In this document: one piece after another, positions 1 to 64,000 of the stretch
Numbering within the stretch: the stretch's first letter is position 1
Layout: every line of letters begins with the position of its first letter
Source of the DNA: Haloarcula vallismortis ATCC 29715
GTDB lineage: Archaea; Halobacteriota; Halobacteria; Halobacteriales; Haloarculaceae
DNA length: 64,000 nt
Reading direction: 5' to 3'
Assembly: GCF_000337775.1 (NCBI RefSeq)
Contig: NZ_AOLQ01000038.1
Location: 62,001 to 126,000 of the forward strand
Translations under genes and position numbers: made by a program
Notes under the pieces: generated by a model
Told to the model about the DNA's origin: nothing
The model's input: only the letters and a program-made list of their open reading frames with translations
Databases searched by the model: none

Positions 1-48
1 TAACTCCCGGCGCGCTCACCTCACCGAGTGCGACGCGACTGGCCCCGC

Positions 49-381
49 TCAGTGCGCGGACATCTCGGACAGGACGTTGACACAGTACACGCCGACGATG
101 ATAAGCAGGATGCCGACGGCACCGGGGAGGTCGATTGGCTCGTCGAACACGGCAATCCCGATGGCGGCCACGCCGACGATTCCCAGCGCGGCCCAAGTGC
201 CGTAGACGACGCCGATGGGGAGGTCTTCGAGCGTCAGCGACACCAGGTAGAAGGCCAGGCCGTAGCCGACGACGACGCCGAGGCTGGGGACAGGGCGTGA
301 GAACCCTTCTGAGAGTTTCAGCGACGTTGTCCCGAGCAGTTCGGACACGATAGCGGCTCCGAGGAGGGCGTACGGGTTCAC
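49..381 (-). CDS. Small multidrug resistance (SMR) family transporter
   Basis: The product is 110 residues, the usual SMR length, with four predicted membrane helices. Family marks are the N-terminal helix with a conserved Glu (AAIVSELLGTTSLKLSEGF), the VVYGTWAALGIV helix and the C-terminal IGIAVFDEP...GILLIIVGVY segment. SMR proteins act as membrane dimers exchanging protons for cationic compounds; the substrate cannot be told from sequence. The start is GTG, about 30 nt after an AATATA box (411-416, read on the minus strand), so it is probably leaderless. Many SMR genes occur in pairs, and a partner could lie beyond the left edge. Confidence 0.88.
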   Translation of the reverse strand: MNPYALLGAAIVSELLGTTSLKLSEGFSRPVPSLGVVVGYGLAFYLVSLTLEDLPIGVVYGTWAALGIVGVAAIGIAVFDEPIDLPGAVGILLIIVGVYCVNVLSEMSAH

Positions 382-410
382 GGTTCACTCGCCGAGAATT
401 GTGGACAGAT

Positions 411-416
411 AATATA
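411..416 (-). promoter_or_regulatory. TATA box of the SMR gene
   Basis: On the minus strand this reads TATATT, about 30 nt before the GTG start at 381. The spacing fits a leaderless haloarchaeal transcript. Confidence 0.5.
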
Positions 417-527
417 CATTTCGGCTGTCGTCGCGGTGCCGAGTAGCCCTTCCGAGTCGGTGACGACCCGGTCACCGTCCTGTGAATAAACCGCGGACAA
501 CGGGCGACACTCCCCCTCTCATGTGGC

Positions 528-533
528 TTTATC
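528..533 (+). promoter_or_regulatory. TATA box upstream of the upstream ORF and F420 oxidoreductase
   Basis: TTTATC lies about 30 nt before the ATG at 558 but about 104 nt before the oxidoreductase start at 632. This predicts a transcript beginning close to 558. Confidence 0.5.
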
Positions 534-557
534 TCCCGTGCGGCCGCACTGCGAGCC

Positions 558-635
558 ATGTCTCAGGCACAGACGTTCCAGTCGCTAACAGGCGTCCAGC
601 TAGTCATCGCTCGACGCGTGGAGGGCGACAGATGA
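558..635 (+). CDS. 25-residue upstream ORF, translationally linked to the F420 oxidoreductase
   Basis: The short ORF begins MSQAQTFQSL and ends RRVEGDR. Its TGA overlaps the ATG of the next gene as ATGA (632-635). Its ATG sits at the expected leaderless position after the TTTATC box at 528-533. A strong Shine-Dalgarno motif GGAGG (620-624) lies inside it, 7 nt before the downstream ATG. It could be a leader peptide that couples or regulates translation of the enzyme. I recognise no homologue, and it could be a chance ORF in the 5' leader. Confidence 0.45.
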   Translation: MSQAQTFQSLTGVQLVIARRVEGDR

Positions 636-1630
636 CAGCGCGAGACGTGTATCTCCCGGTCGCGGCACAGCCGTCGGTCGACACGCTGGTCGAGATGAGC
701 CAGCAGGCCGAGGACAGTGGCTACGACCGGGTCTGGCTCCCGGAGACGTGGGGCCGGGACGCGGTGACGACACTGACCAGCATCGCCGAACACACGTCGA
801 CGGTCGGCCTCGGGTCATCGATTCTGAACGTGTATTCGCGGTCGCCGGCATTGCTTGGCCAGACCGCAGCGACACTGCAGGAAGTCTCGGATGGCCGCTT
901 CCGCGCTGGCGTCGGCCCGTCCGGGCCTATCGTCATCGAGGGCTGGCACGGCCGTGAGTTCGAAAGCCCGCTGAAGTACACGCGGGAGACTGTCGATATC
1001 ATGAAACTGGTGCTCGCCGGGGACACGGTCGAGTACGACGGGGACATCTTTTCGTTGTCCGGGTTCCGACTGCGCTGTGAACCGCCCGAACCCGCCCCAC
1101 CCGTGGACGCCGGTGGCCTCGGTCCGAAGTCCGTCGAACTCGCCGGTCGCTTCGCCGACGGCTGGCACGCGCTCATGCTGACCGCTGACGGACTGCGGGA
1201 CCGGCTCGAAGACTTCGAGCACGGCGCAGACCTCGGCGACCGCGACCGCGCCGACCAGCGAGTGACACTGTCGCTGACGTGCTGTGCGATGGACGACCGG
1301 GAGCAGGCCCGCGAACTGGCCCGGCAGCACGTCGCGTTCTATATCGGCGGGATGGGGACGTTCTACCGCGACGCGCTGGCCCGGCAGGGATACGAAGACA
1401 CCGCCTATGAGATTGCCGAGCAGTGGGGGTCAGGCAACAAAGCGGCTGCCGTCGACGCGATCAGTGACGAGCTACTGGACAGCATTGCCGTCGCCGGCAC
1501 GCCCGAGGAATGCCGCGACCGCATCGCGAAGTTCGAGGACATCGATGGCGTAGACGCAATCAACATCTCGTTCCCCCGGGCTGCTGAGCGGGACACTATC
1601 GACACGACCATCGACGTGTTAGCGCCCTGA
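632..1630 (+). CDS. F420-dependent LLM-class oxidoreductase, NP1902A type
   Basis: A 332-residue luciferase-like (TIM-barrel) oxidoreductase. Visible family segments are the N-terminal VYLPVAAQPSVDTLVEM, YDRVWLPETWGRDAVTTL, FRAGVGPSGP and the late GTPEECRDRI motif. These enzymes transfer hydride to or from coenzyme F420 in the cytoplasm; the substrate is unknown. I recognise it as close to the haloarchaeal NP1902A family. The ATG at 632 is preferred over in-frame ATGs upstream because of the GGAGG 7 nt before it, and because residues encoded before 632 look non-conserved. Confidence 0.82.
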   Translation: MTARDVYLPVAAQPSVDTLVEMSQQAEDSGYDRVWLPETWGRDAVTTLTSIAEHTSTVGLGSSILNVYSRSPALLGQTAATLQEVSDGRFRAGVGPSGPIVIEGWHGREFESPLKYTRETVDIMKLVLAGDTVEYDGDIFSLSGFRLRCEPPEPAPPVDAGGLGPKSVELAGRFADGWHALMLTADGLRDRLEDFEHGADLGDRDRADQRVTLSLTCCAMDDREQARELARQHVAFYIGGMGTFYRDALARQGYEDTAYEIAEQWGSGNKAAAVDAISDELLDSIAVAGTPEECRDRIAKFEDIDGVDAINISFPRAAERDTIDTTIDVLAP

Positions 1631-1645
1631 GTCGGGGAGTCGTTT

Positions 1646-2338
1646 TCAGTTGGCCGCTACTGGCTCGATGGCGTCACGACGGCCGTCGAGCACGCCGAAA
1701 CGCTCGTCGCGGCGCTGCTCCAGCCAGAACAACAGGCGTTCGGCCCAGCGGAGTTTCTGTCGCTTTTCGTCGGTCACTGACGGGTCGTCGAAGTCCCAGC
1801 CCGGAAAGACCAGCGAGCCAGCGCCGAAGTGATCCGCGAGGAACGCGGCGCGGTCGCCGTCGGTGAAGCCGCCGTAGTTGCGGACCGGCGGTGCAGGTGT
1901 CGCCTGCGTCGTCGGCACGACGAACTCGCTTTCGTAGGTCGGAATATGTGCCTCCAGTGCCGGGATGTTGTCGCCGTGGGCGTGGGCGACGACCGGCGTC
2001 CCGGCGGTAGTCAGCTCCCGGCCGGTATCGGCGTTCTTGTCCAAGTCGGTGACCATACAGTCGACGGCGACGCCTGCCGCCTGGAGACGGTCGGCGGCCG
2101 TGGACGCCGCAAGGACTACGTCGGCGTCGGCTGCACGGTCAGCCTCAGCTTCCAGTGACGGGCCGGCCCCGGCGATAGCGACTGTTGCACCGTCGAGTCC
2201 GAGTGCTGTCGGGTCGTACGTGCTATCGTCGCCGAGCAGTTCGATGAAGCGGTCACAGGCGCGTTCGTCGCCGTCACGGGGGTAGCCGAAGTCGTCGAGG
2301 ATGTCCGCGTACACTGGCTCCCAGGTGTGAAATTCCAT
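1646..2338 (-). CDS. mptE: 6-hydroxymethyl-7,8-dihydropterin pyrophosphokinase, MptE type
   Basis: A 230-residue protein of the DUF115/MptE family, the archaeal replacement for FolK, which pyrophosphorylates 6-hydroxymethyl-dihydropterin on the way to tetrahydrofolate or methanopterin. Visible features are the nucleotide-binding segment TVAIAGAGPSLEAEAD, the TDLDKN motif, HAHGDN, and the C-terminal FTDGDRAAF and DEKRQKLRWAERLL segments. It ends 15 nt from the end of the convergent oxidoreductase. It connects functionally with the FolC-FolP fusion at 50.3 kb. Confidence 0.85.
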   Translation of the reverse strand: MEFHTWEPVYADILDDFGYPRDGDERACDRFIELLGDDSTYDPTALGLDGATVAIAGAGPSLEAEADRAADADVVLAASTAADRLQAAGVAVDCMVTDLDKNADTGRELTTAGTPVVAHAHGDNIPALEAHIPTYESEFVVPTTQATPAPPVRNYGGFTDGDRAAFLADHFGAGSLVFPGWDFDDPSVTDEKRQKLRWAERLLFWLEQRRDERFGVLDGRRDAIEPVAAN

Positions 2339-2541
2339 CTGTTGTCAGACACCACGCAGTGGACGTGCTTCTGTCTTGTTTCCCTGTTCAGTCACACCGC
2401 ACCACGCTGTCACTGGCCCGGAACGCTGCTGTCGCTGTCGGATTTGTGTCCAGATAAACCGAGTTGAGCCGAAATGGCACGTCCGTGTACCCCTACCCGG
2501 GTGCCCTTTCGGCTTTCACCCTTTTCTTTCGAGGCCTCCGG

Positions 2542-2547
2542 TATAAG
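2542..2547 (+). promoter_or_regulatory. TATA box upstream of otsA
   Basis: TATAAG lies 29 nt before an out-of-frame ATG at 2571 and about 125 nt before the otsA start, so otsA probably has a 5' leader of about 97 nt. Confidence 0.45.
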
Positions 2548-2667
2548 TTTTCTCTTACCGTCAGACACGAATGGCAGGCCTCACGGGCGGCGATGAGTTG
2601 GTCCCCTATGCAGCTACGCCAGCGCTCCACGACAGCCTCAAGACGGGGCAGTCCTTACGGAGGACAA

Positions 2668-4128
2668 ATGGCCCCGGAGCTGTCCGAAACAGTACACGGC
2701 GATGCAGTTCCGGACTCGCTCGTGGTCGTCTCGAACCGCGAACCGTACAGCCACGAGCGGGGCGACGGCGGCGAGATACGGGTACAGTCCGCCGCGGGCG
2801 GGCTGACGAGCGCACTCGACCCGGTGATGCAGTCACAAGGTGGCACCTGGGTCGCCTGGGGGAGCGGCGACGCCGATATGGCTGTCGCCGACGAGGGCAT
2901 CGTTAGAGTGCCGCCATCGGACCCTGCCTACGACCTGAAACGTGTCCCGCTCTCAGAAGCGGCAGTCCAGGGCTACTACTACGGCTACGCCAACCAAGTA
3001 CTCTGGCCGCTCTGTCACGAGGACACGGGCCGGATGTGGGCCGAACCCACATACTGGGAGCAGTACCGCGCCGTCAACGAGCAGTTCGCTGAGGCTGTCG
3101 ATACAGTCGCCGACCCGGGCCAGCCGGTCTGGTTTCAGGACTATCATCTGGCGCTCGCGCCCAGACTGGTCCGGGAGCGACGGCCGGCGGCGACGCTGTT
3201 GCAGTTCTGGCACATCCCGTGGCCCGCGCCGTCGGTGTTCCAGCACTGTCCGCACAGTGACGCGCTTCTTGACGGACTACTGGCCTGTGACGTCATTGGC
3301 TTTCATACAGCAGGGTACGCCGAGCAGTTCCTGCACTGCGTCGACAACGCGTTTTCCGCGGCGACCGTCGATACGGACGCCGGGACAGTCACCCGGAACG
3401 ACGAGCTGACGCGAGTCGTTGCGAACCCGCTGGGTATCGATGTCGAAGGGGTTCGGGACCGGGCGCGGACCGCCGACGTTGGCAGTGTCCGAGATACTGT
3501 GCTTGGCGGTAGTCGGTCGGACACGTCCGTTCGTCTCGCACTCGGCGTCGAACGGCTCGACTACTCGAAGGGAATCCCCGAACGAATCGAGGCGCTGGCA
3601 CACCTCTGGGACCGGCGGCCGGACCTGCGAGGCGAGTTCACGTACGTCCAGAAGGCGAGCCGAACGCGAGAGGGTATCGCCGCCTACCGGCGGTATCGGA
3701 CAGACGTGATGGAGGCTGTCGAACGCGTCAACGACCGCTTCGGAACCGACGACTGGCAGCCCATCGTCTACACCGAAGCCACCCTCGACAACGAGACGTT
3801 GGCCGGGCTGTACCGGGCCGCCGAGGTCGCACTGGTGACGCCACATCGCGACGGCATGAACCTTGTCGCCCACGAGTACCCGGTCGCCTGTGTCGACGGC
3901 GACGGCGCACTCGTACTGAGCGAACTGGCCGGCGCGGCGACGCATCTCGACGGCGCGCTCACGATCAATCCGCACGATATCGAGGCGATTGCAGACGCCA
4001 TCGAGCGGGCGCTGGAACTGGATGAAGCGGACGCGAGTGACCGGCTGTCACGCCTGCAACACAGCGTCGAGGCGCTCGACAGTGCACAGTGGGTCGCCAG
4101 ACAGTTCAGCGCCGGACAGTCGCCATAG
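2668..4128 (+). CDS. otsA: Alpha,alpha-trehalose-phosphate synthase (GT20)
   Basis: A GT20 glycosyltransferase of 486 residues that joins UDP-glucose (or another nucleotide glucose) to glucose-6-phosphate, giving trehalose-6-phosphate, a compatible-solute precursor. Visible signatures are LVVVSNREPYSH near the N-terminus, VWFQDYHLALAPRLVRE, LQFWHIPWP, DVIGFHTAGYAEQF, GVERLDYSKGIPERIEA, YVQKASRTRE and the donor-site motif HRDGMNLVAHEY. The ATG at 2668 is chosen because GGAGG lies just before it and homology begins just after; the 68 codons upstream look non-coding. No otsB phosphatase is in the window. Glucosylglycerol-phosphate synthase is a less likely alternative. Confidence 0.88.
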   Translation: MAPELSETVHGDAVPDSLVVVSNREPYSHERGDGGEIRVQSAAGGLTSALDPVMQSQGGTWVAWGSGDADMAVADEGIVRVPPSDPAYDLKRVPLSEAAVQGYYYGYANQVLWPLCHEDTGRMWAEPTYWEQYRAVNEQFAEAVDTVADPGQPVWFQDYHLALAPRLVRERRPAATLLQFWHIPWPAPSVFQHCPHSDALLDGLLACDVIGFHTAGYAEQFLHCVDNAFSAATVDTDAGTVTRNDELTRVVANPLGIDVEGVRDRARTADVGSVRDTVLGGSRSDTSVRLALGVERLDYSKGIPERIEALAHLWDRRPDLRGEFTYVQKASRTREGIAAYRRYRTDVMEAVERVNDRFGTDDWQPIVYTEATLDNETLAGLYRAAEVALVTPHRDGMNLVAHEYPVACVDGDGALVLSELAGAATHLDGALTINPHDIEAIADAIERALELDEADASDRLSRLQHSVEALDSAQWVARQFSAGQSP

Positions 4129-4147
4129 GGGCCGTCAGTTGGCGGCG

Positions 4148-4993
4148 TTACGCGTTCGACAGCCAGTCCGGTTCCGCAACGGTGGTGTCGCCGACCTGCG
4201 AGACAGAGAGCGACAGCGTCACCGTCACCGGCTGGCCGTCGCGTTCGGTCGTCACGCGGTACTGGAACGACCGGACGACACCGTCCTCATCGACGAGGAC
4301 GGTCGCACTGGCAGATTCTGTCGTTCCGTTGGCCGAGACGTTCGTCGAGACGGCGGTATCGGCTGCGAAACCGGTCACCTCGCCCCCGGTCGCTTCGAAC
4401 CGCGAGACGCTGTCACCGTCGACGGTCCCGGTTCCGGCGTAGGTCCAGTTGATGTCTGTCCCGAGCGACTGGAGCAGCGAGCGGTCGATGACACTGCTCT
4501 CGTTGACGGGTCGGACCTGCCCGTCGTAGGGGGGCGACGCGGAGCGGTAATCCGTCATCGTGTCGTCGCCGCGGGTGAGCACTCTTCGCTCGGCAGTGGT
4601 TTCGTCGGCTGTGTAGGTCGTCGTCGCCAGCGTGTCGCCGCTGGCCCGGACCAGTTCGCCCGTCGCCAGCGACCGGCCGTTCTCGCGGTCGATAGCGACG
4701 GTTCGGTTGATGAACACCGACCGGTTCTCGCCGTCGCGGACCGTCGAGAGCTGGAACGACAGCGAGGTGGTGAACGACGAATCGGACAGCGTCTCGAAGT
4801 GTCCGCGCTCGATGGCTGCCGCATCGAACCCGGACGACCCGGGCGCAGGGCCGTTGGCGTCCGCCGGCGTCGCTGTCCCGTTCGCGTCTGCGCCGCCCGC
4901 TCCCGGTTCAGAGCCAAGCAAGCCGGTACAGCCGGCGGATGCTGTCAGTAACAACACGAGTACAAGCGAGAGGTGACGGCGTTCGAGTAACAT
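4148..4993 (-). CDS. Secreted lipoprotein, haloarchaeal type
   Basis: A 281-residue protein with an N-terminal signal and the lipobox LLTASAGC near residue 22, then a Gly/Ala/Asn/Pro-rich linker and a globular domain without motifs I know. It is probably anchored to the outer face of the membrane through the lipid-modified Cys. It resembles the haloarchaeal lipoprotein group DUF7537, but I give that only tentatively. It is convergent with otsA, with 19 nt between the stop codons. Function unknown. Confidence 0.75.
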   Translation of the reverse strand: MLLERRHLSLVLVLLLTASAGCTGLLGSEPGAGGADANGTATPADANGPAPGSSGFDAAAIERGHFETLSDSSFTTSLSFQLSTVRDGENRSVFINRTVAIDRENGRSLATGELVRASGDTLATTTYTADETTAERRVLTRGDDTMTDYRSASPPYDGQVRPVNESSVIDRSLLQSLGTDINWTYAGTGTVDGDSVSRFEATGGEVTGFAADTAVSTNVSANGTTESASATVLVDEDGVVRSFQYRVTTERDGQPVTVTLSLSVSQVGDTTVAEPDWLSNA

Positions 4994-5195
4994 ACCGGAG
5001 CCACTGTATCAGCGAACTAGTTCCTTATGGCCGTTCAACTGTCACGTTCTCGGCGTCAGCGGGACTCGCACAGACCCTCGCTGACTGCACCGCCCAGTCG
5101 CGCAACCATGACTCGTGCCGGCCCGTCCGACCAGCGTCAGACGCCCGTCATGCGCGCCATGAGGGTTTAATACGAACGAAACCGCTATAGCAACC

Positions 5196-6296
5196 GTGCC
5201 TCTCGGCTCTGACCCGCTGTCCGAACTCGACATTCCCGACGGGACTACTGTCGAGGAACACGACCTGGTAACCGACGGTGATGTCATCGTCGGCGGCCAG
5301 TCGACCGTGGAGTTCGGCGTGCGCGGGCGGACGGTCATCGCCGACGAACGAGTCCGCTTTGGCGGCCACATCGAAGCCGAAGGTGACTGCCGGCTGGACA
5401 TGTGGTGTGACGTCGCGGACAACGTGCTGGTCGGCGAGGACGCCTACATCGGCGAACGAGTACACATCGGCGGCGAACTCCGGGTCGCGGGCGATCTGGA
5501 TATCGGCGACGACGTAGACATCGAGAACGGGTTCGAGGCGAACGGCTGGATCGTCATCCGCAATCCGATGCCGACCATCGTCTTCCTGTTCGTGTACCTC
5601 TCACAACTCCTCCGCATCGGCGAGGAAGACGCGGCCGAGGAAGTCATCGACGAGATGCTAGACGACGGCAGCGACGAGCACGACCCGGTTCTGATTCCAC
5701 GCGGTGCGAGCGTCTCGGACGACGCCTGGCGCGTTTCGACGCCAGCGACGGTCGGCGACGACTGCCGGCTCCACGGCAACATCCGCGCGAAGGCCCTCGA
5801 AGTCGGTCGTGACACGGTCGTCTTCGGAAGCCTCCGTGCGAAAGACGACATCGTGGTCGGCCGGGGAACAGAGATCAAAGGGGATGTAACGACCCGCAGT
5901 GGCACCGTCCGCGTCGGCCCGGGCGCGAAGGTCTGGGGCGACATCTCGGGGACGACCGTCGAACTCCACGAGAACGCGACGGTCGACGGGACAATCCGGG
6001 CCAGCGAGGAGATGCAAATGCACACCGAGGAGGTGCTGGACCGACCGGACGAGTCCGCTGTGGCGATGGCGGAGATGGCCGAATCGCTCGAAGTTGACAC
6101 TGACACTACGGAGCCAACGAACGAAGAGAGCGATTCCAACGATACTGAGCCGACAGTTGATGCACCACCCGACGATAACTATGCCTCTGCGGACAGCACA
6201 GCGACCAACGGCGGCGACGGAGACGGAGCGACGACTGGCAGCGATAGTTCAGAAACGGACCCCGACGTCGAAGAGGCGGCGGAGTCCGCAGAGTAA
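5196..6296 (+). CDS. Bactofilin-like polymer-forming protein with acidic tail
   Basis: A 366-residue protein built from short Gly/Val/Ile repeats (DGDVIVGGQSTVEFG, LVGEDAYIGERVHIGG, VVFGSLRAKDDIVVG), the pattern of a right-handed beta-helix as in bactofilins and DUF342-type proteins. A hydrophobic stretch (PTIVFLFVYLSQLL, about residues 125-140) splits two solenoid halves. The last ~85 residues are a very acidic Ser/Thr/Asp/Glu-rich disordered tail. The start is GTG, about 30 nt after TTTAATAC (5166-5173), hence leaderless. It may form a structural scaffold. A second solenoid protein is encoded at 36.8-37.9 kb. Confidence 0.7.
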   Translation: MPLGSDPLSELDIPDGTTVEEHDLVTDGDVIVGGQSTVEFGVRGRTVIADERVRFGGHIEAEGDCRLDMWCDVADNVLVGEDAYIGERVHIGGELRVAGDLDIGDDVDIENGFEANGWIVIRNPMPTIVFLFVYLSQLLRIGEEDAAEEVIDEMLDDGSDEHDPVLIPRGASVSDDAWRVSTPATVGDDCRLHGNIRAKALEVGRDTVVFGSLRAKDDIVVGRGTEIKGDVTTRSGTVRVGPGAKVWGDISGTTVELHENATVDGTIRASEEMQMHTEEVLDRPDESAVAMAEMAESLEVDTDTTEPTNEESDSNDTEPTVDAPPDDNYASADSTATNGGDGDGATTGSDSSETDPDVEEAAESAE

Positions 6297-6338
6297 CGTT
6301 CGGACGCCATTTTGCGTGAGAAACTGCCTCCCACAGCG

Positions 6339-7418
6339 TCAGTTTTCAGTCAGATCACTCACCGCTGCTGGCGGTGAGACGCCGTGTCCCGGTCCGTCGA
6401 TATTGATACGTGGACCGAACGACATCGACGGCGGAGTTTCATCGAGCAACAGGTGGCCATCCAGATCGACGTGGTCGAAGGCACCGAGCCCGGCGGCAAG
6501 GTGAGCACTCGTCGCAATCCCGGTTGCGCCTTCGAGCATACAGCCGAGCATACAATCAATCGAGGCGGCCTCGGCGATGTTTGCGATGGCCGCTGCCCCG
6601 AGGAGTCCCGATTTCCCGAGTTTGATATTGATCACGTCGGCAGCCCCGTCGCGAACCACAGCGGTCGCGTCCGCGGGCGTGAATACAGCCTCGTCCGTAG
6701 CGACGGGGACCGGAAGTCTGTCGCGTGCCCGCCCGAGACCGCGGATGTCGTCTTTCGGCGTCGGCTGTTCGACCAGAGCGAGGTCGACCCCGGCCGCGGT
6801 CACCTCCTCGACAAACGTCGCCGCGGCTTTCGGCGTCCAGCCCTGGTTCGCGTCCACTGTAATCGTCGCGTCGGGCGCTGCGTCCGCGACTGCAACCGTT
6901 CGGGCCACGTCGGCGTCGATCTCGCCCCCGGTTTTGACCTTGATGTGGTCGAAGCCGGCAGCCGCGGCGCGCGTGGCTCGTTCGGCTGCCGCGTCGGGCG
7001 AGACTATCGGAACGGTGATGTCGGTGGTAACTGTGGTCGGGGCTCCACCGAACAGTTCCGAGAGCGGGATACCGCGGTCACGACAGTACGCGTCAAGGAG
7101 TGCCGTCTCGACGGCGAACAGTGCCGAAACCGCTCCGGGGATTGCGGCCCGCAGGTCGCGGGTGAGTTCGCGGTAGTCGGCGAGGGGAGCCCCGTCAAGC
7201 ATCGACGTTACCGACCGTGCGGTTTCCACAGCAGCTGCCTGTGTCTCACCGGTCACCGGCGGCAACGGGGACCCCTCTCCGTGACCGACGACGCCTGAAT
7301 CCGTCTCCACTGCAACGACCAGATTCCGCGCTCTCTCCCGGGTGCCAAGCGAGATTTCGAACGGTTCGCGGAGTTCGCGGTCGAGTGGTTCGACAGAGAC
7401 ACGGTCGATACGGGTCAT
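6339..7418 (-). CDS. dgcA: Enolase-superfamily epimerase (DgcA / dipeptide epimerase type)
   Basis: A 359-residue member of the muconate-lactonising branch of the enolase superfamily. Catalytic residues are all visible: K160-x-K162 (HIKVKTGG), metal ligands D189 (TVDANQGW), E217 (LVEQP), D242 (ATDEAVF), K266 (INIKLGK), and the DLD motif at 318-320 that in L-Ala-D/L-Glu epimerases holds the substrate amino end. The ATG overlaps the stop of the upstream DUF1611 gene (ATGA), so the two are co-translated. In bacteria the DUF1611 partner marks the DgcN-DgcA route, in which D-glutamate is N-acetylated and the product epimerised. Assigning that route here is inference; a dipeptide epimerase is the alternative. 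Confidence 0.75.
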   Translation of the reverse strand: MTRIDRVSVEPLDRELREPFEISLGTRERARNLVVAVETDSGVVGHGEGSPLPPVTGETQAAAVETARSVTSMLDGAPLADYRELTRDLRAAIPGAVSALFAVETALLDAYCRDRGIPLSELFGGAPTTVTTDITVPIVSPDAAAERATRAAAAGFDHIKVKTGGEIDADVARTVAVADAAPDATITVDANQGWTPKAAATFVEEVTAAGVDLALVEQPTPKDDIRGLGRARDRLPVPVATDEAVFTPADATAVVRDGAADVINIKLGKSGLLGAAAIANIAEAASIDCMLGCMLEGATGIATSAHLAAGLGAFDHVDLDGHLLLDETPPSMSFGPRINIDGPGHGVSPPAAVSDLTEN

Positions 7419-8458
7419 AGGGACTCCAGAACGGCCGCAAGGAGTGCCTCTGGGCCGTCATCGTCGTAGATGTTCGCCGCCGGGAGCCCTGTTCTGTCGG
7501 TTTCTGCCTCTGGGTCACCCCACGTGGAGAGGGCGGCGACTGTCGTCCCTGTGAGGTCCGTAATCGCGCGGCGTTCGGCCTCGACACCGGCTACAGTGAG
7601 GTCGTCGAAGTGCGAGCGGGCCTCCCTGGAGGGGTCGTCGGCCAGCACCACGGCATCAGGGGCCGCTCCGTGCAGGAGGCCGAGTGTCACCCCGCCGTAG
7701 GCGGTGTGCGTGAGCGCGGCCTGCCCTTCGACGAACACGATATCCTGGTCCGCTGCGACATCGAGCACCATATCCTCGACGACGCCCGAAACGAAATCGG
7801 CCGGCACCCGGTCGATGACGACACCGCGGTCTGCGCCGACGAGGATGCCGGTCTGTCCCGTCGCGACCCACCCGGCGTCGAGTCCGGCGTCGGTCGCCGC
7901 CCGGTACAGTTCGAAGGTCGTCGTTCGCTTCCCGACCGCACAGTCGGTCCCCATCGTCAGGACGACATCCGCGTCGGCCTCGCTCCCGCGACCGTCACCG
8001 AGCGTTAGATCGGCGACGGCAGGGGGTTTCCGAACGTCGACGAGGTCGACACCGTGTTGCTGTGCGCGCTCGGTCCAGGCTGTGCGCTCGCTCAGGAAGA
8101 CGTGCAAGCCGGAGACGACATCACAGCCCCGCTCCATCGCGTGCGTGATTGCTTCAACCCAGGACTTCGGGAGCTCACCGCCAGCGGGTGCGACGCCGAT
8201 GACAAGGACGGCGGCGTCTGGGGCTTGATCCAGCGCTTCGGTGACGGTTTCGACGACCGGAACATCGTCGGCAGCAGGCCAATCAAGGGCCGAGCCGGCG
8301 CTGGGGCTCGGACACGTCGAGTCCACGACGGCCTGCGCGTCGAACAGTTCGCCGTGCATAACGATACCGTTGGCCGTCTTGCCTTCCGGCTGTCCGAACT
8401 CTCCCTCTGCGAGTACAACGGCGGGCGTGCCTTCGTCGTATTTTCGCCGCAAGTCCAT
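7415..8458 (-). CDS. dgcN: DUF1611 protein, DgcN-like D-glutamate N-acyltransferase
   Basis: A 347-residue protein of the DUF1611 family: an N-terminal Rossmann-like half (VLAEGEFG..KTANGIV) and a C-terminal P-loop half with TDCAVGKRTTTFEL at about residues 173-186. Bacterial DgcN belongs to this family and acylates D-glutamate before its epimerisation by DgcA. Its tail overlaps the dgcA start by 4 nt. The ATG at 8458 is chosen; a TTG at 8488 and a GTG at 8470 are in-frame alternatives. A Bat-type regulator gene lies divergently right upstream. Confidence 0.72.
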   Translation of the reverse strand: MDLRRKYDEGTPAVVLAEGEFGQPEGKTANGIVMHGELFDAQAVVDSTCPSPSAGSALDWPAADDVPVVETVTEALDQAPDAAVLVIGVAPAGGELPKSWVEAITHAMERGCDVVSGLHVFLSERTAWTERAQQHGVDLVDVRKPPAVADLTLGDGRGSEADADVVLTMGTDCAVGKRTTTFELYRAATDAGLDAGWVATGQTGILVGADRGVVIDRVPADFVSGVVEDMVLDVAADQDIVFVEGQAALTHTAYGGVTLGLLHGAAPDAVVLADDPSREARSHFDDLTVAGVEAERRAITDLTGTTVAALSTWGDPEAETDRTGLPAANIYDDDGPEALLAAVLESL

Positions 8459-8593
8459 ACTGGGAGACACCGCAGGCGTGACTGACAAACCAGAGCCTTA
8501 CATGTGTGGCACCCAGTGAGGACACTGGAGAAAGATTTGGAATGAAAGCGAGAACAGGTGAGCGCTATCGCGTCGGAGAACACAGAGAGAGCG

Positions 8594-9340
8594 ATGGATA
8601 CTGACGGCTCCGAGATGACCGCGTCCCCGTCCGGCGGCGGTCTCCAGTTGGCCCTCGAACTGGAGCATCCCGACTGCTGGATGCGGGAAGTGACGGCGGC
8701 AACCTCGGCCAAGCTGCTGGTCAACGCGGCGTATCTGGTCGACGAGAAGGTCAAGGCCCACGTCGTCGCGTACGCGGAGTCGGCGGCCGCGGTCGAGGCG
8801 CTCGTTGCCGCGACCCGGGCGTCTGACCACACTCATGCGGTTACGGAAATGGATACCCGTCGTAGCTTCGGCGGGATATCGGCACCGGTGAACAAAGCGA
8901 CGAGCACGCTTCTCGTCGAATACGGCCCCGAAGAGAGCATCCACGACGCGCTGGTCTCACACGGGTTCATGAATCAGGAGCCGATCCGAATCCGTGACGG
9001 GACCGAGTACTGGACGGTCGCTATCGACGATTCGCGGGCGACGATACAGGAGAAACTCGACGCCGTGTGCGCACAGAAGGACGCGACCATAACCGTGACC
9101 CAGATTACGTCCGCGCCCACCGGAAGCATGGAGCGGGACGAACTGGCGGTCCGGCAGCTGTCCGACAGGCAGCGCGAAGTGTTTGAACTGGCCCGCAAGC
9201 GTGGCTATTACGACTACCCGAGGGACGTAAGCGGGAGCGAGTTAGCCGACGAACTCGGTATCGCGAAGACGACGTTTCACGAACACCTCCGGAAAGTCGA
9301 GGCCACGCTTCTCGGCCCGAGAGACGCCGACCGGGACTGA
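8594..9340 (+). CDS. Bacterio-opsin activator-type HTH regulator
   Basis: A regulator of about 248 residues. The C-terminus is a classic HTH_10 domain (LSDRQREVFELARKRGYYDYP then ELADELGIAKTTFHEHLRKVE). The N-terminal ~160 residues are the sensor-like region of Bat/HTH_10 proteins (LQLALELEHPDCWMREVT). It is divergent from the dgcN-dgcA pair with about 135 nt between the chosen starts, which suggests it controls them. An in-frame GTG at 8558 is an alternative start with a weak AT-rich element about 27 nt upstream. The ligand is unknown. Confidence 0.82.
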   Translation: MDTDGSEMTASPSGGGLQLALELEHPDCWMREVTAATSAKLLVNAAYLVDEKVKAHVVAYAESAAAVEALVAATRASDHTHAVTEMDTRRSFGGISAPVNKATSTLLVEYGPEESIHDALVSHGFMNQEPIRIRDGTEYWTVAIDDSRATIQEKLDAVCAQKDATITVTQITSAPTGSMERDELAVRQLSDRQREVFELARKRGYYDYPRDVSGSELADELGIAKTTFHEHLRKVEATLLGPRDADRD

Positions 9341-9445
9341 CGACAGCACAGCGCCTTGGCCCACACTGCCACTTGTCGTGTCTACTGTCACAGACCCGGT
9401 GTCACACAGCCGCTCCTCGCTTGCGACTCCAGGCCCGACCGAGCG

Positions 9446-10198
9446 CTACTGAACCCCGAGCTCCGACTCCAGTTCCTCGACGACATCCTGCAGCATCGAT
9501 GCGAGTTCCTCGTTCGGTGGCAGTCGGTACAGAGGGCCGGAGATGTCGAGCGCACCGAGAACGCCGCCGTGTGGAGCGGTGACCGGCACGCCGACCGAGC
9601 GAAGCCCTTCGACCGCTTCCTGATCGTTCACCGAGTAGCCACGCTCGTTCGTGCGTTCGATGTCTTCCATGAGGGTTTCGCGGTCGGTGACGGTATACTC
9701 CGTCTCGGCGGGCAGTCCCCACCGGTCGAGAATCTCGTTGACTCGGGTCTCTGGCAACGCAGCGAGAATCGCCTTGCCGACTGCTGAGTTGTGCAGATAG
9801 TAGTACCGACCCACCTGGAATCCTTTCGACGGGACGTTAGCGACGACGTTGAACAGCGTTATCGCACGCCCGTACTCCTCGACGGCGAATGTGACCTCCT
9901 CGCCACAGCTATCGGCGAGTTCATGCGTTTTGCGACGGGCGACCTCGTACCACTCGTTTCGGGTCCGAGCGCCCTCTCCGAGGTGGAACAGCTTCATGCC
10001 GAGTCGGTACTGCTCGCCCCGTTTGACCAGATACTCCTGATCCAGAAGTGTCTTGAGGTGGACGTGAATGGTGCTCGTCGAGAGGTCCAGCCGGTCCGCA
10101 AGCTCACTCATTCGAGCCTCCCCCAACTCGTTTACCGCATCAATGATCGCGAGGGAGGTTTCGGTCGTCTGGAGCCGACGACCGCTAGAGCTGTCCAT
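9446..10198 (-). CDS. IclR-family transcriptional regulator
   Basis: A 250-residue IclR protein. The N-terminal winged helix covers about residues 8-70 (TSLAIIDAVNELGEARMSELADRLDLSTSTIHVHLKTL), followed by the IclR effector-binding domain with LHNSAVGKAILAALPE, GYSVNDQEAVEGLRSVGVPV and GALDISGP. Such regulators sense small organic acids or amino-acid derivatives. The ATG lies about 28 nt downstream of a minus-strand TTTTTTATG element, so it is probably leaderless. It faces an NhaC gene across 330 bp containing palindromes and a promoter motif shared by both genes. Confidence 0.9.
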   Translation of the reverse strand: MDSSSGRRLQTTETSLAIIDAVNELGEARMSELADRLDLSTSTIHVHLKTLLDQEYLVKRGEQYRLGMKLFHLGEGARTRNEWYEVARRKTHELADSCGEEVTFAVEEYGRAITLFNVVANVPSKGFQVGRYYYLHNSAVGKAILAALPETRVNEILDRWGLPAETEYTVTDRETLMEDIERTNERGYSVNDQEAVEGLRSVGVPVTAPHGGVLGALDISGPLYRLPPNEELASMLQDVVEELESELGVQ

Positions 10199-10528
10199 AC
10201 CACAGTGGACTTGGGACTAACATAAAAAAGTCCGGTCATAGTGGAACAGGTTTCGGCGGTATTATACCGGATTTTGATAGCCAGTGGCGTTCAGATTACC
10301 TTCAATTATATTTCTACCATCTATAATTGAAACCATCATCTCTCAGTTCAATGTGGGCTATATTCAGGGGTAGTACACTACCCGAATTCCATCAGAAGTG
10401 GACTTTTATACACGTACAGCGACCGCAACGAAGTGAGAATTTGCCAGAGGCGACTCCGATGATTTGTTACCGCGGAGTTAGCTATTATCATGAACTTTTG
10501 CGTGTGTATTTGACGAGGCACAGAATGC
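10199..10528. promoter_or_regulatory. iclR-nhaC divergent regulatory region
   Basis: This 330-bp gene-free stretch holds the iclR promoter (GGACTTTTTTATG on the minus strand, 10221-10233), a 13-bp palindrome CGGTATTATACCG (10257-10269), a perfect 10-bp inverted repeat TTCAATTATA/TATAATTGAA (10301-10310 and 10322-10331), the nhaC-side promoter GGACTTTTATACAC (10400-10413), and a small hairpin ACTCCG/CGGAGT (10453-10458, 10473-10478) in the predicted nhaC leader. AGTGGACTT occurs at 10204-10212 and 10397-10405. A GAGG (10515-10518) precedes the nhaC ATG. Confidence 0.7.
10301..10331. repeat. Perfect 10-bp inverted repeat, candidate operator
   Basis: Arms TTCAATTATA (10301-10310) and TATAATTGAA (10322-10331) are separated by 11 bp, so the arm centres are 21 bp apart, two helical turns. 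This suits binding by a dimeric regulator such as the neighbouring IclR protein, though no binding is shown. Confidence 0.65.
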
Positions 10529-12082
10529 ATGTCAGACACGGATAGTGGCGATGGGACAGAGATCGATGAGATCTCTGGCCCGGATGTCGAAGCAATCGAG
10601 TTCTACGGCGGACGGTGGATGAGCGTTATTCCCATAGGGCTGTTTATCCTGTGGGCGATTGTCCAGAGTGGCCTGTTCGGTATCGGAGATACGACTGGAC
10701 TCGTCGCGGGAATGCTCGTGGCACTCATCGTCGGGATGTTCTTCGCCAAAGGAGACTGGAAGAACTACGCGAACACCATCTTCGATGGGATGACGAAGCG
10801 AGTCGCCGCGACGGCAGTCGTCGCGTGGCTCTGGGCGGGGATGTTCTCGAACACCCTTCAGGCAGGTGGCTTCGTCGGCGGACTCGTCTGGGCTGCGAAC
10901 GCGGCCAACGTCGGGGGCGCACTGTTTCCGGCGGCCAGCTTCATCCTCGCGGCGCTGTTCACGACCGGTATCGGTACTGGCTACGGCGCGGCAGTCGCGT
11001 TCTCAGCGCTTTTCTTCCCGGCCGGCATCCTGCTCGGGGCGAACCCGGTACTGCTGTTTGGGGCGATTCTCTCCGGGGCCGTCTTCGGCGACAATCTCGC
11101 ACCAGTCAGTGACACGACAATCGTGAGTGCGGTGACACAGGACGCCGACATCGGCGGTGTCGTCGCCTCACGGTTCAAGTACGCCATCATCGCTGCGGTG
11201 TTGGCGCTCGCGGCGTACGTTTTCGCTGGGAACGCGATGCCTGGGCTGGACATTTCCCAGCAAGCACAGGACCTGTTCGTCCAGAACAGCGAACCGGCGG
11301 GACTGTTGCATCTCATCTCCATGCTCGTCGTCATCGTGACGGCAGTCATGGGCCGACATATCATCGAGGCGATCTCGTGGGGGCTCGTCGTCGCCGTTGC
11401 TTTCAACATCGTCTTCGACCTCGCACCGCTGAGTGACGTGTTGCTGTTCAAAGTTCCCGAAACGTCGGCAGCCGCGAGCTGGGCCGGCTCGCTTCCCATC
11501 GCGGAAGTGGTCGCGGCCGAAAACGCCGGCGTCACCGGCTCGATCTACAACGGTGCTGCCGGGTTCTTCCCGCTTATCGTGCTCGTGTTGCTCATCGTCG
11601 CCGGATCGGAGATCATGATCCGTGGCGGTGGCTTCGAGGCGATACAGGAGTGGCTCCTCGAAAACGTCGCCACGGGCGTCCGCAAGGCCGAAACGACGAT
11701 GGTTGTCGGTACCGCCCTGGTCAACTCGATGATTACGATCAACACGGCGGCGGAGATTGCGATTGCACCGTACATCGCCCGTATCGGTCAGCGGTACAAC
11801 ATCAACAGCTACCGCCGGGCGAATATCCTCGATGCGAACACCTCCGCACTCGGGTACATCTTCCCGTGGGGCGGCGGCGTACTCATCGGCTTTGCGACGC
11901 TGCAAGGCCTCCCGAACCAGTACGAGTGGTTCACTGATGCAATGGTCGTCAATCCCATTGATGTCTGGCCGTACGTCTTCCACGGCTGGTTCCTGTTCGG
12001 CGTGTTCCTGCTCTGTGCGCTGACCGGCTTCGGGCTAGAGTACACCACTGACCGCAAATCCAAGGATGTGACCCGTCTATGA
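10529..12082 (+). CDS. nhaC: NhaC-family Na+/H+ antiporter
   Basis: A 517-residue membrane protein with 11-13 predicted helices and an acidic cytoplasmic N-terminus. NhaC signatures include AVFGDNLAPVSDTTIVSA at about 186-203 and VNSMITINTAAEIAIAPYIA. It would exchange sodium for protons; in amino-acid loci some NhaC-like proteins may carry organic substrates, which cannot be decided here. A TATA box at 10405-10410 gives a leader of about 95 nt, and GAGG lies 10 nt before the ATG. Its stop overlaps the next start (ATGA, 12079-12082). Confidence 0.85.
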   Translation: MSDTDSGDGTEIDEISGPDVEAIEFYGGRWMSVIPIGLFILWAIVQSGLFGIGDTTGLVAGMLVALIVGMFFAKGDWKNYANTIFDGMTKRVAATAVVAWLWAGMFSNTLQAGGFVGGLVWAANAANVGGALFPAASFILAALFTTGIGTGYGAAVAFSALFFPAGILLGANPVLLFGAILSGAVFGDNLAPVSDTTIVSAVTQDADIGGVVASRFKYAIIAAVLALAAYVFAGNAMPGLDISQQAQDLFVQNSEPAGLLHLISMLVVIVTAVMGRHIIEAISWGLVVAVAFNIVFDLAPLSDVLLFKVPETSAAASWAGSLPIAEVVAAENAGVTGSIYNGAAGFFPLIVLVLLIVAGSEIMIRGGGFEAIQEWLLENVATGVRKAETTMVVGTALVNSMITINTAAEIAIAPYIARIGQRYNINSYRRANILDANTSALGYIFPWGGGVLIGFATLQGLPNQYEWFTDAMVVNPIDVWPYVFHGWFLFGVFLLCALTGFGLEYTTDRKSKDVTRL

Positions 12083-12351
12083 GCATGTTCAGTAAGTTCC
12101 TGACAGGAATGTCCTTCAGGTCGACCACGCCGACATTCGAGGCAGGCGAAGAGATAGAGGTGTACGTCACGGAGCTCGACGAAGAGTCCGGCGAACTGGT
12201 CGCACAGGTCGGCGAGACCCGTCTCCACTTCGAGAACGGCGAGACAGACATCGTCGGCTGTCGTGTTCTCGCGAAGGTCGAATCGTTCGACGACACCGAG
12301 CACCGCGGCCGTCTCACCCACCTCAAGACGCTGTCTCGGGGGTCGTTCTGA
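12079..12351 (+). CDS. Small OB/TRAM-like protein coupled to NhaC
   Basis: A 90-residue acidic protein overlapping the antiporter stop codon by 4 nt. The stretch EEIEVYVTELDEESGELVAQVGETRLHFENG, then DIVGCRVLAKVESFD, has the alternating pattern of a small OB-fold such as TRAM. I recall this haloarchaeal family as DUF7513. There is no signal or membrane segment, so it is cytoplasmic. The overlap suggests a role tied to the antiporter or shared expression only. Confidence 0.7.
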   Translation: MSMFSKFLTGMSFRSTTPTFEAGEEIEVYVTELDEESGELVAQVGETRLHFENGETDIVGCRVLAKVESFDDTEHRGRLTHLKTLSRGSF

Positions 12352-12430
12352 GATTGCCACAGAGAGCCAACCAGTGCGACGAGCCAGTATAGCGCGACCG
12401 ACGAAATCCATATAACAGATTCACACGACT

Positions 12431-13444
12431 ATGAGCAACTCACTATATTCCACAGCACGACAGGACAACCAGACGACTATCGTTCCCAGTACGGACATCG
12501 AGGCGGCCGTCGAGATGGCGGATCTCGTACCGGCTATCGAGGCCGCGTTCGCCGCATACGAAAACGACACAGCGCAGATGCCGCCGAAGTCCTACATCGA
12601 CCTGCCACAGCACAACGGGGACTTCCGGTCGATGCCGGCTTACCTCGAAACGGACGACTGGGAGGCGTCGGGTATCAAGTGGGTAAACGTGCACCCGGAC
12701 AACCCCGACGAGTTCGACCTGCCGACGGTGATGGGAACGCTCGTGTACACGGACCCCGAGAGCGGTTTCCCGCTTGCCGTGATGGACGCCACGACGCTGA
12801 CGATGAAACGAACCGGCGCGGCCGCCGCCGTGGCGACGGACCACCTCGCCGTCGAGGACGCGTCCTCGCTCGGCATCATCGGGGCCGGCGTCCAGTCCTA
12901 TACGCAACTGGAGGCTATCTCGCAGGTCCGACCGATAGAGACTGTCGTCGTCAGCGACCTCGACGACGAGCGCGTCCAGCGGTTTATCGACACCTTCGGC
13001 GATGAGTTCGACGTGCGAGCGGGCACGATTTCCGAGGCGGCCCAGTGTGACGTCCTGTCGACGGTCACGCCGGTCGAGGACCCCATCGTCACGCTCGACG
13101 ATCTCGGGGAGCACACGCACGTCAACGCCATGGGTGCCGACGCCGAAGGAAAGCAGGAACTCCACACCGAGGTCATCCGCGAGGCGACGCTCGTCATCGA
13201 CGACTTCGAACAGACGACCCACTCCGGCGAGATAAACGTCCCCTGGAGCGCGGGCGACATCGACGAGTCCGATATCGACGCCGAACTCGGCGAGATCGTC
13301 GTCGGGAACGCGCCGGGCCGCGAGGAGCTGTCCGGGATTACCGTCTTCGACTCGACCGGCCTCGCGATTCAGGACATCGCTGCCGCACGCATCGTGTACG
13401 AATCGCTCGGTGACGACAGCGGCCACCGCCTCGAAATGGTGTAA
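12431..13444 (+). CDS. Ornithine cyclodeaminase / mu-crystallin family dehydrogenase
   Basis: A 337-residue NAD(P)-binding protein of the OCD/mu-crystallin family, which includes archaeal alanine dehydrogenase and ornithine cyclodeaminase. Seen: the substrate-side Lys in GIKWVNVHPDNP, LTMKRTGAAAAVATDHLA, the dinucleotide-binding LGIIGAGVQSYTQLEAI, and the late GITVFDSTGLAIQD with the catalytic Asp. It would act on an amino or imino acid, which fits the nearby glutamate-like metabolism. A CATATA box (12409-12414) lies upstream at short spacing. The exact substrate is unclear. Confidence 0.8.
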   Translation: MSNSLYSTARQDNQTTIVPSTDIEAAVEMADLVPAIEAAFAAYENDTAQMPPKSYIDLPQHNGDFRSMPAYLETDDWEASGIKWVNVHPDNPDEFDLPTVMGTLVYTDPESGFPLAVMDATTLTMKRTGAAAAVATDHLAVEDASSLGIIGAGVQSYTQLEAISQVRPIETVVVSDLDDERVQRFIDTFGDEFDVRAGTISEAAQCDVLSTVTPVEDPIVTLDDLGEHTHVNAMGADAEGKQELHTEVIREATLVIDDFEQTTHSGEINVPWSAGDIDESDIDAELGEIVVGNAPGREELSGITVFDSTGLAIQDIAAARIVYESLGDDSGHRLEMV

Positions 13445-13534
13445 CTCCGACGGTCGACATCGTCGTTTCGTCGGTCACCCATCGGAATCGAATCGGGCAT
13501 ATGTGGTTGTGGCACGGGTTGTGGCCCGGAACGA

Positions 13535-13540
13535 TTTATA
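13535..13540 (+). promoter_or_regulatory. TATA box of the nucleoside hydrolase
   Basis: TTTATA starts 27 nt before the ATG at 13562, the classic spacing for a leaderless haloarchaeal gene. Confidence 0.65.
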
Positions 13541-13561
13541 CGTCCCATACGACGAAGGCGT

Positions 13562-14521
13562 ATGCGACGCGTCATCATCGACACGGACACCGCGGGCGAC
13601 GACACGCAGGCGATTTTGCTTTCCTGTCTCAGCGACCGAGTCACCGTCGAGGCACTCACGATTGTCGCCGGCAACGTGCCCTTCGACCGGGAGGTGGAGA
13701 ACGCGAAGTACACGCTGGACCTCGCCGGCGCCGTGGACGTACCCGTCTACGAGGGGGCAAGACAGCCCCTGCTCAAGGAGTTCGAGCACGCGACGGACAT
13801 CCACGGCGAGGACGGCCTCGGCGGGGACGTGTTCCCCGACACCGGCATCGAGTCGGCGGCGGGGTTTGGTCCCGACGAGATCGTCGACCGCTGTCGGGCG
13901 GCCCCGGGTGAGATCACGCTGCTCTGTATCGGGCCGCTCACCAACATAGCGCTGGCGTACGCCCGCGAACCCGACCTGCCAGACCTCGTCGATGAACTGT
14001 GGGTGATGGGCGGGAACGTCAACTGCGAGGGAAACATCACCCCCGCCGCGGAATTCAATCTGTGGGTCGACCCCGATGCTGCCAGGCGCGTGTTCGATGC
14101 CTTCGAGGTGACGCTCGTCGACTGGGGCGTGTGTCTCCGGGACGCGGTGTTCAGCTCGCCGGAGTTCGAGGCGGTATCGGCGTTCGACACTGAACTGGCG
14201 TCGTTCTTCGAGTCGGTTACACAGCGGGCCCGAGCGTTCAACAGCGAGGGGTCACACGACCCCGGGTGGACGGCACTCCCGGACAGCGTCACCGCCGCGC
14301 TGCTTGCGTATCCGGAGCTCCGCGACGCGGTGTCGACGTACCACGTCGCAGTCGATGACCGCGAGGGACTCACCCGCGGGTACACCAGCGTCGACGTCAA
14401 CGGTGTGACCGACGGGGAGCCGAACACGCACGTGGTTGAATCCGTCGACAGCGATGCCTTCCAGTCAGTCATGTACTCGCTGCTCCAGTCCCGGGACCCA
14501 GATAGCGGCATCGCGGAGTGA
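13562..14521 (+). CDS. Nucleoside hydrolase (IunH/Rih family)
   Basis: A 319-residue inosine/uridine-preferring nucleoside hydrolase. The N-terminal calcium-binding cluster is DTDTAGDD (residues 7-14), matching the DTDxxxDD family motif; LLCIGPLTNIALAYAREP and LWVMGGNVNCEGNITPAAEFNLWVDPDAA supply more active-site residues. It cleaves ribonucleosides to base and ribose in the cytoplasm for salvage. The usual late active-site His is not obvious, so base preference is open. It is leaderless by promoter spacing. Confidence 0.88.
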   Translation: MRRVIIDTDTAGDDTQAILLSCLSDRVTVEALTIVAGNVPFDREVENAKYTLDLAGAVDVPVYEGARQPLLKEFEHATDIHGEDGLGGDVFPDTGIESAAGFGPDEIVDRCRAAPGEITLLCIGPLTNIALAYAREPDLPDLVDELWVMGGNVNCEGNITPAAEFNLWVDPDAARRVFDAFEVTLVDWGVCLRDAVFSSPEFEAVSAFDTELASFFESVTQRARAFNSEGSHDPGWTALPDSVTAALLAYPELRDAVSTYHVAVDDREGLTRGYTSVDVNGVTDGEPNTHVVESVDSDAFQSVMYSLLQSRDPDSGIAE

Positions 14522-14651
14522 GTCGGAGCCGGAGCCAAATGCGATAGTAGTGACGGTGTGCGTCGTAGTTGCCGCTGTGCGGGATGTGCCAGCAGACCTG
14601 CTGCCGCGTGTTGTCCCTGGTTTTTACTGGCGGCCGGCGGCATGTCGGGGT

Positions 14652-15734
14652 ATGACGCTCACAGACCGTCTCGACCAGTACCTCCGGACAGCGGGACTCG
14701 AAGCTGTCTGGTTCGCCCGGCCGAACTCCTTCGCGTGGCTCACCGGCGGCGGAGACAACGTCGTCGACCGGGAGGGCGACATCGGCGTCGCCGCAGCGGG
14801 CTACGACGGTGACGAAATCCGAGTCGTCGCCGACAACATTGAAGCGCCGCGGCTCCGTGACGAGGAACTCGACAGCGACGTGGCCGTCGAGACGTTCGAC
14901 TGGCACGCGGGGTCGCTGGCTGACGCCGTCGCCGAAGCGAGTCCAACCCCGGCGGCCGCAGATTTCGACATCCCTGGCTTCGAATCGGTTGCTGCCACAC
15001 AGCTCCGGCAGCCGCTGACCGAGACCCAGATCGAGCAGTGTCGTGGCCTCGCGCGGGACACGGCTGACGCAGTCGAGGCTGTCGCGCGAAACGTCGAGCC
15101 GTCCCACACCGAACTCGATGTAACCGCGGTGCTCCGACAGAAACTCGAAGGTCGCGGCATCGCCACACCAGTCGTACTCGTCGGCAGTGCCGAGCGGGCG
15201 CAATCCTACCGCCATTACACCTCGACTGACACTGAAATCGGTGACTATGCGCTCATCTCAGTGACTGTCCAGCGGAACGGCCTTCACGTCAGCACCACCC
15301 GGGCGGTCGCGTTCGACCCGCCAGAGTGGCTCATGGAGCGCACTCGCAAGGCCGCCCGCGTCGAGACCACTGCGCTGGCCGCGACACAGGCTGCTGGCCG
15401 GGATGGCGACACAGCGGGCGACGTGTTCGAGGCGATACAGGACGCCTACGCCGAGGTGGGCTGGGAAGGCGAGTGGCAGAACCATCATCAGGGCGGCGCG
15501 ACGGGCTTCGCCGGCCGCGAGTGGATCGCCACGCCCGAAAGCGAGGCTGAGGTCACGTTGCCGCAGGGGTACGCCTGGAACCCGACTATTGCCGGCACGA
15601 AGAGCGAGGACACGTATCTCGTCTCTGGTGACGACATCGAACTGCTGTCCGAGACCGGCGACTGGCCGACTGAGACGGTTTCGGCGGTCGGCTACGACCT
15701 CGAACTGCCGCGACACACAGTGCTGGAATTGTAG
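14652..15734 (+). CDS. M24 (pita-bread fold) protein lacking most metal ligands
   Basis: A 360-residue protein with a creatinase-like N-terminal domain (about 1-120) and an M24 aminopeptidase/prolidase C-terminal domain. Aligned to the family pattern, the two metal Asp positions are Ser203 (LISVTV) and Ser214 (VSTTRAV), and the first metal Glu is Asn310 (WNPTI). A His (278/279, NHHQGG) and the last Glu (319, KSEDTYLV) remain. It is therefore unlikely to be a two-metal peptidase; creatinase is a known metal-free relative. The ATG is about 30 nt after TTTTAC (14622-14627), hence leaderless. Substrate unknown. Confidence 0.72.
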   Translation: MTLTDRLDQYLRTAGLEAVWFARPNSFAWLTGGGDNVVDREGDIGVAAAGYDGDEIRVVADNIEAPRLRDEELDSDVAVETFDWHAGSLADAVAEASPTPAAADFDIPGFESVAATQLRQPLTETQIEQCRGLARDTADAVEAVARNVEPSHTELDVTAVLRQKLEGRGIATPVVLVGSAERAQSYRHYTSTDTEIGDYALISVTVQRNGLHVSTTRAVAFDPPEWLMERTRKAARVETTALAATQAAGRDGDTAGDVFEAIQDAYAEVGWEGEWQNHHQGGATGFAGREWIATPESEAEVTLPQGYAWNPTIAGTKSEDTYLVSGDDIELLSETGDWPTETVSAVGYDLELPRHTVLEL

Positions 15735-15773
15735 CGACGCTGGACCCTTCTCGTCCACCTCGCCCGGATGTTT

Positions 15774-15805
15774 ACAACGGGTGTTGTATGAATCCGTAGG
15801 TTTAA
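15774..15805 (+). promoter_or_regulatory. Promoter with palindrome ahead of the GH13 pair
   Basis: The inverted repeat ACAAC-GGGT-GTTGT (15774-15787) sits just upstream of the TATA box TTTAAG (15800-15805), which is 31 nt before the ATG at 15831. The position suits an activator or repressor of the sugar genes. The motif AACGGGT recurs at 15807-15813. Confidence 0.5.
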
Positions 15806-15830
15806 GCAACGGGTCAAGCTACCCCTGTGT

Positions 15831-17540
15831 ATGACCGCAGAGCGCGCCTGGTGGAAAGAGGCGGTCGTCTACCAGATTTACCCACAGAGCTTCAACGACA
15901 GCGACGGTGACGGCGTCGGTGACCTCCAAGGTATCATCGAGCGACTGGACTACGTCGCCGACCTCGGCGTCGACGTTATCTGGCTCAATCCGGTGTACCA
16001 GTCGCCACAGGTCGACAACGGCTACGACATCAGCGACTACCGCGCCATCCACGAGGCGTACGGGACCATGGCCGACTGGGAGGAACTGCTCGACGAGATT
16101 CACGCCCGGGACATGCGACTCGTTATGGACCTCGTGGTCAACCACACCTCCGACGACCACGAGTGGTTCCAGCGCTCGCGCCGAGACGAGGACGGCTACC
16201 GCGACTACTACATCTGGCGCGAGGGCGACACCGACGAGGACGGCGAGCCAGTGCCGCCGAACAACTGGACCACCGGCTTCGGCGGGTCAGCCTGGACCGA
16301 CGACGAACAGGTCGGGACACAGTACCTCCACCTGTTTCACGAGCGCCAGCCGGACCTGAACTGGGAGAACGCCGAGGTCCGGTCGGACATCTACGAGATG
16401 ATCGACTGGTGGCTGGCGAAGGGCATCGACGGCTTCCGGATGGACGTCATCAATCTCATCTCCAAGCCGGAGGGGCTGCCCGACGGCGACCCGGACAAAG
16501 GATGGGTCGGCATCGAGCACTTCGCCGACGGCCCCCGAGCACAGGAGTTCCTCGAAGAGATGGCCGCCGAGACGTTCGACAACTACGACTCGATGACGGT
16601 CGGCGAGTGCGTCGACATCGACGTCGACACCGCCGGGGACTACGTCAGCGCCGACGGGCCACTGGACATGGTGTTTCACTTCGAACACATGCTCCTCGAC
16701 CAGCAGGAGGGGTGGTGGACCATCGAAGACTGGTCGCTGCCCGAGCTGAAGTCGGTGATGGCCGAGTGGCAGACCGACCTCGACGGCTGGAACACGGTCT
16801 ATCTGGGCAACCACGACCAGCCCCGAATCGTCTCCCGCTTCGGCGATGACGGGGAGTACCGCGAGGAGTCGGCGAAACTACTGGCGACGTTCCTGCTTAC
16901 GCATCAGGGGACGCCGTTCCTGTTCCAAGGCGACGAGATCGGCATGACGAACTGCCCATGGGAGTCCATCGACGAGATGCGCGACGCGGACGCGACGAAC
17001 CGCGTCCGACTCGCCCTAGAATCGGGCGACATCGAGGACTACGACGAGGCCCGCGAGGTCGTCGAGTTCCGGTCGCGGGACAACGCCCGGACGCCGATGC
17101 AGTGGAACGACTCCCGGAACGCCGGCTTCACCGACGGCGACCCCTGGATACAAGTCAATCCGAACTACGAGGACGTGAACGTCGCCGCGGCCGAAGCAGC
17201 CGAGGACAGCATCCTGTCGTACTACCGTGACCTCATCGACCTCCGGAGCGACCTGGACGTGCTCGTCTACGGCGAGTACGAACTGCTACTGCCCGACCAC
17301 GAAACGGTGTACGCCTATCGGCGCACGCTCGACGACCCGGCGGTCGATGTCGACGACGTTCTGATAGTGTTAAACATCTCGCCGACGGCCACGCGCGTCT
17401 CGGTCCCGGTCGAGGCCGAGGCAACACCGCTGTTCGGGAACGAACTGGACACGGCGACCGAATCCGGCAGCCACGATGTCACAGACGCGGCATTGCAGCC
17501 GTACGAAGCGCGCCTCTACGAACTCTCAGAGCAACAATGA
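15831..17540 (+). CDS. GH13 alpha-glucosidase (oligo-1,6-glucosidase type)
   Basis: A 569-residue cytoplasmic glycoside hydrolase (no signal peptide). Catalytic residues are D205 (nucleophile, GFRMDVINL), E259 (acid/base, TVGECVD) and D329 (GNHDQPR). Val206 after the nucleophile is the residue linked to alpha-1,6 preference in this subfamily. The N-terminus WWKEAVVYQIYPQSFNDSDGDG matches isomaltases. It would release glucose from imported malto- or isomalto-oligosaccharides. Its stop overlaps the start of a second GH13 gene, forming an operon. The acid/base loop differs from the usual GEMPG. Confidence 0.9.
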   Translation: MTAERAWWKEAVVYQIYPQSFNDSDGDGVGDLQGIIERLDYVADLGVDVIWLNPVYQSPQVDNGYDISDYRAIHEAYGTMADWEELLDEIHARDMRLVMDLVVNHTSDDHEWFQRSRRDEDGYRDYYIWREGDTDEDGEPVPPNNWTTGFGGSAWTDDEQVGTQYLHLFHERQPDLNWENAEVRSDIYEMIDWWLAKGIDGFRMDVINLISKPEGLPDGDPDKGWVGIEHFADGPRAQEFLEEMAAETFDNYDSMTVGECVDIDVDTAGDYVSADGPLDMVFHFEHMLLDQQEGWWTIEDWSLPELKSVMAEWQTDLDGWNTVYLGNHDQPRIVSRFGDDGEYREESAKLLATFLLTHQGTPFLFQGDEIGMTNCPWESIDEMRDADATNRVRLALESGDIEDYDEAREVVEFRSRDNARTPMQWNDSRNAGFTDGDPWIQVNPNYEDVNVAAAEAAEDSILSYYRDLIDLRSDLDVLVYGEYELLLPDHETVYAYRRTLDDPAVDVDDVLIVLNISPTATRVSVPVEAEATPLFGNELDTATESGSHDVTDAALQPYEARLYELSEQQ

Positions 17541-19261
17541 TGTCATCGCAGATACTTTCCGACGGCGAACTGGACCGCGAATGGTGGAAAGAAGCAGTCG
17601 TCTATCAGATCTACCCACGGAGTTTCAGCGATGGCGACGGCGACGGCGTCGGCGACCTACAGGGAATCATCGACCGACTGGACTACGTCGCCGACCTCGG
17701 CGTCGACGTTATCTGGCTCAACCCAGTCTATGACTCTCCACAGGAGGACAACGGCTACGACATCAGCGATTACCGGACCATCTATCACGAGTTCGGGACG
17801 ATGGCCGACTGGGAAGCGCTCCTCGAAGCAGTCCACGACCGGGACATGCGGCTTGTCATGGACCTCGTCGTCAACCACACGTCAGACCAACACGAGTGGT
17901 TCCAGAAGTCCCGACAGCGCGACCCGGCATACGAGGACTACTACATCTGGCGCGAGGGCGACACTGACGAGGACGGCGAGCCAGTGCCGCCGAACAACTG
18001 GGAATCGTTCTTCGGTGGCTCCGCCTGGGAGTACGACGAGGTGCGCGGCGAGTACTACCTCCACCTGTACGACACCTCACAGCCGGACCTGAACTGGCGC
18101 AACGACGCCGTCCGACAGGATGTCTTCGACACCATCGAGTGGTGGCTGGAGAAGGGCATCGACGGCTTCCGGATGGATGTCATCAACCTCCTGTCGAAAG
18201 TCGAGGGACTGCCCGACGGCGACCCGGACAGCGAATGGACCGGCTCCGAGCACTTCATTGACGGCCCGGAGATGCAGTCGTATCTGACGGCGCTGGACGA
18301 GGCGGTGCTGTCGAACTACGACGTGATGACCGTCGGCGAGATGCCACAGCTCACCGTCGAGTCGGCCCGGGAATACGCTGGCACAGACGGCCCGCTGGAC
18401 ATGGCGTTTCACTTCCAGCACACGAAACTCGACTACGACGACGGCGAGCGATGGTCGGTCGGCGATTGGAGCCTGCCGGAGCTGAAAACCATCGTCGACC
18501 GCTGGCAGGACGGGCTGGCGGCGGACGGCTGGAATACGCTGTACTGGGAGAACCACGACCAACCACGTAGCGTCTCCCGCTACGGCGACCCCGAGAACTA
18601 CCGCCGGGAGTCCGCGACGCTGCTCGGAACGTTCGTCCTCACGCTCCGTGGAACGCCCTACATCTACCAAGGGCAGGAACTCGGGATGACTAACGCCGAC
18701 TGGGAGACGATGGACGCCCTCCGTGACGTGGACGCCATCAACCACGCGCGGGAGCTACTCGAGCGAAACGGTGTCGATGAGTACGATGACGTGAGAGAGG
18801 TCGTCGGCTACCGGACCCGCGACAACGCCCGGACGCCGATGCAGTGGGACGACTCCCGAAACGCCGGCTTCACCGACGGCGACCCCTGGATAAAGGTCAA
18901 TCCAAACTACAGAGAGATCAACGCCACTGCCCAGCGAACAGACGAAGAGTCCGTTTACAGCTACTACCGGCGACTCATCCAGTTGCGCTCTGACAGGGAC
19001 GTACTGGTGTACGGAGACTACACCGACTTGCTCCCCGGCCACGAAACCGTCTTCGCGTTCACGCGGTCGCTATCGACGGACGCGGGAACCGAGCGAGTCC
19101 TCGTCGTCCTGCACTTCGACGACGGGACCGAGACTATCGACCTTCCGGTCGAGTACGCCGATGCGACGCTACGTGAGTGTAACTACGACCGCGACGACAC
19201 GGACCCGGAGATGGTGACGCTTGCGCCGTACGAGGCTCGCGTCTACGAACTGTTCGACTGA
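17537..19261 (+). CDS. Second GH13 alpha-glucosidase, tandem paralogue
   Basis: A 574-residue paralogue of the preceding enzyme, start codon overlapping its stop by 4 nt (17537-17540). Catalytic residues are D214 (GFRMDVINL, with Val215), E268 (TVGEMPQLT) and D341 (WENHDQPR). The GEMP loop is nearer to classic oligo-1,6-glucosidases than that of the first copy (GECVDI), so the two probably differ in chain length or linkage preference after duplication. Cytoplasmic, same pathway. The start has two adjacent ATGs. Confidence 0.9.
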   Translation: MMSSQILSDGELDREWWKEAVVYQIYPRSFSDGDGDGVGDLQGIIDRLDYVADLGVDVIWLNPVYDSPQEDNGYDISDYRTIYHEFGTMADWEALLEAVHDRDMRLVMDLVVNHTSDQHEWFQKSRQRDPAYEDYYIWREGDTDEDGEPVPPNNWESFFGGSAWEYDEVRGEYYLHLYDTSQPDLNWRNDAVRQDVFDTIEWWLEKGIDGFRMDVINLLSKVEGLPDGDPDSEWTGSEHFIDGPEMQSYLTALDEAVLSNYDVMTVGEMPQLTVESAREYAGTDGPLDMAFHFQHTKLDYDDGERWSVGDWSLPELKTIVDRWQDGLAADGWNTLYWENHDQPRSVSRYGDPENYRRESATLLGTFVLTLRGTPYIYQGQELGMTNADWETMDALRDVDAINHARELLERNGVDEYDDVREVVGYRTRDNARTPMQWDDSRNAGFTDGDPWIKVNPNYREINATAQRTDEESVYSYYRRLIQLRSDRDVLVYGDYTDLLPGHETVFAFTRSLSTDAGTERVLVVLHFDDGTETIDLPVEYADATLRECNYDRDDTDPEMVTLAPYEARVYELFD

Positions 19262-19340
19262 GTCTGTTTTCCCGCCCCGACTCTCACCGTGGGACGGTGC
19301 TGAGGCACAGATTCAAGACGCACCCGTCACCAGCACTGGT

Positions 19341-20111
19341 ATGTACCTTGCCGACGAGACCTGGCCGGACCTCGGCGACTATTTCGAGACGGAGTCGCTC
19401 GCGCTCGTGCCGCTGGGGTCGACTGAACAACACGGGCCGCATCTCCCGCTGGCGACAGACCACCTCATCGGGGAAGCCTTCGCCCGGGAAGCTGCCGACA
19501 GAACTGGCTATCTCTGTACCCCGACGATCAACGTCGGCGTGAGCCCGCACCACAGACAGTTCAACGGGACGATGTGGGTCGACGCGCCAGTCTTTCGCGA
19601 CTACGTCGAGTCGTTCACCCGGAATCTGGCCTACCACGGCATCGACCGGGTCATCTACGTGAACGCCCACGGCGGGAACGTCGAACACCTGCGAGAGGTC
19701 GGCCGTCGGCTCCGGGACGACGAAGTCCTGTACGCAATCGAGTGGATGTGGGACGAGAGCATCCCGGACCTCGTAGACGACCTGTTCGAACAGAACGGAC
19801 CACACGGCGGCCCGAAAGAAACGGCCATGATTCAACACCTGCGCTCCGAACTGGTTCACGACGACCGCCTCGAAGACGCGCGGGACGGCGGGATTCCGAG
19901 CGTCGAGGCGGCGGAGACAAAGAAGTACGGCTCGCGAACCTTCTACGACGCCGCCGACAACACCGCCAATGGCGTTCTGGGCGACCAGACCGACGCCACG
20001 GCCGAAAAGGGCGCGGAGATGTTCGAAGCGGCAACCGAACAGCTCGTCAGGCTCTGTGAGTGGCTGGACTCGCAAGCGTTCGACGACCTGCTGCCTGAGC
20101 CACACGTCTGA
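19341..20111 (+). CDS. Creatininase-family amidohydrolase
   Basis: A 256-residue creatininase-fold protein. Metal-binding and core motifs: the E and H of PLGSTEQHGPHLPLATDHLIG, VGVSPHHRQFNGTMW, VIYVNAHGGNVEHLREV, and a Glu in GGPKETAMIQHLRSELV. Archaeal members include ArfB, the formylaminopyrimidine deformylase of the flavin/F420 route, which is an attractive role but not distinguishable by sight from other creatininase-like amidases. The ATG at 19341 is used because homology starts there. It follows the GH13 pair by 79 nt. Confidence 0.8.
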   Translation: MYLADETWPDLGDYFETESLALVPLGSTEQHGPHLPLATDHLIGEAFAREAADRTGYLCTPTINVGVSPHHRQFNGTMWVDAPVFRDYVESFTRNLAYHGIDRVIYVNAHGGNVEHLREVGRRLRDDEVLYAIEWMWDESIPDLVDDLFEQNGPHGGPKETAMIQHLRSELVHDDRLEDARDGGIPSVEAAETKKYGSRTFYDAADNTANGVLGDQTDATAEKGAEMFEAATEQLVRLCEWLDSQAFDDLLPEPHV

Positions 20112-20186
20112 GCCTGCTACCACAGGAGCGACCGGCGGCGCTCACGTTGCAGGTGGATTTTTGCGACAGCCGGGTGTACGGGGCGT

Positions 20187-20351
20187 ATGGTCCCTCTCCT
20201 GTTTCCCGGTATGCCCGGAGCTGTCGAACTGGTCATCCTCCTCATCATGATGGGACTGTTCCTCGTCGTTCCCCTCGCACTCATCGTGGCTGCGTACCTG
20301 TTCGGCAAGCGCCGCGGCAAAGCCGAGATGGGCGACTCAGGCGATTCGTAA
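20187..20351 (+). CDS. Small single-helix membrane protein
   Basis: A 54-residue ORF beginning MVPLLFPGMPG, then a long hydrophobic helix (VELVILLIMMGLFLVVPLAL...) and a basic/acidic tail GKRRGKAEMGDSGDS. The PG..ELVILLI start is faintly like TatA-type proteins, but the amphipathic helix of TatA is not clear. GC-rich third positions suggest coding. Function unknown. Confidence 0.55.
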   Translation: MVPLLFPGMPGAVELVILLIMMGLFLVVPLALIVAAYLFGKRRGKAEMGDSGDS

Positions 20352-20440
20352 CCAATCGCCAGACGGCGGCCAATCGGCGCGTTACGGCCCTCTCGCCGCG
20401 AATCGACTCGTTTATCGGTCCCTCCCTATGATGGCAATGT

Positions 20441-20605
20441 GTGTCCCCACCGAGTCCCCATTCGGAGTCGCTTCGTAGCCGAGCGTTCGAAATAACGGTC
20501 GATGACGGACGAGAGACCTTCAACGCGCTCAGTATCGAGCATGCCGACTGTGAGACGGAATGGATTATCTCCGACACGGTGTGTGCGCTCGAAAATATGC
20601 GGTAA
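20441..20605 (+). CDS. Small haloarchaeal protein, DUF7511-like
   Basis: A 54-residue ORF starting at GTG about 30 nt after TTTATC (20411-20416), so leaderless. It ends with DCETEWIISDTVCALENMR, resembling the TEWI...V.L..MR ending I associate with haloarchaeal DUF7511 proteins. Composition is acidic. Function unknown. Confidence 0.55.
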   Translation: MSPPSPHSESLRSRAFEITVDDGRETFNALSIEHADCETEWIISDTVCALENMR

Positions 20606-20698
20606 CAGGTAGCAAGCTGTTGTGCTGTGACATAACAGCCAGTCGCACTGCGTCGAAACGGTGACGCCGTTGTGTCTGTAGAGGCGTTTTCTCCTGTG

Positions 20699-20881
20699 TC
20701 ACTCCGCTGAGAACCGCCGCCAGACTGGCATGAACACGCCGTAGAACGAGCCAAAGAACAGGACAACGGCCACGATAGCTAATTCGCGCCCCGCCACGCC
20801 GAATACGTCGTACAGGGTCCGGAGAACGATGATGACCCCGAGTACCCAGATAGCGAATGCGGCTCCCTCTTTCCAAGACAT
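20699..20881 (-). CDS. Small two-helix membrane protein
   Basis: A 60-residue protein starting MSWKEGAAFAIWVLGVIIV with two predicted membrane helices (about 5-20 and 30-50) and an ending VWRRFSAE. Upstream in-frame ATGs at 20917 and 20899 are possible but add a basic, non-conserved-looking extension. No known domain. Confidence 0.5.
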   Translation of the reverse strand: MSWKEGAAFAIWVLGVIIVLRTLYDVFGVAGRELAIVAVVLFFGSFYGVFMPVWRRFSAE

Positions 20882-21058
20882 CCCCCTCCTACGGAACATA
20901 CGCTGTCTCCACAACAAACGGTATCAAACCCTGTGGTTCAAACACGGTAGCGGATTGCCTCGTGGACAGAGGGAATACACTGGTCACGTGGTCAGCCGAG
21001 CCGCTGCCTGACCAGTTAGTGTGGACATGCCTAGCCAGACAGAGATTCGCGATCCAGC

Positions 21059-21346
21059 TTACTCGGTCGGAACGGGACCGGTCCCGATGGCGTCTCGGAC
21101 CGCGTTCTCGAACTCCTGCCGGTCCGCGAAATACGGCACGTCGACATCTTCGAGTACCGTTGCGAGCTCCTGCGGGCCGTCCGGCGTCCGGATCGCCGTG
21201 TCACCCTCGCGGTCGACGATGGTGCTGTGTTCGATGCCCCAGGTGAGCCGGGCCGAGACACGGGCCAGCGGCGCACCAGCAACGTCTGGTCCGTCGCCGA
21301 GTTCGACAGCCGGCTCCTCCGCGTCCTCGCTTTCGTCGTCGCTCAT
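21059..21346 (-). CDS. DUF5789 family protein
   Basis: A 95-residue acidic protein with the DUF5789 pattern: LARVSARLTWGIEHSTI..REGDTAIRTPDGP, then LEDVDVPYFADRQEFENAVRDAI. It is a conserved haloarchaeal family without assigned function; the form is a small cytoplasmic alpha/beta domain after a disordered acidic N-terminus. Confidence 0.8.
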   Translation of the reverse strand: MSDDESEDAEEPAVELGDGPDVAGAPLARVSARLTWGIEHSTIVDREGDTAIRTPDGPQELATVLEDVDVPYFADRQEFENAVRDAIGTGPVPTE

Positions 21347-21479
21347 ACCCGAACAGTGCCCGTGGGTCCGATTAGTGCTTTCGGAACGGCTCGCGTGTCC
21401 GTTGGGGTGCGTACGCGCGTGCCCGCGTCATGCGTATGTCTGACGGGTAGTTTTATCGGATGTAGCAGTAGTGTACTGC

Positions 21480-22517
21480 ATGACTAGTCTCACCGACGTG
21501 TACGAAGGGGAGGTTGGGCGCGTCGCATCGCGCCGACAGCAACTCGTCGGGACGGCCCTGTTTCTCGTTGGTGTTGCCGGACTCGTCGGGGCAATCGCAC
21601 TCGCAACGACAGCCGTCGGCAACAGATACGGGCTGGACGCCTACGCAGCTAGACAAATCGCCGGCATCATCGCCGGTCTCGGGCTCCCGTCGGTTATCCT
21701 CGGTGTGTTTGCAGTGTTGCCAGCCAGTCGACGAATCCGGCTGACTGCCCTTGGCGGCACGGCTATCGCAGCAGTCGGCGTCGGGCTGTTCCAGTCGCTG
21801 TACCCCTACAGCTGGACCAGCAGCGACCCGCTGCTGGCACTGCTTACCGGCGCCGTCTACTTTGCTGGTATCGTGACGACGTTCTGGTGCCTGTTCGCGT
21901 CGCTTGCGACGTTCAAGACGCGAAACGACCCCGGGGGGACGGCACGCATGGAAGTGACAGAGGAAGGGACGATTCGCCTCGTCGAGGAAGCCCGAACGCT
22001 CCCGGGGCTGGGCGGCATCGGGTTTTTCGGACAGGACCCGGACGGCGGGGTCGAGACGCAGACGAACCGACCGGGGGCAGGTACCCAGGGCGCTGTCAGC
22101 GACGGCGGGACCGGACAGCACTCGGGCAACGCGCAGTCCGACCGCAGCAGGCAGTCCTCAGGACGGTCAGACAGCGGTACAGCGACAGAGCGACAGTCGG
22201 GTCGGCAGTCGACCACTCGCTCGAACACGGAATCGCGCGGGACGGGCCAGACCGGCCCGTCCGAGAACGCGCTCGACCCGAAAGTAGCTGCGGCCGGCCC
22301 GGAAGCCTCGCCGTCGACCGACGGCGGCACGGCGACGACGGGGCACGACACGATTACCGAGACGGCAGTCCATCAGGGCGAACCGGACACTTACTGCGGG
22401 AACTGCCGGCACTTCGAGTACGTGATGCAGGACGGCGACATCGAGCCGTACTGTTCGTTCCACGGTGAGGTCATGGATGATATGGAAGCCTGCTCGGCGT
22501 GGGTTCGCAACGACTGA
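21480..22517 (+). CDS. Membrane protein with C-terminal Cys cluster (DUF7139-like)
   Basis: A 345-residue protein: four or five helices in the first ~140 residues (TALFLVGVAGLVGAIALATTAV ...), a short conserved segment MEVTEEGTIRLVEEAR, a long Gly/Ser/Thr-rich disordered linker, and a C-terminal module YCGNCRHFEYV..IEPYCSFHGEVMDDMEACSAW, whose four Cys plus His could bind zinc or an Fe-S cluster. The ATG lies 28 nt after TTTTAT (21452), leaderless; a GTG at 21471 is the alternative. I associate the N-terminal part with haloarchaeal DUF7139. Function unknown. Confidence 0.7.
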   Translation: MTSLTDVYEGEVGRVASRRQQLVGTALFLVGVAGLVGAIALATTAVGNRYGLDAYAARQIAGIIAGLGLPSVILGVFAVLPASRRIRLTALGGTAIAAVGVGLFQSLYPYSWTSSDPLLALLTGAVYFAGIVTTFWCLFASLATFKTRNDPGGTARMEVTEEGTIRLVEEARTLPGLGGIGFFGQDPDGGVETQTNRPGAGTQGAVSDGGTGQHSGNAQSDRSRQSSGRSDSGTATERQSGRQSTTRSNTESRGTGQTGPSENALDPKVAAAGPEASPSTDGGTATTGHDTITETAVHQGEPDTYCGNCRHFEYVMQDGDIEPYCSFHGEVMDDMEACSAWVRND

Positions 22518-22635
22518 GACGGTCGCCGTTCCGGTTTTGCTGTTCGTTTCACAGTACAGGGCGATACGGAGAGACAGAACGGGCCGGGCGAAACCGGGCG
22601 TTTAACACAGTCGGCAAGCAAACGATGGTACTACA

Positions 22636-22962
22636 ATGGAGTTTTGCGACGAATGCGGTTCGATGATGAAAACGGACGACGAGCGCTGGGTCTGCGGTAG
22701 CTGCGGCTACGAAAAGGCTCGAAATGCCGAGACCGAACAGGAAATGGCCGTTACGACGCAGGGCCAAGAGGAGTCGGAAGTCGTCGACACCTCCGAGGTC
22801 GACGCCGAAGACATGGGACCGACAACGGGCGCTCGCTGTCCCGAGTGTGGCAACGAGCGAGCGTTCTACGAGATGAAGCAGATACGCGCGGCTGACGAGT
22901 CCGAGACACGCTTTTTCACCTGTACCGAGTGCGAACACAAGTGGCGAGAGGACGACCACTGA
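22636..22962 (+). CDS. tfs: Transcription factor S (archaeal TFIIS-like)
   Basis: A 108-residue factor that stimulates RNA cleavage by stalled RNA polymerase. The N-terminal zinc ribbon is CDEC...CGSCGY, the linker is acidic, and the C-terminal ribbon is CPECGN...CTECEH with the catalytic acidic pair in RAADESETRFFTC. TTTAAC (22601) places transcription start a few nt before the ATG. The next gene begins 9 nt after its stop. Confidence 0.93.
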   Translation: MEFCDECGSMMKTDDERWVCGSCGYEKARNAETEQEMAVTTQGQEESEVVDTSEVDAEDMGPTTGARCPECGNERAFYEMKQIRAADESETRFFTCTECEHKWREDDH

Positions 22963-22971
22963 GGCAAGCCC

Positions 22972-23583
22972 GTGCCCACTGACCCCGCGTTCCCGGATGT
23001 GCCCGTCGACCAGTTACGCGACGGGGGCTGGGAGCTCGTCGACGAGAGCGTCAAAACGGTCTTTCAGCTACCGACGGCTCGCGTCGAAGGGGCGACAAAG
23101 GTGTACGACGCTGCCGAGACGCGCGAGGCCGTTCGGGATGCAATCGGGCTCGACCACCAGTGGCGGTTCTTCTTCGCGACCGCGCTGTCGTTCACGCCGC
23201 CGCTTGCGCCGGGTATCGGCCCGGCGATGATTCTCCCGACGGTCCGTTCTGAGGCCCAGTCGGCCTTCGCCGACGAACTGGCTGACAGGGGGTTCAAATC
23301 GGTCGAGCGCGGGCGGAGAGAGCGCGTCCGCGTCGACAGCGGCGACCGCGCCCGACTCCGGACCTACAGCGCCGAACTCGACCTCGAAGCGGCCGACGCG
23401 ACGCTGTCGATTACCGGCTGGGTCGGCGTCTGGCACAGCGACGGGTTCCGCATCGCCGCCGGTGCGTATCCGAACCAGTCGCTGTCGTCGTTGCTTGCGA
23501 TCGAGAATCCGCCGGAAGCGCTCCAGCGGACGCCGTCTGACTACCGAGCAGAACTACTCGCTCTCATCCGCGCCGTGGCGTAA
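22972..23583 (+). CDS. Conserved haloarchaeal protein of unknown function
   Basis: A 203-residue protein starting at GTG, 9 nt downstream of tfs, probably co-transcribed. No signal peptide. It contains WRFFFATALSFTPPLAPGIGPAMILPTV, a mildly hydrophobic stretch, and a later beta-rich half (LRTYSAELDLEAADATLSITGWVGVW). I do not recognise the family. Its end overlaps the convergent gene by 20 nt. Confidence 0.7.
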   Translation: MPTDPAFPDVPVDQLRDGGWELVDESVKTVFQLPTARVEGATKVYDAAETREAVRDAIGLDHQWRFFFATALSFTPPLAPGIGPAMILPTVRSEAQSAFADELADRGFKSVERGRRERVRVDSGDRARLRTYSAELDLEAADATLSITGWVGVWHSDGFRIAAGAYPNQSLSSLLAIENPPEALQRTPSDYRAELLALIRAVA

Positions 23584-23944
23584 TCGCCAGCAGTGCGCCG
23601 TCGAGGAACAGTTGGACCGGGCCGAAACCGAGCCGTTTCGCAAGCGGGCTCGGGACGGCGTCCGCGCCGAGGCGGGCCACGGGCGCGCCGCGAACACGGA
23701 TTTCAGCCGTCAAACCAGCAGCAGCCAGCGCTGCGGCCACGCTCCGTCCCTGGACCGGTCGGTCCCGCCAGAGGGAAAACGCCGCCCCGAGCGACGGCAG
23801 GTCGACGGCGACGAGGTCGTCGTACCCGCGGACGGTGAACGCGACCCCGTCTCGCTCGACGGTCAGGTCGGCGTCGACGAGGAGGTCCGGCTTTCGCTCG
23901 ATCAGGTCGAACAGATCACCGACCGCCTTCGCCGTGGTGACCAC
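23564..23944 (-). CDS. Small protein of unknown function
   Basis: A 126-residue protein beginning with GTG and VTTAKAVGDLFDLIERKPDLLVDADLTVERDG. It continues in a mixed alpha/beta pattern with LPSLGAAFSLWR and LAAAGLTAEIRVRGAPVARLG. It starts 2 nt after the stop of the next gene upstream, so the two form an operon. Not recognised. Confidence 0.6.
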   Translation of the reverse strand: MVTTAKAVGDLFDLIERKPDLLVDADLTVERDGVAFTVRGYDDLVAVDLPSLGAAFSLWRDRPVQGRSVAAALAAAGLTAEIRVRGAPVARLGADAVPSPLAKRLGFGPVQLFLDGALLAITPRRG

Positions 23945-23946
23945 TG

Positions 23947-24156
23947 TCAGTCGTTATCGCGTGTCGTGATAGTCAGCGTCCCATCGACCCGCCAGCGAGC
24001 GTGTTCGGCGTCCTCACCGGCCTTGCTCGGGACGTCGACTTCCATGTCCTCGAAGTCGTACGTTATCTCGGCATTGCGCCCAGTCAGGCGGTCGTAGAGT
24101 CCGATTGCGAGGTCTGGCCAGGTTGTCGTCTCCATCGGCGTTTCTGATTCGCTCAT
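23947..24156 (-). CDS. Small acidic protein of unknown function
   Basis: A 69-residue protein, MSESETPMETTTWPDLAIGL.., with a conserved-looking core DRLTGRNAEITYDFEDMEVDVP and a C-terminal strand WRVDGTLTITTRDND. The ATG at 24156 is supported by a minus-strand TTTTAAAC element (24184-24191) about 28 nt upstream, so it is leaderless. The next gene follows after 2 nt. Confidence 0.65.
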   Translation of the reverse strand: MSESETPMETTTWPDLAIGLYDRLTGRNAEITYDFEDMEVDVPSKAGEDAEHARWRVDGTLTITTRDND

Positions 24157-24183
24157 GCAGTGTACCATACGTACTACTACATG

Positions 24184-24214
24184 TTTAAAACCGACCCCAA
24201 CAACAGGGGTTCGG
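24184..24214 (-). terminator. Hairpin plus T run after the tRNA methyltransferase
   Basis: Reading the minus strand, a stem CCGAACCCC / GGGGTCGG (with one bulged A and a 7-nt TGTTGTT loop, 24191-24214) is followed at once by TTTT. This looks like an intrinsic terminator for the trmI operon. The T run is part of the TATA element of the next gene, so the two functions overlap. Confidence 0.5.
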
Positions 24215-24231
24215 CGGACCGACGAAGGCCG

Positions 24232-24954
24232 TCAGGGCCGCCGGGCAAACGTCAGGTAGCCGGTATGTCCGACACCGCCGGTCGAGGGGCGTGAGCCGCG
24301 GTCGTCGAAGTCCATCTCCCGCTGGATGGTGTCAAGCGTCTCGACGCCGTCGAGGCCGACCTCGGTGGCTGTCTCGACGACCGCACGCGTATTCTCCACG
24401 AACGGGGAGTACACAGCCAGCGACCCACCACGGTCAAGCAGCGTGGGCGTTCGCTCGACAACCGTGGGGGCGTCCTCGGTATCGAGAGTCAGCACGTCAA
24501 AGCCCGAGAGGTCGTCGAGGTCGTCGGTGATGTCGCCGGTCCGGACCTCGACGGTGTCCGCGACGCCAGCGATCTCCATGTTCTGTCGTGCGACCTCGGC
24601 GAACTCCGGGTCCTGCTCGTAGGTGACCACGTCAGCGCCGATGCGGCCCATGTACGCGCTGAGGATGCCAGTCCCAGTGCCGGCATCGAGCACGCGGTCA
24701 GCGGCGGCGACGCCGGTCTTGCCGACGACCAGCCCCACATCGCGAGGCATCATCGGCGCGCCGGTGCGTTCGAGATGGGTGAACAGGTCCGGGCCGCGCA
24801 GCCGGCGGACGGTGAACCCGGTGCCCAGATGGGTCTCGACGACGTCACCCGGTTCCACGTCCTCGGGTACTTCCAGAATGCCGAGGTCGGACTCGAAGCG
24901 CTCGCCGGGGTCCAGCAGGTACTCGCGGTCTTCGTGGACGAAGAGGTACGCCAC
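24232..24954 (-). CDS. trmI: tRNA (adenine-N1) methyltransferase, TrmI type
   Basis: A 240-residue class I SAM-dependent methyltransferase making m1A in tRNA (position 57/58 in archaea). The N-terminal beta domain includes VHEDREYLLDPGERFESDLGIL; the SAM motif is VLDAGTGTGILSAYMGRIGADVVTYEQDPEFAEVARQN; FDVLTLDTEDAP follows. The GTG start at 24954 is 1 nt after the NAC stop, so the two form an operon. A 44-residue in-frame extension overlapping the NAC gene is rejected as low-complexity, non-homologous sequence. Confidence 0.88.
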   Translation of the reverse strand: MAYLFVHEDREYLLDPGERFESDLGILEVPEDVEPGDVVETHLGTGFTVRRLRGPDLFTHLERTGAPMMPRDVGLVVGKTGVAAADRVLDAGTGTGILSAYMGRIGADVVTYEQDPEFAEVARQNMEIAGVADTVEVRTGDITDDLDDLSGFDVLTLDTEDAPTVVERTPTLLDRGGSLAVYSPFVENTRAVVETATEVGLDGVETLDTIQREMDFDDRGSRPSTGGVGHTGYLTFARRP

Positions 24955-24955
24955 G

Positions 24956-25345
24956 TTACTCCAGTTCGTCGACCGCGTCCGCGAGGTCGCCGTCGTTGGC
25001 TTCGAGCGCCTCCCGCGCGGTGTCTTCGTCGACGCCGGCCCGCATGGCGACGAGTTCGACGTCGTCCTCGTCGACACCGGAGTCACTGCTACCCTCGTCG
25101 GCGTCGTCGGCCGCGGTCGAGCCCTCGCCGGAGCCGAGTTCGCGGCTCTCTGGTTCGCCGACGACCTGGTACGTTTTCTGGCCCTGAGCTTCCATCAGCT
25201 GGACCTCCGCGTCGTCGAAGACGAGCTCCTCCTCGGGTGTGCGGATAATTACTTCCTGCGCATCGATGTCCTCCATGTCGATGCCCATCTGTTCCATCAT
25301 CTGCTTCATCTTGCGCGGGTTCATCCCGCCGCCTCCGCCAAACAT
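24956..25345 (-). CDS. nac: Nascent polypeptide-associated complex (NAC) protein
   Basis: A 129-residue archaeal NAC subunit that binds the ribosome near the tunnel exit. The N-terminus [23 protein letters not shown] is typical, the NAC domain follows ([35 protein letters not shown]), then an acidic linker and a C-terminal UBA domain ([33 protein letters not shown]). It is the first gene of the operon with trmI. The ATG at 25345 is preferred over an upstream in-frame ATG at 25426. Confidence 0.93.
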
Positions 25346-25491
25346 ACGTAGGACTGGCGGGGCAGGGCAGAAAAGCGTAGCGACCCGGACTCGGACCGGG
25401 GTTCGGCGCGGTACGGGGCCATCCATCGGCGGAAACCGGCACGCTCCCGCGGCTTCGTAACGGTTCTAAGGCTCGCCCGTGCAGCCCCGTC

Positions 25492-26438
25492 GTGTCACTG
25501 CTGACCATCTTCGCCACAGCCATCCTCCCGGTCGTCACCGTCGCTGCGGCCGGCTTCGCGCTCGGTCGGGTGAACGGTACGGACCCGGACGCGCTCAACA
25601 CCATCACAGTGTACGTCCTCGCGCCCGCGCTGGTCGTCCACAGTCTGACCACGTCGACGCTGGCCGGCAACACGATTCTGAGCGTCGTCCTCGCCGTCGC
25701 GCTGTTCACCGCGGCCTCCTTATCGCGGAAAGCGTCGGCCGCCTCACGGGGCACTCGGAACCGCTGCTCGGTGCGTTCGTCCTCGTCTCTATCTTCCCGA
25801 ACACCGGGAACTACGGCATTCCGCTGGCGGATTTCGCCTTCGGGCCGACCGGGCGGAGCACGGCCGTCCTCGTGACCGCGCTGCAGGGCGTGCTACTCTA
25901 CACCGTCGGCATCTACATCGCCGCACGTGGTAGCGGTGGCAGTCCGCTTGCGGATATGCGCCGCGTGTTCGGCGTCCCGCTCGTCTACGCCGTCGTCGTG
26001 GCGCTTGCACTCCGATGGCTCGGCGCGGTGCCGCCGACCGATTCGACGGTGATGCAGACACTGGAACTGCTGGGCAACGCCTCGATTCCGGTGATGTTAC
26101 TCATTCTGGGCATCCAGCTGTCGAATGTCGACGGGAACAGCGACTTCCAGTCCGTCGGTATCGCCAGCGGGATGAAGCTCCTGCTGGCTCCAGTGGTCGC
26201 GTTCGCCGCGGTACTCGCGGTCGGGTTCCAGAACCAGACAGTCGCGCGGGTGGTCGTGCTTCTGCTGGCGACCCCGACCGGCGTGACGACCATCATCCTC
26301 GTCGGCGCATTCAGTCACCAGACTACGGACCACTCGCCGAGCGAACTCGTCAGCGCGACGGTGTTCCTGACAACCGTCGTCAGCGCGCTGACGGTGACGG
26401 TTCTCGTGTGGCTGCTGCAGGCCGGACTGATGCTGTGA
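25492..26438 (+). pseudogene. AEC-family (auxin efflux carrier-like) transporter, frameshifted
   Basis: Two frames encode consecutive parts of one AEC transporter. The first (25492 to about 25719) gives LLTIFATAILPVVTVAAAGF through AVALFTAA; the second (25719-26438) continues LIAESVGRLTGHSEPLLG, with the family segment FPNTGNYGIPLADFAFGP, to the stop. Joined, they give about 314 residues, a normal AEC length with about ten helices. The frame changes near 25719, as if one base were missing. It is either an inactivating mutation, a sequencing error or, less likely, a frameshift site. The GTG at 25492 follows TTCTAAG (25464). Confidence 0.8.
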
Positions 26439-26924
26439 CTACTCCTCCCAGTATATCCGTATCTCCTCAGCAGTGATGTCGACAAAGTGATTCGAGCCGT
26501 TTCTGACATCGAACCGGCCGATGTTCCGGTCGATGGTCCGGGTAGGCCCGCCGTCTACCGCGACGGTAATCGCGTATTCGCCGGTTGCACCGATCATTGG
26601 GTCATACTCGACCGACTCACCGGCCGCCAGCGTCGTCGTCTCGTCCAGTACAGTCGCTTCGTCTCTCGTGATAGTAAGCGTGACAGTCTGCTCACCGTCC
26701 GTGCCGTTGTCGACGATAAATAGAATCGGGTCGTCGGGAGCGGGTGTCACTGTCGGTGTGGGCGTGTCCTGTGGTGTACTGGTTACCGCTGTTGTCGACT
26801 GTTCCGGTGGCGTCGTTGTGGCTGTCGGTGAGGTTGAGTCGGTCGTCGACGGGTCATCACCGGGCGAAACACAGCCGGGGATTGGAGAGAGCGCGAGTGT
26901 CGCGAGGAGCGTACGGCGGCGCAT
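26439..26924 (-). CDS. Lipoprotein with Tat-like signal and Thr-rich linker
   Basis: A 161-residue protein with N-terminus MRRRTLLATLALSPIPGC: a twin-arginine-like start and a lipobox ending in Cys18. A Thr/Ser/Pro-rich linker (about 20-65) follows, then a beta-sandwich-like domain (ILFIVDNGTDGEQTVTLTIT ...). It is probably exported and lipid-anchored. Its stop directly abuts the stop of the convergent AEC gene. No known function. Confidence 0.7.
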   Translation of the reverse strand: MRRRTLLATLALSPIPGCVSPGDDPSTTDSTSPTATTTPPEQSTTAVTSTPQDTPTPTVTPAPDDPILFIVDNGTDGEQTVTLTITRDEATVLDETTTLAAGESVEYDPMIGATGEYAITVAVDGGPTRTIDRNIGRFDVRNGSNHFVDITAEEIRIYWEE

Positions 26925-26960
26925 ATCGCTCGTCTCGGAGGGAGCGACAAATGCTTTCTG

Positions 26961-27428
26961 TCAGTCCTCTGCGCCCTGTCGGACCTTCACGGCCATGCCC
27001 GTCTCGAAGTCGTCCATGCCGCTGCCGGGCAGTTCCGCGCGGCCGACGGCGAGCAGATAGCCGTCCTCGTGGACGACAAGGGCTTCGTCGCCCGGGCGGA
27101 GTTCGCTGTCAGCAGACTGGACGAACTTCGCGAAGGCGTTGCGGCCCTCGCGGATGAACGGCTCGCTCTCGTCGCCGACGACCACGCGGTGTCGCGGCCC
27201 GTCGAACGCATCGAGGAGTCTGCTCCCGCCGGCGAGTCCGAGTCGGAAGCGTCCGTCGTCGCCGTACGTGGCGATACGGCCGTCCGCGGTGTGGATCTGG
27301 CGCGGGCGGCCAGAACTAGTGTGTGTTACGTCGAGGGCGTCAGCGCCGGCAAACAGCGCCGTCCCGCCACTGCCGCCGAACTGGTAGTCAGCCGCACGCC
27401 GGAGCCCGCGGAACTCGTCGTCACTCAT
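26961..27428 (-). CDS. PUA-domain protein, archaeal
   Basis: A 155-residue protein with an N-terminal segment (LRRAADYQFGGSGGTALFAG) and a PUA domain at about 75-150: RHRVVVGDESEPFIREGRNAFAKFV, ELRPGDEALVVHEDGYLLAVGRAEL. It resembles the C-terminal RNA-binding part of archaeosine tRNA-guanine transglycosylase and the stand-alone haloarchaeal PUA proteins, so an RNA-modification role is likely. The ATG at 27428 is chosen; the longer in-frame extension upstream is not protein-like. Confidence 0.78.
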   Translation of the reverse strand: MSDDEFRGLRRAADYQFGGSGGTALFAGADALDVTHTSSGRPRQIHTADGRIATYGDDGRFRLGLAGGSRLLDAFDGPRHRVVVGDESEPFIREGRNAFAKFVQSADSELRPGDEALVVHEDGYLLAVGRAELPGSGMDDFETGMAVKVRQGAED

Positions 27429-28009
27429 TGCCCGTGTTCGATGCCGGGTGATAAACCGCCTTTCGGTTCTATCCGTACCACTGTTCGGTACCGTCCGAAA
27501 TGAGATATGTGCCCGACCGTGGCTGCCCGGACCACGGCCGACCGAAATCGTGTGGCGATGTTGAATGCCACTCCCCCCGATCCGCTCCGAATCAACGGTC
27601 CAGTCCGACGACGGACCCGAACCGGAATGCCATTGGTTCGCCCCGTCAATCGCCCCGGCCCGAGTACACGGGGCGCGTGCCTCTGTATCTGCTCTGTGGT
27701 CGGAGGACCGGCTACGATGCCTGGAACTGCAGTGGGTCTCCGTCTCGCGCCTGGCCCGTGACGAGCAGCCGCGAGGTGTCCCGACTATCCTCAGCACGTG
27801 GCAACACGCCGTCTCTGTGACCCAACTGGTTGGGGGCACTACGAGGGGATGTATGTGCTGCTTCAGTTATGCAGGTGGGCATCGGATACCGCTGTCCGGA
27901 CCGGAGCGGTAGCGTGCCTCTAGAACATGGTCATTGCTGACCTGTAACATACTTTTCTCCGTCGATTTTGGGGAAATTTATACCGGATGACTTCCAAGTA
28001 ATGGGTGAT
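27429..28009. other. Long region with no confident gene
   Basis: About 580 bp between the PUA gene and the next promoter. It contains one ORF (27565-27912, listed separately) with moderate GC3 but no recognisable homology, and the TTTATA box at 27977-27982 that serves the gene at 28010. No RNA gene or mobile-element end is visible. It may be decayed coding DNA. Confidence 0.5.
27565..27912 (+). CDS. Possible hypothetical protein
   Basis: A 115-residue ORF beginning MPLPPIRSESTVQSDDGPEP. Third codon positions are GC-rich over its first 90 codons and it contains a plausible soluble stretch (VSALWSEDRLRCLELQWVSVS). No promoter box at the usual distance and no known domain. It may be real or a relic. 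Confidence 0.28.
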   Translation: MPLPPIRSESTVQSDDGPEPECHWFAPSIAPARVHGARASVSALWSEDRLRCLELQWVSVSRLARDEQPRGVPTILSTWQHAVSVTQLVGGTTRGCMCCFSYAGGHRIPLSGPER

Positions 28010-28192
28010 ATGGCTACCGACTCGCGAAAAGTGATTCTGGGCGCTGCGCTGCTGGTAATCAGCACTGTGCTCATCCTTGGTACAGGGGCAATCGACATCG
28101 GCATCCCGGCCGCTGCCGGAGCGCTGGCTGCACTGGGGCTGGCCGCCGGAGCCCTCCTCGTTGGAACGTCAGAAGACGGTCGTCCGGTCTAA
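28010..28192 (+). CDS. Small two-helix membrane protein
   Basis: A 60-residue protein starting MATDSRKVILGAALLVISTV, with two hydrophobic helices and a short polar tail GTSEDGRPV. The TTTATA box at 27977-27982 places the transcript start a few nt before this ATG, so it is preferred over the in-frame ATG at 28001 and the longer form at 27968. Function unknown. Confidence 0.6.
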   Translation: MATDSRKVILGAALLVISTVLILGTGAIDIGIPAAAGALAALGLAAGALLVGTSEDGRPV

Positions 28193-28329
28193 CCGCCGAG
28201 AGACGCTTTTGCTTCGATGATAACCCAGAAACAAAGAGCGGTGAGCCCGCCGAACCACAGGAAGCCGCGAACGGGTATGTCGGCTACGTAGTTAGACCAG
28301 CAGTGGACACAGCGACAGAGCGGCCACAA
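28189..28329 (-). CDS. Candidate microprotein downstream of the NYN gene
   Basis: A 46-residue ORF from a TTG codon, 13 nt after the NYN stop. It has a Cys/His cluster near the start (LCRCVHC), then an aromatic-rich hydrophobic stretch GFLWFGGLTALCFWVII. It overlaps the end of the convergent small membrane gene by 3 nt. Codon choice is moderately coding-like, but there is no ATG or GTG start, so it could be a fragment. Confidence 0.28.
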   Translation of the reverse strand: MWPLCRCVHCWSNYVADIPVRGFLWFGGLTALCFWVIIEAKASLGG

Positions 28330-28342
28330 CCCACTGGGGTGG

Positions 28343-28840
28343 CTACAGAAGGAACCTGTCGGAATCGTCGCTCATGTCGATAAACCCATCAACGGCCGCT
28401 TTGAGGTCTTCGGAGGACGATTCCTCGAAGCCCATCGCTTCGACACGACAGCCTTCGTGCCGGAGGTACCGACACACACGAGCGAAGTCCCCATCACCGG
28501 TACAGAGCACGACCGTGTCGACGTGATTCGCCAGCGAGACCGCGTCGAGGCTCATCCCGACATCCCAATCCGCCTTCTTCGACCCGTCCTGAAACGTCTT
28601 GATGTCCTTGATGCGCGTCTCAAAGCCAATGTCGACGAGTGCTTCGAAAAACGACTCTTCTTCGGGCGAGTCCGCTCGGATGACGTAGGCGATAGCGCGA
28701 GTCAGTTCGCGGCCGTCAACGGCCTCTTCCAGTAGTGCCTCGTAGTCGATGTTCCGCGAGTAGAGACTCCGGGCAGTGTGATAGAGGTTTTGCGCGTCGG
28801 CCAGTACGGCCACGCGCTGTCCCGGCTGGGAAACTGTCAT
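28343..28840 (-). CDS. NYN-domain (LabA/DUF88-like) putative RNase
   Basis: A 165-residue PIN-like NYN domain. Conserved acidic sites are visible: the first Asp in VAVLADAQNLYH, the KKADWDVGMSLDA segment, and VVLCTGDGDFARVCRYLRHEG, followed by VEAMGFEESSSEDLKAAVDGFIDM. Such proteins cleave RNA using a metal held by these Asp residues. A minus-strand CATATTT-like box lies about 28 nt upstream, so it is probably leaderless. Confidence 0.85.
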   Translation of the reverse strand: MTVSQPGQRVAVLADAQNLYHTARSLYSRNIDYEALLEEAVDGRELTRAIAYVIRADSPEEESFFEALVDIGFETRIKDIKTFQDGSKKADWDVGMSLDAVSLANHVDTVVLCTGDGDFARVCRYLRHEGCRVEAMGFEESSSEDLKAAVDGFIDMSDDSDRFLL

Positions 28841-28970
28841 AGCAGGTATTGACTATCGGGCGAAATATGCTTTCGGGATACAACCGTGAAACAGCGGCAT
28901 AATTACAGCTCGACTAACCATTTGTTGTGGATTCGTCAGTTCCAGCAGTGGAGCGATGTATCAATACAGT

Positions 28971-29162
28971 TCAGCCGCCGACAAAGACTAATAAACCGAT
29001 AAACATACACAGTAACCCCAATGCTCGAAAAAATACCATTCCACTATCAGACAACGAACTCTCATTTAGCGCTCCGAAAAACCAGTATCGGGGGGTCGCT
29101 TCAGGCCAAACGAATCCTGTGATCCCAGCTATAAATAATAGAACCCCAGCAATAGCTTTCAT
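28971..29162 (-). CDS. Small membrane protein in an AT-rich stretch
   Basis: A 63-residue protein, MKAIAGVLLFIAGITGFVWP..., with two helices (about 3-19 and 45-62). The surrounding DNA (28.85-29.3 kb) is clearly more AT-rich than its neighbours, and codon use differs, which suggests recent acquisition. The ATG at 29162 is preferred over an in-frame start at 29204. Not recognised. Confidence 0.5.
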   Translation of the reverse strand: MKAIAGVLLFIAGITGFVWPEATPRYWFFGALNESSLSDSGMVFFRALGLLCMFIGLLVFVGG

Positions 29163-29718
29163 ATTGGGCAGTATTCTCCAGTAGCTGATGGTTCTTGGGT
29201 ACACATACCGACTGATTGTTCCAAATAGTCTTCAGATAAATAAAGACCAGTCGCTTCTGCTAACAGGGTACCGCTGGTACATGATACGCTAACGCGTTCG
29301 CTTCTACCGATGGTCCGTTCCTCACTCACGCACCAGGGTTCACCAACGGTGTCCCCAGCACAAACCGAGGACAGCGCCGACGAGTTGCCACATGAGTAAC
29401 AGTCCCCGCAGTTGTTACAGCGATACCCCGATGCGCTACGAAGCCATTCTGCAAGGCGACAGCGAGAACACAAAAGCTAAGTCGGTCACACGCAGTTACT
29501 CGACCATGCGACAACGCCTTCAGTCCGGAACCGCCTCGTGGCTCCCCGGTGAGGGCGTCGTCCGCGCAAAGCGCAAACCAACGTTTTAGTGACTCGTGGC
29601 GGACGTGGCGCCTCCGTCTCGGGTCGGGTCGTTTGACAACCAACAGCCGGCCGTTTCGGCTGGTCACCGCACCGTTTCCGACCGGACAACCCACCCCACA
29701 ACGACACCAGACACAGCA
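29163..29718. other. Gene-poor region upstream of dapA
   Basis: About 550 bp without a confident gene. On the minus strand a weak TTG-started ORF (29159-29473) carries three Cys pairs (CSRC, CNNC, CYSC) and may be a relic zinc ribbon. Near dapA, a TTTTAG element (29583-29588) and a hairpin CAGCCG/CGGCTG (29644-29649, 29657-29662) could belong to a dapA leader of about 105 nt. Confidence 0.4.
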
Positions 29719-30639
29719 ATGACAGCAATCGACTTCCGCGGCGTGTTCCCGGCGATGTGCACGCCGTTCCATCAAGACGGCAGTATCGACTTCCAAACCC
29801 TCCGAGAAGACGCTCAGCGACTCGAATCCGCTGGCGTCGACGGCCTCGTTCCCGTCGGCTCGACCGGAGAATCGGCGACACTCTCACACGACGAACACAT
29901 CGAAGTCGTCGAGGCGGTCATCGACGCGGTCGACGACGTGCCGGTCATCGCCGGCTCGGGCTCGAACAACACGAAGGAGGCACTGGAGCTATCCCAGCGC
30001 TCCGCCGAGGCCGGCGCTGACGCGCTCTTGCTCATCTCGCCGTACTACAACAAGCCCGAACAACAGGGGTTCATCGACCATTACACGACGCTGGCCGACG
30101 CCGTCGACCTGCCGCAAATCGTCTATAACGTCCCCTCGCGGACGGGCCAGAACATCGAGCCAGACACGGCGGTCGAACTCGCTTCGCATCCGAACATCCG
30201 GGCGTACAAGGCTGCAAGCGGCGACATGAACCAGATTTCCGAAATTATCGAACGCACCCGGGACGAGGATTTCGCGGTGCTGTCCGGCGACGACGGCATG
30301 ACGCTGCCGGTGCTGTCGGTCGGCGGCACCGGCTGTATCTCCGTCTCGGCCAACATCGAACCGGAGCGCACCTGCGCGATGGTCGGCGCGGCGCTGTCCG
30401 GTGACTTCGAGCGCGCCCGCCAGATCCACCACGAACTCGGCCCGCTGTTCCGCGCGATGTTCGTCGAGACCAACCCCATCCCGGTCAAGGAGGCCATGCG
30501 AATCCGCGGGTACGGCCCGGCGTACCTCCGCTCGCCGCTGACTCGCCTCTCAGACGAACACCTCGACCACCTGCGTGACGTGCTGGCGGCCCTCGAAACT
30601 GAGGACCTCGAAGACGAGTACGCGGAGGCCGAGCGATGA
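29719..30639 (+). CDS. dapA: 4-hydroxy-tetrahydrodipicolinate synthase
   Basis: A 306-residue TIM-barrel aldolase that condenses pyruvate with aspartate semialdehyde, the first committed step of diaminopimelate/lysine synthesis. Family motifs: GVFPAMCTPFHQDGSIDF, GLVPVGSTGESATLSHDEH, LLISPYYNKPEQQGFIDHY with the catalytic Tyr, IVYNVPSRTGQNI, and the Schiff-base Lys in IRAYKAASGD. The ATG at 29719 is chosen because the family N-terminus starts there. Its stop overlaps the dapB start (ATGA). Confidence 0.95.
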   Translation: MTAIDFRGVFPAMCTPFHQDGSIDFQTLREDAQRLESAGVDGLVPVGSTGESATLSHDEHIEVVEAVIDAVDDVPVIAGSGSNNTKEALELSQRSAEAGADALLLISPYYNKPEQQGFIDHYTTLADAVDLPQIVYNVPSRTGQNIEPDTAVELASHPNIRAYKAASGDMNQISEIIERTRDEDFAVLSGDDGMTLPVLSVGGTGCISVSANIEPERTCAMVGAALSGDFERARQIHHELGPLFRAMFVETNPIPVKEAMRIRGYGPAYLRSPLTRLSDEHLDHLRDVLAALETEDLEDEYAEAER

Positions 30640-31385
30640 CGCGGGTGGCGGTCAACGGCGTCACCGGCCAGATGGGCGGGGCCGTCATCGAGGCCGCCAC
30701 CGACAGCGAGGTCGTGGTCGGCTTCGCGACCAGCGAGACGAGCGCAGTCGACGGCGTTCCAGTCGTCCACCCGGCTGATGCTGCCGAGGCGCTCCGGGAG
30801 TACGACGTGGATGTCGTGGTCGATTTCGCCGTCCCCGAAGGCGCGCTGATCGTCGCCGAGGCCTGCGTTGACGCGGGCGTCCCGATGGTCGTCGGGACCA
30901 CCGGATTCGACGAGGACGGGCTGGCTCGCCTGCAAGACGCCAGTGAGGAGATCCCGCTGTTGAAGGCCACGAATTTCTCGCAGGGGATTCAGGTCCTCCA
31001 GCGCCTCGTAAGCGAAGCGGTCGGCACGCTCGACGACTACGACCTCGAACTCATGGAGACCCACCACAACCGCAAAGTCGACGCCCCGTCGGGCACAGCC
31101 AACAGTATTCTCGACGTAATTCAGGAAGAGCGCGACGTGGAGCCGGTGTACGGTCGGGAGGGACATACACCCCGCAAGGACGACGAAATCGGCGTGCTTG
31201 CCCGACGGGCCGGCGACATTCGCGGGGAGCATGAACTCGTGTTGGCCGGCAACGACGAAGTCCTCTCACTCTCGCATCGGGCCGAGGACCGCGGGGTGTT
31301 CGCCGCCGGCGCACTGGACGCAGCGACGTGGCTCGTCGGACACGACGCCGGCTGGTACGAGTTCGGCGACGTTGTAGACGCGTAA
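30636..31385 (+). CDS. dapB: 4-hydroxy-tetrahydrodipicolinate reductase
   Basis: A 249-residue NAD(P)H-dependent reductase, the second step of the pathway. Visible: the dinucleotide motif VNGVTGQMGGAVIEAA, VVVGTTGFDEDGLARL, LLKATNFSQGIQVLQRLV, and the catalytic region METHHNRKVDAPSGTANSIL. It overlaps dapA by 4 nt, so the two are translated together. Confidence 0.95.
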   Translation: MTRVAVNGVTGQMGGAVIEAATDSEVVVGFATSETSAVDGVPVVHPADAAEALREYDVDVVVDFAVPEGALIVAEACVDAGVPMVVGTTGFDEDGLARLQDASEEIPLLKATNFSQGIQVLQRLVSEAVGTLDDYDLELMETHHNRKVDAPSGTANSILDVIQEERDVEPVYGREGHTPRKDDEIGVLARRAGDIRGEHELVLAGNDEVLSLSHRAEDRGVFAAGALDAATWLVGHDAGWYEFGDVVDA

Positions 31386-31456
31386 TACGGCCTACACTGG
31401 AGTATACATATTCAATGATATTGCCTAGTACACTGCGATAAATATTAGAATCAGCC

Positions 31457-31463
31457 TTATATA
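31457..31463 (+). promoter_or_regulatory. TATA box of the zinc microprotein gene
   Basis: TTATATA begins 29 nt before the ATG at 31486. The flanking 60 bp are AT-rich. Confidence 0.6.
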
Positions 31464-31485
31464 TCGGTCTGCGTGACACTCTTGT

Positions 31486-31617
31486 ATGGCTACGAGCCGA
31501 TCCGTCCGACTGCCAGCGTCCGACTGTCCCCGATGTGCAACCTCGTTTGAAGCGACGGCCCCACAAATCAGTATGTGTCCAGAGTGCGGCTACATTCCCG
31601 GTCACGGGGCCGACTGA
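31486..31617 (+). CDS. CPxC zinc-finger microprotein
   Basis: A 43-residue protein with two zinc knuckles, CPRC (residues 14-17) and CPECGY (31-36), the layout of haloarchaeal zinc-finger microproteins. The short N-terminus MATSRSVRLPASD precedes the first knuckle. Promoter spacing predicts a leaderless transcript. It lies between dapB and the convergent GH97 gene. Probably a regulatory or adaptor protein; the specific role is unknown. Confidence 0.75.
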   Translation: MATSRSVRLPASDCPRCATSFEATAPQISMCPECGYIPGHGAD

Positions 31618-31748
31618 AGCGGTAGTAGCTGCCGCCAAAGCACTGATATCCGGCCGCGACCCGATTCGGTTGCACTACTCGCAGTCGACCGCATCGGAAC
31701 AAAGCTGCGAGCGGTACGGTTACGTGTCGACGGACGACGATACGAGGG

Positions 31749-34700
31749 TTACAGCTGTTCGAACGTCCACTTCTGGTTGTCGCCGCCGACGTAGCTGTAC
31801 TGCTGAACGTTCGCGCCGTCAGTTGTTGCGCCTGCCTCGACATCCAGCGCCTTCCCACTGTGGCGGGCTAGGAGGCGGTAGCTTCCGTCGGCCGTCTCCT
31901 CGATAGCCCATTGCTGGTTCTCGCCGCCGCTGTACTCGTACTGGTGGACGTTCGCGCCATCACCGGTCGCGGCCGACTCGACGTCCAGCGCCTTCCCGCT
32001 GTGGACGGCTTCCAGTTTGTAGTAGCCGGTGCCGAGATCAGTGACGACCCACTGCTGATTCTCGCCGCCGCTGTACTCGTACTGGTGGACGTTCGTGCCG
32101 TCACTGGTCGAGGCGAACTCGACGTCAAGCGCCTTCCCGCTGTTCTCGTTCCGGAGTACGTACGCTTCACCGGAGACGATGTCGTTCGTGTCACTGCCGT
32201 CGGACGGAACGATTCGCATCGCGGTCCCGCCGCTTGCGCCCATCGAAATCGTTACGCTGTCACCCGCAGCCACGTCGTAGTCACTGATGACGACCGCTGT
32301 CGGGTTATTGTCGACATCAGCCTCGGCAGCGTCGGCGTACTCGGTGACGGTCCAGCCGTCGCTCTGACTCGACAGGAAGTCGAGTGGGATGGTTACGTCG
32401 CGGGCGGTTCCGTCGGTCATCGCGCCGAGATACCACTCGCTGCCGCTGCGCTTCGCCGTGACAACGTAGTCCCCGATTTGGCCGTCGACAGCGACCGTCT
32501 CGTCCCAGCTGACAGGAACGTTCTCGATGTAATCGAACTCCGGTTCGGTGTCGTAGTTCTCGGCGGCGGCAACGCTGTCGGTGAAGTCGGTGTAGGCGGC
32601 CGGGAACGGTGCAGCGGCGCCCTGGTCGGTAACGCCGACAGTGTTGACGTTGAAGCCGCCGGCGTCGTTCGGCCCGAGTTTGATAGCGAGCCTGTTCGTG
32701 CCCGCGTCGAGTTGGACTGAAACTGTGTGAATGTCCCAGGTGTCCCAGTACGTGGTGAACGACGGCGTAAGCGTCTGCGCTGTGCCGTTGACGAGGAGAG
32801 TTGCTTCGGGACCCCCGTTGTCCTGAACTGCTGTCGAATTGTCTTCTTGATCGGCGGCGTAGCGCAGGTGGAGGTCGTAGGTTCCGGCACTGGGGACATC
32901 CGTCACAGTGAAACGCACCGCCGCGCCCTCTGGCTCGCGGTTCGGGTCGACCGGAACGTAGTGCGCGCCGAAGGCGTTGCGCCAGCGGTCGGCAGTAATC
33001 ATGCCGTTCAGTGTGCCTGACTGGGCCTGGATGAACTCACCGACGCCGAACGACTCGTCGATATAGGCCTCCATACGGTCGGCAGCCATCTGGATACCGC
33101 CCAGATAGTTCGGGTACATCGCGAGCTGTTTGGCGCGCGTGGTCTGAATCTGGTCGCCTTCGGTGTCGTTGAACGTGATGTCGAAGATGCCGGGCTGGTA
33201 GCTCGTCGGACCGGCCAGCATCCGGGTGAACGGGAGCAGGACGTGGTGGTCCCGGCCGACGTTTGCGCCCAACGAGTCGAAGCCGTCGTACTCCTGGGCC
33301 TTGACGACTTCGCGGGCCGCGACGTTCGGATACGTCCGGATTTCTCCCGTTGGCTTGATACCTTCGTGAATCTCCAGCATCTGCCGGTTGGCGGCCGCCT
33401 GCTGGATGACAAAGCGATGGTGGTTGACGGAGGTCTGGCAGTGCTGGTTGTGCGACGGGGTCGAGCCGTCGCCATCGAAGCCCAGTCCGGGGTCTGAGAC
33501 GTAGCCGTTCTTGATAGAACGGATGCCGGCGTTTTCGTAGCCCGAGAAGATGTTGTCGGTGTTAATTTCGTCCTCGTAGGTGACGATGTTTCCGGCCGTC
33601 TCGTTGTGCATCGTCATCTCAACGGGATTCGATAGGCTTTCGCCGTAGTCAGTGACCGCCTGAACGTCGAAGTCCGGATAGGATTCCTCGACGGCCATCT
33701 CCAACCCAGTACCGTCTCCGGGGTAGGTGTCCCAGCCCTGATTCCATCCCTCGGCCAGAACACTATCGATACCGTGTTCCTCGGCGAATTTCATGTACCG
33801 CTTCATCCGCTCGGTCCGCGCCCCGTGGACGTATTCGGCAGGGTTGTTGCCGTTGTTCTCGATTTCGCTGTCGCTTTTGTACTCCCAGTTCGCGCTGCCT
33901 GCGATCATCGTCCACCAGATACCGGTGTACTTCCGACCGTTTTCCAGCCAGCTGGTATCGACGGTGCCGTCCGAGTTCGTCGGGAACGCACCCTCATCCA
34001 GCGGGTCAGCGAGCAGTGGCACCAACTGCGATTCGACGAGGTCACTGGGCGAAGTCCCAATCTGGACGGTCCGCCACGGCGTGACGTGCGGTGCCGACGC
34101 CGACACCTTGTTTCCGTCCGGGAGCGGGGCCAGGTCGACGGCCATCTCCTTGCTCCCGCTGTCAGACTGGGACGCGAGTGCCATCGACGCGTAGTCGTCG
34201 AGGTTCGACTCGTGAACGCTGAGATACGTGCCGTCACCGGCCGCCATCGTCAGCGGGGTGTGTGCCCCGGCGCGAACAACGTTGTCGTTGGGACGAATCG
34301 TCTTATTCCCGGCCGGAATATCGCTGAGCGCGCTCTCGGTGTACTCCTGCTCGAAGCGGGGATTGACGTACTCGTTTTCAATCCACCAGGCAGTGTAGTC
34401 GCCGCTGAAATTGAACTCCGTCGTCTCGCTGCTAATGGTGAAATCACCGAATTCGTCGTCGAACGCGACGCGGAAGCCGAGGCCGTCGTTGAACACACGC
34501 ACTTCGATGTTCGCCGACCGTCCGGGGCTCGCCGTCTCTTCGAGGCCGACCCGGAGATAACTGTACTCCTCTGAAACCGTTGCGAAATCACCCCATTCCG
34601 GTACCCACGTCTCTGTGGCGGTGCCGGTCTCGCTTCCAGTGACAGTGATATCCGGTCCAGACCCGCTGACGGCTGTGCCAAATGCCGCCTGGTCCACGAA

Positions 34701-34970
34701 CTCGAACCCTATTGAGGACGGAGCTATGTACGTCGTCCCGCCGAAAGCCACCTCGTACTGCGGGACGCCCGAAGTGACATCGACAGTCACCCCAATAGTG
34801 CCATCTGGAGACGTCACCTGCTGGGTATCTGAGCTGTCACCGGCGGTTACCTGCGCTGCCACCGCCTCGGGGACTTCCTTGGAGTATGCTGCGGCTGCTA
34901 CAAGCCCTGAGAGGCCGCTGAGGAAGTCACGCCGATTCACCGAACGATCGTGCCAATCGTCGTCAGTCAT
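31749..34970 (-). CDS. Secreted GH97 alpha-glycosidase with CBM insert and ricin-type lectin domain
   Basis: A 1073-residue exported enzyme. The N-terminal NRRDFLSGLSGLVAAAA is a Tat signal. Then come the GH97 N-terminal beta domain (about 50-320), the catalytic barrel (340-650), a CBM35/CBM6-like beta-sandwich (about 680-780), the GH97 C-terminal domain (about 795-920), and a ricin-B domain of three 47-residue QxW repeats. E536 (EIHEGIKPTG) and E560 (QEY) keep the 24-residue spacing of the inverting SusB pair E508/E532; E407 (AEGWN) is also present. It likely removes glucose or galactose from extracellular glycans. The family is chiefly bacterial, suggesting transfer. Confidence 0.85.
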   Translation of the reverse strand: MTDDDWHDRSVNRRDFLSGLSGLVAAAAYSKEVPEAVAAQVTAGDSSDTQQVTSPDGTIGVTVDVTSGVPQYEVAFGGTTYIAPSSIGFEFVDQAAFGTAVSGSGPDITVTGSETGTATETWVPEWGDFATVSEEYSYLRVGLEETASPGRSANIEVRVFNDGLGFRVAFDDEFGDFTISSETTEFNFSGDYTAWWIENEYVNPRFEQEYTESALSDIPAGNKTIRPNDNVVRAGAHTPLTMAAGDGTYLSVHESNLDDYASMALASQSDSGSKEMAVDLAPLPDGNKVSASAPHVTPWRTVQIGTSPSDLVESQLVPLLADPLDEGAFPTNSDGTVDTSWLENGRKYTGIWWTMIAGSANWEYKSDSEIENNGNNPAEYVHGARTERMKRYMKFAEEHGIDSVLAEGWNQGWDTYPGDGTGLEMAVEESYPDFDVQAVTDYGESLSNPVEMTMHNETAGNIVTYEDEINTDNIFSGYENAGIRSIKNGYVSDPGLGFDGDGSTPSHNQHCQTSVNHHRFVIQQAAANRQMLEIHEGIKPTGEIRTYPNVAAREVVKAQEYDGFDSLGANVGRDHHVLLPFTRMLAGPTSYQPGIFDITFNDTEGDQIQTTRAKQLAMYPNYLGGIQMAADRMEAYIDESFGVGEFIQAQSGTLNGMITADRWRNAFGAHYVPVDPNREPEGAAVRFTVTDVPSAGTYDLHLRYAADQEDNSTAVQDNGGPEATLLVNGTAQTLTPSFTTYWDTWDIHTVSVQLDAGTNRLAIKLGPNDAGGFNVNTVGVTDQGAAAPFPAAYTDFTDSVAAAENYDTEPEFDYIENVPVSWDETVAVDGQIGDYVVTAKRSGSEWYLGAMTDGTARDVTIPLDFLSSQSDGWTVTEYADAAEADVDNNPTAVVISDYDVAAGDSVTISMGASGGTAMRIVPSDGSDTNDIVSGEAYVLRNENSGKALDVEFASTSDGTNVHQYEYSGGENQQWVVTDLGTGYYKLEAVHSGKALDVESAATGDGANVHQYEYSGGENQQWAIEETADGSYRLLARHSGKALDVEAGATTDGANVQQYSYVGGDNQKWTFEQL
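31762..32190 (-). repeat. Three tandem 141-bp repeats inside the GH97 gene
   Basis: Equivalent points at 31773, 31914 and 32055 show a 141-bp (47-codon) period. Each unit encodes one ricin-type repeat of the form GKALDVE...TNVHQYEYSGGENQQW. The second and third units are nearly identical in DNA, implying recent internal duplication or conversion. Confidence 0.8.
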
Positions 34971-34975
34971 CCGTG

Positions 34976-35002
34976 TTGTAAATTTACAATAATCATAATA
35001 AA
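34976..35002 (-). promoter_or_regulatory. GH97 promoter with 14-bp palindromic operator
   Basis: The perfect palindrome TTGTAAATTTACAA (34976-34989) lies between the minus-strand TATA-like TTTATTATG (34994-35002) and the ATG at 34970, over the expected transcription start. A repressor bound there would block transcription. Confidence 0.6.
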
Positions 35003-35009
35003 CTTTTCT

Positions 35010-35051
35010 TTATATCAGCTGACAGCCGTGTAGTCTGGCGATTATATCAGC
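35010..35051 (+). repeat. Direct repeat TTATATCAGC between GH97 and dapD
   Basis: TTATATCAGC occurs at 35010-35019 and 35042-35051, 32 bp apart (about three helical turns), in the AT-rich spacer between the divergent GH97 and dapD genes. It may be a pair of activator sites or duplicated promoter elements. Confidence 0.5.
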
Positions 35052-35149
35052 GTCCAAACTATTTTTCGGTCCCGGCAGTGACTGCGCAGAAGCAGTTGGT
35101 TCGAATCGAAACCCCGACAAGTAATACCATCCGAGAAATAGTGACACTC

Positions 35150-35980
35150 ATGAGCCTCAAATCCGATATCGACGACCTCTGGCAACGGAAACAGGACGGT
35201 CTCTCAGCGGCAGACGCGACAGACGACCATCTCACCGTACTCGATGAGTTCCTCGCAGCGCTGGAAGCCGGCGAGGTCCGTGCCGCAGAGAAGTCCGACG
35301 GCGAGTGGGAGGCCAACGCCTGGGTCAAGCAGGGCATCCTCCTGAACTTCGGCCTGCGCGAGACTGTCGCTCGCGAGTACGGCGGCGTCGACTACCACGA
35401 CGTACTTCCGCTGCGGGAGACGGCGGACCTCGGCGAGCGCGGGACCCGCAACACGCCGGACGGCACGACAATCCGCCGTGGCGCGTACCTCGGCGAGGAC
35501 TGCATCATGATGTCGCCTTCCTTCGTTAACATCGGGGCGTACGTCGGCGACGGAACACTGGTGGACTCCTGTGACACCGTCGGGTCCTGCGCCCAGATCG
35601 GCGAGAACGTCAAACTCGGCGCGAACACGCTCATCGGCGGCGTCCTCGAACCAGTCGAGAACGCGCCGGTCATCGTCGAGGACGAGGTCTCGCTGGGCGC
35701 TGGCTGTCGCGTCACCAGCGGCTTTGTCGTCGGTGAGGGCTCGATTGTCGGCGAGAACACGCTCCTGACGCCACGAATTCCCGTCTACGACCTCGTCGAG
35801 GACGAGGTGCTGTACGGCGAACTCCCGCCGGAGCGGCGCGCGTTCCAGCGCTTCGTCGACTCTTCGGTCGGCGAGAACGACCTCATCCCCGGCGGGGCGT
35901 ACAAGCCGGCCGTCGTGGCGACTGACGTAGAGGAGGAGACGCTAGAAGCGACAGAGAGAGAAGACGCGCTTCGGGAGTAG
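35150..35980 (+). CDS. dapD: Tetrahydrodipicolinate N-succinyltransferase
   Basis: A 276-residue left-handed beta-helix acyltransferase, the third step of the succinylase branch. Hexapeptide-repeat motifs: RGAYLGEDCIMMSPSFVNIG, AYVGDGTLVDSCDTVGSCAQIGENVKLGANTLIGGVLEP, EVSLGAGCRVTSGFVVGEGSIVG. The ATG at 35150 lies about 28 nt after AGTAATACC (35120-35128), so probably leaderless. It is cut off from dapA-dapB by the zinc microprotein and the GH97 gene. Confidence 0.93.
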   Translation: MSLKSDIDDLWQRKQDGLSAADATDDHLTVLDEFLAALEAGEVRAAEKSDGEWEANAWVKQGILLNFGLRETVAREYGGVDYHDVLPLRETADLGERGTRNTPDGTTIRRGAYLGEDCIMMSPSFVNIGAYVGDGTLVDSCDTVGSCAQIGENVKLGANTLIGGVLEPVENAPVIVEDEVSLGAGCRVTSGFVVGEGSIVGENTLLTPRIPVYDLVEDEVLYGELPPERRAFQRFVDSSVGENDLIPGGAYKPAVVATDVEEETLEATEREDALRE

Positions 35981-36009
35981 CGAGATTCTGAGCGACGCGA
36001 AGAATCTCG
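35981..36009 (+). terminator. 9-bp stem-loop right after dapD
   Basis: CGAGATTCT (35981-35989) and AGAATCTCG (36001-36009) form a perfect 9-bp stem with an 11-nt loop, beginning at the base after the dapD stop. No T run follows, so termination is uncertain. A GAGC-rich imperfect repeat (36012-36050) follows. Confidence 0.45.
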
Positions 36010-36215
36010 ATACGCGAGCGGTGAGCGGAGCGAGCCGTGAGCAGCGAGGATGCTCCCTGAAAAGGAGAGCCGAGGCCAGCAACAAAGTGATGTACGCCAG
36101 CATGAGTCCACGGACCTGATTCTCATAGGTAATTGAGGCTAGTGGGTCTGTAAGGCCAGGTTACCTACGTTACACTATCGGCTGTTATTTGGTACCATAG
36201 CACACAGTGTGTCGC

Positions 36216-36743
36216 ATGAGTCAGCGACACACCGGGACTCGCGTTGCGAACCTGCTGCAGTTCAGATGGGTCGCCGGAGCGGTGAGCGGGCTGATCGCCG
36301 GTGTCGGCATGGGAACCGTCTTCCACGCAGGCGCGAACCTCATGCCGTTCATCGGGGCGCTGTACGGGTGGCCAACGGTCGTCGGCGGGTGGGTCGTCCA
36401 CCTGGTAAACAGCGTTGTTGCCGGCCTGCTGTTCGCGGTCATCATCTCCCGGCCGATTCTGCGAGAACAAACTGCCTCCACGGCGGAAACCGTGGCCGCG
36501 GGGGTCGTGTACGCGGCCGCTATCGGACTGGTATCGACCGGCATCCTGTTGCCGATATCGATGAACGTGCTCGGCGTCCAGTCGTTCCCTGAGCCGCTGG
36601 TGCCGCTGCCGGGGATGCTCGGGACCTTCCTCGTCATCGTCTCGGTCGGCGTCGCGCACTTGGTGTACGGCCTGATTCTGGGGACAGCGTACGCGAGGGT
36701 CAAATCCTATCAGGCCCCGGAAACGACCGTAGCTGGAGGGTAG
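36216..36743 (+). CDS. Multi-pass membrane protein of unknown function
   Basis: A 175-residue protein with four or five predicted helices, including FRWVAGAVSGLIAGVGMGTVFHAG, GWVVHLVNSVVAGLLFAVI, AAGVVYAAAIGLVSTGILLPI and GTFLVIVSVGVAHLVYGLILG. The paired HLV motifs suggest an internal repeat. It sits between dapD and lysA. I do not recognise a function. The ATG at 36216 is preferred to the GTG at 36207. Confidence 0.7.
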   Translation: MSQRHTGTRVANLLQFRWVAGAVSGLIAGVGMGTVFHAGANLMPFIGALYGWPTVVGGWVVHLVNSVVAGLLFAVIISRPILREQTASTAETVAAGVVYAAAIGLVSTGILLPISMNVLGVQSFPEPLVPLPGMLGTFLVIVSVGVAHLVYGLILGTAYARVKSYQAPETTVAGG

Positions 36744-36767
36744 CCAACGCCGGCCTGTCTCTCGGTT

Positions 36768-37886
36768 TCAGATCGTGGTGGTGTCGCCGCCGGCCTCGTC
36801 GAGTGTTGTTTGCCGACCGTCTACGGAGCTGCCACGCCGCTGGTAGGATTCTCTGAGGGTGAGCGCGAGCGCGCCGAGGCCGAGCAAAAGCGCAAGCAGT
36901 TCGAACACCCATCCGACGACCGGAACCGCACCGAGGAGTGCGAACCCGATGAGGCCGACAGCGAGCCCGAGCCAGCGGTTGTCACGCTTAGCAACCGAGA
37001 GCGCCCACGTTCCGACAGCGAACTGGCCATAGACGGTAGCGACCCAGACAGTGATCCCAAATGCGACAGCGCCGACGAGGGAGAGCGGAATGCCGACAAT
37101 TGTGAGCAGGAGACCGACGAGGACGAGCGGTACCGCGATGAGCGTCAGGAGACCGACACCGCCAGATCTCACGGGGCTTTCCGCGATACGGTCGGCGACA
37201 CGCGCCGAAAAGGAAGGAAAGACGGCCAGGAGAAGTGCACCGAGCAGGAAGTTCACGAGCAGGCCGTAGACGACCCCGACCCACGAGGGGAGCGTGAACT
37301 GGTCCGGACTTGGACCGGCATCGCCGCCGATGCTGTCGTCTTGAACGACGCTTCCGCCGACGGATGCCCCGGAATCGCGAGTGAAGGAGGCGGCGTCGTA
37401 CCGGAAATCACCGCCGACCGACGCCGTCGGTCCAAGCACGAGTTCTTCCGCGCCGGCAGTGACGGAGCCGTCGATAGTCCCGTGGACAGCGACGTAGCCG
37501 GCGCCCGCATCGAGGTCACCGCCGATCTGTGCCGTTTCGCCGATTTCGACCGTGCCGCCGGCGACGCTTACGTCACCGGTGACGGTTCCATCGATGCGGA
37601 CAGCACCCGCCGCGGTTTCGATATCACCGCCGACTTGGCCGCCTTCCGTAACGTGAACCGTCCCTGCGGCTGCGGCGATATCGCCAGTTACTGTTCCCCG
37701 AACAATTATCGTCCCGGCAACTCCTTCGATGCTGTCGTACGTCTCGTCAGGGCCAACGACAATCGTTCCGGCCGCGCCCTGATACGACTGCGCGGTGGCG
37801 ACGCCGGCCCCGAGTGAGAGGACGAGAGCGACTGCGACCAGCAAAGCGGCGGCCCGCGCCACATTCTGTGAGGCTGTAGTGACCAT
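36768..37886 (-). CDS. Secreted/membrane bactofilin-like protein
   Basis: A 372-residue protein with a signal peptide (about residues 10-32, ALLVAVALVLSLGAGVATAQ), a beta-solenoid of Gly/Thr/Val repeats (about 38-190: IIVRGTVTGDIAAAAGTVHVTEGGQVGGDIETAAG and so on), and a C-terminal half with four or five helices (GVVYGLLVNFLLGALLLAVFP ...). The solenoid is probably outside the cell, held by the membrane part. It may organise the envelope. It resembles polymer-forming cytoskeletal proteins, but the signal and helices set it apart from true bactofilins. Confidence 0.72.
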   Translation of the reverse strand: MVTTASQNVARAAALLVAVALVLSLGAGVATAQSYQGAAGTIVVGPDETYDSIEGVAGTIIVRGTVTGDIAAAAGTVHVTEGGQVGGDIETAAGAVRIDGTVTGDVSVAGGTVEIGETAQIGGDLDAGAGYVAVHGTIDGSVTAGAEELVLGPTASVGGDFRYDAASFTRDSGASVGGSVVQDDSIGGDAGPSPDQFTLPSWVGVVYGLLVNFLLGALLLAVFPSFSARVADRIAESPVRSGGVGLLTLIAVPLVLVGLLLTIVGIPLSLVGAVAFGITVWVATVYGQFAVGTWALSVAKRDNRWLGLAVGLIGFALLGAVPVVGWVFELLALLLGLGALALTLRESYQRRGSSVDGRQTTLDEAGGDTTTI

Positions 37887-38081
37887 ACGAACACCGCTAT
37901 CGGAAGTGTAATAAATCTATACTGACATATCACTGAATCGAGTTTTCCAGACACGTCGAATCCACTGAACACGTCATGAGACTTTGTCCAACGCGGCCGG
38001 AAAGCGTCCTGAGAGGACTGGATTCAGACCGCGAGTATCGAAACGGAACCCTTGTTAGCCGTCGACACCGTTGTTCCCCCA

Positions 38082-39317
38082 ATGAGCCACGACTCGCCGC
38101 CGGTCCGCCGCCTCGCAGACTGGGACCACGAGCGTCTGGAGGCAGTGGCTGCCGAACACGGCACGCCGCTGTACGTCGTCGACCTCGACCGCGTCGCCGA
38201 GAACTACGAGCGGTTCGCTGCGGCGTTTCCCGACGCCCACGTCATGTACGCCGCGAAGGCCCACACCGGGCAGGCCGTTCTGTCGAAACTGCTTGAGACG
38301 GGCGCGGACATCGAGTGTGCAGCCTGGGGGGAACTCCAGCGGGCCATCGACGCCGGCGCGGACCCGAACACGCTCCAGTACACGGCCGTCAATCCGCCGG
38401 ATCGCGACCTCGACCGTGCCGTAGAGCTAGCCGCCGAGCATCCCGGGCTGACGATTACGGGAGGTGCGCGGGACACCTTCGACCGCCTCGAAGAGCGGGG
38501 CTACGACGGTCGGGTCGCCATTCGGATTAACCCCGGCATCGGCACGGGCCACCACGAGAAGGTCGCCACCGGCAAGGACGCGAAGTTCGGTATCCCATAC
38601 GATGAGGTACCCGAAGTCGCCGCGGACGTGCGCGAGCGCTTCGACCTCGTCGGTCTGCACGCCCACGCCGGCAGCGGCGTCCTCCACGACGACTTAGACG
38701 ACCACTGCCGGGCCATCGCCAAGGTTGCGGATATGGGCCGAGAGGTCATTGCCGACGGCGCGGCCCTCGACTTTGTCGACTTCGGCGGCGGCTTCGGCGT
38801 CCCCTACCGGGAGACTGTCGAACCGCTCGACATGGACATCGTTGGCGAGAAGCTCCGCGAGGCCGTCGGCGACCTCGACGCGCAGGTCAAGCTCGAACCC
38901 GGTCGCTACGTGGTCGCCGACGCCGAGTGCATCCTCACGGCGGTCAATACTGTCAAGGAAACGCCGGCGGCGACCGTCGTCGGCGTCGACGCTTCGCTGG
39001 CGACGCTCATCCGGCCGGCGATGTTCGGCTCCTACCACCCGATTCGGAACGTCACGGCGCCCGAGCGCGAGGCCGAACCGGTGTCCGTGGGCGGCCCCTG
39101 CTGTACGAGCGCCGACGTGTTCTGTACCGACCGACCTGTCGCTCGACCCGAGCGGACTGACCTGCTCGCCATCGGCAACGCCGGCGCGTACGGCTACGAA
39201 CTGGCGAATCAGTTCCACTCCCAGCCACGACCCGCCGAAGTTGCCTTCGAGGACGGCGAGACGAGAGTCGTGCGGGAACGTGAGACGCTGGCGGACGTGA
39301 CCCGCATGGAACAGTAA
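38082..39317 (+). CDS. lysA: Diaminopimelate decarboxylase
   Basis: A 411-residue PLP enzyme (alanine racemase fold) that decarboxylates meso-diaminopimelate to L-lysine. Seen: the PLP Lys in HVMYAAKAHTG, HAHAGSG, FVDFGGGFGVPY, KLEPGRYVVADAECI, the GGPCCTSADVFC motif with the active-site Cys, and AIGNAGAYGYELANQFHSQPRP. The ATG at 38082 is chosen. Its stop TAA shares a base with the dapE ATG (TAATG), so the two are coupled. Confidence 0.94.
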   Translation: MSHDSPPVRRLADWDHERLEAVAAEHGTPLYVVDLDRVAENYERFAAAFPDAHVMYAAKAHTGQAVLSKLLETGADIECAAWGELQRAIDAGADPNTLQYTAVNPPDRDLDRAVELAAEHPGLTITGGARDTFDRLEERGYDGRVAIRINPGIGTGHHEKVATGKDAKFGIPYDEVPEVAADVRERFDLVGLHAHAGSGVLHDDLDDHCRAIAKVADMGREVIADGAALDFVDFGGGFGVPYRETVEPLDMDIVGEKLREAVGDLDAQVKLEPGRYVVADAECILTAVNTVKETPAATVVGVDASLATLIRPAMFGSYHPIRNVTAPEREAEPVSVGGPCCTSADVFCTDRPVARPERTDLLAIGNAGAYGYELANQFHSQPRPAEVAFEDGETRVVRERETLADVTRMEQ

Positions 39318-40444
39318 TGGCGTTCGATATCCCCTCGTTCCACCGGCAGGCCGTCGAGACGCCCTCTCATAAGAGCATCGACGAGATGCGCTCGCTACTG
39401 GTCGACACGCTCGAAGACGCCGGAGAGTACCCGGAGATCGACGACCGCGGGAACGTCGTCGTGTCCCGGGGCGACACCGACGGGAGGCATATCCTGCTCA
39501 ACACGCATATCGACACTGTCCCGCCACATCTGCCCTACGAGCGGCGGACGGAGCCGCCGGGGCCGGACGAGACCGTAGATGGCTCCGGCGGCGACGGAGA
39601 AGGTGACATCGTCTGTGGCCGCGGGGCCTGCGACGCGAAAGGCCCGCTTGCGGCGCTCCTCGACGCGTTTCTCACCGTGACACCCGACGACGGCCGAGTC
39701 ACGCTGGCGATCTCCACCGACGAGGAGACGACACAGACCGGTGGCGCACACCTCGCCGAGACCATCGACGCCGACGGCTACATCGTCGGCGAGCCGACCG
39801 GCCTCGACGTGTGTACCGCCGCCCGCGGGCAGTTCGAGGGGACCGTCACCATCCACGGCGAGAGCGCCCACGCGGCTGACCCCGGTAGCGGCCACAACGC
39901 GATTCGGGCCGCCGCGCCGATTCTGCAGGCGATGGAGTCATACGACGACAAGAAAGGCCCCGGCGAACACGAGACGCTGGGCTATCCCATTCTCACCCCG
40001 TCGATGGTAGAGGGCGGCGAGGCGACCAATCAGGTCCCGGCCGAATGCACCATCACGTTCGACCGGCGGAGCGTCCCGCCGGAGACGAGCGAGTCCTTCT
40101 GTGCCGACCTGCAGGCGCACCTCGAACAGTGGCTCCCGGACTCGATGGCCCTCACTGTGGGACTCATCCGTCCAGACACGCCGTTCCCCGAGGCGTTCGC
40201 GACCGACACCGACACAGAGCTTGTCCGCACGCTGCAGGAAGCCAGCGGCGGCGGCGTCCGGCAGTTCGGGGCTGCAACAGAAGCGTCGTATTTTGCGAGC
40301 AACGGCCCGACAGTGGTGTTCGGACCCGGCGACCTGAGCGACGAAATAGGGGCTGTCGCCCACTCGAAACGCGAGTACGTCCGTCTCTCGGAGGTACGGA
40401 CAGCCGCGCGAGCGGTGCGGGAGACGGTCGAACGGCTGGTCTGA
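39317..40444 (+). CDS. dapE: M20 deacylase, succinyl-diaminopimelate desuccinylase
   Basis: A 375-residue dizinc M20 enzyme. Metal-site motifs: LLNTHIDTVP with its His/Asp, GRGACDAKGPLAALLDAF, STDEETTQTGG with the catalytic Glu, and YIVGEPTG. The dimerisation domain lies around 180-280. Position directly after lysA supports removal of succinate from N-succinyl-LL-diaminopimelate; ArgE/LysK-type deacylases are related alternatives. Confidence 0.88.
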   Translation: MAFDIPSFHRQAVETPSHKSIDEMRSLLVDTLEDAGEYPEIDDRGNVVVSRGDTDGRHILLNTHIDTVPPHLPYERRTEPPGPDETVDGSGGDGEGDIVCGRGACDAKGPLAALLDAFLTVTPDDGRVTLAISTDEETTQTGGAHLAETIDADGYIVGEPTGLDVCTAARGQFEGTVTIHGESAHAADPGSGHNAIRAAAPILQAMESYDDKKGPGEHETLGYPILTPSMVEGGEATNQVPAECTITFDRRSVPPETSESFCADLQAHLEQWLPDSMALTVGLIRPDTPFPEAFATDTDTELVRTLQEASGGGVRQFGAATEASYFASNGPTVVFGPGDLSDEIGAVAHSKREYVRLSEVRTAARAVRETVERLV

Positions 40445-40460
40445 GGCGGAAAGTAACAGC

Positions 40461-41105
40461 CTACGCCGACCGCCGCTGGACGAGATCCGAGAGCGCTGTC
40501 GTCGCTTCCTCGTCGGTCACGCTGTCGAACTCCTCGTAGTAGTCGGCGGTGGCCTGAAACGCCGCCGGTTGTAGCGGGACGACAACGTCGTCGGCCCACT
40601 GCTGCACCTCCTCAAGTACGTCCGGCGGTGCGACGGGAGCGGCGGCGACGACTTCGTCGGCACCCGCCTTCCGCAGTCGCTGGGTGGCGACGCGCATCGC
40701 CGCGCCCGTCGGAATCCCGTCGTCGACAAGCAGAACTCGTTTGCCGGCCACGTCAAGCGGCCCCCACGTCTCGCCGTAGTCGACCGCTCGCGCCTCGACG
40801 GTGTCGCTCGCGTGCATCTTCGCCTCCTGCACGTACTCCCAGTTCACCTCTAGGAACCGCATCATGGGGCTGTTGATCCACGAGAAGCCCCCTGGCGCGA
40901 CGGCCCCGATAGTCAGTTCCGGGTGGTTCGGGGCCTGTATACGCTGTATGACAACGACATCCATCGGACGGTCAGTCGCGTCGGCGACCACGTTGCCGAC
41001 AGGGACGCCGTTCGGTGCGAGCGTGACGACGACATCGCCGACGACATCCCGCCGGCGCAGCGCGGCCACGAGCTGTTGCGCCGCATCCGAGCGGTCTGTG
41101 AACAT
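40461..41105 (-). CDS. Phosphoribosyltransferase-family protein
   Basis: A protein of about 214 residues with a type I PRTase fold. The PRPP-binding loop is KRVLLVDDGIPTGAAMRVATQRLRKAG. The N-terminal half includes VVVTLAPNGVPVGNVVADATDRPMDVVVIQRI. The family covers purine salvage enzymes and several uncharacterised ComF-like proteins; the substrate cannot be read from sequence. The ATG at 41105 (MFTDRSDAAQQL) is chosen; 41129 is another in-frame ATG. Confidence 0.78.
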   Translation of the reverse strand: MFTDRSDAAQQLVAALRRRDVVGDVVVTLAPNGVPVGNVVADATDRPMDVVVIQRIQAPNHPELTIGAVAPGGFSWINSPMMRFLEVNWEYVQEAKMHASDTVEARAVDYGETWGPLDVAGKRVLLVDDGIPTGAAMRVATQRLRKAGADEVVAAAPVAPPDVLEEVQQWADDVVVPLQPAAFQATADYYEEFDSVTDEEATTALSDLVQRRSA

Positions 41106-41197
41106 GTAACATGATAAGGGATCGCGCATCGTAATCATTCCGGTTAGCTGTCTCTGTGGCTGGTGGCCGCCCAAGCAGTCCGCCGGGGTGCGCGTGC

Positions 41198-42505
41198 TCA
41201 ATCCTGTGGTGCTGGCTGGTCTGATTCCGAGCTAAGATCCAGCGTCTCTTCGACCTGTGTGTACGTCAGGACAAGTCCGACGAACGCGAGCGCGGCACCG
41301 GCGGTGAAGGGCGTGCTGAACGAGCCGACGTTGTACAGCAGGCCTGACGCCAGCGGCCCGATAGCGACGCCGAGGCCAAACGCCATCGTCAGGACAGACA
41401 GCGTCGTTCCGGACCCGCGTGCGCCGGCCAGATCCCCGGCAAGAGCGAGCGACGGGGCGAACACGAGCGCGACGGCGATGCCCTGTACGAACCGCGCAAG
41501 GAGCATGAGCCACGGGCCTGTCACGATACCCTGTGCGAACACCGACGGGACGAGAATGACGAACCCGGCAACGATGAACGGTCGCCGACCGAACCGGTCG
41601 CTCGCTCGGCCGATGGGTACCTGAAAGACGACGTTCGCGATGACGACGGCGGCAAACTGGACGCTGAAAAACAGCGTCGACTCGTTCAGTCGCATCCGAA
41701 CCGGGCCTTCGAGGGTGGCAAACAGCGCGATAGTGGACGCCATCATGAACGTGCCGACGCCGAGGACGAACACCGGGTCCAGCCCCTTCCCTCTCCGGTC
41801 CAGAATCGCTATCGAGAGGTCTTTGCCCGCCTCGGAATCGAGCTGCGGGTCCTGAATCAGCGCCCAGACGAGGGCGAAGCTCACGACAGCACCCAGCACG
41901 GCGATAGCGAAGGCGGCGGTGAAGCCGGAAATCGCGGTGCCGGCGACGCGGTAGGTCACCACGTCGTTCGCGGCGAGCCCGCCGGTGATGACGATGCCGG
42001 CGACAATCGGCCCGAAGCCGAAGCCGATGAGCCGGAAGGTGTTGAACACGCCGAAGTTCCCGCCGCGCTCGGCGTCACTCGCGGCGTAGTCGTTGACCAG
42101 TGCGACCGTCGCCGGAATCGTAAAGGCCGCGCCAAGGCCCTGGAACGCCCGCGCCGCAAGGACCGTCCAGTACGAGGAGAGGAACGGATAGGCCGCGCTT
42201 CCGATAGCGAACAGCACCAGTCCGGTGAGGACGAAAATCCGCCGCTGCCCGGTCCGGTCCGAGAGCCGCCCGGTGAAAGGCTGGCCAAAACTGTTCAACA
42301 GGCCGAACAGGGAGAGCACCAGCCCGATGAGCGTCTCGGTCTGGAGCGTGAATCCGAGCACCTGCTGACCGGCGATACCGGCAAGCGATACCTGACCGCT
42401 GGCGATGTACAGGGGAAGGACGATGATGAGAAACGAGTTGCCCAGTGCGTCCGCCATCCGGGCGAACGCCAGCGTCAGAACCCGCGTGTCAGTGCCGAGG
42501 ACCAT
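41198..42505 (-). CDS. MFS transporter
   Basis: A 435-residue major facilitator protein with 12 predicted helices. The loop 2-3 motif is GQPFTGRLSDRTGQRR and its counterpart in the second half is VPIGRASDRFGRRPF. The start region is TLAFARMADALGNSFLIIVLPLY. It is most like haloarchaeal drug-efflux-type MFS proteins. Substrate unknown. Confidence 0.87.
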   Translation of the reverse strand: MVLGTDTRVLTLAFARMADALGNSFLIIVLPLYIASGQVSLAGIAGQQVLGFTLQTETLIGLVLSLFGLLNSFGQPFTGRLSDRTGQRRIFVLTGLVLFAIGSAAYPFLSSYWTVLAARAFQGLGAAFTIPATVALVNDYAASDAERGGNFGVFNTFRLIGFGFGPIVAGIVITGGLAANDVVTYRVAGTAISGFTAAFAIAVLGAVVSFALVWALIQDPQLDSEAGKDLSIAILDRRGKGLDPVFVLGVGTFMMASTIALFATLEGPVRMRLNESTLFFSVQFAAVVIANVVFQVPIGRASDRFGRRPFIVAGFVILVPSVFAQGIVTGPWLMLLARFVQGIAVALVFAPSLALAGDLAGARGSGTTLSVLTMAFGLGVAIGPLASGLLYNVGSFSTPFTAGAALAFVGLVLTYTQVEETLDLSSESDQPAPQD

Positions 42506-42595
42506 CTATCACTGATGAAGGCGGCCACACTACTGATAGTTGTGTTCGTCGCCGCAGCGCGTGTCGACCCGGAAACAGCGTCGGGGCAGCGACCC

Positions 42596-43978
42596 TCAGA
42601 TGCCGTCGGCCTGTTGTTCTGCAATACCAGTGTAGTCGGTCGGTGTCAGCGCTCCCAGTTCGGCCCGGACCGCGTCACTCACGTCGAGGTCGGCGAACAT
42701 GTCGTGGAAATCCTCGATGGTGACATCCCGGCCCCGCGTGGCCTTCTTCACCTGCTCGTAGGCGTCAGCGTACCCCTCGCGGCGGAGAATCGTCTGGACG
42801 GCTTCGCCGATGATTTCCGGCGTTGCAGCGAGGTCGTCAGCCATTACCTGCTCGTTGGGGACGACCTTCGCCAGCCCGTTCTGGCATTTGCTGTAGCCGA
42901 TGAGACAGTGAGCGAAGGCGGCCCCGATGTTGCGCTTGACCGTCGAGTCCGAGAGGTCCCGCTGGAGCCGTGAGTTCGTGACGTAGTCGCCGAGGAAGAC
43001 CAGATCGGAGTTAGCCTTCGAGAGGTTCCCCTCGCTGTTCTCGAAGTCGATGGGGTTGACTTTGTGGGGCATCGTCGACGACCCCGTTTCGCCCTCGACG
43101 GCCTCCTGGCCGAGGTAGCGATCCGAGACGTACAGCCACACGTCCAGATCGAGGTCCAACAGAATGTTGTTCGCGCCCCGCAGCGCATCGAACAGGACCG
43201 CGAGGTCGTCACAGGGGTTGACCTGCGTCGTCAGCGGTTCGTGGTCCAGACCGAGGTCGCCGACGAAGGACTCGGCGAAGGCCGGCCAGTCCACGTCGGG
43301 GTAGGCGGCCACGTGAGCCGCATAGGTTCCCGACGCGCCGGCGAGTTTGCCGGAGAGGGCGTCGGCGGCGCGTTCGACTCGTGTGATGGCCTGGCCCAGC
43401 CGCGAGGCGTAGACGGCCATCTCCTTGCCGAAGGTCGTCGGCGTCGCAGGCTGGCCGTGGGTGCGGGCCAGCATCGGCACGTCGGCGTAGGTGTGGGCCA
43501 TCTCCACGAGCGTGTCCCGTATCTCGCGGAGTTCGGGCACCAGCACCGTCTCGGCGGCGGGCTTGACGAGCAGCCGCTGGGCGAGGTTGTTCACGTCCTC
43601 GCTGGTCAGCCCGAAGTGAATCCAGTTGGCGGCGTCTAAGTCCTCGGGCATTCCCAGCCGGATGAAGTACTCGATGGCCTTCACGTCGTGGTTGGTCGCC
43701 GCATACTCGCCGTAGCCGTCGGTTTCGAGCTGTTTGACGACACTCGCGTCCTCGTCGTCGAACGTCTCATACAGCGCCCGGAGCGTGGCACGCTGTCTGT
43801 CGTCAATAGACAGCGGCGTGGCGTCGAGGTCGGCGAGCGCGATGAGGTACTCGACTTCGACTTCGACGCGGGCGCGCATCAGCGCCCGCTCGCTGGCGTA
43901 CGGGACGAGCGGTTCGGTGTAGCGGGCGTATCGGCCGTCGAGCGGCGAGACGGCGGCCAGTGGCCCTCTCTCGGTCAT
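42596..43978 (-). CDS. purB: Adenylosuccinate lyase
   Basis: A 460-residue lyase of the fumarase/aspartase superfamily that acts twice in purine synthesis (SAICAR to AICAR, adenylosuccinate to AMP). Signature loop: GETGSSTMPHKVNPIDFENSEGN; also HFGLTSEDVNNLA and ARTHGQPATPTTFGKE. The N-terminus MTERGPLAAVSPLDGRYARY sets the start at 43978. The purine theme recurs in the PurN-AICARFT fusion 2.2 kb to the right. Confidence 0.95.
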   Translation of the reverse strand: MTERGPLAAVSPLDGRYARYTEPLVPYASERALMRARVEVEVEYLIALADLDATPLSIDDRQRATLRALYETFDDEDASVVKQLETDGYGEYAATNHDVKAIEYFIRLGMPEDLDAANWIHFGLTSEDVNNLAQRLLVKPAAETVLVPELREIRDTLVEMAHTYADVPMLARTHGQPATPTTFGKEMAVYASRLGQAITRVERAADALSGKLAGASGTYAAHVAAYPDVDWPAFAESFVGDLGLDHEPLTTQVNPCDDLAVLFDALRGANNILLDLDLDVWLYVSDRYLGQEAVEGETGSSTMPHKVNPIDFENSEGNLSKANSDLVFLGDYVTNSRLQRDLSDSTVKRNIGAAFAHCLIGYSKCQNGLAKVVPNEQVMADDLAATPEIIGEAVQTILRREGYADAYEQVKKATRGRDVTIEDFHDMFADLDVSDAVRAELGALTPTDYTGIAEQQADGI

Positions 43979-44145
43979 ACCCGAGTGTGCGCGGGAGGCG
44001 CGAAAAAGCGTGTCGTTCTCCCCCAACCGCGACGCGATGGGGCAGCGACGAGGTGCGACGGCGACACGATACGACAGCAACGCGTGGACGCGACGACGGG
44101 AAAGGGTCGGAAGCGGGAATGCGAATCGAAAGGGCGGTCGCGACG

Positions 44146-45225
44146 TTAGTTGCTAAACTCGTTGCAGACCGGGATGCCGACCGTGTTGTAGTCGCTCATC
44201 GCGGCCAGTTCGTCGGGGACCTGATGGATGTCGACCGTATCCTCGACCAGCGCCGTCGGGTCGAGTTTGCTCGATTCCACCATGTCAAGCATCTCGCTGT
44301 ACCGCGACGGCTGGAGGCCCAACGACCCTTTGAAGTCGATCTCCTTGGCAACGAACTCGTCGGTCGGGAGCGACACCATTCCTTCCTCCTCGCTGGTGGT
44401 CAGCCCGATCTGGACGTGCGTCCCGCCCTTGCGGAGCGAGTTCACCGCGTTCTGGCAGGTCGTCGCGATACCGAGCGCGTCCGCGGACACGTCGGCACCT
44501 CCGTCGGTGATGTCTCTGACCTCCTTTGCGGGGTCGTCTACTTCCTTCGCGTTGACAGTCGCGACAGCGCCGAGGTCTTCGGCCCGGTCCAGTTTCTCGT
44601 CCATCAGGTCGACCCCGATGACGTTGCCGCCGAGGGCGTTCGCGATGTGGACCGCCGAGAGGCCGATGCCGCCGCAGCCGTGGATGACCACGTCGTCGCC
44701 GGCACTGACCGGTGCGCGGTGAGCCATCGCGTGGAACGAGGTCATGAACCGACAGCCCATCCCGGCGGCCGACTCGGCGTCGATATCGTCAGGGAGCGGC
44801 ACGGCGTTGAGGTCGGCGTTGGGAATGTGGACCTCCTCGGCGAACGCGCCGGGGGCCTGATTCATGAACCCGAGGCCGATGTGGTTCTCACAGATGTTTT
44901 CGCGCCCGTTCCGACAGAGGTCACAGCTCCCGCAGGCGAAGTTGAACGGGATGGCGACCTCCTGTCCTTCCTCGACGTTTTCGACGTCCTCGCCGACGGA
45001 GACGATTCGGCCTGTCGGCTCGTGACCGAGGACGTGTGGCGGGTCAGGACGGTAGCCGAACCAGTCCCAGTCCCCCTGCCAGCAGTGCCAGTCAGACCGA
45101 CAGATACCACAGCCGATGACCTCAGCGACAGCGCCGTCCGGCTCCGGCTCGGGGCGTTCGACGTCCTGTACTGTCAGTGGCTCCTGAAACTCTTCTAGTA
45201 GTACTGCTTGCATTACAGAAGACAT
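44146..45225 (-). CDS. Zinc-dependent alcohol dehydrogenase
   Basis: A 359-residue MDR-family dehydrogenase. Catalytic zinc: Cys in GCGICRSDWH and His in PPHVLGHE; structural zinc: the four Cys of CGSCDLCRNGRENIC. The NAD-binding motif is VVIHGCGGIGLSAVHIA, followed by VIGVDL, whose Asp suggests NAD over NADP. ATG 45225 is used; ATG 45213 (MQAVLLEEF) is an alternative. The promoter region upstream is AT-rich. Substrate unclear. Confidence 0.87.
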   Translation of the reverse strand: MSSVMQAVLLEEFQEPLTVQDVERPEPEPDGAVAEVIGCGICRSDWHCWQGDWDWFGYRPDPPHVLGHEPTGRIVSVGEDVENVEEGQEVAIPFNFACGSCDLCRNGRENICENHIGLGFMNQAPGAFAEEVHIPNADLNAVPLPDDIDAESAAGMGCRFMTSFHAMAHRAPVSAGDDVVIHGCGGIGLSAVHIANALGGNVIGVDLMDEKLDRAEDLGAVATVNAKEVDDPAKEVRDITDGGADVSADALGIATTCQNAVNSLRKGGTHVQIGLTTSEEEGMVSLPTDEFVAKEIDFKGSLGLQPSRYSEMLDMVESSKLDPTALVEDTVDIHQVPDELAAMSDYNTVGIPVCNEFSN

Positions 45226-45463
45226 ATAGGATATCTCACTAATTAATATTATGATTTCCCATTTATACTATAGAACGGGCTTGAAACTCCTATTGTCCCC
45301 AGTATAGGGGGAGTTCCCCGTCCTTGCATGATATATCAGATTTCGTTGTTAAATCCCACCGAGTTCGGAAAGTGGTAAACAAAGGTATATATAATAGACG
45401 GAGCCGTATCTGGCCAAGATAACTGGGAGATATGGGCGAGAAACGAGCGTTCGGGACAATCGC
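45226..45463. promoter_or_regulatory. AT-rich spacer with adh promoter and inverted repeat
   Basis: The minus-strand TATA element ATAATATTA (about 45243-45252) fits the adh start. Further upstream lies an imperfect inverted repeat ACTCCTAT (45286-45293) / ATAGG..GAGT (45304-45314), a possible operator. A very strong box GTATATATAA (about 45385-45394), nearly symmetrical, could fire in either direction; on the plus strand no gene follows it. Confidence 0.5.
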
Positions 45464-46018
45464 TCAGTTCAGCCAGCCGTAGTTGCCGTCGGCCTCGCCG
45501 AAGCGACCATCCGGCGGGTCAAAGCGGTAGAGGTCCTGTCCGAGTGCGGCCCACGCGAGGCCGTAGACGGTTGCCGTCGCTGGCTGGATCTCGAACCCGA
45601 GGAACGCGATAGTCCCGAGGCCGAGCAACACACCAAGCCACGGCGGCTGGATGCGCGTCCTGACGAGGCCGGCCGCGACCAGCAGTGACCCGCTGACCAG
45701 CACGAGAACACCGACCGCGATGACCGGTTCGCCACCACCGCTGAGGAGGCGGACCAGCTGTCCGGCCGCGAAGATAATAGCGCCGAGGCCGCCGGCCCAC
45801 GCGCCGGCAGTCCCGGGCCGTTTCATCCGCGCACCATAGAAATCCTCGATGGCATAGTGGCCGGCCACAACGCCGAGTGCGGAGACAATAGTTCCGGCTA
45901 TAATCGGCAGGGCCGTGGCTGTATAGCCGGTCGCGGACAGCGCCGCGGCCCACCCGATCCAGACGAGACCACCGACGGCGGCGACCGCACCCGCGCGCTG
46001 ACACCGAAGCTTCGCCAT
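45464..46018 (-). CDS. Six-helix membrane protein of unknown function
   Basis: A 184-residue protein with about six helices (VGGLVWIGWAAALSATGY, ALPIIAGTIVSALGVVAGHYAI, AWAGGLGAIIFAAGQLVRLL ...). The C-terminus (LYRFDPPDGRFGEADGNYGWLN) is polar. It lies between the adh spacer and the divergent purine gene. Not recognised. Confidence 0.7.
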   Translation of the reverse strand: MAKLRCQRAGAVAAVGGLVWIGWAAALSATGYTATALPIIAGTIVSALGVVAGHYAIEDFYGARMKRPGTAGAWAGGLGAIIFAAGQLVRLLSGGGEPVIAVGVLVLVSGSLLVAAGLVRTRIQPPWLGVLLGLGTIAFLGFEIQPATATVYGLAWAALGQDLYRFDPPDGRFGEADGNYGWLN

Positions 46019-46163
46019 ACGGGCGAGTTGGTGGCGGGCTACAAATGCGCACCGGACCGATAGACGCCGCCATCACGGAGAGTAATTGTGTGTCGTGATT
46101 GCATGCGACAAGGTTCTCGGGGGTTTCGCAACAACTTTGCACTGGCCGGTCCGTCGGTCGCAC

Positions 46164-47744
46164 ATGAAACTCGCCGGTATGGCCAGCAACCGCGGCCGAA
46201 ACCTCATGAACATCGCGGACCGCGCCCCGGGCGGGGCGTCTTTCGCCGTCGTTCTGACGAACGACGCGGATGCGCCAGTACTCGAAGCAGCAGCCGAGCG
46301 CGGCATCCCCACCGAGGTCGTCGAGCGTGACGCTGACGAGTCGCGCGAGTCCCACGAAGAGCGCGTTCTCGACGCCCTTTCGGAGTACGACTTCGACCTC
46401 GTCACGCTGGACGGCTACATGCGCGTCCTCAGCGAGGCGTTTCTGGACGAGACACCGACCGCGCTGAACATCCACCCGAGTCTCCTGCCGAACTTCACCG
46501 GAGCGAACGCACACGAGCAGGTCCTCGACGCTGGCGTGAAGGTCACCGGCTGTACCGTCCACGTCCTCGATGAGAGCGTCGACGGCGGCCCAATCGTCAC
46601 GCAGGAACCGATCCCCGTCTTCGAAGGCGACAACGAGGAGAGCCTCAAGAAGCGCGTGCTCTATGAGGGCGAGTTCACCGCCTACCCCCGCGTAATCGAG
46701 TGGTTCGCCGAAGACCGCGTCACCATCGATTGGAACGAAGGCACCGTCTCGGTCGAGGGCGACGAAAGCGGCGACTTCCCCGCCCGCCGCATCGTCTCGG
46801 ACGACCTCGCGTCGAACCTGCGCTATGGAGAGAACCCGCATCAGGACGCCGCACTGTACACCGACACGACCGTCTCAGAGGCCAGCGTCGTCCATGCCGA
46901 CCAGCTCAACGAGGGCGCGAAGGCGCTGTCGTACAACAACTACAACGACGCCGACGGAGCACTGAATCTCATCAAGGAGTTCGAGGAGCCCGCCGCCGCG
47001 GTCATCAAACACACAAACCCGGCCGGCTGTGCGACCGCCGACACCGTAGCTGACGCCTACGAGAAAGCGCTGTCGACGGACCCGATGAGCGCCTTCGGCG
47101 GTATCGTCGCGCTGAACCGCGAGTGCGACGCTGCCACCGCCGAGCAGATTATCGACTCCTTCAAGGAGGTCGTCGTCGCGCCCGGCTACACCGACGCCGC
47201 GCTCGACGTGCTCTTCGAGAAGGACAATCTCCGCGTGCTCGACGTGAACGAGAACTTCGAAGTCACGGATACCCTGACCGAGAAACCGCTCGTCGGCGGC
47301 CGCCTCGTTCAGGAGCGGGACACCCAGCACCTCTCGGCCGACGATCTGGAGGTCGTCACCGAGCGCGAGCCGACCGACGAACAGGTCGAGTCGATGCTGT
47401 TCGCCTGGCACACACTCAAACACGTCAAATCGAACGGCATCCTCTTTGCCGACGGGACGGAGACGGTCGGCATCGGCATGGGACAAGTCTCCCGCGTCGA
47501 CGCCGTCCGTCTCGCCGCGATGAAAGCCGACGAACACGCCGAAGGCAAGGACGCTGAGGGCGCAGTGATGGCCTCAGACGCCTTCTTCCCGTTCCCGGAC
47601 GGTATCGAGGAGGCCGCCGACGCCGGTATCGAGGCGGTTATCCAGCCCGGCGGCTCGAAAAACGACGACAGCGTCATCGAGGCCGCGGACGAGCACGACA
47701 TGGCGATGGTGTTCACCGGCCAGCGGTCCTTTAGACACGACTGA
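46164..47744 (+). CDS. purH: PurN-type formyltransferase fused to AICAR transformylase
   Basis: A 526-residue fusion. Residues 1-190 are a GAR-transformylase-type formyltransferase with the catalytic trio N102, H104 (LNIHPSLLP) and D140 (DESVDGGPI). Residues from about 205 are the AICAR transformylase part of PurH (LRYGENPHQDAALY, AVIKHTNPAGCATADTV, DPMSAFGGIVALNRE, FRHD end). The IMP-cyclohydrolase domain of bacterial PurH is absent, as expected where archaeal PurO does that step. One protein thus carries two folate-dependent steps of purine synthesis. The ATG at 46164 marks the start of homology. Confidence 0.9.
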   Translation: MKLAGMASNRGRNLMNIADRAPGGASFAVVLTNDADAPVLEAAAERGIPTEVVERDADESRESHEERVLDALSEYDFDLVTLDGYMRVLSEAFLDETPTALNIHPSLLPNFTGANAHEQVLDAGVKVTGCTVHVLDESVDGGPIVTQEPIPVFEGDNEESLKKRVLYEGEFTAYPRVIEWFAEDRVTIDWNEGTVSVEGDESGDFPARRIVSDDLASNLRYGENPHQDAALYTDTTVSEASVVHADQLNEGAKALSYNNYNDADGALNLIKEFEEPAAAVIKHTNPAGCATADTVADAYEKALSTDPMSAFGGIVALNRECDAATAEQIIDSFKEVVVAPGYTDAALDVLFEKDNLRVLDVNENFEVTDTLTEKPLVGGRLVQERDTQHLSADDLEVVTEREPTDEQVESMLFAWHTLKHVKSNGILFADGTETVGIGMGQVSRVDAVRLAAMKADEHAEGKDAEGAVMASDAFFPFPDGIEEAADAGIEAVIQPGGSKNDDSVIEAADEHDMAMVFTGQRSFRHD

Positions 47745-47750
47745 GCGACA

Positions 47751-47790
47751 GCCTAATACTCGATTAGGCTTTGTAATCCTCTATCGAGTA
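47751..47790 (+). promoter_or_regulatory. Two mutually exclusive hairpins between purH and the FNT gene
   Basis: Hairpin 1: GCCTAAT-ACTCG-ATTAGGC (47751-47769), followed by TTTGT, terminator-like. Hairpin 2: TACTCGAT (47757-47764) with ATCGAGTA (47783-47790). They share bases, so only one can form at a time. Confidence 0.5.
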
Positions 47791-47885
47791 GTAGACAGAC
47801 TGACGGCGGGCTTTTCCGCAAGTCTTCTCCGGGCAGACTGTCGGCAACGAAAGACGTTTCATACCGGCTATTGAATCCCCGGGCG

Positions 47886-48872
47886 ATGGCAGACAACGAC
47901 GACAGAGAAGAAGCTGTCCGCGACGCTGTGGACGTCTCCCGGAGTGGTGCCCCAGCGGGCGGACGCGTCATCCGAGACCGATTCTCGGCGGACGAGATAT
48001 TCCAGCGTATCATCGTCGCGGCCGACGAGGAGGTGACGTCCGGGACCCGCGAACTGTTCTTTGCCGGTATCGCTGGCGGGTTCGCTATCACGGTGACGTT
48101 CATGCTGTACGCGTCGCTGTACGCCAAGACCGGCGGCGACCCGATACTGAGCGCACTGCTGTACCCGCTCGGGTTCGTCTTCATCATTCTCGGGGACTAC
48201 CAGCTCTACACCGAGAACACGCTCCCGCCGGTCGCGCTCGTTCTCGAACGACTGTCGAGCGTCCCGTCGCTGTTGCGTATCTGGGTCGTCGTCCTCGTGT
48301 CAAACGTCTTCGGCGGGATGCTAGGGGCGGCGGCGCTGGCGTTCACTGACGTGCTCTCGACCGACGCATCTGTCGCTGCCGCTGGCTTCGCACAGAAGGC
48401 CATCGAGACTTCACAGATAACACTGTTCTCGAAAGCCGTGTTCGCCGGTCTCATCGTTGCCGGCGTCGTCTGGGTCGACTACTCGCTGCGGGACAGCATC
48501 TCCCGGCTCGCGTTGATCTATATCGCCTTTCTGGCGATCCCGTTCGGGAACCTCTATCACGTCGTCGTCTCCGCGACGGAGATGTTCTATCTGGTGTTCA
48601 TCGGCGAGCTGGCGCTGTCCGTCGGTCTCTGGGAGTTCGTCCTGCCGGTGCTGGTCGGCAACTCCGTCGGCGGCGTCGTGCTCGTGACCGTCGTCAACTA
48701 CTTCCATACGACCGAACGACGGCTCGAAACAGCACGGGACCAAGGGTCCAAGCGCCAACTCACCATCCGGGAGTGGATCTGGGGCGGGTGGTCCGCTTCG
48801 GGCCGCTCGTACGTGCCGGCGACCGACGAGATCCCCCGAAGCGATCCGGAATCGCGAGAGAACAAGCGCTGA
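47886..48872 (+). CDS. Formate/nitrite transporter (FNT) family protein
   Basis: A 328-residue protein with six predicted helices of the FNT fold. Typical parts: IFQRIIVAADEEVTSGTRELFFAGIAGGFAI, GFVFIILGDYQLYTENTL (the conserved TEN segment), VVLVSNVFGGMLGAAAL, and the re-entrant LIYIAFLAIPFGNLYHVV. It would pass small monovalent anions such as formate or nitrite. The ATG at 47886 is preferred to the upstream TTG. Confidence 0.85.
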   Translation: MADNDDREEAVRDAVDVSRSGAPAGGRVIRDRFSADEIFQRIIVAADEEVTSGTRELFFAGIAGGFAITVTFMLYASLYAKTGGDPILSALLYPLGFVFIILGDYQLYTENTLPPVALVLERLSSVPSLLRIWVVVLVSNVFGGMLGAAALAFTDVLSTDASVAAAGFAQKAIETSQITLFSKAVFAGLIVAGVVWVDYSLRDSISRLALIYIAFLAIPFGNLYHVVVSATEMFYLVFIGELALSVGLWEFVLPVLVGNSVGGVVLVTVVNYFHTTERRLETARDQGSKRQLTIREWIWGGWSASGRSYVPATDEIPRSDPESRENKR

Positions 48873-48908
48873 CACAAACCATTTCAACGCCCTCCGGCTA
48901 TCGTATGT

Positions 48909-49448
48909 GTGAACTGGGTGAGAGATAACCGCCTGTTGCTTCTGTTTGCCGCCGTCGTTCTGACGACACTGGGGGCTGTCGGGCTGGGAATCGTCGGTGT
49001 CGTCGCAACGGTCGGGGCGCTTCTCGGTGGCGGCGCGGTCGTCCAGACCGTCGCCGGATTCCTGCTTGGCACACTGTTGCTTGTGGGCGTCGACATCGTC
49101 TTTTCCGTCGCGCTGGTCCGTGCACTCGCCCGGCGGGCATCGGTGCCAAAGAGCCAGCGCGTCGCCGATGGAGTCGGTCGCCTCGAATCCGTTGTGCCCC
49201 CTCTCGCGTCGCTCGGTCTCTCAGACGTGTTCGCGCCGCCGGAGCCGACAGTCGAGGAGCGACACGAGGCGTTGACGCGCCGGTACGTCGAGGGGGACCT
49301 CTCCGAAGCCGAATACGAGCGGGAACTGCGGGCGCTTCTCAGCGAAGACGTGGATACGAGGGCGGAACCGCAAGATGACGCCGATATCGAGACCGACCTG
49401 TCGCGGACCACGGCGACCGACGCCGAGTCCGAAGCGGCCCGAGAATAA
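48909..49448 (+). CDS. Membrane protein with SHOCT-like C-terminal motif
   Basis: A 179-residue protein from a GTG start with two N-terminal helices (LLLLFAAVVLTTLGAVGLGIVGVV and TVAGFLLGTLLLVGVDIVFSV) and the segment RHEALTRRYVEGDLSEAEYERELRALL, which matches the short oligomerisation-type SHOCT motif. The tail is acidic. Function unknown. Confidence 0.72.
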   Translation: MNWVRDNRLLLLFAAVVLTTLGAVGLGIVGVVATVGALLGGGAVVQTVAGFLLGTLLLVGVDIVFSVALVRALARRASVPKSQRVADGVGRLESVVPPLASLGLSDVFAPPEPTVEERHEALTRRYVEGDLSEAEYERELRALLSEDVDTRAEPQDDADIETDLSRTTATDAESEAARE

Positions 49449-49490
49449 TACTGAGCGGGTTTTACATGCTCGCCCGACGACGGGTCAAGT

Positions 49491-50201
49491 ATGGATGCAC
49501 CCACGTTTCTTGAAGTCGAAGTGGAGCGCGACGCCGTCGCCTCGGCGCTTGATGCCGTCCCCGGCGTCGCCGTTGTCGAGGACGCCACTTCGGTCCCCTC
49601 ATCTGGACTGGCGGGGCCGGATGAAGCAGCGGATTCCGGCCCCAGTCTCACGGCCCGTCTCAGGTCGCTGTGGCGACAGTGGGGGCTGCTTGGTACTGGA
49701 CTGTCCCTCATCGCGCTGGGCGCGGCTACGGCCGGTCTCTGGTGGTACCGCCGCCGCAACGCTGACGATACGGCTGTCGAGAGCACCAACGAAGGCACGT
49801 CGGAATGGGCCACGGAAGGTCCAAGCGAGACGCCACCGCCGGCTGAACCGACGGTCGACACGCCATCACCGGCCGACACGGCGTTCGAGCCGCCAGCAGC
49901 GGTAGCAGAAGCCGAGGACACGCCGGATTCGGAGGGGCAGGAAACTGCCCTGGCCGGAGAGATGCCACGGACTGAGTCCGGGTACCGGCAGCAGGACGGC
50001 GAGGGCGATACCGAGCCGGCTGGTGTCACCGGAGCGGAGGCCCAGCCACCAGCGCAGGGGGAACCAGAGCACGGTGAGACAGACACGGACGAACGACCGG
50101 GGGCGAATATCGACCCGGCACCGCTGCTGGGTGCCGCGTTCCTGATTCTGTCGAGCGCGGTCGGTCGGTGGGCCACACGCGACCGGAGCGAACAGGCGTA
50201 A
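49491..50201 (+). CDS. Hypothetical single-pass membrane protein with disordered linker
   Basis: A 236-residue protein: a small N-terminal domain (FLEVEVERDAVASALDAVPGVAVVEDA), a helix (GLLGTGLSLIALGAATAGLWW), a ~110-residue Pro/Glu/Thr-rich disordered region, and a hydrophobic end (PAPLLGAAFLILSSAVGRW). It follows the preceding membrane gene by 42 nt. Not recognised. Confidence 0.6.
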   Translation: MDAPTFLEVEVERDAVASALDAVPGVAVVEDATSVPSSGLAGPDEAADSGPSLTARLRSLWRQWGLLGTGLSLIALGAATAGLWWYRRRNADDTAVESTNEGTSEWATEGPSETPPPAEPTVDTPSPADTAFEPPAAVAEAEDTPDSEGQETALAGEMPRTESGYRQQDGEGDTEPAGVTGAEAQPPAQGEPEHGETDTDERPGANIDPAPLLGAAFLILSSAVGRWATRDRSEQA

Positions 50202-50315
50202 TCGTCGCCGGCAGGCCAGTGGGGACCAGTCGGGTAAACGGGCTGTTCGTGGTGTTCGCGCCGAAGACACGCAACAGTCCGACAGGCTAAAGCAAACGGC
50301 TCCGATAGCCCGACC

Positions 50316-52769
50316 ATGGAGTTCCACGAGGCCGCGAACTTCCTCTTCGAGTTGCGCCGGTTCGCCCCACGACCCGGTACTGCTGCCACGCAGGACCTGC
50401 TCTCGTCGCTCGGCGACCCACAGGAGGGGCTTCGCTGTGTCCAGATTGCAGGGTCCAACGGAAAGGGGTCAACCGCGCGGATGGTCGAACGAACGTTGCG
50501 GGAAGCCGGCCTCAATGTCGGGCTGTACACCTCGCCGCATCTCGACGACGTGCGCGAGCGGATTCGTATCAACGGCCGGAAGCTCTCTGAGGCCGCCCTC
50601 GTCGAGTTCGTTGAATCGATTCGAACGTACGTGACTGAACAGGGTGCGGCCAACGACTCGCCAACCTTCTTCGAAACGATGACAGCGATGGCGCTGTGGG
50701 AGTTCGACCGTCAGGACGTCGACGTCGCAGTGCTTGAGGTCGGTATCGGCGGCCGGTACGACGCCACGAGCGTCGTCGACCCGGTCGCCAGCGCCGTCAC
50801 GTCTGTGACGCTCGAACATACCCACATCCTCGGCGACACCGTCGAGGAAATCGCCCACGACAAGGCCCACGTCGCTCCTGACGACACACCACTGGTGACC
50901 GGGACGACGGGCGATGCGCTCGCGGCTGTCCGTGCGGTCGCAGACGATGTTGTAACTGTCGGCGAGGGCGACGACGCCGACGTGACGGCGGTGTATGGCG
51001 GTCGCGAGGGGCTAGAGGGGGCGGTCTCGGTCGATGGGCCTGACTGGAGCGTCGACACCCACCTCCCGCTGCTGGGCGCACACCAGGCACAAAATGCCGG
51101 AATCGCGGCCACGCTGTGCCAGCAAGTCGCGGACGTCTCACAGACGGAACTCGAACGCGGTCTGCGAAACGCTCACTGGCCCGGACGGTTCGAGGTGATG
51201 AACGAGTCACCGCTGGTCGTCCTCGATGGGGCACACAACCCCGGAAGCATCGAGCGCACCGCGGAGACGCTGTCCACGTTCGACTACGACGGCCTCCACG
51301 TCGTCATCGGCGCGATGGTCGACAAGGACCACGAGCGCATCGCCGCGGCGTTACCGGACCCGGACCACGTCGTCGCTTGCCAGCCCAACGTCGACCGGGC
51401 CGAGTCCCACCACGTTGTTGCGACCGCAGTGGAAAACGCGACAGACGCGACGGTCGAGACGCGCAGCGACGTTACAGGGGCGCTCGATATCGCGCTCGAC
51501 GCCGCGGACTCCGGCGATGCGGTCCTCGTGGTGGGGTCGCTGTACGCCGTGCGGGAGGCCCGAACCAACTGGTCGCGCTCGCTGGTCCCCAAACAGGTCG
51601 ATTCGCTGGCCGAGGCTCGCGAGACTATCGAGAGCGCCCACGTCACCGCGGCCGGGGCCCAGCGGATGCGAGGGAAGGGCGTCCACCGCGTCCTGCGTAC
51701 CCGCGTCCAGCCACGACAGGCCCAGTATCTTAAGGAGGAGCTGCTGTCGCTGGGCGGCGAATGTGCGATTTCCGGACTGAGCAGTCAGGATGAGGAGGCC
51801 CTCGATGTGGTCATGATGGCGACGATGGCCCAGTACAGGCGTCTCACGGAGAAACTCGACGGCCAGCCCTACGGGCTCGCGTCCTTTGCCGACGAACTAC
51901 GGGCAGCGCTATCCATCCAGCAGCCTGAGTCAGACACGTCGACAGCCCACCCGTGGGACGACGGGACGGCCGTAATGGGCATCTGCAATATCACGCCGGA
52001 CTCGTTCCACGACGGCGGCGAGTATAACGCCGTCGAAGACGCCGTTGCCCGCGCCGAACAGATGGTCGAGGCGGGCGCGGACATTCTCGATATCGGCGGG
52101 GAGTCGACCCGGCCCGGTGCCGAACCGGTCCCGGTTGAAGAGGAGATCGACCGTGTCGTCCCGGTTATCGAGGCGCTCTCGGAGCTGGACGTCGCCATCT
52201 CTGTCGATACGCGGAAGGCCCCTGTCGCGCGAGCAGCACTCGATGCTGGTGCAGACATTCTGAACGACGTCTCGGGGCTCGAAGACCCCGAGATGCGCCT
52301 CGTCGCCGCCGAGTACGACGTACCGGTGGTCGTGATGCACTCCATCGAGACGCCGGTTGACCCGGATAGCGACATCCACTACGACGACGTGGTCGAGGAC
52401 TGTATCGACCAGTTGACCGAGCGCGTCTTACTCGCCGAAAAGGCCGGGCTCGACCGCGACCAGATCATTGTCGACCCCGGCATCGGCTTCGGGAAATCGG
52501 CCACAGAGAGCTTCGAACTACTCGACCGCCTCCCGGAGTTCGAGGCGCTTGAGTGTCCGATTCTGGTCGGCCATTCCCACAAGTCGCTGTTCACGCTGGC
52601 CGGGCAGGAGGCGGGCGACTGTCTGGAGGCGACTATCGCCGGGACCACACTAGCGGCCGAGCGAGGGGCCGACATCGTTCGCGTCCACGATGTGCCTGAA
52701 AACGTTGCCGCCGTCCGCGTCGCCGAGGCAACCCGTGACCCACAGAAATTCAAAGACGGATTTGAATAG
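50316..52769 (+). CDS. folCP: FolC-FolP fusion: folylpolyglutamate synthase / dihydropteroate synthase
   Basis: An 817-residue bifunctional enzyme. Residues 1-420 are FolC/Mur-ligase-like (P-loop [15 protein letters not shown] near 48-60, [43 protein letters not shown]). Residues 554-817 are dihydropteroate synthase ([71 protein letters not shown]). A linker of about 125 residues ([26 protein letters not shown]...) joins them. Haloarchaea are known to carry this fusion. A GCTAAAG element (50287-50293) suits a leaderless start. Confidence 0.93.
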
Positions 52770-52864
52770 CCAAACAGCCGGGGGACAAATCGCCGGACGT
52801 GACTGTCAACCCCAAATTTTTGGTTGCCTATTTATATTTCTCAATGATGAGAATCGGGGGCGAA

Positions 52865-52870
52865 CATATA
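52865..52870 (+). promoter_or_regulatory. TATA box of hemAT
   Basis: CATATA lies 32 nt before the ATG at 52897. A second AT-rich element (CTATTTATATTT, about 52827-52838) lies further upstream. Confidence 0.5.
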
Positions 52871-52896
52871 ACCCCTGTGTCGGTAGACTCCTCGCC

Positions 52897-54390
52897 ATGG
52901 CATTCCAGAGCGAGAGTACGGGCTCTCGAAAACGTATCACTGAATCTGATAGGTCTGGCGTCGACGGCGGGACGCTGACCGACCGTATCGGACTAGACGA
53001 CGGAGAGATACGCTGGCGGAAAGAGTTTACTGGATTTGACGAATCGGATGTCGACAATCTCACCGCGATGGCAGACGAGACGAACGCCCGAGCCGAATCT
53101 GTCGTTGACGATTTCTACGATCATCTCCAGTCGTTCGATGAGACCGTCGAGATTTTTGGCCGCTCCACCAAGTCAGTCGACCAGCTCAAAAACACGCAGA
53201 CGCAGTACCTCCGCGACCTCGTCGCCGGGAGCTACGACAAACAGTACTTCGAGAACCGGGCCCGTATCGGGAAAATCCACGACATGCTCGACCTCGGCCC
53301 GAAAATCTATCTCGGGGCCTACAGCATCTATTTCGAGCATTTTCTGCGGACAATCGTCGAGGATCTGCAATCGGGTGACGCTACCCGGGACGAAGCGCTT
53401 GAGGAAATGCAGTCGCGGGCACTCTCCGTGTTCAAGCTCCTCAACCTCGACCAGCAGGTCGCGATGGACACCTACATCGACTCCTACAGCGAGCGGCTTG
53501 AGTCGGCAATCGACGACCAGCAGGCACTGATGGCGGAGGTCGAAAACGGACTCCGGCAGCCCATTGATGAACTGAGTACTTCAGCCGAGGAGGTCGCTGA
53601 AACGAACCAGCAAATCACCGACACAGCCGAGACACAGTCCGAGTCGATGGACGAAGTGGCGGGCGAAGTCGCGGATATGAGCGCGACCATCGAGGAAATC
53701 GCCTCGACTGCCGAGGAAGTTGCCAGCACGAGCACATCGGCCGAGCGGAAGGCTGAACGCGGGAACGAAGCCGCACAGCAGGCCGCGGCCATGATGAACG
53801 ATGTTGACGACGCCGTCGATACGGTGTCCTCAGACATCGCCGGTCTACAGCAACAGGCCGACGAGATCGATGACATCGTCGAAGTGATAAACGATATCGC
53901 GGACCAGACCAACATGCTCGCGCTGAACGCGTCCATTGAGGCCGCACGCGCCGGTGAGGCGGGCGACGGGTTCGCCGTCGTCGCCGACGAAATCAAGACG
54001 CTCGCCGGAGATTCACAGGATCACGCGAACCAGATCGAGGACACCGTCACGGAGATTCAGGACGAGACCGTCGACGCCGTCGAGAGCCTCGAAACCGTGA
54101 CCGAGCAGGTGACGGAGGGCATCGATCAAGTAGAGACGGCGGCAGAACGCCTCGAAGAGATCGTGTCTGCAGTCAACGAGGCATCACAGGGCATACAGGA
54201 GGTCTCGGCGGCCACCGACGATCAGGCGGCGTCGACCGAAGAAGTCGCCAGTATGATCGACGAACTGTCGAGCGGCATCGACGATATGTCGGCACAGCTC
54301 GATGACCTCGCGGCGACGAACGAAGAACAGACGGCGAAGATTCAGGACGTGGCCGAGACCGCGCGTCGACTCGACACAGATACGGCGTAA
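52897..54390 (+). CDS. hemAT: HemAT globin-coupled oxygen-sensing transducer
   Basis: A 497-residue soluble methyl-accepting protein. The N-terminal globin (about 40-195) has the proximal heme His128 in [19 protein letters not shown] coiled-coil signalling domain follows (about 215-497), with the MCP hairpin tip [36 protein letters not shown] near residue 335-370. No membrane segment, as in Halobacterium HemAT. It binds oxygen and signals through CheA/CheW, which are not in this window. The ATG at 52897 excludes 69 upstream codons without homology. Confidence 0.93.
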
Positions 54391-54486
54391 CCTCGATTGC
54401 CAGTCACATAGCGCCGGGGTGAGTCCGGATTGGACCCGTTCACACACCACCCAAAGAGCTATTCCGGACTATCGAGAGCACCGAGT

Positions 54487-55095
54487 ATGAATCGACGCGA
54501 CATCGTCCGCGAGGGGTACGACGATATCGCCGCGACCTACGCGGCCAAGCGTGACGGCGAGGGTCGCGAGCGCGATCTGGTCGCAGGTCTCGCGGATCGT
54601 CTGCCTGCCGAGAGTCGGGTTCTCGATGCTGGCTGTGGCGCTGGGGTGCCCGCAATGGACGTTCTCGCAACCGATCACACTGTCACGGGACTGGATATCT
54701 CTCGCGAGCAACTGCGAACGGCGCGCGATCAGAGCCTGGGACCGCAGTTCTGTCAAGGCGATCTGGCAGCACTACCGTTCCCGGCAAACACCTTCGATGC
54801 GGTGGTCTCACTGCACACGGTCATCCACGTCCCGCGAGCGGAACACGCCGCCGTCTTCGCCGAGTTTGAGCGCGTGCTCGAACCGGGCGGGCGACTACTG
54901 GCCGCGCTGGGCGACGAGCAGTGGGAGGGCAACAACGAGAACTGGCTGGGGACCGATACCGAGATGGCCTGGAGCTTCCACGGGCGGAAGCGTAATCGCG
55001 AGCTACTGACCGAGGCCGGCTTCTCCGTCACCGGCGTCGAAACCGTCGACGACGAACTCGGTGGGGTTTTCGCGTTTTTCCGGGCCCAAGCGTAG
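54487..55095 (+). CDS. Class I SAM-dependent methyltransferase
   Basis: A 202-residue enzyme with motif I VLDAGCGAGVPAMDVLA, motif II VTGLDISREQL, motif III DLAALPFPANTFDAVVSLHTVIHV and motif post-III FERVLEPGGRLLAALG. The small size and YDDIAATYAAKRDGEGR start fit the UbiE/Methyltransf_11 group acting on small molecules. Substrate unknown. It is convergent with the helicase gene, 13 nt apart. Confidence 0.85.
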   Translation: MNRRDIVREGYDDIAATYAAKRDGEGRERDLVAGLADRLPAESRVLDAGCGAGVPAMDVLATDHTVTGLDISREQLRTARDQSLGPQFCQGDLAALPFPANTFDAVVSLHTVIHVPRAEHAAVFAEFERVLEPGGRLLAALGDEQWEGNNENWLGTDTEMAWSFHGRKRNRELLTEAGFSVTGVETVDDELGGVFAFFRAQA

Positions 55096-55108
55096 CCTCA
55101 TCGCCTGC

Positions 55109-56974
55109 TCACTCCATCTCGGCCGGCGGCGCGACGGCCTCGGCCTCAGTCTCTGTCACGCGGATACCCTTCGAAGCGAGGTGGCGCATCTGGCGGCGGA
55201 CGAAGTCCTCCTCGGTCGTCCCCCGCGTCGCGAGAATGACCATCCGGGCGTCACCGGCCGGGCGCATCGTCCGCCCGGCCCGCTGTGCGCCCTGCCGCCG
55301 GGACCCGCCCAGCCCGGAGGCGACGAGCGCGAGTTCGGCGTCCGGCAGGTCGATGCCCTCGTCGCCGACGCGGGAGACGACCAGCGTGTCCAGTTCGCCT
55401 CGGCGGAACTCGTCGAACAGCTTCTCTCGGCGGGCGTGTGGCGTCTCGCCGCTGATGAACGGCGCGTCGATGGCCTCGCTGATGGCCTCGCCCTGGTCGA
55501 GGTACTCGATGAACACAAGCGCCTTGGCCGCGGGGTTCTCGGCCAGCGCATACCGTATCTCGTCGATTTTCCCGGTGTTGCTCGCGGCGGCCTGCCGGCG
55601 GTCGTGGCCCGACGTGGAACTGTACTCGGACTGCTCGGTTTCGTTCCCCCACGGGACGAGCCGGATTTCGACCTCCGGTTCGGCGACGTAGCCCTCGTCG
55701 AACAGTTTGCCCCAGTCGGTCCCGATTGGCGGGCCGACGAGCGTGAATATCTCCTCCTCGTCGTCGCTCTCTCTGGTCGGCGTGGCGGTCAGCCCGAGGC
55801 GGTGTTTGGTCTGGAGGTCCGCGCTCCGACGGTGGATGGGCGAGGGGACGTGGTGGACCTCGTCGTAGACGATGAGGCCCCACTTGCGCTGGTCGAACAG
55901 CTTCCGGTGGCGGTCCATCCCGGCGGTTCGGTATGTGGCGATGGTGACCGGCCGAATCTCCTTCTCCCCGCCGTGGTACTCGCCGATATCGTCGTCAGTG
56001 AGCGAGGTGTGGCGAACCAGTTCGTCGCGCCACTGGGTGGCGAGTTCTCGCGAGGGGACGAGAATCAGCGTCTCGCCGCCGATGGCGGCCATCGCTCCCA
56101 TCGCGGCGACGGTCTTGCCCGACCCGGGCGGGCCGACGAACACGCCCGAGCCCTGCTCGGTGAACCGCTCGACCCAGTCCTGCTGGTAGTCCCGGAGGCG
56201 CAGGCGGAGGTCCATCTCGATGGCGTCGCCCGTTTCGAGGTCGCGGTCGTCCCGGACCGGATAGCCCGCTTCGTAGAGGGTGCGCTTGATTTCGGCCGTG
56301 GCGTCTTCGTTGACCCACGACTCCGAGTCCGAGATGGGGGCCCGGAGATGGTCGTCGTCGAGTTTCGGCCGGGCGACGTTGCCCATCAGGTCGTCGCTCT
56401 CGGCTTCGAGCACGACGTAGCCGTCCTCGTGGGTCTTCAGACGGAACTTCCGGGCGCGCTCCCACTGGCTCGTCACCCACTCTTCGAGATGGGGCGAGCG
56501 CTCGCCCAGCACGTCTCGCATCGTCGTAAGCAGGTCGTCCAGAGACTCGTGTGGCGCGGCCCAGATGTCCTCCTCGCGGAGTTCGTACACGTAGCCGCCC
56601 GAGCGGTTGGTGTCCTGCAGGCGGGCGAACTGCGAGAGCTGCGCCCGCGTGAACTGGTCGGGGTGTTCGACGACCACTTCACGGCGGTCGGGAAACAGGA
56701 CGACGCGCTCGCGGTCGGTCACCTCGGCGATATCCGTCGGATACCATACAGACTCGACCTCGGACACGTCCTGACGCTCGATGTCGCCGTCGGCGGCGAG
56801 CCGCTCCAGTGCCGCCCGCGCCTCGTCGGGCGTCAGGTCCGTCTTCCGGGAGAACTCTGTCGCCGTCAGATGTGGGCGGCCGACAGCGTCGATAGCGTCG
56901 TAGACGGCGTCAAGTTCGACTTCCGTGGTGGGGTCCGAGTCGTCGTCTCGGTCGGCTGGCTCCTCGACTGTCAC
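55109..56974 (-). CDS. XPB/Rad25-type DNA repair helicase
   Basis: About 621 residues, superfamily 2. The N-terminal region (about 1-260) has a winged-helix-like start and a damage-recognition-type domain; the helicase core has Walker A (FVGPPGSGKTVAAMGAM), the DEVHH box (IVYDEVHHVPSPI), GLTATPTR, a RED-like region, and motif VI (GGSRRQGAQRAGRTMRP). It unwinds DNA in nucleotide excision repair or transcription-coupled processes. The GTG at 56974 is chosen; a TTG at 57001 is the in-frame alternative. Confidence 0.87.
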   Translation of the reverse strand: MTVEEPADRDDDSDPTTEVELDAVYDAIDAVGRPHLTATEFSRKTDLTPDEARAALERLAADGDIERQDVSEVESVWYPTDIAEVTDRERVVLFPDRREVVVEHPDQFTRAQLSQFARLQDTNRSGGYVYELREEDIWAAPHESLDDLLTTMRDVLGERSPHLEEWVTSQWERARKFRLKTHEDGYVVLEAESDDLMGNVARPKLDDDHLRAPISDSESWVNEDATAEIKRTLYEAGYPVRDDRDLETGDAIEMDLRLRLRDYQQDWVERFTEQGSGVFVGPPGSGKTVAAMGAMAAIGGETLILVPSRELATQWRDELVRHTSLTDDDIGEYHGGEKEIRPVTIATYRTAGMDRHRKLFDQRKWGLIVYDEVHHVPSPIHRRSADLQTKHRLGLTATPTRESDDEEEIFTLVGPPIGTDWGKLFDEGYVAEPEVEIRLVPWGNETEQSEYSSTSGHDRRQAAASNTGKIDEIRYALAENPAAKALVFIEYLDQGEAISEAIDAPFISGETPHARREKLFDEFRRGELDTLVVSRVGDEGIDLPDAELALVASGLGGSRRQGAQRAGRTMRPAGDARMVILATRGTTEEDFVRRQMRHLASKGIRVTETEAEAVAPPAEME

Positions 56975-57047
56975 TACTGATTGGAGGGTGTCGACGCTCA
57001 AACGGGTTTCGTCTGGACAATCCCTGAGACGGGCGCGAATACATACC

Positions 57048-57055
57048 TTAATATA
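57048..57055 (+). promoter_or_regulatory. TATA box of the second NhaC gene
   Basis: TTAATATA starts 29 nt before the ATG at 57077, supporting a leaderless transcript and ruling out the ATG at 56981. Confidence 0.6.
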
Positions 57056-57076
57056 GCGCCACCTAGACCTGCCGGC

Positions 57077-58816
57077 ATGGTTGAGGGAATCGCGGCTGGA
57101 CCGTGGTCGATTGTTCCAGCACTCATCGCAATCGGTCTGGCCTGGTACACCCGGGACGCCCTCATCGGGCTGTTCGTGGGTATCGTCGCTACAGCTGTTT
57201 TGGTCGGCGCGTTACACCCCCAGGCAGTCGGGGTCCCGTCAGACCTGATTACTGCCGGCGGCGAGGTGGCGACCGTCCAGCCACAGGCCGAGGACGGGAG
57301 TCCGTGGACGGTCGGCATCGGTGGCATCGTACTTGGCGGTATCTTCGGGCTGAAGCTCGTTCCGGAGATAATCGCCACGGCCCCACTGTTCGGAGAATGG
57401 TACGTCAAGAACGTCCTGCTCGCTATCTTCGCCATCGGCGGGCTGATCGGACTGATGATCCGAGCCGGGGCAATCCAGGGCGTGCTGGAGGCGCTGGTGG
57501 CGCGGGCCGACTCCGCCGCAGACGCCGAGAAGGCCGCGTTCCTGGCCGGGATCGCCATCCACATCGACGACTACTTCAACTGCCTCGTAGTCGGCTCGAT
57601 GATGCGGCCGCTGACCGACAAGTTCGACGTTTCGCGGGCCAAGCTGGCCTACTACGTCGACTCAGCGGGGTCGCCAGCGTCCCGGCTCGCGTTCTACTCG
57701 ACGTGGGGGGCGGCGATGGTCGGCTTCATCGGCGGCGGCCTCGTCGAGGCACAGCGTCAGGGAACGCTGCCGTCCGGTATGACCAACTTCGTCAACACCG
57801 GCGGCGAGCAGGTCACCGCGGCGACCGGTGCCGTCTGGCCGCTGTTTTTCAACACGCTGTTTACCGGCTTCTATTCGTGGATTGCGCTCGGCCTCGCTGG
57901 CCTTGTCGCGTGGCAATTCGTGCCAAACATCTACGGGATGGGGACGGAGGAGTCCCGGGCGAGAAACGAAGGGAAGGTCGTCGGCGACGACGCGGACCCG
58001 ATGATTTCTGCGGAAATGGACGAGTACGAGGTGTCAGAAACCGCGACGCCGGACTGGCGGAACTTCGCCTGGCCGATTCTCACCATGATCGTCGTTGGCC
58101 TCGGCGCGATGTTCTGGCGGGCCAGCCCCGTCATCTACGTCAAGGGGAAGGAAGGGATGGGGGCCACACTGCTCCAGCTCGGCAGTTGGCAGCTAATTAC
58201 GCCGCCGAGCGGGCCGTGGGCGTTCAACATCGGCGGCGTCCAGCTCGGTCTCGCCTCGTTCTCTGCGCTTATCGTCGCCTTCCTGCTGTATCGCTGGAAG
58301 GGCGACATCCCGTCGAACGACGACGCGACGGACGCGATGATGGTCGGCTTCAAGGGCATCCTCCTTGCGGCTGTCATCCTGATGTTCGCCAGTTCCATCC
58401 AGAACGCGGTAACGATACTGGGGATTTCGTCGTTCGTGACGAACGTCTTCGGCGGCGTGCCGGCCTTTGTCGTCCCGGTCGGCGTCTTCCTCGCGACCTC
58501 GTTCGTCAGCTTCTCCGATGGCTCGTCGTGGTCGACCTACGGCATCATGTTCCCCATCGCCATTCCGCTGGCGTTCTCGACTGGGGCGAACCTCCCGCTC
58601 GTCCTCGGCGCGGTGTTCAGCGGCGGCATCTTCGGCGACCACACCTCGCCGATCAGCGACACGACCGTTCTGGCGTCGTCGACAAGCGGGAGCGACCACA
58701 TGGTTCACGTCAGGAGCCAAGCGCCGTATGCCCTCATCGCAGCGGGCGTCGCGGCCGTGCTGTTCCTCGTGTTCGGGCTGGTGCTCCCCGAAGGATTCCG
58801 CGTCATCCCGTACTGA
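57077..58816 (+). CDS. nhaC: Second NhaC-family Na+/H+ antiporter
   Basis: A 579-residue membrane protein with about 11-13 helices. Motifs: AIHIDDYFNCLVVGSMMRPL with paired Asp residues, SFVSFSDGSSWSTYGIMFPI and SGGIFGDHTSPISDTTVLASSTSG, typical of the larger NhaC subgroup. It differs markedly from the 517-residue NhaC at 10.5 kb, so the two are not recent duplicates. It would exchange Na+ and protons; some relatives carry organic acids. Confidence 0.85.
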   Translation: MVEGIAAGPWSIVPALIAIGLAWYTRDALIGLFVGIVATAVLVGALHPQAVGVPSDLITAGGEVATVQPQAEDGSPWTVGIGGIVLGGIFGLKLVPEIIATAPLFGEWYVKNVLLAIFAIGGLIGLMIRAGAIQGVLEALVARADSAADAEKAAFLAGIAIHIDDYFNCLVVGSMMRPLTDKFDVSRAKLAYYVDSAGSPASRLAFYSTWGAAMVGFIGGGLVEAQRQGTLPSGMTNFVNTGGEQVTAATGAVWPLFFNTLFTGFYSWIALGLAGLVAWQFVPNIYGMGTEESRARNEGKVVGDDADPMISAEMDEYEVSETATPDWRNFAWPILTMIVVGLGAMFWRASPVIYVKGKEGMGATLLQLGSWQLITPPSGPWAFNIGGVQLGLASFSALIVAFLLYRWKGDIPSNDDATDAMMVGFKGILLAAVILMFASSIQNAVTILGISSFVTNVFGGVPAFVVPVGVFLATSFVSFSDGSSWSTYGIMFPIAIPLAFSTGANLPLVLGAVFSGGIFGDHTSPISDTTVLASSTSGSDHMVHVRSQAPYALIAAGVAAVLFLVFGLVLPEGFRVIPY

Positions 58817-58864
58817 CTGGCGGCAATCTGTCCTCGTCGCTAGCACGTCCGTGTGCTGTTCCGA

Positions 58865-59923
58865 TTAGAGAAGGCCGGTGTCCTCGATTCGCTCCTCGTA
58901 GAGGGCTTCGTATTCAGCGCGGACCTGTGCGTGGTCGAACTCGGCGCAGGACTCGTCAACCGTCCGGCGCTCGAAGCCGGCCGACTCGGCGATTTTATCG
59001 GCGATCTCCTGTGGGTTTGTCACCCGGAACGCGCGGTCGCGCTGTTCGATGAGCTCGTGGGCTGAGGATTCGGCCTGATACTCCACGATGCCGATACAGC
59101 CACAGGCCATCGCCCAGAGGAGGTCCGTGGCGAAGCATTCTCGAAATGCCGTCTGGACGAAGACGTGTGCGCCCTTGTAAATCGAGACGCGGTCTTCGAC
59201 GTCGCACGGGCCCGCGAAGGTCACGCGGTCGTCGATGCGGAGGTCGGCCGCCTCCTGCTCGTAGTACGCACGCTCCGGGCCGTCGCCGATGATCGTCGCC
59301 GACCACCCTTTCTGCCTGAGTTCCGCGAGGCCGAGCAGGAGCGACTCGACGTTCGCGCTGCCATCCAGGCGGTGGGCGTACACCACGTCGATCTCCTCGT
59401 CGGCATCGGCCTCTCTAACGAGGTCCATGTCGATGCTCTGTGGGAGTATCACCGTCTGGCCCGCCGTCGCCCCGCGCTCGCGGACCCGCGTGCGGACGAG
59501 TTCCGATGGCGTGATGAGACAGTCCGACGCCCGAAGCGCGAGGTCCGCCCGGCGGCTCTCGGGCACGTCCTCGTCCCCGTACCACTCCGTGAGCAGCGGT
59601 GCACGCGACAACGTCGCGCCGACGTTGGCCGCGAGTGCGACCGAGGCTGGTGTCGGGTGGACGTGGACGACATCTGGGCGGAACCGCGCGAGCATGACCG
59701 GCAGGCGGACACAGAAGGAGGGGACGGTCGGCGAGACGGTGACGGCGCGATACGTAACGCCGTCGCGTTCGCGCTGATTGTCGAACCCCGGCCACCACTG
59801 CGAACAGAACACGGTCACGTCGTGGCCGGCAGCGGCGAGTTCGGTAGCCACCCGTTCCAGCCGGGTTCGACCCACTGTGTCCCGGTACTGACTCGTCTCC
59901 ATGGCGACGACCGCGACACGCAT
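58865..59923 (-). CDS. Family 4 glycosyltransferase
   Basis: A 352-residue GT-B enzyme. The N-terminal half has LERVATELAAAGHDVTVFCSQWWPG and FRPDVVHVHPTPASVALAA; the C-terminal half has VVYAHRLDGSANVESLLLGLAEL, ATIIGDGPERAYYEQEA and the donor-site ECFATDLLWAMACGCIGIVEY, in which the usual second Glu and Pro-Glu pattern is altered. It probably works on cell-surface glycans. The ATG at 59923 is used. It is divergent from the DUF2339 gene. Confidence 0.82.
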   Translation of the reverse strand: MRVAVVAMETSQYRDTVGRTRLERVATELAAAGHDVTVFCSQWWPGFDNQRERDGVTYRAVTVSPTVPSFCVRLPVMLARFRPDVVHVHPTPASVALAANVGATLSRAPLLTEWYGDEDVPESRRADLALRASDCLITPSELVRTRVRERGATAGQTVILPQSIDMDLVREADADEEIDVVYAHRLDGSANVESLLLGLAELRQKGWSATIIGDGPERAYYEQEAADLRIDDRVTFAGPCDVEDRVSIYKGAHVFVQTAFRECFATDLLWAMACGCIGIVEYQAESSAHELIEQRDRAFRVTNPQEIADKIAESAGFERRTVDESCAEFDHAQVRAEYEALYEERIEDTGLL

Positions 59924-60040
59924 ACAGGGGCGACAACGTGACCGCTCAAAAATCCACCCGTTCGTATCTGAAGCTGATGGACGGCGAAAGCTGTTGCTCG
60001 ACTGGAAACTTATTACACCGACTCCGTAACGTGTCAGTGT

Positions 60041-61831
60041 ATGAGCGACGATGACGACCTCGAAGCGGAGGTGCGGGAACTCCGAGACGAGGTCGATGCC
60101 CTCCACACACGCATCACCGCCCTGGAATCGGCACTCGACACGGACCCGCCGCCGTCAACAGAGGACGAAGCGGCCAGTACAGCAGTCGAGTCGGATACGG
60201 TGGAAGCCAAATCGGGGTCCCCGGACGGTTCGGAGCCAGCACCAGAGACGAGCGAAACAGCCGACAGCGACACACCGCCCGACGAGCGGAACTGGGAGCG
60301 CGACATCGGGATGAAGTGGCTCGGCGGGGTCGGCGGCCTCGCGCTGGTGGTCGGCGTCGTCTTCTTCATCCGGCTGGCTATCGAGGCGGGGTATCTCGGC
60401 CCACTCGGGCGCGTGCTCACCGGCACGGCAGGCGGCCCCGTGCTGCTCGCTAGCGGTCGGTATGCCGCCGAGCGACAGGGCTACGACCGATGGGGCCGAC
60501 TTGTCGCGGGAACCGGGCTCGCAATCGCGTATTTCAGCGTCTACGCGGCCTACGGGTTCGAGTCGTACCGGACCGCTATCGGAACCCCGCTGTGGACGGT
60601 CCTGCTCGCCCTGACGGTCCTCGTGGCCGCCACCGCGGCTCTCTCAGTCCGGGACCACGCGCCGGCCGTCGCCGGCGAGGCGTTCCTGCTGGGCTACGTC
60701 ACTGCCTACGTCGGACTCGATGCCAGTACCTTCGTCGTCTCGCCCGCCTACGTCGTGCTTCTCACGGCCGGGCTGGTAACCATCGCCGCCGTCCGGCCAT
60801 GGAGCCGGCTTGTCCTCGGCAGCGTCCTCCCGGCGTACGTGCTCCACATCGCCTGGCTGGAGACGGTCGAACCGCCCGAGTCGGTCGCCGCCGCCGTTCT
60901 CGTCGCGACGTTCGCTATCTACGCTGCTGGTGTGTACGCGCTCCGTGCAAGCGACCGAACAGACCGATGGCACCGCCGACTGGTGGACGCGACGACCGGA
61001 CTCAATGCTGTGTTCGCTGCAGTCCTGCTGGAACGAACGGTTCCTAATCTCGTCCCGACGGCACCGGACGGAGTAGCTGTCGGCGCGGTCGGACTCGCTC
61101 TGGGTGGCGTCTACGCCGTCACCGAGTCACGGTTAGGCCAGCGGGACAGTGCGGCCGGAGTGCTTGCCGTCGCTTTGCTTGCGGTCAGCGTCGTCCTCGC
61201 AGCCGACCCGTTCCTCGCGACCGTCGGCCTGCTCCTGTTGCTCAGTGGGGCACTGGTGGTTGGCTCCCGGCGCAACGCCGGAGCGGTCCGTCTCGGCGGG
61301 CACCTCGTCGCCGTCGGAACGGTCGCCAAACTGCTCGCTGTAGACGCTACCAGATTACCGGCGTTCTCACTCGCGGACCCGCTGGCGACCGCGATGGGAC
61401 GGCCCGCCGCCTACCTGCTCAGTATCGCGGTCTTCTACGCGCTTGCCCGGTGGTCCGGTGGCGTATCGGCGACGGTCCCTGCCACGGAACGCGAGTTCTC
61501 GGTGGCGACTCCGTACACCTGGACAGCGACCGGACTCGCGGTGGTGCTCCTGGGACTGGAGCTTTCGGGGGCCGGGCTGTCTGTCGCGTGGGCGGTTCTG
61601 GGGCTCGCGTTCGTCGGGGTCGGCCTCGCGCTGGACGACCGCAGCCGTCGGCTTCAGGGCGTCGTCGTCCTCGGACTGGTAACCACCAAAGTGTTCCTCT
61701 ATGACACGCAGGGACTCGATACGCTCGCCCGGACCCTCTCGTTCCTTGTGCTCGGCGGTATTCTCCTCGTCGCCTCGTACGCGTACGCCCGATGGCAGGG
61801 TGAGGAGCCGCTCAGGCGGCTTTCCGGATAG
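60041..61831 (+). CDS. DUF2339 membrane protein
   Basis: A 596-residue protein: an N-terminal coiled coil (LEAEVRELRDEVDALHTRITALESAL), an acidic linker to about residue 85, then ERDIGMKWLGGVGGLALVVGVVFFIRLAI, the hallmark of DUF2339, and some 15-18 helices. Bacterial members include YccS-like and envelope proteins of unknown role. CTTATTAC (60005-60012) suits a leaderless or short-leader start. Confidence 0.8.
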   Translation: MSDDDDLEAEVRELRDEVDALHTRITALESALDTDPPPSTEDEAASTAVESDTVEAKSGSPDGSEPAPETSETADSDTPPDERNWERDIGMKWLGGVGGLALVVGVVFFIRLAIEAGYLGPLGRVLTGTAGGPVLLASGRYAAERQGYDRWGRLVAGTGLAIAYFSVYAAYGFESYRTAIGTPLWTVLLALTVLVAATAALSVRDHAPAVAGEAFLLGYVTAYVGLDASTFVVSPAYVVLLTAGLVTIAAVRPWSRLVLGSVLPAYVLHIAWLETVEPPESVAAAVLVATFAIYAAGVYALRASDRTDRWHRRLVDATTGLNAVFAAVLLERTVPNLVPTAPDGVAVGAVGLALGGVYAVTESRLGQRDSAAGVLAVALLAVSVVLAADPFLATVGLLLLLSGALVVGSRRNAGAVRLGGHLVAVGTVAKLLAVDATRLPAFSLADPLATAMGRPAAYLLSIAVFYALARWSGGVSATVPATEREFSVATPYTWTATGLAVVLLGLELSGAGLSVAWAVLGLAFVGVGLALDDRSRRLQGVVVLGLVTTKVFLYDTQGLDTLARTLSFLVLGGILLVASYAYARWQGEEPLRRLSG

Positions 61832-61914
61832 CAGCCGTTTCCACCTCGACCAATACGAATCGAAAGCCGCGGTCGCCACAAAGGGTTTTGCCGATTCCTG
61901 CCGTCCGTTCAGTC

Positions 61915-63726
61915 GTGACCGCGTACGACCTCTCTCGCTATCTGAACGTCCGGAGCGCCTACGGCAGTTCGTTCGCGCCGGACGGGACGCTCGCCTTCCT
62001 GATGAACACGACGGGCATCGCCCAGGCCTGGTCGCTTACCGAACCCCACGGCTGGCCCGAGCAACTGACTTTTTATGACGACACTGTGAGCTTCGTCGAT
62101 TACTCGCCCGAACGACAGGAGCTCGTCTTCGGTATGGACGAAGGCGGCAACGAGCGGGCGCAACTGTATCGCCTCGACGCGGACGGGCACGTCCACGAAC
62201 TCACCGGAATGCCCGACGCGAAACACCGCTGGGGCGGCTGGTCGCCCGACGGCGAACGCTTCGCGTTCGCGTCGAACCGCCGCGATGAGGCCGTCTTCGA
62301 CATCTACGTGCAGGATCGCGAGGCGACCGGCGACGACGCAGAACTGGTCTGGGAGGGCGACGGCTGGCTCTCGGTGGGTGGCTTCTCTCCCGACGGCGAG
62401 CGCCTGCTGGTCAGCGAAGCCCACTCCAGTTTCGATCAGGACATCTACGTGCTGGACATCGACAGCGGGACCCTCAGCCATCTGACGCCACACGAGGGGA
62501 AGGTCCGCTACACAAGCGCCTCGTGGGGGCCGGACGGCGAGGCGGTGTATCTCGTCACAGACGCCGAGAGCGACACGCTCGAACTGGCCCGCCTTTCGCT
62601 CGACAGCGACCTCGACATCGTACGCTCGGACGACCAGTGGAACATCGACGGCGTCGCACTGGACAAAGACAGCGGCCGCCTCGTGTACTCGCGCAACGTC
62701 GACGGCTACAACGAACTCACCGTCGGCGAACTGGCGGGGCCGACGACCATCGAGACGTTCCCGGCACCGGACCTGCCGGGCGGGCTGGCCGGCGGCGTCT
62801 CCTGGGGACCTGACGCCGAACGGTTCGCTGTCAGCGTCACCGGGCGGACGGTCAACACCAACGTGTTCGTCGTCGAGGCCGAGACCGGCGAGAGCGAGCA
62901 ATGGACGGCCGCCTCGACAGCCGGCATCCCGCGTGAGTCGTTCATCGGGCCCGAAGTCGTTCGGTTCGAATCCTTCGACGGGCGAGAAATTCCGGCGCTG
63001 TTCTCGCTGCCGGCCACCGTTTCCGAGTCGGCAGCTGCCGACGGCGACACGCCCGTCATCGTCGATATCCACGGCGGCCCGGAGAGCCAACGCCGCCCGT
63101 CGTTCTCGGGCCTGACACAGTACTTCCTCTCGCGGGGCTACGCCGTCTTCGAGCCCAACGTCCGCGGGTCGACCGGCTACGGGAAGGCCTACACGCACCT
63201 CGATGACGTGGAAAAGCGGATGGACTCCGTGAAGGACCTGCGGGCCGGTGTTGACTGGCTCCACGGCCACCCGGCCGTTGACCCGGACCGCATCGTGGCG
63301 ATGGGTGGCTCCTACGGCGGGTTCATGGTGCTCGCAGCGCTGACGGAGTACCCCGACCTCTGGGCGGCCGGCGTCGACGTGGTCGGCATCGCCAACTTCG
63401 TGACATTCCTCGAAAACACTGGCGACTGGCGGCGCGAACTCCGCGAAGCCGAGTACGGCTCCCTTGACGAGGATCGGGAGTTCCTCGAATCTATCTCGCC
63501 AATCAACACTGTCGACCGTATCGACGCGCCGCTGTTCGTCCTCCACGGAGCTAACGACCCGCGTGTCCCCGTCGGCGAGGCCGAACAGATCGCCGAACAG
63601 GCGGCCAAGCAGGGCGTTCCCGTGGAGAAACTCGTCTTCGACGATGAGGGCCACGGCATCAGCAAGCGGGCGAACCGCATCGAGGCCTACACCGCTGTCG
63701 TCGAGTTTCTCAACGAGCACGTCTGA
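61915..63726 (+). CDS. S9 family serine peptidase (acylaminoacyl/oligopeptidase type)
   Basis: A 603-residue peptidase: a beta-propeller (about 1-360; YSPERQELVFGMDEGGNERAQLY, WSPDGERFAFASNRRDEAVFDIY) and an alpha/beta-hydrolase domain. The catalytic triad is S466 (MGGSYGGFM), D548 (NDPRVPV) and H580 (DEGHGIS). No signal peptide, so cytoplasmic breakdown of short peptides is likely. The GTG at 61915 (VTAYDLSRYL) is chosen over an in-frame TTG at 61888. Confidence 0.9.
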   Translation: MTAYDLSRYLNVRSAYGSSFAPDGTLAFLMNTTGIAQAWSLTEPHGWPEQLTFYDDTVSFVDYSPERQELVFGMDEGGNERAQLYRLDADGHVHELTGMPDAKHRWGGWSPDGERFAFASNRRDEAVFDIYVQDREATGDDAELVWEGDGWLSVGGFSPDGERLLVSEAHSSFDQDIYVLDIDSGTLSHLTPHEGKVRYTSASWGPDGEAVYLVTDAESDTLELARLSLDSDLDIVRSDDQWNIDGVALDKDSGRLVYSRNVDGYNELTVGELAGPTTIETFPAPDLPGGLAGGVSWGPDAERFAVSVTGRTVNTNVFVVEAETGESEQWTAASTAGIPRESFIGPEVVRFESFDGREIPALFSLPATVSESAAADGDTPVIVDIHGGPESQRRPSFSGLTQYFLSRGYAVFEPNVRGSTGYGKAYTHLDDVEKRMDSVKDLRAGVDWLHGHPAVDPDRIVAMGGSYGGFMVLAALTEYPDLWAAGVDVVGIANFVTFLENTGDWRRELREAEYGSLDEDREFLESISPINTVDRIDAPLFVLHGANDPRVPVGEAEQIAEQAAKQGVPVEKLVFDDEGHGISKRANRIEAYTAVVEFLNEHV

Positions 63727-63842
63727 TCTGTCCGGCCGAATACTGTAGCGGGTATTACGGGGAATCACAGCCGGCTACAGGGTAGTTTCAAACCGTGAGA
63801 GCGTTCAGGCGGATTTATTACGCTGCCGAAGCACCGTTTCGT

Positions 63843-64000
63843 ATGGAGATAGCCGAGCGCTCGCGGGCGCGGGTGCAGGAGCGCCTCGCCCGGCTCGAAC
63901 AGGAGTTCGGCTCGACGCCGGTGGACCAGACCACTTTTTCGGTGGGTACGGAGGCGTACCAGCGCGCTGTCGAGCGCTCACGAGAGGGACAGGTGGATGT
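63843..64000 (+). CDS. Partial gene at the right edge, possibly NUDIX hydrolase
   Basis: The first 52 codons of a gene running off the window, starting MEIAERSRARVQERLARLEQ and continuing ...STPVDQTTFSVG. The ATG is 28 nt after TTTATTAC (63814-63821), leaderless. The opening resembles what I recall of haloarchaeal NUDIX hydrolases, but the NUDIX box lies outside the window. Confidence 0.5.
   Translation, partial: MEIAERSRARVQERLARLEQEFGSTPVDQTTFSVGTEAYQRAVERSREGQVD

Follow-up and report, generated by a model that had tools for sequence, protein, structure and literature searches.

Few operators of IclR-family regulators have so far been defined in archaea, and the locus described here raises the question of whether one such regulator controls both its own gene and that of a divergently transcribed carrier, and through which DNA sequence it would do so. 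The window, i.e., the whole stretch of 64,000 nt that was analysed, comes from Haloarcula vallismortis ATCC 29715 (GCF_000337775.1, contig NZ_AOLQ01000038.1, positions 62,001-126,000, forward strand). In it, iclR on the minus strand and a gene for an NhaC-family carrier on the plus strand diverge from a 330-bp spacer (Table 1). Two promoters with the same rare element offer a compact and testable case of a bacterial-type regulator acting on TBP/TFB promoters.

The divergent iclR-nhaC pair is present in 12 out of 32 Haloarcula genomes, representing 12 species, as well as in two genomes of a second genus (g13), with IclR being 64% and NhaC ~75% identical between g13 and Haloarcula. Relatives close to the window's species are H. 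amylolytica, H. sebkhae, H. argentinensis and H. japonica. The spacers of the 12 Haloarcula species were aligned, chance expectations were estimated from dinucleotide shuffles of the 330-bp spacer, and genome-wide motif counts were obtained by pattern searches of the 3.9-Mb genome.

Table 1. Features of the iclR-nhaC locus, in positions of the window.
Feature	Position	Strand	Evidence or remark
IclR-family regulator gene, 250 aa	9446..10198	minus	PF01614 98.6 bits (cut-off 24), PF09339 34.2 bits (cut-off 22)
AGTGGACTT copy between iclR TATA box and start codon	10204..10212	.	possible extra half-site, weak
iclR promoter: TATA box (~10222-10229) and shared element	10222..10245	minus	minus-strand reading TTCCACTATGACCGGACTTTTTTAT
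CGGTATTATACCG palindrome, 13 bp	10257..10269	.	species-specific, probably chance
10-bp inverted repeat	10301..10331	.	species-specific, unconserved
nhaC promoter	10388..10410	plus	dyad TCC-N9-GGA 10388-10402, then C, then TTTTATA TATA box 10404-10410
nhaC 5' leader, strongly conserved	10433..10528	plus	start inferred from TATA box; SD-like GAGG 10515-10518
7-codon uORF M(N/I)FCVCI-stop in leader	10490..10513	plus	11/12 Haloarcula; significance uncertain
NhaC-family (PF03553) carrier gene, 517 aa	10529..12082	plus	PF03553 117 bits
DUF7513 gene, small OB/S1-like protein, 90 aa	12079..12351	plus	PF24353 101 bits, PF00575 24 bits

The regulator and the carrier

The regulator combines an N-terminal HTH_IclR domain with a C-terminal IclR_C effector domain, and the scores of both domains lie above the family cut-offs (Table 1), which places it in the IclR family; against IclR of PDB entry 1mkm it yields an E value of 7.6e-20. 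Its scores stay below the NCBIfam cut-offs of the IclR subgroups BhcR, PcaR/PcaU, KdgR, IclR and AllR, the best being that for BhcR (133 versus 350 bits). The recognition helix is alike in the Haloarcula and g13 proteins (STSTIHVHLKTL and STSTVHAHLQTL, respectively). As the iclR TATA box is found ~24 nt 5' of the ATG in all 12 Haloarcula species, the iclR mRNA is probably leaderless, a state reported for 72% of Haloferax mRNAs (PMC4983044).

With respect to the carrier, a preliminary description of this DNA had left the choice between a Na+/H+ antiporter and another carrier of the same fold. Its membership in PF03553 is borne out by the family score, whereas the score for the NhaC equivalog TIGR00931 is only 52.4 bits against a cut-off of 370, and the designation as a Na+/H+ antiporter is uncertain. 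A Halobacterium gene first named nhaC3 turned out to encode the arginine/ornithine antiporter ArcD (PMC7193027). No relative of the carrier was found in the PDB, and plasmid records contained two haloarchaeal nhaC copies and no ArcD.

The Haloarcula cluster encodes a DUF1611 (DgcN-like) protein, an Ala/Glu-type epimerase, an ornithine-cyclodeaminase-family enzyme, a nucleoside hydrolase and an M24 peptidase, and in genome G114 iclR, the DUF1611 and epimerase genes and nhaC are clustered, too. Together with a dipeptide-epimerase/DgcA-like gene, the DUF1611 gene (DgcN-like with 189 of 480 bits) makes up an operon at 6339-8488 that accompanies iclR and nhaC also in G114 and that might possibly serve the catabolism of D-glutamate or of dipeptides. 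In other haloarchaea a gene for an M20 peptidase is divergent from nhaC (L047:47-1324, L050:3-1301). Because of this gene context, i.e., the enzymes of the cluster and the neighbouring M20 peptidases, an amino-acid- or peptide-derived substrate is suggested in preference to plain Na+/H+ exchange, as with ArcD.

The DUF7513 gene lies directly 3' of nhaC in 25 out of 25 haloarchaeal loci, and in the window its start codon overlaps the nhaC stop codon (ATGA). In two plasmid records the neighbour of nhaC is labelled as a TRAM-domain protein.

A shared element at both promoters

In the alignment of the 12 Haloarcula species the two promoter blocks have identities of 0.89 and 0.93, as compared to a mean column identity of 0.60 across the central spacer (10240-10385). 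When Haloarcula is compared with g13, alignment above the chance level is confined to the promoter blocks (0 of 400 shuffles for each pair tested) and, weakly, to the nhaC leader, and the centre of the spacer yielded no alignment between the two genera.

The motif that had previously been placed at both TATA boxes is indeed found there, as AAAAGTCC at 10226-10233, reading GGACTTTT on the minus strand, and as GGACTTTT at 10400-10407. On the coding strands the promoters read GTTCCACTATGACCGGACTTTTTTAT (iclR) and ATTCCATCAGAAGTGGACTTTTATAC (nhaC), and at both of them, in 12 out of 12 species, a dyad TCC-N9-GGA abuts the TATA box and spans the BRE position. On the iclR side (10231-10245) every arm column is identical in all 12 Haloarcula species; on the nhaC side TCC and GGA are equally invariant, and the bases between the arms vary.

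The shared promoter motif is far above chance. GGACTTTT appeared on both strands in none of 20,000 spacer shuffles, for a motif that was picked after it had been seen, and of GGACTTTTWTAY there are three copies in the 3.9 Mb, two of them being these promoters and the third lying within an ORF. Given that the genome contains 152 copies of TTTTWTAY, such a box is rarely preceded immediately by GGAC, and as the haloarchaeal BRE consensus is CGAAA (PMC4983044), GGAC is also atypical for the BRE position. Of the 25 exact copies of GGACTTTTWTAY in the 32 Haloarcula genomes, 17 sit at the iclR-nhaC locus. When the two promoters are compared in their true register they agree at 6.9 of 14 upstream bases, the mean in other registers being 3.4, with one close competitor at offset 25 (6.3 of 14).

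In g13 GGACTTTT is kept, as is CCGGACTTTTTTAT at the iclR promoter, and at the nhaC promoter GGACTTTTATA is retained in L024 and GAACTTTTATA in L026, the nhaC-side element being given as TGGACTTTTATAT or TGAACTTTTATAT; the TCC arm of the dyad is absent from the g13 promoters. In turn, 17 nhaC loci with no iclR next to them were compared, two of them from Haloarcula with an 84% identical NhaC, and none has GGACYTTT upstream. The iclR and nhaC promoters of G114 also lack the motif, despite a 61% identical IclR and the presence of nhaC in the same cluster. A search for a wider regulon found GGACTTTT neither at the DUF1611/epimerase promoter nor at the ornithine cyclodeaminase promoter nor in the G114 cluster. 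The rarity of the shared element, its conservation and its link with the presence of iclR are thereby established.

The putative iclR and nhaC operators are 166-168 positions apart in Haloarcula and 157 and 165 in g13; as this spacing varies, a constant helical phasing between them was considered and dropped.

Proposed regulation

A shared, rare and conserved element of this kind is consistent with co-regulation of the two genes and with autoregulation of iclR, and IclR-family proteins usually control their own genes along with one or two operons next to them (PMC8222616). The reading that we prefer, with a probability of roughly 0.55, is that the element serves both promoters as an operator for IclR, to which the regulator would bind as a dimer and thereby block TFB/TBP. 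Accordingly worded as a mechanism, the two divergent promoters would carry the same operator, TCC-N9-GGAC directly before the TATA box, the neighbouring IclR dimer would most likely occupy this twin element, and iclR and the nhaC-DUF7513 operon would have their levels set together by one regulator. Because the site overlaps the BRE and abuts the TATA box, bound IclR would most likely occlude TFB/TBP at both promoters, and since an identical site lies at an identical place, the same sign is predicted for iclR and nhaC. A ligand, probably an amino-acid-related metabolite, would then free the DNA from IclR, and the two palindromes in the middle of the spacer would play no part. Of the earlier proposal that one IclR regulator sets the levels of both itself and the carrier, the pairing of the genes (stable in 12 Haloarcula species and two g13 genomes) and the shared conserved element thus speak for the regulatory link, and the palindromes are given up as its sites.

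Known operators provide partial parallels. In line with what is proposed here, the operators of GenR and of IclR group 1 combine autoregulation with control of an adjacent operon (PMC8222616), and the GenR site, ATTCC-N7(5)-GGAAT, contains a TCC...GGA dyad like the present one (PMC8222616). However, at N9 the spacer exceeds that of GenR and of most group 1 sites by 2 bp (9 as against 5-7), and the group 1 motif GKTYCRYW3-4RYGRAMC is not matched, the TCC/GGA arms being similar but separated by N9 instead of N7-8. Furthermore, bacterial IclR operators belong to bacterial promoters, whereas the element described here is part of an archaeal BRE/TATA promoter. Among archaeal examples, SPS2 of Natrinema sptA (TTCTT-N10-AAGAA) is a semi-palindrome over the BRE and acts as a negative element (PMC6085418); it differs from the present element in its sequence and in serving a single promoter.

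XacR of Haloferax volcanii, a member of the IclR family, adjoins the genes it controls, and its own promoter is described as having a semi-palindromic negative element, which covers the WW motif (PMC6085418), whereas the element here covers the BRE. In the literature examined, no shared twin element is reported for XacR. Unlike the repression proposed here, XacR activates its pentose cluster. In Halobacterium ArcR, a regulator of arginine catabolism, controls the arc genes, with ArcD being an NhaC-like carrier (PMC7193027); the neighbours at the present locus, as identified by Pfam, are different from arcABC.

Since activation is the main mode of action of the characterised haloarchaeal IclR proteins XacR, GacR, RhcR and MscR, which activate their respective pathways (PMC11519228), the sign could be opposite, and activation is a serious rival, even if we consider it the less probable of the two. 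The operator would be the same, but a TATA-adjacent IclR would, together with its ligand, recruit TFB/TBP at promoters with a poor BRE and so activate nhaC and itself; the presence of GGAC instead of CGAAA indeed suggests a weak basal promoter. However, the element overlaps the BRE and abuts the TATA box, where bound proteins usually occlude (PMC6085418), and most archaeal activators bind upstream of the BRE (PMC6737238).

It is unlikely that GGACTTTT is a BRE variant for an alternative TFB and no IclR site at all. Haloarchaea possess several TFBs, and GGACTTTT is placed exactly at the BRE position of both promoters. However, a BRE that is specific for one TFB would be expected at many promoters, whereas the exact motif is found at only these two in 3.9 Mb, and the motif is missing upstream of nhaC at the 17 loci without a neighbouring iclR.

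The nhaC leader

In 14 out of 14 sequences 124 nt separate the ATG of nhaC from its TATA box, and therefore a leader of ~96 nt is expected on the nhaC mRNA. With a mean identity of 0.86-0.95 among the 12 Haloarcula species, the leader is conserved above most of the spacer, and a strong, single-copy match to it exists in every one of the 12 genomes with iclR, as against no such match in the remaining 20 Haloarcula genomes. The leader hairpin of the preliminary description (ACTCC/GGAGT, ~10453-10478) is able to form in the window's species, but no fold is conserved among the species, although the sequence and length of the leader are: the RNAalifold value of -9.1 is no better than that of column shuffles (mean -12.9), and Rfam contained no match to the leader. 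A conserved structured RNA or riboswitch was rejected on these two counts. The leader as a coding sequence was rejected as well, as its variation shows no codon periodicity, and a longer frame from 10460 encounters stops in several species and has no start in others.

Conservation, single copy number and constant length of the leader, the uORF and the coupling of nhaC with DUF7513 at all 25 loci would all fit a control of nhaC that is mainly post-transcriptional, acting via the uORF, via the SD-like GAGG or via a protein, for instance the co-encoded DUF7513, with promoters that are merely similar. Such a scenario is nevertheless improbable, as no conserved fold, Rfam match or codon periodicity was found, the g13 leader resembles that of Haloarcula in little beyond ATTTGTTWCCGG, and the twin element is left unexplained. 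Even more doubtful is the idea that the leader might be an RNA or DNA control element that is recognised by DUF7513, the OB-fold protein encoded alongside, or by a leader peptide, which would add a second, translational feedback under the IclR operator.

Between the two genera the ungapped similarity of the leaders is at chance (18 matches versus 17 expected); a ATTTGTTWCCGG-like core (10462-10473) is common to the Haloarcula and g13 leaders with a small shift. In L016 the stop codon of the uORF is lost and the frame continues into nhaC, which could start 13 codons earlier in this case.

Palindromes and a direct repeat in the spacer

The remaining sequence features of the spacer are located where they had initially been reported, i.e., CGGTATTATACCG at 10257-10269, TTCAATTATA and TATAATTGAA at 10301-10310 and 10322-10331, and AGTGGACTT at 10204 and 10397. 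Among spacer shuffles, 0.35% contain a perfect inverted repeat of 10 bp whose loop is no longer than 11, and the present one is the sole case in 64 kb; it is thus mildly unusual in the single sequence, yet unconserved, given that only 3-7 of the 10 arm positions pair in the remaining 11 Haloarcula species and that the identity of the arms (0.60-0.61) equals the spacer mean. For CGGTATTATACCG the identity is 0.66, with 2-4 of 6 symmetric pairs in the other 11 species. Palindromes with 6-bp arms and a loop of at most 1 are seen in 15% of spacer shuffles, as is any 9-bp direct repeat (15%), so that chance readily accounts for the 13-bp palindrome as well as for the 9-mer.

The alignment between species, which had been put forward together with the palindromes as their test, hence finds both of them near the spacer background, and in this comparison of 12 species they are peculiar to the window's species and probably not binding sites; by that criterion they were ruled out as operators for lack of conservation. 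Binding of a regulator dimer to the 10-bp repeat, as originally suggested, and/or to CGGTATTATACCG is most improbable, for in spite of the perfect arms, their rarity in shuffles and the usually semi-palindromic nature of archaeal operators (PMC6085418), the repeat is missing from all 11 other Haloarcula species though their regulator is 97-100% identical, and its conservation is that of the background. A perfect palindrome in one genome can therefore mislead, and it is the short element at the TATA box that survives comparison. As to the 9-mer, GTGGACT at the AGTGGACTT site is absent in the second genus and present in 10 of the 12 Haloarcula species.

Follow-up and report, generated by a model that had tools for sequence, protein, structure and literature searches.

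A distinct, probably metal-free family of the M24 fold with recurrent placement in sugar loci

Introduction

Creatinase and the ectoine hydrolase EutD both carry out metal-free hydrolysis within the pita-bread (M24) fold, and for EutD/DoeA this is the hydrolysis of a ring. The fold is also that of prolidase, or Xaa-Pro dipeptidase (M24B), and of aminopeptidase P. The five metal ligands of the catalytic M24 enzymes are Asp-Asp-His-Glu-Glu. The His residue of the PHG motif in prolidases presumably occupies the position of the catalytic His of creatinase. Another member of the superfamily, the DMSP lyase DddP, has been turned to a nonpeptidase elimination reaction, and the DddP enzymes are metalloenzymes according to PMC4108388. 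A nonpeptidase M24 pseudoenzyme, LmaPA2G4/Ebp1, is described in PMC3888471.

Here we describe P0001, an M24-fold protein encoded in the window, by which we mean the whole 64,000-nucleotide stretch of Haloarcula vallismortis ATCC 29715 DNA that was analyzed. It belongs to a distinct and probably metal-free family within the pita-bread fold, which is marked by the absence of four of the five metal ligands and by a new set of invariant residues. Our leading proposal, held with middling confidence, is that the protein is a metal-free enzyme for a sugar-derived compound and not a peptidase. If so, a fold shared by peptidases, creatinase, and ectoine hydrolase would support further metal-free chemistry, and archaeal and bacterial sugar use would include an enzyme that has gone unrecognized.

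P0001 is an intact protein with a prolidase-like fold

The gene for P0001 is listed with its neighbors and its active-site codons in Table 1. It is present in one copy in its own genome, and comparison with five Haloarcula orthologues gave dN/dS values of 0.094 to 0.140; the gene is intact and under purifying selection. A search reaching close relatives only returned 13 genome contigs with related genes, all from haloarchaea and at 56 to 92% identity, the nearest being those of Haloarcula. By eye, the sequence TTTTTA at positions 14621 to 14626, 26 to 31 bases 5′ of the ATG, resembles the TATA box that precedes leaderless transcripts in haloarchaea, and the gene may have its own promoter. A promoter scan reported bacterial-type sites only, and the bacterial consensus is uninformative for an archaeal host.

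Table 1. Features of the window in the region of the M24-fold gene. Residue counts refer to the 81 family sequences; the 17 loci are the related loci scanned.
Feature	Position	Strand	Remarks
Ornithine cyclodeaminase/mu-crystallin family gene	12431..13444	+	PF02423; upstream; only in L001-L004 of 17 loci
Inosine-uridine nucleoside hydrolase family gene	13562..14521	+	PF01156; upstream; only in L001-L005 of 17 loci
M24-fold protein without metal site, P0001	14652..15734	+	360 aa; ATG start; 0 internal stops
His188	15213..15215	+	Opposite the PHG His of prolidases; present in 80/81
Ser203	15258..15260	+	First metal Asp position; S 65, T 8, V 5, I 2, A 1; Asp 0/81
Ser214	15291..15293	+	Second metal Asp position; S 72, A 5, N 4; Asp 0/81
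His278-His279-Gln280-Gly281-Gly282 (HHQGG)	15483..15497	+	Gly282 at the metal His position; all five 81/81
Arg289	15516..15518	+	Position of the conserved prolidase active-site His; 81/81
Asn310 (WNP)	15579..15581	+	Position of the first metal Glu (EPG); 81/81
Glu319	15606..15608	+	Last metal Glu; sole ligand kept of five; 81/81
GH13 alpha-glucosidase-like gene	15831..17540	+	PF00128; directly downstream of the M24-fold gene
Second GH13 alpha-glucosidase-like gene	17537..19261	+	
Creatininase family gene	19341..20111	+	PF02633; only in L001-L005 of 17 loci

Pfam recognizes Peptidase_M24 (PF00557) in P0001 at 39.2 bits (cut-off 23) and gives Creatinase_N a subthreshold 16.6 bits (cut-off 22). 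The NCBIfam collection yielded two weak, chance-like matches, and its M24, eutD/doeA, and DddP models were absent at E ≤ 1. Nevertheless, both domains are present, as a sequence-only reading of this DNA had held, because the alignment to PDB sequences (HMMER) spans residues 3 to 335 and two-domain prolidases can be aligned with the predicted model over its entire length. At E ≤ 1e-3, the family profile matches 31 PDB sequences, which are prolidases, aminopeptidases P, and methionine aminopeptidases; neither creatinase nor EutD is among them.

Structure comparison leads to the same group. With the first predicted model as the query, prolidases were the best matches, for example 2zsg (Z 24.0, rmsd 2.1 Å over 221 residues) and 4rgz (Z 23.8, rmsd 2.2 Å over 218 residues), and these superpositions cover mostly the C-terminal domain. 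EutD (Z 21.4, rmsd 9.5 over 300 residues) and creatinase (Z 21.1, rmsd 10.1 over 307 residues) share the fold, and Spt16 is also among the structural matches. Since the rmsd over the full length is near 10 Å, the model is not a reliable guide to how the two domains sit relative to each other. The first model has a pLDDT of 76.3, with values below 50 at residues 24 to 45 and 280 to 292, and the second has a pLDDT of 76.9, with values below 50 at residues 281 to 284 and 287 to 289 among others. Confidence is therefore low right where the active site would be expected, and the geometry of the pocket stays a prediction. P0001 thus has a prolidase-like M24 fold, agreeing with prolidases in fold, domain order, and best sequence and structure matches. 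In a phylogenetic tree, the 81 family rows split from three other M24 proteins with an SH-aLRT value of 99; because the branches are long, we claim no branching order among the bacteria.

A different set of invariant residues occupies the metal site

The family set consists of 81 distinct sequences from 92 loci, picked by similarity to P0001 (tblastn, E ≤ 1e-15). When P0001 was tested for the five M24 ligands, Ser203, Ser214, Gly282, Asn310, and Glu319 were found in their places, and four of the five ligands are lost in all 81 sequences. The segment NHHQGGATGFAGREW of P0001 aligns without gaps to the prolidase pattern HSLGHGVGLEVHEW, which sets Gly282 opposite the metal His. The sequence-only reading had correctly placed Ser203 and Ser214 at the two metal Asp positions and Asn310 at that of the first Glu, with Glu319 as the last Glu retained, according to the alignments with prolidases. 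Its count of a remaining His must be corrected: the metal His is replaced as well, His188, His278, and His279 all differ from the ligand, and four ligands rather than three have been lost. As for the conservation of the Ser, Ser, and Asn substitutes among relatives, Asn310 is invariant, whereas Ser203 and Ser214 are common but not fixed.

The residues found in 81 of 81 sequences are Trp29, Arg67, Glu71, Trp84, Glu154, Arg182, Arg217, His278, His279, Gln280, Gly281, Gly282, Arg289, Asn310, Pro311, and Glu319. Some of the prolidase site persists, since Glu319 is joined by His278, whose counterpart in prolidases is the leading, nonligand His of HxxGHG, and by the PHG-type His. The HHQGG segment, in which His279 is new, and also Arg289 and the WNP motif are new and fixed, and these set the family apart from prolidases along with its presence in many sugar loci. 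Two of the equivalences vary with the alignment: that of His188 with the PHG His is taken from HMMER alignments (MAFFT sets His188 two columns off), and that of WNP with EPG is read from the sequences and the M24 comparator alignment (MAFFT gaps shift the match by a few columns). As comparators, 31 other M24 loci of related genomes yielded 18 readable rows, 12 of which have the canonical D-D, GHG, EPG, and ED residues; the rest comprise one of the methionine aminopeptidase type and five from other odd groups. The remaining 13 rows, which were empty or translated in the wrong frame or strand, were left out.

The dN/dS values, taken with residues that are fixed across 81 sequences, indicate a conserved, rebuilt site that reflects neither chance nor decay, in keeping with the earlier judgment that the gene is not a decayed one. 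A rebuilt site could in principle still hold a metal. Three invariant or nearly invariant His residues (His188, His278, and His279) and the invariant Glu319 lie at active-site positions and could bind one metal ion at a relocated site, and the pocket where they would meet is modeled with low confidence in both predictions. However, the other four ancestral ligands are gone, two invariant Arg residues (Arg217 and Arg289) lie in the same region, and His278 (in the alignments) and His188 (in the HMMER alignments) match prolidase His residues that are not ligands. We consider it improbable, therefore, that the family consists of metalloenzymes with a relocated site. The proposal that P0001 works metal-free and that the metallopeptidase label is a misnomer instead gains support from the conserved loss of four ligands and from the labels given to its relatives.

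The family is widespread in haloarchaea and extends to bacterial plasmids

A match to the family profile at E ≤ 1e-30 was found in 154 of 194 haloarchaeal genomes, representing 50 of 65 genera. Across a phylum-wide sample, 25 of 196 genomes match, and 24 of these 25 belong to the same order as the source of the window. P0001 matches 38 records of a plasmid collection. The one from Anoxybacillus encodes an ordinary prolidase as judged by its residues, leaving 37 records: Pantoea (12), Thermus (11), haloarchaea (11), and one each from Deinococcus, Nostoc, and Gloeothece. When the Nostoc and Deinococcus proteins served as queries, each returned 37 records of the same make-up, with the Anoxybacillus record absent. 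The members from Thermus, Deinococcus, Pantoea, Nostoc, and Gloeothece are 26 to 34% identical to P0001. Bacterial members are known from the plasmid collection only, a sample that favors accessory catabolic loci. A search of viral contigs found no relatives of P0001.

The public records of most relatives read “M24 family metallopeptidase”, yet every one of the 81 sequences is missing four of the five ligands that such a name implies. On a Haladaptatus salinisoli plasmid (L101:8001-9049), a member lies where no gene is annotated and aligns in two pieces, which might mean either that the copy is broken or that the gene table is incomplete there.

Neighbors in the window and in close relatives

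In the window, two GH13 genes follow the P0001 gene, and a GH13 gene is the next one downstream of the M24-fold gene in 10 of the 17 related loci scanned. The nucleoside hydrolase, cyclodeaminase, and creatininase neighbors are confined, among these 17 loci, to close Haloarcula relatives. Ornithine cyclodeaminase-family and creatininase-family proteins are met in ectoine and creatinine use. Their presence near the gene, together with the metal-free chemistry of EutD and creatinase and their structural match to the model, is what one would expect if P0001 were a creatinase-like or ectoine hydrolase-like enzyme acting on a guanidino or cyclic amidine compound. Several observations argue against this. 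The cyclodeaminase-family gene occurs in only four of the 17 loci and the creatininase-family gene, which is the only creatinine-type neighbor, in five, all in the closest Haloarcula relatives. In addition, the cyclodeaminase of the window reaches 172.8 bits with the eutC model, whose cut-off is 471.65, and its best fit is to archaeal alanine dehydrogenase at 350.6 bits, itself below the cut-off of 409.15. P0001 matches no eutD or doeA model, creatinase and EutD do not appear among the PDB sequences matched, and no ectoine or creatinine gene names occur in the 20 annotated plasmid loci described below, whose gene tables are incomplete. An enzyme for guanidino or cyclic amidine compounds is thus very unlikely.

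The absence of creatinase from the sequence matches also makes it look as if the metal was lost independently of creatinase. The sequence-only reading had likened P0001 to creatinase, and one part of that likeness stands: a His is kept at the PHG position, and a creatinase-like mode of action is possible for this reason. Descent from creatinase, by contrast, is unsupported by the PDB matches, and the neighboring genes suggest sugars, not creatine or ectoine.

Many members lie in sugar loci

To characterize gene context more widely, annotation was compared around 20 of the 37 plasmid loci and around the Anoxybacillus record. Three of the 11 Thermus records were included, and these share the order xylF, ABC permease and ATPase, ROK regulator, xylA, xylB, M24-fold gene, and Gfo/Idh. 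The Thermus gene thus sits inside the xylose operon, immediately 3′ of xylB and 5′ of the Gfo/Idh oxidoreductase gene. In 10 of the 11 haloarchaeal plasmid copies, a gene named as an arabinofuranosidase lies within 8 kb, compared with none of 166 listed genes in four control stretches. In Nostoc, malQ immediately precedes the gene, and in Gloeothece a glucoamylase gene is three genes off. The three Pantoea loci compared (of 12) carry ROK, MFS, and GMC oxidoreductase genes followed by the M24-fold gene and an SDR gene, and some annotated loci have an aldo/keto reductase partner.

A sugar-named gene, by a keyword list of our own, lies within three genes at 14 of the 20 plasmid loci versus 21 of 142 control positions. 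Grouping the loci by hand gives 10 of 14 gene arrangements with such a gene. Oxidoreductase-named genes lie equally close at 13 of the 20 loci and at 38 of the 142 control positions, so these are frequent among the controls as well. The control positions come from four 50-kb stretches on four of the same plasmids and overlap one another, and the plasmid gene tables are incomplete; the Fisher values therefore overstate significance and serve as a rough guide. Six of the 20 loci (three from Pantoea, one from Deinococcus, and two from haloarchaeal plasmids) have no sugar-named gene within three genes. Placement in sugar loci is therefore recurrent and holds for many members.

A different arrangement prevails at other haloarchaeal loci. 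A CtaA-like gene lies on the opposite strand in 19 of 47 loci and a malic enzyme gene lies downstream in 15 of 47, these 47 being the loci, out of 51, in which a simple gene caller detected the M24-fold gene. With tblastn coordinates for all 51 loci, a hand count found one or both of these neighbors no more than five genes away in 28. Neighbors at the haloarchaeal loci were named through 19 cluster representatives, and sugar genes there are incompletely scored. These neighbors show that the link to sugar genes is not universal and limit what can be concluded from it, and their conserved order may be mere inheritance.

The CtaA-like and malic enzyme neighbors, being no sugar operon, would also suit a noncatalytic binding or regulatory protein, like Spt16 and Ebp1 of the same fold. 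The metal ligands are gone, and the fold does serve as a binding module; the resemblance of P0001 to the Spt16/Ebp1 type consists of a match in predicted fold. Against such a role, the acid-base and charged residues at active-site positions do not vary among haloarchaea, Thermus, Pantoea, and cyanobacteria even where overall identity is as low as 26 to 34%, as one expects of an active site, and the Thermus copy lies within a metabolic operon. We regard a purely binding or regulatory function as unlikely, while granting it a real chance.

The Thermus xylose genes are named in the part of PMC5292009 available, and the M24-fold gene is absent from that list. The accessible text of PMC8551123 does not mention “peptidase” or “M24”, that of PMC8305020 does not mention “M24” or “Xaa-Pro”, and in the available main text of PMC10448506, which includes sugar-induced genes, “peptidase” and “M24” do not occur. 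Among the matches listed in a literature search, the titles and abstract openings gave no description of the present family.

A possible link to a levoglucosan-like route

In the levoglucosan, or 3-keto-glycoside, route as presented in the available part of PMC7676230, LgdA first carries out an oxidation, after which LgdB1 catalyzes an elimination, LgdB2 a hydration, and LgdC a reduction, and Mn left product formation by LgdB1 unchanged. Haloarculaceae relatives have LgdA-like and hydratase-like genes ahead of the M24-fold gene. Among the 51 haloarchaeal loci, a Gfo/Idh gene is immediately upstream in L007, L008, L009, L012, L076, and L086, one gene further off in L013, and four genes off in L057. 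The best curated model for this haloarchaeal Gfo/Idh protein is levoglucosan dehydrogenase, at 345 bits where the cut-off is 650. Among solved structures, the protein is most similar to the oxidoreductase 4h3v (E 2e-103), followed by 6a3f (E 2.5e-88), which is labeled a “putative dehydrogenase” and which we take to be levoglucosan dehydrogenase. In L008, L012, L013, L076, and L086, the Gfo/Idh gene is preceded by a TIM-barrel gene whose product weakly resembles the 2-hydroxy-3-keto-glucal hydratase 8ro4 (E 5e-9), a match that ranks second to 2zds.

In the H. vallismortis genome itself, a TIM-barrel (AP_endonuc_2) gene, an AIM24-family gene, and a levoglucosan dehydrogenase-like Gfo/Idh gene lie together at C38:35365-38762 (L141). 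This cluster is about 38 kb from the M24-fold gene on the same contig, and the same set precedes the gene in related genera.

Co-occurrence was assessed in the 40 genomes, among the 194 haloarchaeal ones, of the same family as the source of the window, of which 21 have the gene and 19 lack it. Of the 21, the Gfo/Idh gene is found in 20, the TIM-barrel gene in 20, and the GH13 gene in 19, and the corresponding counts for genomes without the M24-fold gene are 8, 5, and 6 of 19. The genomes are related to one another, and a comparison by genus showed no significant difference. Since the levoglucosan dehydrogenase-like and TIM-barrel genes do occur in genomes that lack the M24-fold gene, neither requires it. 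The M24-fold protein may supply the elimination step that is otherwise missing from a levoglucosan-like route, and the presence of the partner genes in genomes without it counts against this role. Neither “M24” nor “peptidase” appears in the available text of the levoglucosan-route papers PMC7676230 and PMC10066097.

A candidate metal-free mechanism

The loss of the metals and the gain of fixed His, Arg, and Asn residues suggest acid-base catalysis. We propose that His188 and the His278/His279 pair would act as acid and base in proton transfer and that Arg217, Arg289, Asn310, and Glu319 would hold the substrate in place of the metals; a sugar could stack against Trp29 and Trp84. The substrate would be a small sugar or an oxidized sugar. 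The reaction might be the opening of a sugar lactone or other ring, the removal of a group from a keto sugar, or the interconversion of anomers; within the sugar reading, we view lactone opening, keto-sugar elimination or hydrolysis, and mutarotation as about equally likely. The recurring partners, which are oxidoreductases and proteins that release or convert sugars, would fit a step right after oxidation or right before isomerization. Such chemistry would be akin to that of creatinase and ectoine hydrolase, carried out in the same fold on another class of substrate. It would differ from that of DddP, which is a metalloenzyme.

In its broadest form, our proposal is that haloarchaea, Thermus/Deinococcus, Pantoea, and cyanobacteria share a prolidase-derived, cofactor-free family of sugar enzymes, hidden under the metallopeptidase name, in which a His/Arg/Asn/Glu site replaces the two metals. 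We advance this version tentatively, as one that may well not hold in full.

Other atypical M24 proteins

Further M24 proteins with altered sites were seen in haloarchaea. One (L133) is without the GHG His and EPG, and three others (L127, L131, and L134) have Glu at the second Asp position and keep HHxGH. Another (L096:931-2202; C55:23993-24634 in the H. vallismortis genome) is distantly DddP-like, at 86.8 of 600 bits, and has Cys at the second metal Asp position by alignment. Its 15 best plasmid matches are all haloarchaeal, at 82 to 98% identity.
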